A program made the position numbers and the translations under genes. The notes under the pieces were generated by a model. The model was not told the origin of the DNA. It worked only from the letters and a program-made list of their open reading frames with translations, and did no database searches. A stretch of DNA of 27,368 bases, taken from a virus. Where the stretch lies: positions 1-27,368 of the IMG/VR virus record IMGVR_UViG_3300042894_008599; one strand, given 5' to 3'. Of the stretch, positions 1 to 27,368 are shown in pieces (the first letter of the stretch is position 1; each line of letters starts with the position of its first letter).

Positions 1-513
1 CTAGACAGTGAATCGAATGCGGGCTTTAACCTGGGAGAGGCGGCGCTTGCGGGGGTGGACGCCGCCGCCGTCGCGCTGGCTGCCGCCGTCACCAGGTGAG
101 GTGTTGCCTTCGATCGTAGGGATCAGGCCATCGGCATCGACTGGGCCAGTGGCGATGCCACAGTGGCTAAATTTGAAAACGAGCAGGTCGCCGGCCTGGA
201 TGCTTTCGGGCTTGAGGGTGCGGCGGGTCTGGGTGGTTTTGTCCTGGTCGAGCGACCAACCAATCAGGCCATAGGCGGCGGCGGTCTTCGGACGATGGAA
301 GGTTTCCGTTTCTTTGACTCCGGCGGCGCGCATGGCTTCGCGGACGACCCAGCAAATAAAGGCAGCGCACCACGGCCAGTTTTCATCAGCCTGGTCGGCG
401 AGGGTGGTGGCGCGTTTGTAGGCGTTGACTCGCAGCCCACAGTTGCTGGTGCCGTCCTCGTGGGTGCCGATCTCGCGGCGGGCGACTGCGACGAGCGTAC
501 TGGCGAGAGTCAC
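1..513 (-). CDS. CHAP/NlpC-type endolysin (peptidoglycan amidase or endopeptidase)
   Basis: A 170-residue cell-wall hydrolase, complete with a TAG stop at positions 3..1. It shows the CHAP-like layout: an N-terminal helix with REIGTHEDGTSNCG, then WPWCAAFICW with the likely nucleophile Cys49, QAGDLLVF, SHCGIA with His117, and IEGN as the probable third-site region (Glu135/Asn137). It would cut peptidoglycan amide bonds at lysis. No signal peptide is visible, so export should depend on a holin. I chose the GTG at 513, which overlaps the TGA of the upstream holin-like gene as GTGA. The frame is open further upstream to 723, but that extension lies over the holin gene and is arginine/histidine-rich, typical of a wrong frame. 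Family assignment is confident; bond specificity is not known. Confidence 0.85.
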   Translation of the reverse strand: MTLASTLVAVARREIGTHEDGTSNCGLRVNAYKRATTLADQADENWPWCAAFICWVVREAMRAAGVKETETFHRPKTAAAYGLIGWSLDQDKTTQTRRTLKPESIQAGDLLVFKFSHCGIATGPVDADGLIPTIEGNTSPGDGGSQRDGGGVHPRKRRLSQVKARIRFTV

Positions 514-674
514 CGGTTCTTGAAGGTGTTGACGATGCCGACGAGAGCGGTGCCGACTGCAATCAGCGCCGCTGCCTGAGCAGGGTTGAGGGCAATGCCG
601 GCGGCGGTGACGATCTGAATGATCCCGCGCCAGGTGGATTCTTGTTTGAGGTAGCTGATGAGGATATTTTTCAT
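510..674 (-). CDS. Small holin-like membrane protein (54 aa)
   Basis: A short gene encoding a 54-residue protein that begins MKNILISYLKQESTWRG. Two hydrophobic stretches follow (IIQIVTAAGIAL and AAALIAVGTALVGIVNTF), and it ends FKNR. The STWRG start, the central proline (NPAQA) and the small size match small phage holins placed directly before endolysins. Its TGA overlaps the GTG of the endolysin by four bases, so the two should be made together. No Shine-Dalgarno sequence is visible: the leader reads CAATCCAATACTACC before the ATG. It would make or trigger inner-membrane holes that release the endolysin. The 74-residue gene upstream is a competing or cooperating membrane protein. Confidence 0.75.
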   Translation of the reverse strand: MKNILISYLKQESTWRGIIQIVTAAGIALNPAQAAALIAVGTALVGIVNTFKNR

Positions 675-698
675 GGTAGTATTGGATTGTTGAGAATT

Positions 699-923
699 TC
701 AGCGCCGCAGACGCCAGTGGCATTCGGCAACGCCGCAGCCGACGGCCATGCGCTCGACCTCGCCCTGGAGTTTTTCAATCGTGTCTACCTGGGCAGCAAT
801 CAGCTTGTCCTGGGCTTCGAGGCGGGAAACTAGGAAGCGCCACATGATCGCGGCCAGAGTCGCAATCGTGGATGATAGAAGGCCGACGGTGCCGAGCATC
901 CAGGCGATGGGGAGTTCGATCAT
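699..923 (-). CDS. Single-TM coiled-coil membrane protein of the lysis cassette
   Basis: 74 residues. An N-terminal membrane segment (about residues 6-31, IAWMLGTVGLLSSTIATLAA) is followed by a charged helix, SRLEAQDKLIAAQVDTIEKLQGEVERM, that looks like a coiled coil, and a short C-terminus with two cysteines (GCGVAECHW). The start codon overlaps the stop of the upstream gene as ATGA. The position between the tail genes and the holin/endolysin pair fits a holin, antiholin or i-spanin-like role. There is no lipobox and no second membrane segment, so I cannot decide which. The topology N-in or N-out is also open. Membrane localisation is well supported; function is inferred from context only. 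Confidence 0.7.
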   Translation of the reverse strand: MIELPIAWMLGTVGLLSSTIATLAAIMWRFLVSRLEAQDKLIAAQVDTIEKLQGEVERMAVGCGVAECHWRLRR

Positions 924-1333
924 GGCTCGGTGACTGGTTCGGTGACTGGTTCGGGGACTGGTTCAGCCTCTGCCTCGGTGGGTGCCTCCAAGGAAACGAT
1001 GGGAGCAATGAGAACGAATGCGGTGCCATCGAAGGTGATGTCGCTGCGGCCGGTGAGCGGGGCGCGGGTTGGGAACTGCGTTGTTCCCAACGCGTCGAGG
1101 CTGGCGTTGACCACTTCGGCCAGATCCGCGTTGGCTGTCAGCGTGGCGGCTGAGGACGAAACGTCGGCATTGAGCACGGCGAGCAGACGGTCTGTCGGCA
1201 GGCTCCAGAATCGGTCGGAGGCGGCGGCGAGCGTGACAGCGAGGTGGTGGGTTGCCTCTCCGACTTGCAGGACAAGGGATTCCTTGGCGGCTAGGTCGGA
1301 TTCGGCTTCGGTGAGAGTGCGGAGGATGGACAT
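920..1333 (-). CDS. Conserved-looking phage hypothetical protein with EPVT repeat tail
   Basis: 137 residues, function not recognised. The first 60 residues are alanine/leucine-rich helix (MSILRTLTEAESDLAAKES...), followed by FWSLPTDRLLAVLNAD. A short beta-like stretch (GRSDITFDGTAFVLIAP) then leads to an acidic, proline-rich tail, EAEPVPEPVTEPVTEP, encoded by a perfect short tandem repeat. It lies between the tail fibre and the lysis genes, 26 bases after the fibre stop, and its own stop overlaps the next start (ATGA). It could be a minor virion protein or a fibre accessory such as a chaperone, but nothing in the sequence proves this. The leader contains a GGTT tetranucleotide run and an A-rich tract but no Shine-Dalgarno. 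Confidence 0.7.
   Translation of the reverse strand: MSILRTLTEAESDLAAKESLVLQVGEATHHLAVTLAAASDRFWSLPTDRLLAVLNADVSSSAATLTANADLAEVVNASLDALGTTQFPTRAPLTGRSDITFDGTAFVLIAPIVSLEAPTEAEAEPVPEPVTEPVTEP
929..964 (-). repeat. 3 x 12-bp in-frame tandem repeat
   Basis: Three 12-base units (GGTGACTGGTTC, GGTGACTGGTTC, GGGGACTGGTTC on the plus strand) encode the Glu-Pro-Val-Thr tail of the 137-residue protein. The unit length is a multiple of three, so gain or loss of a unit would change tail length without breaking the frame. Confidence 0.85.
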
Positions 1334-1345
1334 ATTTTTTAGTGT

Positions 1346-1361
1346 GGTTGGTTGGTTGGTT
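1346..1361. repeat. (GGTT)4 tetranucleotide run
   Basis: Four GGTT units lie just after the tail-fibre stop codon and form part of the leader of the 137-residue gene. On the transcript this reads CTAACCAACCAACCAACC. It is outside the coding region, so slippage would change leader length rather than a reading frame. Confidence 0.8.
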
Positions 1362-4119
1362 AGTAAGCGGGGAGACTGTTAAGAACGACGGCCTGAATAA
1401 CCCCTATTTCATGCTCCTTTGTATTGATCGATCCGGAATCGTTAAGAGCAGCAAAAGCAACATATCGATTTGCAGGTGAGCTTGTAGTTGACGGAGTGCC
1501 AGTGGTCATTTCGATTTGCTTGGAGCCATTAGATGCACGAACTGTAGAACCGTATCTCCAAATTGATACGATATAGTAATCATCAAGACCAGACATCGGA
1601 GTCAATGATCCTTCTGAATAAGATTTGCTGGTGTCATTATGGCACATGATATACACTCCATCACTTCGGAATTCTAGTCCGAATCCAGATGACGTTAGGT
1701 CTATCCCTCCAAGGGTGGCTGCAATTATAATTCTGTAAGTACAGCCACTTTGTACTCGTCCATTCATGACAAGGTGCAATCCATAATTCGTAAGGAATCT
1801 AGTACCGCTACTATAGTAACTACTATTGCCCGAATAAAAACACCTAGCGAGTGTCATGCTGGCGCTATATCCATTTGGAGTGTTTTCAGCTATGCGGATA
1901 TACCCAGGGTGCGGAAACGAGACAAACGAAGCATTGGATGTTGTGCCAGTTGTCGGGATCGGCAATCTAAAATATTTGTTTAAATTGTCCCTCAATGCCT
2001 GTGATACAAGTCCTGATGTAACAATCCTGTTGGTTTGGGTTAGCGAATTATTCTGACTTACATAAGGCCCGCTTGATGTAAGGTAGCCGAGTCGATCAAA
2101 AACGTAAGTCCACTCCATGAGCATCCCCACGGGATCGGTGGGGTGAATGTCGTTACCCGTCCCCGTCAGCCCGTCTGCCATTGGTTTCAAACCGTATGCG
2201 GGAGCCACGTCGATGAAGCTGTGATCGTTTGCGACGGCGATAGAACGTAAATACTTGGCTTGGTTGGATTGAGCCGTCAAGATCGATGAGTTATTTGTGC
2301 CAGATGTGTTTGCTGGAATCAGCAACCAGTGCGGCTGATCCGCCTTGACGGCGCTGAATCCGTTGTAAACATCGATCAGTGCCTGCAATTCTGGCAGCTC
2401 AGTGGTGGTATTGTCGGCGGTTTGGCAATAAAACAGATGTGGACGAACATTATTGAGAATCCCCTGTATGACCCACGGCTGAACCTGATTCCATTCGAGA
2501 ATCCCCATACCTCCCTCGTCCATCAGGTAGGCGGCTAGCCCATTGTCGTATCTTTTTTTGACTCTGGAGGTAATAATCGTCACCGATCCGCCTGAAATAT
2601 GTTTAATGTTCAGGCTGTAAACACTACCTCTTGGTACTTGGATTGTCGCAATACCCAATGCTTGCGCAGAGCCGTTGTTGGCGTCAATGGATGTGCCGAT
2701 AGTCGTGTATGGGCCAGCATTCGGCCCAACCTGTATTTCAAATGTGCCTGCTCCATTCTCTTTGATGTAGTAAATGGTTGCTTCGTCGAAAGCGATGTCA
2801 ACAACCGTGTCAATGCTTATTTTGACTCTTTTACCAGCAGACAAAACGCGAACTTTTTGAGTCGGCCAAAGGGTTCGATCTGTAACACTTGTCGCAGCAT
2901 CCGCACCTTCACCGCCCATCGCAAGGAAATCAAACCCAAGCTCAGAATATGAACCAAAACGATCAGGAATAATATCGTCAAGTAATCTATATCGCTTATT
3001 CCCGATGAGAGAATCACCGAAGAAAACAATCCTGGGCGACACGGATGGATTATTCTGCCTCTGAGCCGACAAACCTTGAGGAACCTTGATGATATCGAGC
3101 GATTGGATGTAGCGAGCATCCGAAAGCCCGCGCGTCATCGCGCTGTTGTCGGTCAGCGTCTGGCTGGATTGGCCAGATAGCTGGACGTGTCCTGTCAAGG
3201 TGGGGCTTGCAATATTTGCGGGAGTGTAACCAAGGGCGGTGATGACTTGAGCGCCCGTCGGTGTGACTCCACCCACGATATCAGCCGCCGTGATGGGCCG
3301 GTTTTTCCACTTGTCGCTCGATGCCTCGTAAAGCAGCGCGTCGCGATTTGCGAGACTGCTGATCGTGACGTTGTTCAGAGGTACGGGCGAGGATTCAAGA
3401 ATCCCAAGCGATGCGCGTTGCAGTGCGGCGGTGGCGGCTGTCAGTAAGGATCGTCCCTGTGCGGTGGAATCGGTGATCTGTGCCGAAGGAATATTATGGG
3501 TGTGGCTGACCGGAGCAAAGGCGGAGGAAGACTCGGTGGCGGCACTACCCAGCGCCAGCGCTATGCGCGCGCCAGGTGCATCATCCGCGAGCGCAGTTTG
3601 TACTGTGCTGGCGGTCACCGTGGCGGCGGATAGATCCGCCATAGAAATGACCTGCATGTCGCCGATCTCATCAAAGTAGATAGAGCCGTTGGCGCGGATG
3701 GCCGGTAATGGCAGTGTTGAGTTGCTGCCGGCAGGCTCGGCCTCGGGAAAGCGGATCGCCTGGCGGGTTTCGTCCTGTTCTCGGATCAGACGGGTGAGCT
3801 TGTCGAACTGCGCTTCAAAACGCTCGGCTGGCAGGCGAGTGTTGGTGATTAGATCAAGGTTTTGATCGCGGTCGGTGGCACGGATGAAGGTGAGTTTGCT
3901 GCCGCTTACTGGTGGGCTGGTAAACGTCACCGATGCGATGCCCGTGTCGGAAAGCGTGACCGAGTAATCAGTGCCGAGCGTTTTGAGAGATGCCGTGCCG
4001 TCAGCAAGTGTGACCCAGAGACGAAGCTCAGAGGTGCTGTTGACTTGTAGGGTGGTGTCGTAGTTCGCCCCACTGTTGGATACCATCCGGACAATCACCG
4101 GCTCGCTTGCAGAAACCAT
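1360..4119 (-). CDS. Tail fibre/spike with SGNH-hydrolase domain
   Basis: 919 residues. Residues 1-150 resemble the virion-anchoring N-terminus of T7 gp17-type fibres: VTL, GTDYSVTLSDTGIASVTF, ATDRDQNLDL, RFEAQFDKLTRLIREQDETR. A linker follows with beta-rich repeats (GHVQLSGQSSQTL). From about residue 360 there is an SGNH/GDSL-like esterase: FFGDSLIGN with Ser370, AMGGEGA (Gly402-403), TADN with Asn570, and NDIHPTDPVG with His659. A beta-rich block of roughly 110 residues sits between the second and third motifs. The last 240 residues are a probable receptor-binding beta domain. Likely role: adsorption, with removal of acetyl-type groups from surface glycan. The C-terminal half is about 42% GC versus about 60% at the N-terminus, suggesting exchange. 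The ATG at 4119 has an in-frame stop just upstream. Confidence 0.88.
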   Translation of the reverse strand: MVSASEPVIVRMVSNSGANYDTTLQVNSTSELRLWVTLADGTASLKTLGTDYSVTLSDTGIASVTFTSPPVSGSKLTFIRATDRDQNLDLITNTRLPAERFEAQFDKLTRLIREQDETRQAIRFPEAEPAGSNSTLPLPAIRANGSIYFDEIGDMQVISMADLSAATVTASTVQTALADDAPGARIALALGSAATESSSAFAPVSHTHNIPSAQITDSTAQGRSLLTAATAALQRASLGILESSPVPLNNVTISSLANRDALLYEASSDKWKNRPITAADIVGGVTPTGAQVITALGYTPANIASPTLTGHVQLSGQSSQTLTDNSAMTRGLSDARYIQSLDIIKVPQGLSAQRQNNPSVSPRIVFFGDSLIGNKRYRLLDDIIPDRFGSYSELGFDFLAMGGEGADAATSVTDRTLWPTQKVRVLSAGKRVKISIDTVVDIAFDEATIYYIKENGAGTFEIQVGPNAGPYTTIGTSIDANNGSAQALGIATIQVPRGSVYSLNIKHISGGSVTIITSRVKKRYDNGLAAYLMDEGGMGILEWNQVQPWVIQGILNNVRPHLFYCQTADNTTTELPELQALIDVYNGFSAVKADQPHWLLIPANTSGTNNSSILTAQSNQAKYLRSIAVANDHSFIDVAPAYGLKPMADGLTGTGNDIHPTDPVGMLMEWTYVFDRLGYLTSSGPYVSQNNSLTQTNRIVTSGLVSQALRDNLNKYFRLPIPTTGTTSNASFVSFPHPGYIRIAENTPNGYSASMTLARCFYSGNSSYYSSGTRFLTNYGLHLVMNGRVQSGCTYRIIIAATLGGIDLTSSGFGLEFRSDGVYIMCHNDTSKSYSEGSLTPMSGLDDYYIVSIWRYGSTVRASNGSKQIEMTTGTPSTTSSPANRYVAFAALNDSGSINTKEHEIGVIQAVVLNSLPAY

Positions 4120-4155
4120 GGCTCAACAGAGCTTGATTTCCATGAGGGGTCATAG

Positions 4156-4169
4156 TTCCTAGTAGGGAA
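4156..4169. promoter_or_regulatory. TTCCTAG dyad, site 1 (before the tail fibre)
   Basis: TTCCTAGTAGGGAA lies in the 56-base gap between the giant virion gene and the fibre gene, 36 bases before the fibre ATG. It matches two other gap sites in this window (20416 and 23675). The inner CCTAGTAGG is a perfect odd-centred palindrome. Promoter or operator function is inferred only from recurrence and position. Confidence 0.45.
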
Positions 4170-4175
4170 AACGAG

Positions 4176-7100
4176 TCAGTTGGGTCCTTCGATGTTTTTC
4201 AGCACCTTAACCAGATCGCGGACGATGTGGGCGGCACTGCCGGCGGCTGCTGCGTTGCCAGAAACGACAGCGCCCAGGGTGAGCACCCCTTCGAGGTCTT
4301 GCATCACCTCGTCAAAGTCACGTTCGCCGCGGAGAATATCGTCGAGATGGGCCGTGGCTTTGAAGCCATTGCCGATGCCATCAAGCAGGCTGCCGCTGCT
4401 TTTATATTCACCCGCCGCTCCCCAGATTCCCTTGCTGATTGCATCGCCAAGCAATGGGATGCCCTGGAACGGGCTGGTTAATGAAGCCAGCGCCAGGCGT
4501 TTTGGGTCCCAGTTGCGCTCGTCGAACCATTCCTTGTCATCATCGTCGCGGAGATCGCTCCAGATTGATCGCAGTAGAGTTGGAAGCACGCCACCCATCG
4601 CCCAGACTAGGGCGATCGGGGTGATCTTTTGGGCTGCGGTCTTGCCTTTGGAGGCGGCCAGCGAGGCGTAGATGATTTTCTGCCTGGCGTCGGATGCGAA
4701 GTTCCACATCAGCTTGGCCGCGGGATTGGTCACTGAGTTTTCGTAGTAGGATCGCGCACCCATGCGGGTCGGTTGTGCAACGCGGTCGGTGCTGCGCGCA
4801 GCGGCATCTTGGGCGTAGCGCTCGGCGGAAGCCCCAGAAAGCAGCAGGTCGGTTTCAGCGAGTTTGAGGTGGTAGTCGTAGAGGATCGCGTAGGTGCCCG
4901 CGGTGAAGAGTGCGTCGGCACCATTGATCAGTTTGCCGACCTTTTGCATGGCGAACTTCAGCTTCGACGGATTGCGATTGTTGAGCCCTTCCATCGCCTG
5001 GCGGACGATCGGTGGTTGTTCACCCAGGCGGCGCTGGATGTAGTCGCTAGCCATCGCCTTGCGCCATCCGAGGTCGCCCATCATCAGGCGGGTGAAGCGG
5101 GTGAGGTAGGCACCGCCAGGCATTTCGAGCGATGCCGCGGCGAGCTGCGTGCTTTGGATCATCAGCACCGATGCCCGTCCTACCAACGCGAGCGATGACA
5201 GGCGACCCGTGGCTTCACGGATCATTCGGTTTAGGAATAGGTTCGTTGATTTGTCGCGGATGCCGCCCTGGGCAAACAGGTCAATCCAGTTGCGCAGCAT
5301 GTTGACGGATTCTTCCCCGCTGGATGCTTTGATCGAATCCCCGACCTCGCGGTTATTGAGCAGCGACATCGCTTCGGTGGCGAGTGGTGCATAAGCCATC
5401 CAGTGTTCCATCTGGCGAGAGTGGCCGAGGAAGACTTGCAGTGCATCGTCGAGCCTTGGCTGAGCGATGGCAGATTGCGAGCGGGTGCGCAGGCTACCAG
5501 GAGTCATGCTCGTGCCTTGGGCAACAGCGCCGGTTTCCGCATCGATCAACTGCCCGCCTGGTGCGTTGAGCGGATCGACCGTGATCGGTGCATAGTTTTC
5601 ATTCTTCGGCAGGTTGATGCCGTAGAGGTCACGGAAGATCGGGTTAAGCCGCTGCCATTCGCCGGCGTAGCGATCCATGATGAAGAGTCGGATTGCCAGT
5701 GCCTCGGGACTGAGCTTGGATTCGATCTCCTGGATGTCTTGCTCGCGGTAGTGCCACTTGCCGACAGGGTTGCCATCGTCATCAAGGTGGCCGGTCATGT
5801 GGCGTTTGCCATCGGCCTGACGCCACATCAGCGTGGCGGTGATGGCTTCGAGCTGCGAGAAAGTGCTCTTGCGGTTTTTCCAGTCGAGGATGGAAATCCC
5901 CTGTGGATCGGCCAGCGCTTTGCGGAGTTTTTCCGCTTTGAATGAATCGCCGGCCAGGCGTGCCAACAAGTCATCGATGTCGCCACCCAGTTTTTCCATG
6001 GCGTCCTCCTTGGCATTGGAAGCACGGCGCTCCCAGTCGGCGAGATAGTTGGCGATGTCAGAATTTTCACCGAAGACCGTGTGAACGAGTGCCTCGAAGG
6101 ATTGCAGCGAGTGACCGAGTTTTTTGATCCAACCGGTGAGTTTGAGTTCCTTGTCTTTCTGGATGCGCACCTCTTCACGAGTGCCGTCCTTGCCGGTCGC
6201 CTGGATCAGAGAATCACGCTGACCCTGGCGGCGTTCGCTCTTGGCGCGCTGCTTGGCCTTGAATTCGGCATAGCCATTTTCAAACAAGGTAGTGGCCTCG
6301 GCAACCGCGGCGGCGCGCGCAGCGGCATCGAGATGGTGCCAGTTGCCGGCTAAACGGATCATCTGGGCAAGCTGGAGGAAGTGCGCCTCCTCATCGGGAG
6401 ATAGCTTGCCGTCGAGATTGGCGGCCTTGCCCTCGTATTTCACCGCCTCGGCTTCGGCATCGTCGCCATCCAGCGCCATCGCCCGTTCCATTTCGGTAAA
6501 CAGGGAATGGATGTCAGCCGTAATTTTTCCGCGTGGCTTCTCACCGGCGGCGGCCTTATTCGGTCTGGAGCGTTTGAGCAGCGCCTCCATCTCGTCGTCA
6601 AAGCGCTCACGGAGATAACTCTCCACGACCTTGTCGATTTTATTGAGTCGCTCGTTGAGGAATTGCAGGCGCTTCTCGTCAGTGCCGATCTTGGCAAGCT
6701 GGGTGTAGCCACCGATCTTGCCGCGCAGTTCGGTGGGCAGCGCCATCATCATCGCATCGAGCATGGCGAGCGAGCGCAGCAGTTGATTCTTGGGCGAGTA
6801 GTCGGAGGCCTCCTTGGCCATACGTTCTTTCATCCATTGCTTGGCCTCGTCTTTGGCGACCTTGCGGGCAGTCGCCACGTCGGCGCGGGCGGCCTTCATG
6901 TATTCCTTCATCTTGGCAACCGAGTTCGATTCGCGTTCGAGCGCCTGCCACATTGCGTCAGCAGTCGGCTCCTTGATCAGTCCGTTGTCGAAGAGTTCCT
7001 GGGCTGCCTGGTCAGGTGCCAGGGTGCCACCGAAGACGCTGCGAGAGATACCATCGGCACCATCGTAGTCGCCTTGTTTCTTTGGATCGAAGAACGTCTC

Positions 7101-10100
7101 GCCGCGGGCGATTGCCTGGCTCTGACTCATCAGGCGGCCGCGCAGCGGACTGTCGGGGTTGCCCAGGTATTCGTGAACCGGTTGCGACTTCAGTTTGGCC
7201 AAGTCGGCATTGTCGAGAATCCCATTATTCTTGGCGTGGGCCTCGTCCTCCAGTTCAGCGCGGCGGGTCGCTTCACGGAAGGCAGCCTCCTTGCGGATGC
7301 TGGCGGTCTTCCGCGGGTCTTCGATCATGCTCCGCTTGTAACCCTTGCCAAAGGCAATGCCGAGCTCATCGCGGTCGCGGCGCAGCTTCGCCAAGTTATC
7401 GAGCATCCGCTGGAAGATCGCGCGGCGAACCTCGGGATTGCGGTTTCTTGCCGTCGCGTTGAGCGACAAGCCATCAACCATCGAAACGGGGGCTAGGGAG
7501 AAGGAGCTATCATTGACTTCTGGCAAAGGCGAAGCTCCTGGATTGACTCTCCCTGTGACTAGATCCGTGACTCGGATTTGGCCGTTTTTATCCTTGAGGA
7601 AATTATCTTTGTTTAGATCCGAGACAAAATACTCCTCACTGTTTACCTCAATTCTGGAAATTAATCCTTGGCTCGGGACGATGTTGAAAGGCAAACGCAG
7701 AGCTTCGTATTCCGCATCGGTGATTGGAGTGCCATATTCCTGGACCAAGTAATGAGCCCCATCGCTTTCAATCGCCTGTGTCGGCATCCCACCAAGGGCA
7801 TTGATTACCTCAGCCTTGCTTCTTACGTCTTCCAGATCCGTACTGCGGATCAATCTGCCGTCGGGATCGTAGTGCCAGATTCCCTTGGCACGGATAGACT
7901 TGAGAACAAGATTCTCGCCGAAGGAGATGACATCGCTTTCAGTGCCACGTCCAATTGTTCGCTCGCTTCCTTCTGCCTTTGCTCGGGCGATTTCGCCTCG
8001 AATTCCCGACGGGCTTCCTCCCGCGCCTTGTCCAAGGCTGCTTTGTGGGAAGGTGGAACGGGAAATGTCACGGCGTCTTTCATCGGTGTGATTGCTGTCA
8101 TAAAGATTTGATGGTGCATTGCCAAGTGAAAACGCAGTTCCTGAATCTTCGGCGGTGGTCGATTCTCCGAAATAGCCGAATTCGGCCAGATCATCCATGG
8201 CCCAGCGAACCTCTTGCGCCTTCACCTCAGAAACCCACACCTTGGTGTTTTGGTCTGGATCGATGCCCATGGCGTGCGTGCGTGCGTATTCCTTGGAGAG
8301 CGTCACCCAGTCGCCCTGGTTCATCTCGGCCTTGGGGCCGGCTCGGAAAATCTTGAGAAGTCCCTCAGGGTTGTTCCGCACCTTTTTCAGTTGGGCCATC
8401 GTCTCGCGAACAATCTTTGACCCCATCCCCGTGTACCATTCGGGGTGATCGTAAACGTCTGCTGGCATGAGTTCGCCTTCGGCCAGGTCGTGCGCGCGAG
8501 GGCCTTCCTCCGACGGACGATGGTTGATTCCATAGTCGGGGGAGAGAGAAAAGGCGGAAGATCCGTTCTCTTGCACCCGTTCACCCACAATGTCAGATTC
8601 CAATCCGTAAAAAGTAGGAGTCCTTGAGAAAAGCCCCATTTCCATCCCGCTGGCATACCAATTCCGACCTTTTTCATCTACGTAATCCACCACGATGTCC
8701 GTCAACAGGTTGGCGCGGTTCATGCCGTGGAAGTTGTTGATCAGCCGCTCCGCTTCCAATTTGGACGCGGCCTTCGCATGGAGCATCAGCCACGCACCGC
8801 CTTGGCTGAGTGTGTATTCCGAAATTTGCTCCCGAGTGAGTTGAAGAATATTAATCGCCGAGCCGGTAAAGGTCGCCGCAATCGCTCCCCTGGCGGTGGT
8901 GATAAACCCGATAATGTGATCAGGATTCCCCCGGTCGGATTCAATGTCGCGGGAAATTGAAGCGATTCGATCCGCGCTCAATGCTTGCTGCCCAATGTCA
9001 TTCACCCCGTCGATCAGCCTGCTTGGCCATGCGTAAGGATTTACTTCCGCGCCAGCTTCACGCAGCGCGGACGGCGAAATGGCGTGACCGTTGACCACAC
9101 CTACATCGTCAATCGTGGCAAATGACGCATGATTGATCACCACATGATTCACCATTTGAATTCCGTGCTTTTTCATTTCCGCCGAGTGCATCAACGTCAC
9201 GCGGAGATCAGCCGACGAAGGGCTTGGGTCGCCACTCGGGTGGTTGTGCATCAGGAAATAACTGTCCGCCTTGGCGGCTTGCAGGAATGCCAAGTGATCC
9301 GCCAGTCCGTCTGCATTGTTCTTTCCGTCCGCAAAAATCGCGGCCGAAGTCGGGACGCGGGCAGTGATGGCCATGGCGTCAAGAATCTGATACCCAGCAC
9401 CGCCTTTGTGGCGCTTGGTCCGGCGTTTCGCCGCCAGCAGGTAAAAAGTCTCAAACCGTGGATTCCGCAGCGCCTGCGCTTTCACCGCCAACTCTTCCGG
9501 CGATCCAATGGTTTCACCGATAAACCTTACTTGCAGATCCGTTTCGAGGTCGCGCGCAAGTCGCTGCCGTATGATGGATGCGTTTCCGATTCGTCCGCGT
9601 AAATCCCCTTCTTGATCCAGTTCTTTTTCGCCGGAAGCTTTACCAGAATCCCCTTCGAGGATACTTTGCGCGAAGTCGAGTAAGAGTTGACGTTTGTCTT
9701 CATAAGAAGCCTTGGGTTGCTCCAAACGTAGCGCGTCTTCACCGATCCTGTCAATAAGCGAGTCGCGCAGGTCGGTCGGGCTGCCTTTGAATAATGACCC
9801 CATCGAAAACGGTTCGTTGTCGGTGGGGACAAAGTCATTGAGCGCCTTCAGCTCAGCCTGCACCGCTGCGTCGTGTTCGCCCTGGTAGTCGCGGCCGGTG
9901 AGCTTATCGAGAAACGCCTGGTGATCGGCCTCGTTGAGCTTGCCTTCGCGGATGGCCTTTTTCATCGCCAGGGCGCGGGCGCTGGCAAGACCCATCACGC
10001 CGCGCAGGGATTCGAGGAAGGCGCGGAATTTCTGGGTGGCGCCAGGTGCGAGTTTTGCCAGGGCGATCATGTTGCGGGAGATGATGCCATTGGCGAGCGG

Positions 10101-12755
10101 GATCGACTTGTCGCCCACGTTGCGCTTGCGGGTGCGCAGTAGCTCAGCCTCGATGATTTTCTGGATGGCCTCATCGAGCATCTTCGGGGTGACATCGGCG
10201 TCGGCGATTCCTTCGTTGAGCAGAGCAAGACGTTGTCCCGCCTGATTTCCGCGGCGCAGCACCTGGGCATTCATTACATTGTCCACGGCACGGACGAAGG
10301 CCAGCTCGTCAGCGTGGGTGATTTCGCCGGCAGCGCGCAGTTGCCGCAGCATGCCGTGACCGGTTTCATGGGTGAGCGTAAGAACCGATGATCCAGCAAA
10401 GAGCCGGTTGGTAAAGCTGCGCACGGTGCCGCGCAGGGTTTCTTTATTCTGCCCCAGGGCGATGCGGGTGATGTTGCCGGTGCCTCCATTGAGAACCTCC
10501 TCGTCGGCGACCTGTTGTTGGAACTGGTCAATGTGGCGTGGGTCTTCCGCGGCAGCCACGGCCTCGGTGTAGAGCGTTCCTAGCTCGAAGCTGTTCTGGG
10601 AATTCGGATCAAGCGCTTGGAGGTTTTCGCCCGCCTCCAACATCGAGGCGATGTAGGACATCTTCTCCGCGCGCTGTTCGCTGAGAGCAGCGCTGTGATT
10701 GCTTGCCAAACGGAATGCCGTAGCCTTGTCGGGTGCTTGGCCGATCTCTTGTCCGCTTTCACCATCGAGCACCTGGTAGCCATCCGCCGACTGGACGATG
10801 CGCGGCATCCATCCGCTTTGTTGGGCGCGCTCCATGGCAGCCTTGCGCTCCACCGACTGCTGCATGAGATCCTCGACGGCACCCTTGGCACTGTCGCTGT
10901 TGGCGTCGGAACGTTCGGCTGCGGCCGCGAGCGCGGCATTGGCCGAAGCAACGCCCTTGCCAACCGCCTCGCGGAAAACCGGAACATCATCGGGATGCAT
11001 CCCGCCGGCCAGCAGTTGTGTGTCGCTGGCTTCTGAGAATGCTTTAATTCTTGAATCCTTGAATGCGCTGACACCTGCACCAAAGATTGCCAGTGGTAGC
11101 ATCGTCACCATCATCTCCGCGTTCTTGGTCCAAAATCCGTCGAGAACCCCACCCTTGCCCGTCCACTGAACATCGGGAATGTCTTGTTCAAGAGCATGGC
11201 CCAGGTCTTGGATGACGGCGGGTACTAAGTCTTGGAGATTTTCCAAAGTCCCTTCTTCGATCGTACCTGCACCAGTTCTTACGGCAAACCGCAGCGCGCG
11301 CGACTTCACCCCATCCATGACCGAGGTTAGCGCCTTTTCAAATATCGGCAGTCTACCGGCAAAGGCTTCGATCTGGAGTTTCTCCATCAACACCTGTGGC
11401 ACCGCGGCAAAAGGTGCCAGTTCACCGGCGTACTTGGCGGCATCCTTGTACGACATCCCCTTGTCTTGAAAATCCTGACGATAGTCCTGATAGATGGATT
11501 CCTGCGAGCTAAGGTAAAAGGCAGCCATTCCGACATAGGGAATCGCCGCACTGGCAGATGTTACAATGGCACCAGGCGCACCATAGGCTCCCTTCTCAAA
11601 AATTCGAGCCAAGCTTCCATCCTTGGCCAGGTACTTCATCGGGTCATAGCTGGCTTGTTGAATGCGAGCCACGCTTGCCTGGAAGTCGATCCGCTCTCGA
11701 GTTGTCGCAGAGTCTTTCAAGTTTTGCTCATGGCGCTGCATTCCTGCTTCCATCTGTGACGGATAAAGATCGGGCATGCCGCCAGTACGCGAATCGCGCG
11801 AGGCTTCCCCAAGGACGCCCGCATTGACCTCCACCAGGTTCATCATGTTAGTCCCAAAGCCTTTGATGTCCCGCCCGCTCTGCTTCACAATGTTTGACCA
11901 AAATGTAGCCTGCTCTGCGTCTGGCAGTGATCCCGACCTGACCTTGAGCGCGGCTAAAAATGTATCGCGCTCTCTTTCATCCAGCGAAAAATACGCATCT
12001 CCCGCAGCCTTGGCGTAGTCACCTTTGCTGGTGAAAGCATTCCAGACCGAGTCCAGTTCGGGGCGGAATGCATCCACCTGGTCTTTGACCTCAGACTGAA
12101 TCTCGTGCCACGCTGCGTAGTAGTCAGCTTCTTTGGCAGGATCGTAGCCAGGTTGGTTTTTTGCACTGTCCTTCCAGGTGCTGAACCCGCGCTTCGGATC
12201 GTTATCAGCCAGGAAGCTGTCTTTGGATGCAGCCCTGGATAATTGAGAACCCATCTCGCGCGAGTCCTTGCGGTCTTGGGAATACTTCACCACCTCGGCG
12301 TGGAACGATTCCTCGCTATCCGCGCCGCGGTCATTGAAGTAGAGATGAGAGGCGCGAACGCGTGCGAGGTGCCGGCCAAATGGCGACGGGTCAGCGGGAG
12401 CATCGTCACTGGTGTAGTGGAGGAACGCGTCGTTGGTGAGCTGGAGTTGTGCCGCGGAATCGACACCATCCTTGGCGTAGTACTTCGCAGGATCGAGTGC
12501 AGCCTGGTCCACTTGGCTCATGCCATTGATGCGCCACTCTTTTAACGTCTGCTGGTATTCCTCATTCTGCTTTTGCCGTTGTTGCTCTGTTTGAATCCAC
12601 GGATTCTCCCCAAATCCCTGGCTAACCAAGTCGGGAGATGCCGCGGCATCGGGTAACATAGCTGCCTCGGTCAGCGGTTTAACGTCAGTGGCTAGATTCT
12701 CCAGTGGGTCTTGAGTTGAGGAATCGGCAAAATTAGAAATCAGGGTAATAGCCAT
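4176..12755 (-). CDS. Giant polyvalent internal virion protein: metallopeptidase, RadC/JAB, ART-like and kinase-like regions plus gp16-like C-terminus
   Basis: 2859 residues, about twice T7 gp16 (1318 aa), in the same genomic place. Visible order: an N-terminal helical region with hydrophobic segments near 388-415 and 543-562; a zinc metallopeptidase motif HETGH (His796, Glu797, His800); a RadC/JAB domain about 1080-1220 with HNHPSGDPSPSSAD, matching the JAMM spacing (His1170, His1172, Ser1180, Asp1183); an ADP-ribosyltransferase-like region 1435-1530 (FRAGP Arg1471, GDWVTLS with Ser1487, EFGYFG with Glu1525); a kinase-like region 1600-1740 (GRGTESD, Lys1619, SDLNKDNF with Asp1713 and Asn1718, TDL Asp1731); a charged helical region 1770-2300; and a conserved C-terminus with hydrophobic stretches near 2515-2540 and 2705-2730. 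This fits the 'polyvalent protein' class, probably ejected into the host with the DNA. Activities are predicted from motifs, not shown. Confidence 0.88.
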   Translation of the reverse strand: MAITLISNFADSSTQDPLENLATDVKPLTEAAMLPDAAASPDLVSQGFGENPWIQTEQQRQKQNEEYQQTLKEWRINGMSQVDQAALDPAKYYAKDGVDSAAQLQLTNDAFLHYTSDDAPADPSPFGRHLARVRASHLYFNDRGADSEESFHAEVVKYSQDRKDSREMGSQLSRAASKDSFLADNDPKRGFSTWKDSAKNQPGYDPAKEADYYAAWHEIQSEVKDQVDAFRPELDSVWNAFTSKGDYAKAAGDAYFSLDERERDTFLAALKVRSGSLPDAEQATFWSNIVKQSGRDIKGFGTNMMNLVEVNAGVLGEASRDSRTGGMPDLYPSQMEAGMQRHEQNLKDSATTRERIDFQASVARIQQASYDPMKYLAKDGSLARIFEKGAYGAPGAIVTSASAAIPYVGMAAFYLSSQESIYQDYRQDFQDKGMSYKDAAKYAGELAPFAAVPQVLMEKLQIEAFAGRLPIFEKALTSVMDGVKSRALRFAVRTGAGTIEEGTLENLQDLVPAVIQDLGHALEQDIPDVQWTGKGGVLDGFWTKNAEMMVTMLPLAIFGAGVSAFKDSRIKAFSEASDTQLLAGGMHPDDVPVFREAVGKGVASANAALAAAAERSDANSDSAKGAVEDLMQQSVERKAAMERAQQSGWMPRIVQSADGYQVLDGESGQEIGQAPDKATAFRLASNHSAALSEQRAEKMSYIASMLEAGENLQALDPNSQNSFELGTLYTEAVAAAEDPRHIDQFQQQVADEEVLNGGTGNITRIALGQNKETLRGTVRSFTNRLFAGSSVLTLTHETGHGMLRQLRAAGEITHADELAFVRAVDNVMNAQVLRRGNQAGQRLALLNEGIADADVTPKMLDEAIQKIIEAELLRTRKRNVGDKSIPLANGIISRNMIALAKLAPGATQKFRAFLESLRGVMGLASARALAMKKAIREGKLNEADHQAFLDKLTGRDYQGEHDAAVQAELKALNDFVPTDNEPFSMGSLFKGSPTDLRDSLIDRIGEDALRLEQPKASYEDKRQLLLDFAQSILEGDSGKASGEKELDQEGDLRGRIGNASIIRQRLARDLETDLQVRFIGETIGSPEELAVKAQALRNPRFETFYLLAAKRRTKRHKGGAGYQILDAMAITARVPTSAAIFADGKNNADGLADHLAFLQAAKADSYFLMHNHPSGDPSPSSADLRVTLMHSAEMKKHGIQMVNHVVINHASFATIDDVGVVNGHAISPSALREAGAEVNPYAWPSRLIDGVNDIGQQALSADRIASISRDIESDRGNPDHIIGFITTARGAIAATFTGSAINILQLTREQISEYTLSQGGAWLMLHAKAASKLEAERLINNFHGMNRANLLTDIVVDYVDEKGRNWYASGMEMGLFSRTPTFYGLESDIVGERVQENGSSAFSLSPDYGINHRPSEEGPRAHDLAEGELMPADVYDHPEWYTGMGSKIVRETMAQLKKVRNNPEGLLKIFRAGPKAEMNQGDWVTLSKEYARTHAMGIDPDQNTKVWVSEVKAQEVRWAMDDLAEFGYFGESTTAEDSGTAFSLGNAPSNLYDSNHTDERRRDISRSTFPQSSLGQGAGGSPSGIRGEIARAKAEGSERTIGRGTESDVISFGENLVLKSIRAKGIWHYDPDGRLIRSTDLEDVRSKAEVINALGGMPTQAIESDGAHYLVQEYGTPITDAEYEALRLPFNIVPSQGLISRIEVNSEEYFVSDLNKDNFLKDKNGQIRVTDLVTGRVNPGASPLPEVNDSSFSLAPVSMVDGLSLNATARNRNPEVRRAIFQRMLDNLAKLRRDRDELGIAFGKGYKRSMIEDPRKTASIRKEAAFREATRRAELEDEAHAKNNGILDNADLAKLKSQPVHEYLGNPDSPLRGRLMSQSQAIARGETFFDPKKQGDYDGADGISRSVFGGTLAPDQAAQELFDNGLIKEPTADAMWQALERESNSVAKMKEYMKAARADVATARKVAKDEAKQWMKERMAKEASDYSPKNQLLRSLAMLDAMMMALPTELRGKIGGYTQLAKIGTDEKRLQFLNERLNKIDKVVESYLRERFDDEMEALLKRSRPNKAAAGEKPRGKITADIHSLFTEMERAMALDGDDAEAEAVKYEGKAANLDGKLSPDEEAHFLQLAQMIRLAGNWHHLDAAARAAAVAEATTLFENGYAEFKAKQRAKSERRQGQRDSLIQATGKDGTREEVRIQKDKELKLTGWIKKLGHSLQSFEALVHTVFGENSDIANYLADWERRASNAKEDAMEKLGGDIDDLLARLAGDSFKAEKLRKALADPQGISILDWKNRKSTFSQLEAITATLMWRQADGKRHMTGHLDDDGNPVGKWHYREQDIQEIESKLSPEALAIRLFIMDRYAGEWQRLNPIFRDLYGINLPKNENYAPITVDPLNAPGGQLIDAETGAVAQGTSMTPGSLRTRSQSAIAQPRLDDALQVFLGHSRQMEHWMAYAPLATEAMSLLNNREVGDSIKASSGEESVNMLRNWIDLFAQGGIRDKSTNLFLNRMIREATGRLSSLALVGRASVLMIQSTQLAAASLEMPGGAYLTRFTRLMMGDLGWRKAMASDYIQRRLGEQPPIVRQAMEGLNNRNPSKLKFAMQKVGKLINGADALFTAGTYAILYDYHLKLAETDLLLSGASAERYAQDAAARSTDRVAQPTRMGARSYYENSVTNPAAKLMWNFASDARQKIIYASLAASKGKTAAQKITPIALVWAMGGVLPTLLRSIWSDLRDDDDKEWFDERNWDPKRLALASLTSPFQGIPLLGDAISKGIWGAAGEYKSSGSLLDGIGNGFKATAHLDDILRGERDFDEVMQDLEGVLTLGAVVSGNAAAAGSAAHIVRDLVKVLKNIEGPN

Positions 12756-12761
12756 GGGAAA

Positions 12762-14864
12762 TTAGGAAGGGTATCCGTTGAGGAAGAGAGCGCGCTCAGA
12801 CTTGCGTCGGCGTTCCAAGCCGTCGGATGGTTTGCCATCGGCATTGCGGTAGAGCAGCATGGCATCGGCAATCTCCGCTTTGCTGCGCTTGCCATCAGCA
12901 AGCAGCGTGCGAAGACCACCGTCCCCAGTTCCCAGATTGTGGGAAAACGAAATGAGCGCATCAAGTTCATTGGGCTTGAGAACTAATCCGACGCGTTTGG
13001 TCTCGGTTTCCACCTTGCGACGAGTTTCCTGGATTTCAGATGTCAGCCGCTTTTCGGCCTCGGCGGCGGTGATCGTTTCACCCTTTTTAGAAAGTGTTCC
13101 GTAGCCAATGCTCCACTGCTTATTGTCCCAGTAGGCATTGACCTGGGAATCCTTGATCGGACCACCTGATTCCCAGCTCTTGATCGTATCCATCAGGTTA
13201 GAGCCAGCAGGCATCACCATGCTGGTCGATGAATCGCGGGAGGGTTTCGGAGCCAGCTTAGCGGCGTTCAGATTATCGATGACGTACTGGCCGCCGATCT
13301 CTTTGAGCTTCTTCTCAAACTGCTCGCTGGTCGCATCTGGGTTGAGGCGTGACCATTCTGCCAGCTTGTTTTTAGCGGCGCCGAGCGCCTGGTCAGCGCG
13401 GCTATTTGCGTCCAATGCAGCCGTGGCTTTATCAGAATTGATGTAATCCACTTCGGCCGCACCGCGGTAAAGTGCCTCGCCCATTTTCCAGACGGCTTGA
13501 TCGACCTTGGGATCGGCCTTGCCTCGCTGGGTCCAGAGTTGTTGGAACGTTTCCTCGCGTTTGGCATCGGTCTGCTTGGTCTTGTCAGCGCCGTCAATGA
13601 TCGCAGTCGCCTGCTCCTCGCTGTATCCCAGGCTCAGCAGCTTGGGACGTGACTGGAGGAAGCCTGAGCGGATTTCTTCCGATACCTTCATCCGTTGTTC
13701 AACGGGAACTACCATGCCAAAAGCACCCGTCTTGGCCGCGGCTTCCAGCGATTGAATGCCGGCGTCGAAATTCGTCTTCACCTGGTGCTCTTTGAAACTG
13801 CGCTTGCCATCCAGCCGATCCATCAGGTCTTTGCGGTTGGGATTGTTTTCCGAGAGTCGGAGGATTTTTCCACGAATCTCGATGCCCGCTTCATCCGGTC
13901 CTTCCCCCAGGGTGGGGGTATAGTCGCGCAGCATTCGCGATGCCTCTCCTGCAAGACGATCCTGTGTTTCTGGTTTGCCGTTCTCGATCTTCGCCTGGTC
14001 GCTTTCAAATTGGCGGGCGTAGTTGAGAACTGAATTTAATACCTCGGGTCGCAGTGTATTGCCATACTTCTGAGTAAGCTGATCGGTCGTCAGGCCACGC
14101 ACTGCATCATCCTGAGCGTTGTTGACCGCTCCGGTCAGGTTCTCACGAAGCTGAGCCTTCGCGCGGGTGATGCTGCGGTCGCGCATATCCAGCGTGGCAC
14201 CAGGGTGATCCTGGATGAAACTCGGGGAACTGAGTCGTTCAAGCGTCGTTTGTGGATCGGCTTTAATATCCTCGCCAATGTGGTACTCTGCCTCATGTTC
14301 GGAGATTTTTGACATCGCTACCGCACCGGCCTCGGGTGTCCATACGCCACTGGTGACTCCCAGGTTGACGGCGTTTCTCGCCTCAACATAATTGCCAGAT
14401 GCCATCGAAGTGTTCGCCAACAGACTGATTCTCGCATTCCCTTGCTCCACGGATTTCACCGCGGCCTGGGTTTCCAGATGAATCTTGGTTCTGCTGGTCC
14501 AGTCTGCCAGTTGCTCGTTTGCACGCGCCATTCCATCGGCAGAAAGATTGAGTTTTTTGAGCCCATCATTCCACCCGCCGACCTTCTCTTGGAATTCATT
14601 GCTCCAGTTTTGAGTATCGCTGCGCTTTAGAAGATCATTTGAGAACTTGGCTGCCTCCTCGTTGCGCTGACGCATGAAATCCGCGGTCTTGCCGGCTTCG
14701 TCGTACTTGCGAACCTTCTCAGCCAACTCGAACCCTTTTACTCCGACCTTGGCAATAGTCTCACCCATGCGAGCCATTGCTTCGCCCTGGGCCATGGCGA
14801 CTCCTGGTTTGGCAAGTGGCACGCCAGGGCCGGCGTCAATGTAGCGAGTGGGTGGTAATGGCAT
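12762..14864 (-). CDS. Internal virion protein (gp15-like) with C-terminal lysozyme domain
   Basis: 700 residues. The first 540 are mostly long charged helices (for example GFELAEKVRKYDEAGKTADF), typical of podovirus inner-core proteins. From about residue 555 there is a GH24-type muramidase: SWESGG with candidate acid Glu565, AYWDNKQWSIGYG with Asp580 and Ser585 where most relatives have Thr, then NELDALISFSHNLG and a DGLERRRKSERALFL ending. The Glu-to-Asp spacing is longer and the Asp-to-Ser spacing one shorter than in T4-type lysozymes. It would locally open peptidoglycan during DNA ejection. In T7 the equivalent wall-cutting domain is a transglycosylase on gp16, so the job sits on a different core protein here. 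The gene starts 14 bases after the upstream stop, without a clear Shine-Dalgarno, and ends 6 bases before the giant gene. Confidence 0.85.
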   Translation of the reverse strand: MPLPPTRYIDAGPGVPLAKPGVAMAQGEAMARMGETIAKVGVKGFELAEKVRKYDEAGKTADFMRQRNEEAAKFSNDLLKRSDTQNWSNEFQEKVGGWNDGLKKLNLSADGMARANEQLADWTSRTKIHLETQAAVKSVEQGNARISLLANTSMASGNYVEARNAVNLGVTSGVWTPEAGAVAMSKISEHEAEYHIGEDIKADPQTTLERLSSPSFIQDHPGATLDMRDRSITRAKAQLRENLTGAVNNAQDDAVRGLTTDQLTQKYGNTLRPEVLNSVLNYARQFESDQAKIENGKPETQDRLAGEASRMLRDYTPTLGEGPDEAGIEIRGKILRLSENNPNRKDLMDRLDGKRSFKEHQVKTNFDAGIQSLEAAAKTGAFGMVVPVEQRMKVSEEIRSGFLQSRPKLLSLGYSEEQATAIIDGADKTKQTDAKREETFQQLWTQRGKADPKVDQAVWKMGEALYRGAAEVDYINSDKATAALDANSRADQALGAAKNKLAEWSRLNPDATSEQFEKKLKEIGGQYVIDNLNAAKLAPKPSRDSSTSMVMPAGSNLMDTIKSWESGGPIKDSQVNAYWDNKQWSIGYGTLSKKGETITAAEAEKRLTSEIQETRRKVETETKRVGLVLKPNELDALISFSHNLGTGDGGLRTLLADGKRSKAEIADAMLLYRNADGKPSDGLERRRKSERALFLNGYPS

Positions 14865-14878
14865 AAAATTAAGATGGT

Positions 14879-15355
14879 TTATTTGCTAGCGGCAAAGGCG
14901 CTCGCCGCTTGCCCGACTCCTTGGAATCCACTGGCAACTGCCTGGGTACGCATCACACTAGCACTCGATTCACCTTCCCAGATCGACATATTGGCAGATG
15001 CCTGAAGCGATCGCGACTTATTGGCGGCATCATAGCCAATGTCCAAGATGTCGCGACTGAGGAATGTTGAGGTTTCACCGAGGATCGCCAACGGAGTTCC
15101 TTCCATCGACATCCCGCTTTCCGCCAAGGCAGCGCGCTGGCGACCGATGATTCCTGCGTTTTCTCGCTGCTTGCGGCGTGCATTTTCAGCAGCGGCATTG
15201 GTCTGGCGCACTGATTCATCACGCTGAATCTGGGCATTGTACTTGCCAGTTTGTTCCGCAGCTTTAGCCGCATCGAGCTGACCCTTGACGGAAATGGCGG
15301 TTCCGACAGCGATAGAGGTTGCTGCGACTACTGCTGCTGCTGCAAAAAATGCCAT
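14879..15355 (-). CDS. Internal virion protein (gp14-like)
   Basis: 158 residues from the ATG at 15355, which overlaps the stop of the preceding gene as TAATG. A longer frame from 15394 adds 13 residues that lie inside the cupin gene, so I prefer the coupled start. It begins MAFFAAAAVVAATSIAVGTA, a hydrophobic helix. Next comes a long helix rich in Gln, Asn and Ala (YNAQIQRDESVRQTNAAAENARR), then QRAALAESGMSMEGTPLAIL and an alanine-rich end. This is the pattern of T7 gp14-type inner-core proteins, which enter the outer membrane during ejection. Position directly before the gp15-like and gp16-like genes supports the call. Confidence 0.78.
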   Translation of the reverse strand: MAFFAAAAVVAATSIAVGTAISVKGQLDAAKAAEQTGKYNAQIQRDESVRQTNAAAENARRKQRENAGIIGRQRAALAESGMSMEGTPLAILGETSTFLSRDILDIGYDAANKSRSLQASANMSIWEGESSASVMRTQAVASGFQGVGQAASAFAASK

Positions 15356-15801
15356 TAGGGTTGATCTTCTAAAGTTGGATGTTGGAGTTTCCACTGGTTA
15401 AGCAGGTGCTCTGGCAGTAGGGGATTAACGTGCGGTTCGAGAATTGCTTCCCCGATTTTTTCTACATCAGTTTCATCGGTCGCGTGAAAGGTGGTCCAAA
15501 CCGTATCGGTTTCGGCGTAAAGAACGCGGCGGGTGCCTGGCTGGGTGATCCCGCAGTAAGGCGCCTGGTAAACGACCTTGCCCTCATTCTCCGACATGAC
15601 ATGGATGCAGCCCTTAGAAATGACAAATGGATGCTCGGTGCGGTGCTCCATACTGGTGCCGAGTGTGCCGGCAGGAATGAAGATTTCGCGGATGTACATC
15701 CCAGGCGTGAAGCGGTGAACGACAGGGCAGTCAGCAGCGCCGTGAACCGCCAGTGCAGCCTCAAGCTCATCGATGCGAGTCATGGATTGCAGGTCATTCA
15801 T
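15355..15801 (-). CDS. Cupin-like phage structural-module protein
   Basis: 148 residues. The central beta-rich stretch looks like a small cupin barrel: REIFIPAGTLGTSMEHRTEHPFVISKGCIHVM, then QPGTRRVLYAETDTVW and TFHATDETDVEKI. Histidines in MEHRTEHP and FHATD could bind a metal, although no full cupin metal-binding set can be confirmed by eye. Similar small proteins occur among tail genes of other T7-like and BPP-1-like podoviruses, where the role is unknown. The ATG overlaps the nozzle stop codon (ATGA) and the stop overlaps the next start, so it is tightly coupled to virion genes. A carbohydrate-binding or virion-decoration role is only a guess. Confidence 0.65.
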   Translation of the reverse strand: MNDLQSMTRIDELEAALAVHGAADCPVVHRFTPGMYIREIFIPAGTLGTSMEHRTEHPFVISKGCIHVMSENEGKVVYQAPYCGITQPGTRRVLYAETDTVWTTFHATDETDVEKIGEAILEPHVNPLLPEHLLNQWKLQHPTLEDQP

Positions 15802-18587
15802 AGCTCCAGGCGGTAGCGTAGGTTCATCGACATCACGTTGAGTGGAAGTGGCTGGGTTTGGCGGATCGCCACGGTGACTTGGCGATCGGTATTGCTTTCG
15901 ACGTATTCTTCGACCAGGCCAGTGAATGGCGCGGCCGCGGTATCGAGAACCGAGTCGTCGCCGCGGATCTGCATGGGCCGCCAGGTATCTCCGCCGTCGC
16001 TGGAAATTTCCCCGCCCAACGTTTTCCAGAACTCCAGGATGGCGCGGGTAAGGCGCTTTTTGCCAAGTTTGCTCAGGCTGTTGGGGTCCATGGTTTCCAG
16101 GTAAGTCGGCTCAAGAATGCTCTCAAAGGGAAGACCGATGATTGCGCTCGTTGCATTGGCATCAAGTAACAGTGTGCCGGTCGCGCTCACTACCAGGTCG
16201 CGGTGAACCATGCCATCCGCCAGGATTGAAACCGTCTTGCCTTTGAGATGAGACAGTCCAGAACATAGCTTGGCCACGGGCGTCACGGTCATTGCGCTAT
16301 CGAGGTAGACTGCCGCGGCATGATTCCCATCCTTGATTTTGCGGATGGTATCAGGCTGGAAACGTTCGACGTAACGAGCCGTCACCCCATTGACCGTGCG
16401 TTTGACTGTCACCCACACCTGGTCATCTTCCCCCGATCCCAACACCACGGCCACTGACTCAAAACTACCATCGGTGACGTGACGCGACCAGCCGGTGACC
16501 GCCTGCCCCCGCTCATAAGTGAGCGCCAGCAGGTCGCCACGTTCGGTGACAATCCAGACAATCGCTTCAGGATTCCGCTGGATCGCCATCTGTTTGAATG
16601 TCGCGTCGCCCAGGTGTTCTGCCAGCATGTTGAGATCGACCGCGTTGTAGCCATCCTTGTCGGCCGCATAGGCATACTCTCGCAGCTTGCGCTTGGATCG
16701 CTGGACAAAGACGAGAGCATCATTGATGGCCCGCGCCTGGATAGCCGCAGAGCCAAACGACGTATTGCGCCGCAGCTTGGCAATATCCTCGCCGAGCTTC
16801 TGGCCGAACACCCACTCGCCTGACGAAGTGCCGATGATCAGCAGTTCCTGTGATACCAACCACTCGACGGCAGACGCCTCATCGCTCTGGAGCGTGTAAG
16901 CGAGCGACCGATCAGCATCGGCACCTATTCTGAAATCGCCGTAGGAATCTACGGTTGATGCCCAAATCGTGGTTGGCTTGGCATTGGTGCCGCCGAACCA
17001 CAGACGGCCATCGTGCAGCGTGATCGCACGAGGATAGCCATTCACTGCATTCCAGGCCGGTGCCTGCCAACGAGTGGTCGCGTCGCCATTTAACAGGGAG
17101 GTGAGCACAACCGCCTGCGCAAAATAACTTGCGTCTGGTGCTGACAGCGTCACTGTCGGGGTGCTGGTGTATCCACTTCCACCACTTGTTATGTCAACGT
17201 CTATAACTCTGCCTAATCCGTCAATTTCCGCAGTTCCAGTCGCACCCGTCCCGCCACCTCCCGTTATGGTCACCGTCGGTACTTTCGCATAACACGATCC
17301 GAATTGGTTGACTGTGAGTTTAGTAATTACATTATAAGTAGAACTTCTTGTGGCGTAAGCAGTCGCTTGCTCAGCAGGCAATACGGTCTTAATGATAACC
17401 ATTCCATGGTGATCCGGATTCGATGCCTCCAATTCTGCAACGTATCCACTCGGCAATTCTCCAGCTGTTGAAATATGCCTTAGCCGTAGGAAACAAGGTT
17501 CATCTTCCGTGCCCGTCAAGAGTTGCTGCACATCGCTCGTCCCGGATTTGACAGGAACATGGGTTTCCCAGGTTACCAGGTCACTGGATTTTTCAACAAT
17601 CAGATAAGAACTCCATTCTGCCGTTGGGTTGTTGGTCGCCCGAATTAAAACTGACCACTCTCCTAGAACGTATAATGGAGTGCTGACTTTAGCGGCTGCT
17701 CCAGCAGTTACTGTAGCCAGTGTTAATTTGACAACAAGCGTATCACGCCGCTGGGTGATGACCCACTTGGTTCCGACATGGGATGGATCAAAGATGTCGG
17801 AACTTGAAATCAACGTCACCGTTACTCCAGTTTCAATACCATTTGTAGTCAGATCACTCAAGGTCATCTCAACCCAGTAATCTTTCCATGATCTACCCGT
17901 CAACGGACTGGTATAGGCCGCCTTGAATGCCGCAAATAATGGACTGGTTGGAGCATCGATTTTTTTGATGCATGAAAAATAACGCGTGGGGGTACCCACT
18001 ACTTTGACTTTGTTTCCAATAGAATAGGCTGCTGAACTGGAATAAATCGCAATGCTTATAGTCGCTGGAGTCGCTTCAGATGTAACCTTGATCGTCGTGT
18101 CCGTAAAATTCGGGTCGAGCAGTACTGGCCAGGATTGCTCCATGGTCGTTAGCAAAAAGATCGAATTTGGATACCTGGACAACACCATCGGCGGATGATC
18201 CGGATGGGCGATGAACATCACGTCATTCTGCTGCGAAAACTGCATCGCGTTAATCTCGCTCTCCAGAAATGGGGTGACGATATTGTCCGCCGCGATCAAT
18301 CCTGTCAGCGTATCCCATACCCGCAGCTTGAGATTGGAAAACTCGACGATGTACTGTGTGGTTGAGTTGACCGAAAACGCCACCAGTCGCGACTGGCTCG
18401 ATGCGCTCAGTGCCTCCCCCAAGTACTCGGTACCCGACCGGCGAATCGCCCCGCCGTAGATGGTGCCGCGCATGTTCTGCATGGTCCGGCATGCCATCCG
18501 GTACTTGTCCATGTCGATGCGAGGATCAAGCCAGGGAGAGATTTCACCCGCGTTAAAGGCGATGCGACGGTCCACGATTTCACTCAT
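15798..18587 (-). CDS. Tail nozzle protein (T7 gp12 / tail tubular B-like)
   Basis: 929 residues. The N-terminus has the family pattern: FNAGEISPWLDPRIDMDKY, CRTMQNM, GGAIRRSGTEYLGEA, then VAFSVNSTTQYIVEFSN. The second half carries the usual ITLHDGRLWFGGT and SDEASAVEWLVSQELLIIGT, and it ends with a beta-rich domain. The protein forms the hexameric end of the short tail through which DNA leaves. It is longer than T7 gp12 (794 aa). Residues about 165-485 are beta-rich and low in GC, and include a glycine repeat (ITGGGGTGATGTAEIDG, then SGGSGYTSTPTVTL near 425-480), which looks like an inserted domain. The start overlaps the adaptor gene by eight bases and has the best Shine-Dalgarno in the window. 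Confidence 0.88.
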   Translation of the reverse strand: MSEIVDRRIAFNAGEISPWLDPRIDMDKYRMACRTMQNMRGTIYGGAIRRSGTEYLGEALSASSQSRLVAFSVNSTTQYIVEFSNLKLRVWDTLTGLIAADNIVTPFLESEINAMQFSQQNDVMFIAHPDHPPMVLSRYPNSIFLLTTMEQSWPVLLDPNFTDTTIKVTSEATPATISIAIYSSSAAYSIGNKVKVVGTPTRYFSCIKKIDAPTSPLFAAFKAAYTSPLTGRSWKDYWVEMTLSDLTTNGIETGVTVTLISSSDIFDPSHVGTKWVITQRRDTLVVKLTLATVTAGAAAKVSTPLYVLGEWSVLIRATNNPTAEWSSYLIVEKSSDLVTWETHVPVKSGTSDVQQLLTGTEDEPCFLRLRHISTAGELPSGYVAELEASNPDHHGMVIIKTVLPAEQATAYATRSSTYNVITKLTVNQFGSCYAKVPTVTITGGGGTGATGTAEIDGLGRVIDVDITSGGSGYTSTPTVTLSAPDASYFAQAVVLTSLLNGDATTRWQAPAWNAVNGYPRAITLHDGRLWFGGTNAKPTTIWASTVDSYGDFRIGADADRSLAYTLQSDEASAVEWLVSQELLIIGTSSGEWVFGQKLGEDIAKLRRNTSFGSAAIQARAINDALVFVQRSKRKLREYAYAADKDGYNAVDLNMLAEHLGDATFKQMAIQRNPEAIVWIVTERGDLLALTYERGQAVTGWSRHVTDGSFESVAVVLGSGEDDQVWVTVKRTVNGVTARYVERFQPDTIRKIKDGNHAAAVYLDSAMTVTPVAKLCSGLSHLKGKTVSILADGMVHRDLVVSATGTLLLDANATSAIIGLPFESILEPTYLETMDPNSLSKLGKKRLTRAILEFWKTLGGEISSDGGDTWRPMQIRGDDSVLDTAAAPFTGLVEEYVESNTDRQVTVAIRQTQPLPLNVMSMNLRYRLEL

Positions 18588-19200
18588 TGCGACCTCCTCG
18601 TGCCGAGTTGAGACGCGACTGAATCAAACGCGAACGACCGATGATTCTCGACCAGCCAGGGTTTTCGCGGCTGCCGCACTCCTGGGCATCAACCAAGCGA
18701 GCCTCACCCATCGCGCGACGGTAGCTGCCATCCATCTGCTGCGCCTTCTCGGCGCTACCCTGGAGTGGAACCGCCAGCTTGGATGCCAGGCGGCAGGCAA
18801 TCGCCTGTTGGCAGAGAATCCCAAGTGAGCCGATTGGAACCTGCGAGATGTAACGAATCGTGCAGGTTGTCGCATCGCTCGCGAGCTTTGATCCTTCGAG
18901 CTCAAAAAACTCGTCGGATGTTCCCCATTCCTCGCCGTTGATTTCGAGCACCCGCAGGCAGTCGGATGGCAGTTGATAATAAAAAGCAAAGCCGGTCGTT
19001 GGTGCCGGCAGCACCTGGGCAAGCGTGGCGCGCAGCGTGGCGCGATTCCAGCGTCCCAGGGAAAGCACCTCGGCAATCGCCGCATCCGCAAACTGCTTGC
19101 ACAGCCGCGCAGGCTTGCTGGTCGTATCATCGATGCTCGCAATCGGCATTTCACCGAGCATGGACAGAGCGTGGTTGGCGAGATCGGTGTTAGTAGTCAT
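18580..19200 (-). CDS. Tail adaptor protein (T7 gp11 / tail tubular A-like)
   Basis: 206 residues. It begins MTTNTDLANHALSMLGEMPI, continues with SIDDTTSKPARLCKQFADAAIAEVL and LGRWNRATLRATL, and then FYYQLPSDCLRVLEING and ATTCTIRYISQVPIG. This is the typical N-terminus and core of gp11-type proteins, which join the portal to the tail nozzle. It lies directly upstream of the nozzle gene, as in T7. The last residues (RGGRNE) share DNA with the nozzle ribosome-binding site and start. The ATG at 19200 follows a run of seven T residues and has no Shine-Dalgarno. A hairpin and a stronger terminator lie between it and the capsid gene, so expression needs read-through or a local promoter. Confidence 0.85.
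   Translation of the reverse strand: MTTNTDLANHALSMLGEMPIASIDDTTSKPARLCKQFADAAIAEVLSLGRWNRATLRATLAQVLPAPTTGFAFYYQLPSDCLRVLEINGEEWGTSDEFFELEGSKLASDATTCTIRYISQVPIGSLGILCQQAIACRLASKLAVPLQGSAEKAQQMDGSYRRAMGEARLVDAQECGSRENPGWSRIIGRSRLIQSRLNSARGGRNE
18592..18598 (-). promoter_or_regulatory. Strong Shine-Dalgarno of the nozzle gene
   Basis: AGGAGGT lies four bases before the nozzle ATG at 18587. It is the only near-complete anti-16S match near a start codon in the window, although it also encodes the last residues of the adaptor protein, so codon constraint alone could explain part of it. Confidence 0.7.
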
Positions 19201-19209
19201 GCGGATCGT

Positions 19210-19232
19210 AAAAAAATGGGCAGCCTGGCTGC
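19210..19232 (-). terminator. Possible second short hairpin with T tract
   Basis: On the transcript strand GCAGC-CAG-GCTGC is followed, after CCA, by seven T residues, ten bases before the adaptor start. The stem is only five pairs. It could back up the stronger terminator just upstream, or be part of the adaptor leader. Confidence 0.35.
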
Positions 19233-19242
19233 GCCAATGATG

Positions 19243-19280
19243 AAAGAGAAAAGCCCGACCCCAGTTTCCCAGGGTCGAGC
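19243..19280 (-). terminator. Intrinsic terminator after the major capsid gene
   Basis: GCTCGACCCT and GGGGTCGGGC form a ten-pair stem (two G-U pairs) around GGGAAACT, followed by TTTTCTCTTT. It starts 10 bases after the capsid stop codon. This is the classic site for limiting transcription after a highly expressed capsid gene. Confidence 0.8.
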
Positions 19281-19290
19281 CAGAGTTGGA

Positions 19291-20241
19291 TCAACCTCCA
19301 ACAGTCGAGCACTGAACTTCGATGACGCCTTCGTCATACAGACGAGTCGCGCCCCAGCCCCACTCGGTGCGGAGCTGTACGTCGTGGCGATAGCTCGGGA
19401 GCTCATCGACCCAGGCTTGTGGGTTTTCAGCGATACCGAACATCACCGCACTGCGAGCAAACGCATAGCAGGAACGATAACCCGTGGCACCTGAACCCGT
19501 GGTTGGCAGCAGCGATGGGCTAACAGCCTTGATCGAGATGCCCATCAGGTTGACCACCGCGCCCGTGTTGAGCATACGCAGCGTCTGGAAGTCAGAGCTG
19601 GTAAACTTCGTTTCGCGGAGCAGCGCTGGAATCTCGTTGTGCGAGATGATTAGCGTGACTTCGGATTGATTTTCCGTGTCTTGGCCCGTCATATCAGCCA
19701 CACCGAATCGGCGGATGACATCGAGCATCTTGTCGAAGGTCAGCGAGCTAGCAGTGGCAGTTCCCGAGCTCACATAGTTGTAAGCAATGGACTGAGTCGC
19801 TGGCAGTGCAGCGGTACCCGCACCGGCTTTGCCAGTTTGGATCGTGCCTCGGATGCCATCGATGAGGGTTTTATCCCGATCGCGACCCGCAGCCGCAAGC
19901 TGCATCCGAAGAATCTGCGAGTGAGGCGAACCGATCGATCCAAGTTGAATCGCGTCACGACGGTCGATATAGTGAGCACTGTCCTTGAATGCCACCTTGA
20001 GCCAACGATGCTCAATAGTGGGATCGACAAGAGTCGTTGCAGCAATCGTACCCGTATTGGCCGCCACTGCGTTTGCCGTAGCTTTCGCAAGGATTTGATA
20101 CCGCTTGCCATCGCCTTGGATGGTTTCGGTGTTGACGTAACTCTCAAGTCGAGAGCCGAGTTGTTGTAAGCCGAGTTTCCACTCGTCAGAGTACATGGTG
20201 GGGAATCCTGCTGCGAGGACTCCATTGTCTGCGTATGCCAT
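19291..20241 (-). CDS. Major capsid protein
   Basis: 316 residues. It begins MAYADNGVLAAGFPTMYSDEW and continues with KLGLQQLGSRLESYVN, an EHRWLKVAFKDSAHYIDRRD segment, a central helix (QILRMQLAAAGRDRDKTLIDG), TFDKMLDVIRRFG, LIISHNEIPALLRE, and a C-terminal AVMFGIAENPQAWVDELPS-RHDVQLRTEWGWGATRLYDEGV. This matches phage capsid proteins of BPP-1-like and related podoviruses, which are expected to have the HK97 fold. It follows the scaffold and precedes the adaptor, as expected. It is the only gene bracketed by two strong terminators and with a long untranslated leader, consistent with its own high-level control. No Shine-Dalgarno precedes the ATG; the leader ends CTCCTAACTAACCAATACT. Confidence 0.88.
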   Translation of the reverse strand: MAYADNGVLAAGFPTMYSDEWKLGLQQLGSRLESYVNTETIQGDGKRYQILAKATANAVAANTGTIAATTLVDPTIEHRWLKVAFKDSAHYIDRRDAIQLGSIGSPHSQILRMQLAAAGRDRDKTLIDGIRGTIQTGKAGAGTAALPATQSIAYNYVSSGTATASSLTFDKMLDVIRRFGVADMTGQDTENQSEVTLIISHNEIPALLRETKFTSSDFQTLRMLNTGAVVNLMGISIKAVSPSLLPTTGSGATGYRSCYAFARSAVMFGIAENPQAWVDELPSYRHDVQLRTEWGWGATRLYDEGVIEVQCSTVGG

Positions 20242-20339
20242 AGTATTGGTTAGTTAGGAGTTTGAATTTGAGTTTCACTTGCGTTTGCGAGTGTCCGCCA
20301 AATGCGGGTCGCCTCCGTCCATTGCTGAACGTGGCGCTC

Positions 20340-20396
20340 CTAACTGGGCCGCCTTGCGAGCGGGTATCCTTCAGAGCACGAATCCATCGTCTTCAT
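20340..20396 (-). CDS. Possible 18-residue leader peptide
   Basis: A short frame, MKTMDSCSEGYPLARRPS, begins just downstream of the dyad at 20416 and ends at a TAG lying within segment B of the capsid leader. A ribosome reaching this stop would cover B and free segment C next to the capsid start, like known leader-peptide switches. There is no Shine-Dalgarno and a frame this short can easily arise by chance. The frame is open upstream but crosses the terminator. Confidence 0.25.
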   Translation of the reverse strand: MKTMDSCSEGYPLARRPS

Positions 20397-20415
20397 GTTT
20401 CGGGTGAGTTCGTCG

Positions 20416-20429
20416 TTCCTAGTTAGGAA
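20416..20429. promoter_or_regulatory. TTCCTAG dyad, site 2 (capsid leader)
   Basis: TTCCTAGTTAGGAA, six of seven palindromic pairs, directly downstream of the scaffold terminator on the transcript strand and 174 bases before the capsid ATG. A site right after a terminator and before a capsid gene fits a promoter or operator. It shares the CTAGGAA core with the sites at 4156 and 23675. Confidence 0.5.
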
Positions 20430-20468
20430 AACAAAACACCCGCCCTCGGCATGAACCGAAGACGGGTG
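20426..20468 (-). terminator. Intrinsic terminator after the scaffold gene
   Basis: CACCCGTCTTCGG and CCGAGGGCGGGTG form a thirteen-pair stem with two G-U pairs and a six-base loop (TTCATG), followed by TTTTGTTTT. It begins 32 bases after the scaffold stop. It is the strongest terminator in the window and separates the scaffold message from the capsid leader. Confidence 0.85.
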
Positions 20469-20499
20469 AAAACACGAACAATAATTGACCCCAGAAAAT

Positions 20500-21462
20500 T
20501 TAGCGACTGCCGCGCTTTGCTTGGCTCGCATCGAGCTCGTAAAGCGCATGAATCCGGCTGCTGGCTTCGGAGTCATTGCGCCACTTTGGATTTGCCTTCA
20601 TGATCTCGACTGCCTGTTGACGTGGACTGTGACTGCCCGTATTAACTTCATTTCCGACACCTGGCAGCGGTGCCTCACGCAGCGCCCGCCGTGCCTCATC
20701 GATCACGCGCACCACCTTGGGATGGGATAGCGCTGCTTGCATCGCGGGATCAGATAATTCATCAGCGGCAAATCGCGATTGCACAAATGCACGGTTGGCT
20801 TCCAGTCGCGAATCGTAGTTATCGCCCCATTCCTTTTGAAATGTCTGTTCGGATGCCTGGGCAAACTGAGCAACCTTCACATTGAATGCTTCAAATGCTC
20901 CATCACGCTGGCCACCCAGGCTATCGATGTGCTTTTGAATGAGCTCGTGGGCAGCCGCGGTGGGAATGTGATGTTTGTGGAAAATCTCTGCGTAAGGTTT
21001 CATCGCAGAGTCATCCCACTGCACACCGTCTGGCAGCTTTTCCGGCTTGAAGGCATAGCCATCTAGATTCTCTGGAACACCTGCATCGCGGCGGAATGCC
21101 GAAACGTCATCCTCCGCGGCACCTGCCTTTGGATAGCTGATGCCGGTCGACTTCTTGCCGACAAATCCGAGCGTATCATCCATCATCCGCATCAGTGTTG
21201 CCTCATCCTTGGCCGTAGCAGCCTTGGTCGCCAGGCGCTCGAACCCTGCTTCTCGCAGGCTTTCTGTCCATCCCTCGTTGAAGGTGCCTCCCTTCTGGAC
21301 ATGATCGCCAAACCATCCGCTTTTCGCGGGCTCGCTGCTGGTTGTTGCTGCCTGGGCATTGCCTCCCATGAATCCGCCTGGCGACGGAGTAGGAGTGGAC
21401 GTTGGGGTGGAATCTCCGACAGATGCCGGAGCCGATTCGATTGCGCTGGTGGATTCGCTCAT
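20500..21462 (-). CDS. Scaffold / capsid assembly protein
   Basis: 320 residues, acidic and mostly helical. The first 45 residues are Ser/Thr/Pro-rich and probably disordered (ending TPSPGGFMGGNAQ). The middle carries the usual phage scaffold wording: RDAGVPENLDGYAFKPEKLPDGVQWD, then EIFHKHHIPTAAAHELIQKH and FAQASEQTFQKEWGDNYDSRLEANRAF (read as separate stretches). The basic C-terminus (ELDASQAKRGSR) could contact the capsid protein, as in other scaffolds. It precedes the major capsid gene, and its start overlaps the upstream small gene's stop by four bases. No protease gene is seen, so scaffold loss without cleavage, as in T7, is likely but inferred. Confidence 0.82.
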   Translation of the reverse strand: MSESTSAIESAPASVGDSTPTSTPTPSPGGFMGGNAQAATTSSEPAKSGWFGDHVQKGGTFNEGWTESLREAGFERLATKAATAKDEATLMRMMDDTLGFVGKKSTGISYPKAGAAEDDVSAFRRDAGVPENLDGYAFKPEKLPDGVQWDDSAMKPYAEIFHKHHIPTAAAHELIQKHIDSLGGQRDGAFEAFNVKVAQFAQASEQTFQKEWGDNYDSRLEANRAFVQSRFAADELSDPAMQAALSHPKVVRVIDEARRALREAPLPGVGNEVNTGSHSPRQQAVEIMKANPKWRNDSEASSRIHALYELDASQAKRGSR

Positions 21463-21752
21463 AATGGAAAATTGAAATCAGGCTTTGCCTTGCGGATGGT
21501 CTGCAACAGGTGTGCAACCACCGCCCTCTCGCCATCGCGCACCGCAGCACGCAGGGCATTCACGTCACCGCGATCCGTGGCGATGAAGGTGCGACCGAGT
21601 AGGTCAAACCGCTGAACCAGGTACTTGAGAATCTCTTGGCCAGCTTCCGTTCCGAAAACCTCGGCCATCTGTTGACAGAGACGCTCGTGGTCTTTTCTTC
21701 GGTTATCCTGGGACAACTGCGAGATTGCCTGTTTGTCGCTAATGCTACTCAT
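21459..21752 (-). CDS. Bbp19-like small phage protein
   Basis: 97 residues. It contains QMAEVFGTEAGQEILKYLVQ, RTFIATDRGDVNALRAAVRD and GERAVVAHLLQTIRKA. The pattern of an F-x-T-x-x-G helix, then an aspartate-rich turn, then 'R-x-G-x-R-x-V-V-x-x-I/L-L' matches the small Bbp19-type proteins found between portal and capsid genes in many podoviruses and siphoviruses. The function is unknown; a role in head assembly is suggested by location. It is joined by ATGA overlaps to the portal upstream and the scaffold downstream. Confidence 0.75.
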   Translation of the reverse strand: MSSISDKQAISQLSQDNRRKDHERLCQQMAEVFGTEAGQEILKYLVQRFDLLGRTFIATDRGDVNALRAAVRDGERAVVAHLLQTIRKAKPDFNFPL

Positions 21753-23425
21753 CGGGCTTGTTGTTGGATGGCGTCACCCATCTCTCGACGGGCTCCTGCT
21801 GGAATGCTGCCGACCTTCTGGACGACGTTTGCCGCCTGCTCGGCCTGCTGCATCTGCTCCTGCTGGGCGCGTTGTTGAGCCCGTGCCATCTGGATTTCTT
21901 CGATCGCTTTTTTCGACCGTATCCACGACTCGGGAAGACCCCCGTTGCGTGCGGACTCGCGGACGATCGTCGGCATGTCAAGAGCATCGACTGCCTCGGG
22001 GTAGAGCTGGATCATCGGTTGAACCATCCCCATAAATTCCATCAGGCTGCCATTTTCGCGCGCCTGCATCGCCAGCATGATCCGGTTCTTGTAGAGCATC
22101 GATGGCATCGCGATTCCCATGCGGTTGCCACCGACCACCCGCATCACACTCGGTGGCGGTGGACCAAATTGATTGTTGCGAAGTAAGACTCCGAAGACTC
22201 TCGACAACACTGGATCGAGCATCTCTGAAACCAGACGTCCGAAGATCGGCGAAAACTGCGTGAGCTTCTCGCCGGCCACGAGTGATGCCTCGGTCGCTGT
22301 CATCGGCCCGCGCTGCATCGCGCGATTGGCAAACAACTGGAAGAGATCGACGTAGAACGATTGCTCGACCTGGGTGCGCTTGTCGGCCATCCGGTCTTTC
22401 GCCACATCGTAGCGACCCGCCGTCGCCCACTCGCGCAGCATCGCCGCGCTGTTGGGATCAGTCGAATCGACGTAAGTAATCTCAAGAGCTCCTTGGCCGA
22501 TCTCTCCTTCCAGACTCGATGGCGCAATCAGTGGCGGGAATACCGACTTCTCGGTCGCTACATCGGCCAGCTCGTTGAGAAATTGAAGTTGCCGCGCATC
22601 GCCGGCAGCCAGTGTGCCTGGACCAAACCCCCAAACGCAGCGGCCAAAACGACGGAAGCGGTGGACCGCAAACGGAAATTCATCATAGCCACTTTCCTGG
22701 ACGATACTCTTTGATTTTTCGTGGACGACTACCGATTGCCACGACTTGCGCAGATTCTCGGGGTCTTCATCCTTGGCGCGATCCTTGCGCCGAGTCACCG
22801 CATGAACAAAATCGAATAGATCACTCACCGCACCTGGCTGCTTGAGCTTGCTGATGATCTCAGGCGGTAGGTTTTCTTCGCCAAACTCTTCAGCAGCCTG
22901 CTCCGCGGTCAGGTGGAGATCGCGATACAGCGCGTTGACCCGTCCCTTCGCATCTTCCGCGATGTAATAGGTCTTGATCGGTTGATGACGGAAAAACAAT
23001 TCGCCTCGATCATCCAGATCACCGCAGAACAAAGCCGCCGTGCCAAAGACCGGACTCTCGATGTAGGCTTCTTGAATTTCTTCATAAAAATTTGACGACT
23101 CGATGAACTCGCGCGCCGTCTCGCTTGCCTGGCGATAGAACCTCACCGCCTCATCATCCTTGCGCAGCTCGCGCGGTGGCTGAAACTCGAACCACATCTC
23201 TTCCCGCGGCGTCACCAGGCTAGCCAGGCCATTGGCCAGTGTCAGAGCCGCACGCCGTGGCGATGAATCAAACATCTTGTCCGACGATGGAATGTCGGGG
23301 ATTCCACCACTCGTTATCAGCCGGAATGGCATGAATAAAGCCGATAGCTCATCCCAATGCCCTTCCAATGCCGTGCGCCCACCTTTGAGTGAATCGCGCG
23401 CCTTGATTACATCTTGGCCGTTCAT
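21749..23425 (-). CDS. Portal (head-tail connector) protein
   Basis: 558 residues, close to the 536 of T7 gp8. Features: RDSLKGGRTALEGHWDELS at the N-terminus, LANGLASLVTPREEMWFEF, FYRQASETAREFIESSNFYE, FGTAALFCGDLD, RFRRFGRCVWGFGPGTLAAGDARQLQFLNELAD, GPMTATEASLVAGEKLTQFSPIFGRL, and a glutamine-rich helical C-terminus (AQQRAQQEQMQQAEQ). These match the podovirus head-to-tail connecting protein family. It forms the dodecameric DNA entry and exit ring. Its start overlaps the proline-rich small gene (ATGA) and its stop overlaps the next gene. No frameshift is visible. Confidence 0.92.
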   Translation of the reverse strand: MNGQDVIKARDSLKGGRTALEGHWDELSALFMPFRLITSGGIPDIPSSDKMFDSSPRRAALTLANGLASLVTPREEMWFEFQPPRELRKDDEAVRFYRQASETAREFIESSNFYEEIQEAYIESPVFGTAALFCGDLDDRGELFFRHQPIKTYYIAEDAKGRVNALYRDLHLTAEQAAEEFGEENLPPEIISKLKQPGAVSDLFDFVHAVTRRKDRAKDEDPENLRKSWQSVVVHEKSKSIVQESGYDEFPFAVHRFRRFGRCVWGFGPGTLAAGDARQLQFLNELADVATEKSVFPPLIAPSSLEGEIGQGALEITYVDSTDPNSAAMLREWATAGRYDVAKDRMADKRTQVEQSFYVDLFQLFANRAMQRGPMTATEASLVAGEKLTQFSPIFGRLVSEMLDPVLSRVFGVLLRNNQFGPPPPSVMRVVGGNRMGIAMPSMLYKNRIMLAMQARENGSLMEFMGMVQPMIQLYPEAVDALDMPTIVRESARNGGLPESWIRSKKAIEEIQMARAQQRAQQEQMQQAEQAANVVQKVGSIPAGARREMGDAIQQQAR

Positions 23426-23637
23426 TTTGAGGTGGAGCCCAAGAATGAACTGGCAGCCGTTCCAGCCGATGGCGTCGCAACACCCAAAGGCTGCCCGCTG
23501 GCCAAAAAGGTTTTTGCGTTGCTACTGCGGTTTTTCAGCTTATCGAGTAAGCTATCTGTTGCCGTATAGGCATCAGCAGTCTTGGCAATCGGCGGGGCTG
23601 GTGGCGGCGGTGGCGGAGCTTTAGGCGAGGAACCCAT
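23422..23637 (-). CDS. Small proline-rich protein before the portal
   Basis: 71 residues: MGSSPKAPPPPPPAPPIAKT, then SLLDKLKNRSSNAKTFLASG and a Ser/Ala/Thr-rich end SFLGSTSK. Low complexity makes homology hard to judge, but small Pro-rich proteins of this kind often sit directly before podovirus portals. The stop overlaps the portal ATG by four bases, which supports a real gene. The first message position after the dyad at 23675 is this gene, 37 bases downstream. Function is unknown; it may be a minor head component or assembly factor. Confidence 0.65.
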   Translation of the reverse strand: MGSSPKAPPPPPPAPPIAKTADAYTATDSLLDKLKNRSSNAKTFLASGQPLGVATPSAGTAASSFLGSTSK

Positions 23638-23674
23638 GAGCCAAGCCTGCTAACCCTCCAGCCCATCCGTCTCC

Positions 23675-23688
23675 TTCCTAGCTGGGAA
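23675..23688. promoter_or_regulatory. TTCCTAG dyad, site 3 (before the portal pair)
   Basis: TTCCTAGCTGGGAA, six of seven palindromic pairs. It overlaps the TAG stop of the 106-residue gene and lies 37 bases before the next ATG, almost the same distance as site 1 from the fibre ATG. Regulatory function is inferred. Confidence 0.45.
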
Positions 23689-23998
23689 ATCGATAACACC
23701 TCAGTCGTCCTCGCCGGTGAAACATCAGCCAGGGCAGGGGATACGGCACCAGCCTATGCCATGCCCTCATGTCTCCCGCATAGAGCCAGACGTGCCAAGC
23801 ATCGCCCTGGTCATCGGTTTGCCATGGATCGCAGATTCTCGCCTCATCCCATTCGCTGGAAACCTGACGTCCCATCAGAAAAAAATCGTGACCGCTAAAA
23901 ACATAACCGACTTGCAGGTGCGCCTCGACCACCTCCACGAATGGATCGTTGGGGCAATGTTCGAGATGCCACCTCGCGGCTCGCTCGTATGGGCTCAT
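23678..23998 (-). CDS. Hypothetical protein between terminase and portal
   Basis: 106 residues, function not recognised. It is rich in Trp, His and Arg (ARWHLEHCPNDPF, VGYVFSGHDFFLMGRQV, AWHVWLYAGDMRAWHRLVPY) and looks like a compact globular domain without membrane segments. The start overlaps the large terminase stop (ATGA), which supports it being real and co-translated. Similar-sized uncharacterised genes occur in this slot in related podoviruses. I do not assign a role. Confidence 0.7.
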   Translation of the reverse strand: MSPYERAARWHLEHCPNDPFVEVVEAHLQVGYVFSGHDFFLMGRQVSSEWDEARICDPWQTDDQGDAWHVWLYAGDMRAWHRLVPYPLPWLMFHRRGRLRCYRFPS

Positions 23999-25305
23999 CG
24001 CGTATAGCGCCCGGCACGCGCCTTGGTCTGACGTTGGTGAGCGGGTCGATACTCGCGGATCACTTCCGCGTGACCTTTGAGGAGTCCGTTGAGCATCGCC
24101 TCGGCCAGCATTCGGAACGCGTCCGCATCATGACTTGACCAATCGTGAACAGGGTCGCTTGAATTATAAGTCTCATGCTTGGTCGTGCGCGTGTGATAAC
24201 TCTCTAGTGCCTCCAATAATGCCACCGTGGTTCCTTTCCGAAACACCATTCGCGGCATCAGCTCGACCGCCTTGTTAATCCCTGGCCATACCTCTCGGCA
24301 CCGCGGTACAATCCGAATCCCCTCCAGCCCCGCCTGCTGCATCTGCTGTTGGAAGTTGAGCCCGCTCTTCTCCTGGGCGGCTGCGTCGTGAGGAAAAAAA
24401 TGGGTGCCGTAGGGGTAGCCCTTCGCCAGCATGTGCGCCACCCGCTCGGTCGGCGTGTAGTCCAGATTCGCATCGTGGTCGATCACATGAATCTCACGCC
24501 CGACGAACTGCCAGTAAATGCAGCGAGTGTTCTTCGGACTGCCCAAGTCCCAGCTCGTATGCACCAGGCTCGACCGGTCCCAGGGGAATTCCAAAATCCT
24601 TCCCTCCCGCAGTGCAGTCTCGCAGTGCCGCGCATAGATCGCACCTGGTATGCCTACCGAGAAGTCGCACTCATACTCCTGCTGGAAAATGTCGGGGCTA
24701 GCCGTGTTGCGGCGGATGTCATCAAGCTCTTCCTCGGGAATGATCCCACTATCACTCGCCCGCAGCACCATGGAAAACCAATCCTCGGAAGTCGCCGCTA
24801 ATTGGTGCGTCCGATAGAATGCATTCCTCCCCTTGGGCGTGCCGATGAATGTCGCCCATCCCTGGTAATCGCTCAAGCAAGGACGAATCACGCTCGGCCA
24901 GGCATTCGGGTCGATGTCGGCGGACTCATCAATAATCACCCCGTCGAAGTAAATCCCCCGCATCCGCTCGTAGTTGTCACCCGAGTAGAGGCGAATCGAC
25001 GCCTTATTCGGCAGAATGATTGCTAGGTCGCTCTGGTTGATCGTCACCCCTGGTATCTGAGCACAGAAATCCTTCAGGTACGCCCACGCCACATCCTTCG
25101 CCTGGTCGCGCGTCGGCGCGATGTAAGCGTAACGCAGCGGCGGACCCTTCCGCTGATAGGTATTCGCCCGCAAAATCAAATCCTGGATGCAGGAAAACGT
25201 CTTGCCGCCGCGGCGATGCACCACCAGGCATGCCCACCGCTGCTTTCGCTCCAGATAAGCCCTGAACTGAGGACGCGGTAAAATCTCCAGCGTCACCCGC
25301 TTCAC
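23995..25305 (-). CDS. terL: Terminase large subunit
   Basis: 436 residues. The N-terminal ATPase has Walker A HRRGGKT (residues 30-36), an adenine-motif-like YIAPTRDQAKDVAW, Walker B GVIIDES (Asp126, Glu127) and the coupling motif FIGTPKGRN. The C-terminal RNase-H-like nuclease has TSWDLG (first acidic residue), a middle HDAAAQE region, and DWSSHDADAFRM (last acidic residue). It pumps and cuts DNA during packaging. The GTG start overlaps the small-subunit TGA as GTGA, with GGAGG nine bases upstream. The length is somewhat shorter than many TerL proteins (about 450-600) but all key motifs are present. Confidence 0.95.
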   Translation of the reverse strand: MKRVTLEILPRPQFRAYLERKQRWACLVVHRRGGKTFSCIQDLILRANTYQRKGPPLRYAYIAPTRDQAKDVAWAYLKDFCAQIPGVTINQSDLAIILPNKASIRLYSGDNYERMRGIYFDGVIIDESADIDPNAWPSVIRPCLSDYQGWATFIGTPKGRNAFYRTHQLAATSEDWFSMVLRASDSGIIPEEELDDIRRNTASPDIFQQEYECDFSVGIPGAIYARHCETALREGRILEFPWDRSSLVHTSWDLGSPKNTRCIYWQFVGREIHVIDHDANLDYTPTERVAHMLAKGYPYGTHFFPHDAAAQEKSGLNFQQQMQQAGLEGIRIVPRCREVWPGINKAVELMPRMVFRKGTTVALLEALESYHTRTTKHETYNSSDPVHDWSSHDADAFRMLAEAMLNGLLKGHAEVIREYRPAHQRQTKARAGRYTR

Positions 25306-25706
25306 CCGCTAAACCCTCCAATCCTCACCACCACCTCAACCTCTCCCGAATGTTCCAGGTCGATCTTGTCGCCATATCTCTTCGGCAGCATCTTGCCGGC
25401 CATCCACTTCCGAGCATCAATTTGCAGTCTCGCCTTTGCTGGATCATCGCAGGAATCTGCAATCTCCACGATCTCCATCGCAAACCTTTCCGCCTGCTCT
25501 CCTCGCGCACGCGCGTACATCCCCGCAAACTCATCATGCTGATCAAGCATTTTCAGCACCGTGGTGTAGCTAGGAAACTTCGGATCGCGACAGATGTTGA
25601 CCAGGCTTTCACCCTCGGCGATCCGCTCGCAGATTTTTCCCGACCACTCTACAATCCCAAATTTCTCAGGACGGCCGACTTTCTTCTTTGCGGGTAGCTT
25701 TGGCAT
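25302..25706 (-). CDS. terS: Terminase small subunit
   Basis: 134 residues from the ATG at 25706, which forms TGATG with the preceding stop. A TTG one codon earlier is possible but less likely. After a basic start (PKLPAKKKVGRPEKFG) comes a helix-turn-helix region (ICERIAEGESLVNICRDPK, SYTTVLKMLDQHDEF), then YARARGEQAERFAMEI, and ARLQIDARKWMAGKMLPKRYGDK, the typical signature of this small-terminase family. It recognises the packaging site and recruits the large subunit. Direct adjacency to terL confirms it. Confidence 0.9.
   Translation of the reverse strand: MPKLPAKKKVGRPEKFGIVEWSGKICERIAEGESLVNICRDPKFPSYTTVLKMLDQHDEFAGMYARARGEQAERFAMEIVEIADSCDDPAKARLQIDARKWMAGKMLPKRYGDKIDLEHSGEVEVVVRIGGFSG
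25315..25319 (-). promoter_or_regulatory. Shine-Dalgarno of terL
   Basis: GGAGG lies nine bases before the GTG start of the large terminase. It is one of only two convincing ribosome-binding sites in the window and supports the GTG call. Confidence 0.55.
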
Positions 25707-25969
25707 CAAATTAAAATCTTCGTCAGTTCCATCCTCCCGAGATCCGACAATCCATAGAAATCCTTTCCAGAGATTCTAGTGATCTCCCAGAAATCCACCA
25801 CTTGACTGTGGTGAAGGGCATTCCAAATACCAGACTGACTCGCCCCAATCAGCACCATCAATTCCCCGAATGTAACCAATCCACCCTCACCCAACTCCAT
25901 CAATACAAGCATCTGCAAGTCGCTTAACTTGCAGCGGAATTTACGAGAGATGAGGGTTCTTGGACTCAT
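25706..25969 (-). CDS. Small winged helix-turn-helix protein
   Basis: 87 residues. The arrangement LSDLQMLVLMELGEGG, then VTFGELMVLIGASQSGIWNALHHSQVV, then a wing with DFWEITRI and KDFYGLSDLGRMELTKIL, is that of a MarR/PadR-type winged helix. It probably binds DNA, either as a transcription regulator of the late genes or as an auxiliary packaging factor next to the terminase. TGATG overlaps at both ends couple it to the SSB-like gene and terS. It is a candidate binder for the TTCCTAG dyads described in this window, but that link is only inference. Confidence 0.7.
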   Translation of the reverse strand: MSPRTLISRKFRCKLSDLQMLVLMELGEGGLVTFGELMVLIGASQSGIWNALHHSQVVDFWEITRISGKDFYGLSDLGRMELTKILI

Positions 25970-26313
25970 CAGAATGGAATATCGTCGTCCTCGTCAGAAT
26001 AGGCTGGTGCCGCGGTGGTTTTAGAATGAGCCGCCTGCTCGTAGGGCGTGCGCGCCTGTGGTGCCGCCGGTGCCTGTCTCGCTTGCGGTGCCGAATGGTA
26101 TGCCCCAGGATCATGCTCCTTCTTCGGATAGAGTGACACCCACCCGCTCCACTCGGGACCGACCGGTATGCACTTCAGCTTGATGCTGACGCGTCCCTGG
26201 TCATCCGTGAATGCCTTGCCGACGTTGGTGTACTCTTTTTTCTTTTCGCCGTCTCGGTTGGTGTATTCTCCAGTCGTCGCGACGGCATCGTGGGTGTATT
26301 GGGCTTTGGCCAT
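25969..26313 (-). CDS. SSB-like single-stranded-DNA-binding protein
   Basis: 114 residues. The first 70 form a small beta-rich region: YTHDAVATTGEYTNRDGEKK, VGKAFTDDQGRVSIKLKCIP, GWVSLYPKK. A disordered Ala/Pro/Gln/Ser linker follows, and the protein ends SDEDDDIPF. The final DDDIPF is identical to the end of the E. coli SSB tail that recruits replication and repair enzymes. The size and layout match compact phage SSB-like OB-fold proteins. It should coat single-stranded DNA and recruit host partners. It is preceded by an A-rich leader without Shine-Dalgarno and overlaps the next gene as TGATG. Confidence 0.75.
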   Translation of the reverse strand: MAKAQYTHDAVATTGEYTNRDGEKKKEYTNVGKAFTDDQGRVSIKLKCIPVGPEWSGWVSLYPKKEHDPGAYHSAPQARQAPAAPQARTPYEQAAHSKTTAAPAYSDEDDDIPF

Positions 26314-26343
26314 TTCGTTATTTTTTCGGTTTGATTTTCAGGT

Positions 26344-26739
26344 TTACTGGCAAGATTCGCAGTTTTCGTCGCCCACCTGGCAGGCTTGAGATGGATCAAG
26401 TTCTCCCCAATCCTCATCAATATCGTCAGCAGGCTGATCCTTGACGAACTGGCCATTGACCATGGTGCCGGTGCGCCCCTCGATCTCCGCATACGCTGCC
26501 TGCGCACAATACCGAATCGTGGTGCCGGCTCTCTCAGCCATCAGCGTGAGGACAACAAAACAATCGCCGATCCCATCGACCAGACCATCGAAGTCTTTAG
26601 CGCTCCAGGCATCAACAATTTCCAGATACTCCTCGCGCAGCTTGTCGATCTGACCCGATACCGTTCCCGTGCCATGCACTCCGGTGATTCCCTTGTCATC
26701 TCCCCAGGCAATGATTTTCTCAATAAGTTCGTCGGTCAT
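26344..26739 (-). CDS. MazG-like nucleotide pyrophosphohydrolase
   Basis: 131 residues from the ATG at 26739. A TTG at 26787 would add 16 lysine-rich residues (VEEKKHAGLESKFKK) and is possible, but the conserved fold begins at DELIEKIIAWGDDKGI. Helix motifs: LREEYLEIVDA with the E-E-x-x-E metal ligands, and GLVDGIGDCFVVLTLMAERAG with the D-x-x-D pair. This is the all-alpha NTP pyrophosphohydrolase pattern seen in phage MazG proteins, which hydrolyse (d)NTPs or alarmone-type nucleotides to protect phage metabolism. The C-terminus is acidic with three cysteines (QACQVGDENCESCQ), not part of the usual fold. Substrate cannot be read from sequence. Confidence 0.75.
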   Translation of the reverse strand: MTDELIEKIIAWGDDKGITGVHGTGTVSGQIDKLREEYLEIVDAWSAKDFDGLVDGIGDCFVVLTLMAERAGTTIRYCAQAAYAEIEGRTGTMVNGQFVKDQPADDIDEDWGELDPSQACQVGDENCESCQ

Positions 26740-26798
26740 TTTTTTGAATTTAGATTCCAATCCTGCATGCTTTTTCTCCTCTACCAAGTAGCGGTGAT

Positions 26799-27245
26799 CT
26801 AATTTTGAGCAAATGCCTGCCGCCAGCTCTCACAAATCTGCCGCCAGCGTTCGGCTTCGGCCTGCCACTGGTGGCGTTCGCGCACCAACGCACTGTGGCC
26901 AGACTGCCAGATTTGGCATGCGTTGCGGGCTTCGGCTAGCTGCTTACGTATCTCGTTCAACTGACTTTCTTGCAGCTTGAAGAGATCCCGCCGGAAATCT
27001 AAATCGAATAGAGCTTCATCGCGCTCTTTAATCGCTCCAAGCAGACTGCCTTCGGCCACTTCCTTCCACTCATCCCGCTCGCGTTCGAGCTTGCGGGCAA
27101 ATTCATCCCACGGTAGTGGGGCATCCATCAACGAACTAAATGTATCGTACTGCATATTGTACGCCCACGCTTCGTCGTTTGCATCAGTTTCAGGTGTATT
27201 AGATTCCGTACAGGATTCAGTGTTTTTGTGTAGTTTATCAGTCAT
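26799..27245 (-). CDS. Coiled-coil hypothetical protein
   Basis: 148 residues, function not recognised. After a polar, probably disordered start (SCTESNTPETDANDE) comes PWDEFARKLERERDEWKEVAEG and then long heptad-like helices (FRRDLFKLQESQLNEIRKQL, RERHQWQAEAERWRQICESW). Proteins with the 'FARxLERERDE' pattern are common as small phage accessory genes of unknown role. It lies 11 bases before the longest MazG frame (59 before the preferred start). The ATG at 27245 follows short CCTGAA repeats and no Shine-Dalgarno. Confidence 0.65.
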   Translation of the reverse strand: MTDKLHKNTESCTESNTPETDANDEAWAYNMQYDTFSSLMDAPLPWDEFARKLERERDEWKEVAEGSLLGAIKERDEALFDLDFRRDLFKLQESQLNEIRKQLAEARNACQIWQSGHSALVRERHQWQAEAERWRQICESWRQAFAQN

Positions 27246-27266
27246 TCAGGTTTCAGGGTTCGGGCT

Positions 27267-27368
27267 TCAGGGCTCATAGTATTCAGCAATAAAATCTAGA
27301 ATGATTCTCAGTGAAATCAATACCGTAGAACAGATAAAGGCAGTAACAATAATGATTGAGTAGTCGCT
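27267..27368 (-). CDS. 3' end of a possible membrane protein (truncated by the window)
   Basis: The frame is open from the window edge for 33 codons and then stops with TGA at 27269..27267. It encodes SDYSIIIVTAFICSTVLISL, then RIILDFIAEYYEP. The first part is a plausible membrane helix with a polar C-terminus. No start is visible, so this is either the end of a larger gene or a small membrane protein whose start lies outside. Chance open frame cannot be excluded. Confidence 0.35.
   Translation of the reverse strand, partial: SDYSIIIVTAFICSTVLISLRIILDFIAEYYEP

What the first reader, a model, noticed from the sequence alone, without database searches (positions are those of the whole stretch)
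4176..12755. One virion protein carries four distinct enzyme signatures
The sequence shows HETGH (residues 796-800), a full JAMM motif (1170-1183), an Arg/Ser/Glu ADP-ribosyltransferase-like triad (1471/1487/1525) and a kinase-like Lys/Asp/Asn/Asp set (1619/1713/1718/1731) in one uninterrupted 2859-residue frame, followed by a C-terminus of the type seen in podovirus ejection proteins. Phage polyvalent proteins are an established class, but this combination in the gp16 slot looks like a virion-delivered toolkit that could disarm host defence or modify host proteins at the moment of DNA entry. The combination may be undescribed.
Basis: partly seen in the sequence, partly recalled or inferred. 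Interest (0 to 1): 0.8.

Follow-up and report, generated by a model that had tools for sequence, protein, structure and literature searches.

The report
Phage ejection protein with swappable cassettes
A short-tailed phage carries one giant protein, in the slot for proteins injected with its DNA, that holds a string of interchangeable enzyme-like modules, and in it and about 50 relatives the modules are separated by the same three-residue tag, which looks like a cutting signal and can be tested directly.

Summary
In detail: 4176-12755 (MINUS strand) is one open 2859-residue frame and every motif sits where stated. It is a polyvalent protein in the internal-virion (gp16-position) slot of a podovirus, a class described in 2017. 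The four enzyme calls are unequal. RadC/JAB is solid. A zincin-like domain is well supported: it is conserved family-wide, but HExxH alternates with EExxH. Kinase is weak but plausible. ADP-ribosyltransferase is unproven: a real, conserved phage domain with R and E invariant, but no detectable similarity to any known ART. 'Disarms host defence' is untested.

The new part was not in the finding. Relatives keep both protein ends and swap the middle as cassettes, and cassette joints carry a tag [FY]S[ILVM] (window residues 983, 1402, 1542, 1752). In 25 non-redundant relatives 58% of tags lie at a homology break against 16% background (P 1e-21), while control tripeptides mostly do not. Of 1650 tripeptide classes this one ranks first. 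Codons vary, so it is kept mainly as peptide. No paper found mentions it. Best reading: a delivered polyprotein cut at the tags, possibly by its own zincin; cutting is inferred, not shown.

The parts
4176..12755 (-). Giant polyvalent protein, 2859 aa
10689..12755 (-). N-terminal scaffold, residues 1-689, shared by relatives
   Evidence: Residues 330-690 matched in 41 and residues 1-330 in 15 of 52 relatives
9801..10688 (-). Zincin-like domain, residues 690-985, ending in tag 1
10356..10370 (-). HETGH, residues 796-800
   Evidence: HExxH in 15 and EExxH in 21 family members
9801..9809 (-). Tag 1, FSM, residues 983-985
   Evidence: P-F-S identity 1.0/0.88/1.0 across 17 proteins against 0.30 in the linker before it
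8553..9800 (-). RadC/JAB cassette, residues 986-1401
   Evidence: Pfam PF04002 E 5.9e-10; PDB 2qlc E 2.6e-5; same cassette at array positions 1, 2 and 4 in the family
9207..9248 (-). JAMM motif HNHPSGDPSPSSAD, residues 1170-1183
   Evidence: kept in L002, L010, L012, L019 and L081
8544..8552 (-). Tag 2, FSL, residues 1402-1404
8133..8543 (-). Cassette with R-S-E triad, residues 1405-1541, ART-like, identity unproven
   Evidence: phrog_2579 E 1.3e-22; relatives; BFVD matches E to 2e-10; no match to known ARTs
8124..8132 (-). Tag 3, FSL, residues 1542-1544
7503..8123 (-). Kinase-like cassette, residues 1545-1751
   Evidence: Kinase-PolyVal profile aligned at D1713/N1718/D1731; window scores 10.1 bits against a shuffle maximum of 4.8 in 500; no BLAST relative
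7494..7502 (-). Tag 4, FSL, residues 1752-1754
4179..7493 (-). C-terminal scaffold, residues 1755-2859, conserved core from about 1985
   Evidence: 56 IMG/VR loci; core found in 52 of 52 relatives; no PDB match and no clear PHROG match
12762..14864 (-). Upstream virion lysozyme protein, 700 aa (gp15 position)
   Evidence: PF00959 E 1.1e-17; syntenic in relatives
14879..15394 (-). Small internal virion protein (gp14 position)
   Evidence: phrog_418 E 6.4e-17
1360..4119 (-). Downstream tail fibre gene
   Evidence: phrog_1640 E 9.6e-10; syntenic in L019 and L021

Best explanation
The ORF encodes a polyvalent ejection protein. SHOWN: conserved N-terminal and C-terminal scaffolds, a zincin-like domain always present before the cassette array, and between zincin and C-core a set of exchangeable cassettes (here RadC, an R-S-E domain and a kinase-like domain) whose joints carry the tag [FY]S[ILVM]. 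INFERRED from gene order: it is packaged and enters the host with the DNA, after the lysozyme protein. INFERRED, most likely: the tag is a peptide recognition or cleavage site, so that the delivered chain is cut into separate enzymes in the virion or the cell, possibly by its own zincin domain. INFERRED, open: what each cassette does to the host. My split: polyvalent ejection protein with tag-bounded cassettes 0.9; tags are processing sites 0.45; the in-cis zincin does the cutting 0.25.
For: Synteny scaffold-MCP-tubes-148aa-IVP-lysozyme-giant-fibre-endolysin in relatives. Ends conserved, middle swapped. Cassettes in relatives match the polyvalent Pfam vocabulary: ART-PolyVal, Kinase-PolyVal, LPD3, LPD37, RadC, PRTase. 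Tag at joints: 69% of 207 against 12-29% for control tripeptides; first of 1650 classes; non-redundant set 57 of 98, P 1.4e-21, most controls flat. Peptide-level conservation: 29 different 9-mers for 54 tags; tag identity 0.88-1.0 in a linker of 0.30. Tag 1 lies in a low-confidence stretch of the model, as expected of an exposed linker. The zincin-like domain is found in all 43 family members that keep the N-terminus. Iyer et al. 2017 proposed zincin processing of polyvalent proteins and cite the processed P1 DdrB.
Against: No cleavage data exist. 21 family members have EExxH and 7 neither motif, yet most keep tags, so either EExxH is active or another protease acts. N4 virion RNA polymerase, with a zincin domain, is packaged uncut (cited). 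Polyvalent-type proteins of sequenced phages that share cassettes show no tag enrichment, and bacterial-genome polyvalent proteins show it only weakly. In the window protein alone tag number is not unusual (5 against 2.4 expected); only position and relatives carry the signal.
Confidence: 0.5

Rival explanations
1. The tag is only the footprint of how cassettes are grafted: a short preferred joint inherited with each module, with no processing.
For: Codon identity between tags of one protein is above expectation (0.53 against 0.41), a sign of shared origin or exchange; tags sit exactly where blocks begin and end.
Against: Synonymous codons and F/Y, I/L/V vary freely while the residue classes stay; the tag after the zincin is near-invariant although no exchange is visible on its N-terminal side.
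Confidence: 0.25
2. The tag is a structural or docking element, for example an initiation point for unfolding through the portal or a binding site for a carrier protein, and the chain is never cut.
For: An ejection protein of this size must pass the tail channel; tags lie in linkers between modules.
Against: No partner is known; nothing here favours it over cutting.
Confidence: 0.2
3. One reading: four active enzymes, including an ADP-ribosyltransferase and a protein kinase, delivered to disarm host defence.
For: RadC domain, zincin-like fold, conserved R and E, kinase profile signal.
Against: No match of the R-S-E domain to PDB, Pfam or T4 ModA/ModB; kinase signal marginal (E 0.015 among 501 sequences); RadC is not known as a peptidase; no defence target indicated.
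Confidence: 0.12
4. The protein is not in the virion but acts late in the cell.
For: No virion data exist for it or its relatives.
Against: Its place between lysozyme internal protein and tail fibre is constant, and it shares the polyvalent cassette set.
Confidence: 0.05

Closest known systems
Polyvalent proteins of phages and conjugative elements (Iyer et al. 2017, PMC5512222)
   Same: Giant chain with zincin, RadC, kinase-like and other domains, next to virion genes, cassette shuffling; Pfam PolyVal/LPD families in close relatives.
   Different: RadC occurs here in a phage-type protein, which that survey lists only for conjugative elements; an R-S-E domain instead of the H-Y-D ART; a repeated inter-cassette tag, not found in searches of that text.
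Kinase-PolyVal (PF18762)
   Same: Order of G-x-G-x-E, VLK, Q-E-Y, D-x4-N and D motifs, and lack of a C-lobe; weak profile match at the catalytic residues.
   Different: No Pfam hit; histidine of the D-L-H motif is N.
phrog_2579 'ParB C-terminal domain' proteins of Gordonia, Rhodococcus and Mycobacterium phages
   Same: Homologous to residues 1406-1536.
   Different: There it is a solo or small protein, beside virion genes in the Gordonia and Rhodococcus phages.
T7 gp16 and podovirus ejection proteins
   Same: Gene position and order.
   Different: No sequence similarity detected; lysozyme is in the neighbouring protein.
N4 virion RNA polymerase C-terminal region
   Same: HExxH domain followed by a large helical C-terminal domain, packaged and ejected (PMC12633501, PMC5512222).
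   Different: No polymerase here; no detectable sequence match of the C-core in the PDB.
Prohead-protease maturation of giant phages (SPN3US gp245, PMC10052503)
   Same: Repeated short cleavage motifs in head proteins of a phage that ejects proteins.
   Different: Motif there is A-X-E; no clear prohead protease was recognised in this window (one weak PHROG label).

Membership tests
Polyvalent proteins (Iyer 2017) | Two or more domains of disparate activity in one chain | tested here: met
   RadC by Pfam plus zincin-like domain and further cassettes
Polyvalent proteins (Iyer 2017) | Phage late-gene or virion context | tested here: met
Polyvalent proteins (Iyer 2017) | Domain vocabulary shared with known members | tested here: met
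   Close relatives carry PF18760, PF18762, PF18798, PF18853
Polyvalent proteins (Iyer 2017) | Delivered into host with DNA | not testable with these tools
   Only inferred from gene order
Zincin-like metallopeptidase | HExxH plus downstream Glu helix in an alpha/beta core | tested here: met
   E108 and H111 of the alignment and downstream E173 invariant in 17; strands, then HExxH helix, then E helix in the model
Zincin-like metallopeptidase | Fold match to solved zincins | tested here: inconclusive
   Top and repeated hits are lethal-factor-type zincins but E 0.12, prob 0.57
MPTase-PolyVal PF18818 | Pfam profile match | tested here: not met
RadC-type JAB | Profile match with complete JAMM motif | tested here: met
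   E 5.9e-10 above Pfam cut-off; NCBIfam RadC below cut-off; 2qlc
R-S-E ADP-ribosyltransferase | Conserved R, S, E | tested here: met
   R and E invariant, S in 7 of 8
R-S-E ADP-ribosyltransferase | Profile or fold match to a known ART | tested here: not met
Kinase-PolyVal | Profile match | tested here: inconclusive
   No Pfam hit; own 15-sequence profile ranks it above 500 shuffles
T7 gp16-type ejection protein | Syntenic position before tail fibre | tested here: met
T7 gp16-type ejection protein | Sequence homology | tested here: not met

The most novel reading that the evidence does not exclude
[FY]S[ILVM] is the cleavage signal of a virion-delivered polyprotein system: phages load any effector cassette flanked by the tag into one ejection protein, and a protease (its own zincin or a partner) releases them as separate enzymes on entry, as in a viral polyprotein.
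Probability: 0.35. Interest if true: 0.85.

Novelty: new variant of a known kind. Interest (0 to 1): 0.6.

Why it matters
Whether and where polyvalent proteins are cut has been open since 2017. A three-residue tag that marks the joints turns that into a direct experiment, gives a simple way to find module boundaries in giant phage proteins, and delimits many unnamed candidate host-targeting domains. It also widens the known phage cassette set (RadC in a phage-type protein).

Tried and rejected
Kinase relatives by single-sequence scans of IMG/VR, GTDB contigs and phages: none. Loose searches for PF18762 and PF18818 in related contigs: no hits, although PF18762 is present in L032 by direct scan, so those two searches were not sensitive. 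AlphaFold of the R-S-E plus kinase region: R-S-E part confident, kinase part not folded for lack of relatives. Foldseek of that model against PDB: nothing significant; one IcmQ hit at E 5 not used. hhalign of the R-S-E family against T4 ModA/ModB: none. MAFFT alignment of three kinases (A5) was wrong and discarded. First reading of L019 and L029 as having lost the zincin motif was corrected: they are EExxH, as is most of one clade. Tag as a general feature of all polyvalent proteins: not supported by proteins of sequenced phages, weak in bacterial-genome ones. Tag as pure DNA recombination seed: not favoured by codons. Own prohead protease: the only candidate label (phrog_458 on the ORF at 20503-21462) is weak, and that protein looks like a scaffold by position and composition.

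Full report
What is there. The stated interval is one open frame of 2859 codons on the minus strand. All named motifs are present at the named residues. The window is a 27.4 kb viral contig. Read along the minus strand it encodes small and large terminase subunits, portal (PF12236), a scaffold-like protein, major capsid protein (PF19821), two tail-tube proteins, a 148-aa protein, a small internal virion protein (phrog_418), a 700-aa protein with phage lysozyme, the giant protein, a tail fibre and an endolysin. This resembles the order of T7 genes 8 to 17 (own knowledge), with the giant protein in the gp16 position. The same order recurs around the giant ORF in relatives. By sequence it is not related to any known ejection protein.

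How good are the four enzyme calls. (1) JAMM: a RadC-type JAB domain, Pfam E 5.9e-10 and PDB 2qlc E 2.6e-5, in a 400-residue cassette found in L002, L010, L012 and L019, with the same motif in L081. Iyer et al. argue that RadC JABs lack the ubiquitin-tail groove and probably act on nucleic acids or nucleotides, so 'peptidase' is not the default reading. (2) HETGH: residues 690-985 form a domain found in all 43 family members whose N-terminus is present. Fifteen have HExxH, 21 have EExxH and 7 neither; a profile of the window's own clade recognises all 18 members of the other clade that were tested (best E 1e-5 to 1e-8), so they are homologous. The AlphaFold model (pLDDT 68) has strands, a HExxH helix and a following helix carrying the invariant Glu; the best solved matches are lethal-factor-type zincins, weakly (E 0.12), the same reference fold that Iyer et al. 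reached for their zincins. (3) R-S-E: residues 1405-1541 are a real domain family of phages (phrog_2579; BFVD matches to E 2e-10), with R and E invariant in 8 proteins and S in 7. No test linked it to a known ART. It stays 'ART-like, unproven'. (4) Kinase: no BLAST relative, but a profile built here from 15 Kinase-PolyVal proteins scores the window 10.1 bits against at most 4.8 for 500 shuffles and aligns FVSDLNKDNFLKDKNGQIRVTDLV with the family's catalytic end. The family traits given by Iyer et al., a glutamate before strand 2 and a glutamine at the end of the N-lobe, are present (GRGTES, YLVQEYG). Weak support.

Relatives and modularity. 56 IMG/VR loci encode the C-terminal core; three MAG contigs labelled Acidobacteriia, Akkermansiaceae and Verrucomicrobia also do. 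Pairwise comparison shows conserved ends and a variable middle. The RadC cassette is first in the array in this window and L002, second in L010 and fourth in L019; the R-S-E cassette is first in L003, L053 and L071 and second here. Cassettes elsewhere match ART-PolyVal, Kinase-PolyVal, LPD3, LPD37 and a phosphoribosyltransferase. So the four-signature combination is one draw from a shuffled deck.

The tag. Joints carry [FY]S[ILVM], typically [SANPT][FY]S[ILV][GRAS]. In this protein the joints are at 983, 1402, 1542 and 1752; one further match at 256 is not at a joint. Test 1: of 207 tags in 53 proteins, 69% lie within 8 residues of the end of a BLAST homology block; tripeptides of similar make-up 12-29%; background 20%. 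Test 2: scan of 1650 tripeptide classes; this class leads at log10 P -43, the next at -12 and mostly overlapping forms of it. These P values treat related proteins as independent; therefore Test 3: 25 representatives below 70% identity, 57 of 98 against background 15.8%, binomial P 1.4e-21; nine control classes at 9-26%, of which only [FY]S[AGT] falls below P 0.05 (P 0.02). Test 4: DNA. In the window's clade 54 tags use 29 different 9-mers, with TTT and TTC equal and both TCN and AGY serines; codon identity between tags of one protein is 0.53 against 0.41 expected, so some shared history, but conservation is mainly of the peptide. Test 5: after the zincin domain, P-F-S has pairwise identity 1.0/0.88/1.0 in 17 proteins while the preceding linker has 0.30 and the domain itself 0.39. 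Limits: polyvalent-type proteins of sequenced phages that share cassettes show no enrichment; twelve polyvalent proteins from bacterial genomes show 40% of 43 tags at joints against 7-34% for controls. The tag is thus a feature of this family with a weaker echo elsewhere.

How it most likely works. Gene order suggests packaging and ejection after the lysozyme protein has opened the wall (inference). Iyer et al. proposed that zincins cut polyvalent proteins so that disparate domains can separate, citing processed P1 DdrB, while N4 virion RNA polymerase is packaged uncut. A tag of this kind is what a processing protease would need, and the zincin-like domain always lies before the array and, in this clade, ends at tag 1. 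This is the explanation I commit to, at 0.45 for processing and 0.25 for the in-cis zincin as the cutter. The main objection is that EExxH members keep the tags. Grafting joints or docking elements are the rivals.

Novelty. The class is known. New against the literature searched (open-licence papers only): the inter-cassette tag, the HExxH/EExxH alternation in this scaffold, and RadC in a phage-type polyvalent protein, where the 2017 survey listed RadC only for conjugative elements. An R-S-E ART in a polyvalent protein would also be new against that survey, but that identity is not established.

Noticed in passing
relatives L005, L007, L008, L009, L019, L029, L030, L032 and others, residues about 785-860: The zincin motif HExxH is replaced by EExxH in 21 relatives, including most of one clade, with the rest of the domain conserved; either an active variant or a pseudo-enzyme kept for structure.
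   Followed up: partly
window 15358-15801: A 148-aa protein (phrog_12032) with a cupin-like look is 50-63% identical in distant relatives in which the major capsid protein is only 22-32% identical, and it overlaps the next gene.
   Followed up: no
window 25972-26313: A 114-aa protein ends in DDDIPF, the tail typical of single-stranded DNA-binding proteins.
   Followed up: no
window 20503-21462: ORF with a weak PHROG 'protease' match (phrog_458) looks like a scaffolding protein by position and composition; the label is doubtful.
   Followed up: partly
L081, L082, L083: Relatives of the giant protein sit on contigs binned as Acidobacteriia, Akkermansiaceae and Verrucomicrobia, a hint at hosts of part of this phage family.
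   Followed up: partly
L019 residues 1310-1561 and L010 residues 1942-2200: A shared cassette, matched by the phosphoribosyltransferase domain model in L019, bounded by tags in both.
   Followed up: no
window 12752-12800: No clear Shine-Dalgarno sequence before the giant ORF's ATG; it starts 6 bases after the lysozyme gene's stop.
   Followed up: no

Follow-up and report, generated by a model that had tools for sequence, protein, structure and literature searches.

The polyproteins of RNA viruses carry protease-specific sequences at their junctions, with one consensus that recurs at every junction and shifts with lineage. In phage T4, a short tag on internal head proteins, the capsid-targeting sequence, serves in targeting and is also processed; it is N-terminal and single. 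We know of no effector cassettes or tags in gp16, the ejection protein of phage T7.

Cleavage at a shared motif has been measured in tailed phages. According to the accessible part of one account (PMC10052503), the prohead protease of phage SPN3US, gp245, recognizes the motif AXE and cuts 14 sites in nine substrates, which comprise head proteins and ejected proteins. Iyer et al. 2017 (PMC5512222) described polyvalent proteins and, in the portion of the paper available, proposed that their parts are released proteolytically by zincins.

Here, we describe a giant, probably injected protein of a podophage-like virus and its relatives. At the borders between modules stands a five-residue motif, x-[FY]-S-[ILVM]-x, which changes in concert within each phage lineage. 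In the sources as far as their text was accessible, a literature search for the motif, or for the processing of such proteins, found no description, which does not prove that none has been published; a search of the accessible text of PMC5576092 likewise gave no match.

Results

The window, by which we mean the whole stretch of DNA analyzed (27,368 nucleotides, the 27-kb virus record IMGVR_UViG_3300042894_008599), carries structural genes of the T7/BPP-1-like podophage type on the minus strand. Terminase and portal genes are followed by a gene in the scaffold position, the capsid, two tube proteins, and small internal proteins, and then by a 700-amino-acid lysozyme-bearing protein, the 2,859-amino-acid giant, and a tail-fiber-like protein, which from portal to tail fiber is the gene order around T7 gp16. 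Annotated cultured phages of a wider class (Bordetella BPP-1, Pseudomonas AF, Vibrio 1.021, and others), reached via the giant of vir555, also have the gene at the giant's position preceded by proteins that some records label "internal virion protein" or "structural lysozyme." This shared order is evidence, though not proof, for the giant being an ejection protein at the gp16 position, and its delivery with the virion is likewise probable from gene order only. At positions 1-723 the window holds a lysin-like ORF with a subthreshold CHAP/DUF2272 match. The features of the giant are as follows.

4176..12755, minus strand: ORF of the giant, 2,859 amino acids; it occupies the place of the T7 gp16 ejection gene, and the surrounding order matches that of BPP-1-like podophages
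10536..12755, minus strand: N-terminal "vehicle," residues 1-740 (approximate boundary), tag-poor and conserved in relatives
11982..11990, minus strand: FSL at F256 (DAYFSLDER), within the N-terminal vehicle, at no border
9831..10535, minus strand: zincin-like domain, residues 741-975 (approximate boundary)
10356..10370, minus strand: HETGH, residues 796-800, intact in the window and lost in 37/55 family proteins
9798..9812, minus strand: tag 1, PFSMG, residues 982-986
8556..9794, minus strand: cassette 1, residues 988-1400, with a RadC/JAB core (PF04002 at 1161-1212, E 5.9e-10)
8541..8555, minus strand: tag 2, AFSLS, residues 1401-1405
8136..8540, minus strand: cassette 2, residues 1406-1540, PHROG 2579 "ParB C-terminal domain" (match 1406-1536)
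8121..8135, minus strand: tag 3, AFSLG, residues 1541-1545
7506..8120, minus strand: cassette 3, residues 1546-1750, kinase-like by eye only, without a significant match
7491..7505, minus strand: tag 4, SFSLA, residues 1751-1755, at the start of the C-terminal vehicle
4179..7490, minus strand: C-terminal "vehicle," residues 1756-2859, predicted to be almost all-helical

In the giant, effector cassettes that can be exchanged lie between a conserved N-terminal and a conserved C-terminal vehicle. Effectors of the polyvalent type are present in the window (RadC) and among relatives, where a domain scan covering 49 of 55 cargo regions detected ART-PolyVal in 22/49 and RadC in 5/49, along with LPD3, LPD23, LPD37, PBECR5, MuF_C, and Kinase-PolyVal. 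Among the 25 of 32 families listed, PADLOC run on the cargo returned only models of the methyltransferase type. An earlier, sequence-only reading of this stretch had labeled four of the modules. Its RadC/JAB label stands (PF04002), and its "metallopeptidase" is backed by HETGH together with a fold match to zincins of middling strength (Z about 7). The PF04002 and PHROG 2579 matches both lie between tags. Its "ART-like" module, which PHROG labels a ParB C-terminal domain, and its "kinase-like" module are without a confirming family match in the window. For the latter, cassette 3, phmmer matched kinases only at E 0.6-0.8, and an NCBIfam scan of the window modules returned only RadC, below the cut-off. 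For the C-terminal vehicle, comparison with PDB sequences gave chance-level matches only, Foldseek against PDB folds gave no significant match (the question of a likeness to gp16 included), and hhalign with the vir555 giant was not significant. PHROG 9880 was matched by one of eight C-vehicle sequences (5.6e-4), and the fold is common to other giant phage proteins in BFVD.

The same reading had reported four near-identical motifs in low-complexity linkers exactly between modules. All four are present, as P-F983-SMG, A-F1402-SLS, A-F1542-SLG, and S-F1752-SLA (minus strand, ORF 4176-12755), and AlphaFold2 agrees with a linker setting, the chain around tags 1 and 4 being predicted disordered with pLDDT under 50. 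A fifth FS[LM], at F256, had been overlooked; since it lies inside the conserved N-terminal part, four of the five occurrences, rather than all, are at borders, and the F256 copy is probably a chance occurrence. The Ser codons of the four tags all differ (TCG, TCT, TCA, and TCC). Count statistics from the window protein alone, with five FS[LM] seen against 0.79 expected by composition and FSL at rank 11 among tripeptides by Poisson, are too weak to carry a claim, and we did not rely on them.

Relatives were gathered with a protein search and an alignment search, made with the C-terminal part, of viral contigs, and with one search of bacterial genomes. These yielded 89 loci encoding a relative of the giant, a number that includes repeat retrievals of a single contig; together with the window, they were reduced to 65 after dropping sequences >90% identical across 70% of their length, and to 55 at a length of at least 2,000 amino acids. 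In addition, tblastn of the whole giant against a phage collection returned 137 records, the 60 matches listed falling always in the cassette-2 region; an ART-PolyVal search in bacterial genomes found 3/297 genomes; and a second ART scan, from the giant of a Rhodobacteraceae phage (L171), found 2 loci. Split ORFs were considered as a sign of natural cleavage and set aside, as the giant of L054 is interrupted by nothing more than an in-frame stop and is uninformative.

The earlier reading had named a lack of enrichment at domain borders in homologues as one of two results that together would count against it. In relatives the tag is strongly enriched there. Across the 55 proteins, the cargo region (from residue 880 up to the C-terminal core) holds 215 [FY]S[LIVM] where 47.5 are expected, so that about one-fifth of these matches are expected by chance, and the motif falls below expectation in both the N vehicle (first 880 residues; 20 versus 32.5) and the C vehicle (C-terminal core; 21 versus 33.1). 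Neighboring virion proteins have no excess, whether the lysozyme-bearing protein (18 versus 19.9 expected), the gp14-like protein (6 versus 9.0), tube B (23 versus 34.0), or the tail fiber (17 versus 15.3).

Tags coincide with the limits of similarity between relatives. After collapsing, 387 of 3,041 BLAST segment ends lay within 10 amino acids of a tag, compared with a mean of 120 (maximum 151) for random positions and 134 (maximum 167) for Ser-anchored positions, each over 300 placements. Segment starts cluster at -4 to 0 of the aromatic residue and drop at +1, while ends cluster at +2 to +4, although part of this sharpness arises because the tags themselves are alike. Against the window, one relative (L002) aligned at residues 13-986 with 43% identity, at 1398-1544 with 72%, and at 1713-2854 with 48%; one cassette exactly between tags 2 and 3, also flanked by two tags in the relative, is therefore conserved far more closely than the regions on either side. 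In most of the 54 tagged proteins the last tag is near the start of the C-terminal vehicle, with more than 300 amino acids between tag and core in four, and the low-complexity linker sits before the tag, not after. Tags are kept in L019, L069, and L059 though there is hardly any cargo, L059 having FSTI at both ends. This enrichment and border position in relatives uphold the tag observation despite the weak count in the window.

Some giants depart from the common layout. In six proteins (L019, L026, L034, L079, L080, and L010), a second tag follows the first after a short spacer of about 16-31 amino acids, often with ART-PolyVal next. In L021, which has no FS[LIVM] tag, the space between the vehicle ends (residues about 690-990) is taken by a different module containing HELWEH. 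Two giants of more than 5,000 amino acids (L151 and L121), cut by the end of their stretch, combine ART-PolyVal with vehicles of an unrelated kind and are nearly devoid of FS tags.

Within a protein, the tags share a dialect. We compared 369 nonduplicate within-protein pairs from 209 tags in 54 proteins with 1,000 permutations, after removing pairs with similar flanks and leaving out 6 of the 215 cargo matches, which were internal to the ART domain or read FSLFQAK. Residue agreement exceeded the permuted value at -1 (0.33 versus 0.15), 0 (0.73 versus 0.58), +2 (0.48 versus 0.36), and +3 (0.47 versus 0.20), with 0/1000 permutations in each case. Weaker rises were seen at -2 (1/1000), +5 (12/1000), and -5 (27/1000), and other positions tested, out to 20 residues, were flat. 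Examples are FS[IMV]I in L079, YS[VI]R in L043, FS[IL]G in L026, NYSI[GA] in L041 and its relatives, and the FSTI borders of L059. Such permutations leave some relatedness, against which we checked with one representative per cluster below 50% C-vehicle identity; the dialect was repeated (28 proteins, 130 tags; 0.47 versus 0.18 at +3), as it was in 29 further proteins reached through the ART-PolyVal cassette. Control motifs [FY]A[LIVM], [FY]G[LIVM], and [LIVM]S[LIVM] showed no dialect, and four other controls had too few pairs.

The cassette of ART-PolyVal, an ADP-ribosyltransferase, offers a natural transplant. In 47 of 51 cases in this vehicle family it has [FY]S[ILV] ahead of it at fixed spacing, and in giants with other vehicles the tag is often absent. 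For 41 such cassettes in proteins with two or more further tags, the tag of the cassette agreed with those of its own protein at -1, 0, and +3 (0/2000 permutations each); at +2 the agreement was not significant (196/2000). The same ART cassette, then, wears the dialect of its carrier protein. A Gly-Pro at 8 and 7 residues before the ART domain start, upstream of the tag, is also kept in 47/51 cassettes of this family. At the codon level, agreement among tags is near expectation at -1, 0, +2, and +3 and above expectation for Ser (131 of 369 pairs versus 84.3). With codons near expectation outside Ser, and differing in the window, the constraint is mainly on the protein.

Taken together, density, border position, dialect, and the ART cassette transplant point to a selected short motif. 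Dialects within proteins favor a single reader, which both cleavage sites and docking sites would be expected to have, and the tag is thus probably read by one shared factor.

Discussion

Our preferred reading, which we hold at about even probability, is that the tags are processing sites of a polyprotein-like ejection protein in the gp16 position, with cleavage predicted to occur in trans. One lineage-specific protease, of phage or host and distinct from the giant's own zinc site and from RadC, would bind residues -1 to +3 and cut at the tag, in the flexible linker. Such cuts would part the two vehicle halves and release every effector, inside the capsid or after ejection. A motif at borders, flexible linkers, concerted change with lineage, and retention with hardly any cargo together look like polyprotein junction sites; in relatives, a recognition-type motif is found at module junctions and shifts in concert across them with lineage. 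The cargo also fits, being typical polyvalent effectors. Against this, adjacent tags are in some proteins only about 16-31 amino acids apart, which is odd for freeing effectors, and at the sequence level a docking motif would look no different. Furthermore, the other virion proteins lack tag enrichment, so that any protease would serve the giant only, and a Pfam scan of ten other window proteins, from a partial genome, found no peptidase beyond the subthreshold CHAP/DUF2272 lysin. A reader protease, if there is one, would most likely act in trans and on the giant. The gene in the scaffold position (window 20500-21462) has a PHROG 458 "protease" match (E 9.8e-9) and no Pfam match; its product is probably the scaffold and is also a candidate tag reader.

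Alternatively, the tags could be docking or address signals, each border tag binding the phage core, portal, scaffold, or a chaperone so as to load or thread the chain with no cut, in a manner comparable to the T4 capsid-targeting sequence. We consider this rather unlikely, but it is the most serious of the rivals. It accounts equally for border position, disorder, and dialect, and it sits well with a low-complexity linker preceding the tag and with a Pfam scan that found no protease. Yet tags are kept between vehicle ends that enclose hardly any cargo, and one per border exceeds the needs of targeting, for which one per protein would suffice.

A third explanation, raised both by the sequence-only reading and, for zincin-like domains, by Iyer et al. 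2017, is autoproteolysis by the giant's own zincin (HETGH) or by RadC/JAMM. The window keeps HETGH, and tag 1 directly follows that domain. As a general mechanism, however, it fails for the family. HExxH is kept in 18/55 proteins and lost in 37/55, where variants such as EEINH, EEKTEG, and similar stand in its place, and tags are as numerous (3.83 versus 3.78 per protein) and as dense in both groups. Since the zinc site is lost without loss of tags, and since RadC/JAMM was detected in only 5/49 cargo regions, neither can be the general reader. Tag 1 was also not docked into the zincin-like domain in the AlphaFold2 model. We judge autoproteolysis very improbable, a verdict that applies to the family more firmly than to the window itself. 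The zincin-like domain is itself retained in the 37 of 55 relatives concerned (for example, L035, L034, and L079), mostly with the first zinc-binding His changed to Glu, and a metallopeptidase domain that appears dead from its residues is widespread among relatives.

Still slightly less probable is that the tags are recombination scars or neutral linkers, a microhomology that aids cassette swaps and is homogenized at the DNA level. Tags do coincide with exchange borders, and the excess agreement of Ser codons is what this explanation would predict. But codon agreement is near expectation at -1, 0, +2, and +3, concerted change is limited to about five residues, and the other tripeptides tested had none. 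We rejected homogenization at the DNA level, as codons differ save for the Ser excess. Least probable of all is a structural role within each module, with the tag forming, for instance, the opening strand of the fold that comes after it. The tag does come directly before the ART-PolyVal domain start in 47/51 cases, but that domain often lacks it in giants whose vehicle is different, unrelated folds also follow the tag, and tags 1 and 4 are predicted disordered.

We also advance a broader proposal, tentatively and with somewhat less than even confidence. Tailed double-stranded DNA phages may eject modular effector polyproteins whose junction code is lineage-specific and read by a trans protease, such that mobile cassettes must adopt the local code for release, with other groups using other codes, e.g., LFQ. 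The giant of Rhodobacteraceae phage LS06-2018-MD07 (L171), which has a different vehicle, contains six [LM]FQ against 0.59 expected, a pattern seen after the fact. These lie at residues 1082, 1094, 1345, 1682, 1901, and 2394, one directly before an ART domain and several apparently at module borders. As a lead only, this suggests that other phage groups may use other border codes; a simple test on 12 BPP-1-like cultured giants found no clear repeated tag code.

The idea that injected multidomain phage proteins are cut into separate effectors has been a loose one; the tags give it the form of a sequence code, which can be tested site by site. Tags offer a way to locate effector borders in unannotated giant phage proteins, and they point to a reader. 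The built-in zincin, although the obvious candidate, cannot be the general answer.

Compared with known systems, the tags resemble the junction consensus of RNA-virus polyproteins, but here the setting is a tailed double-stranded DNA phage and cleavage at the tags is a prediction. The T4 capsid-targeting sequence is single and N-terminal, whereas the window tags are repeated at inner borders. With internal virion proteins of the T7 gp16 type (described in the accessible part of PMC8954989) and of the BPP-1 Bbp10 type, the giant shares its gene order, the structural lysozyme and internal virion proteins encoded before it, and a helical body. Polyvalent proteins combine ART-PolyVal, RadC, kinase, LPD, MuF_C, and zincin-like modules on one phage chain, as here; the available text of PMC5512222 mentions no linker tag or lineage dialect (no occurrence of "linker" or "FSL"), and in our family the zinc site is lost in most relatives. 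For the SPN3US prohead protease, the accessible part of PMC10052503 describes a different motif and cuts that for the most part trim off N-terminal propeptides; effector modules are not separated by them. Its protease is known, and with a short motif read by one factor it is the nearest measured precedent that we have read.
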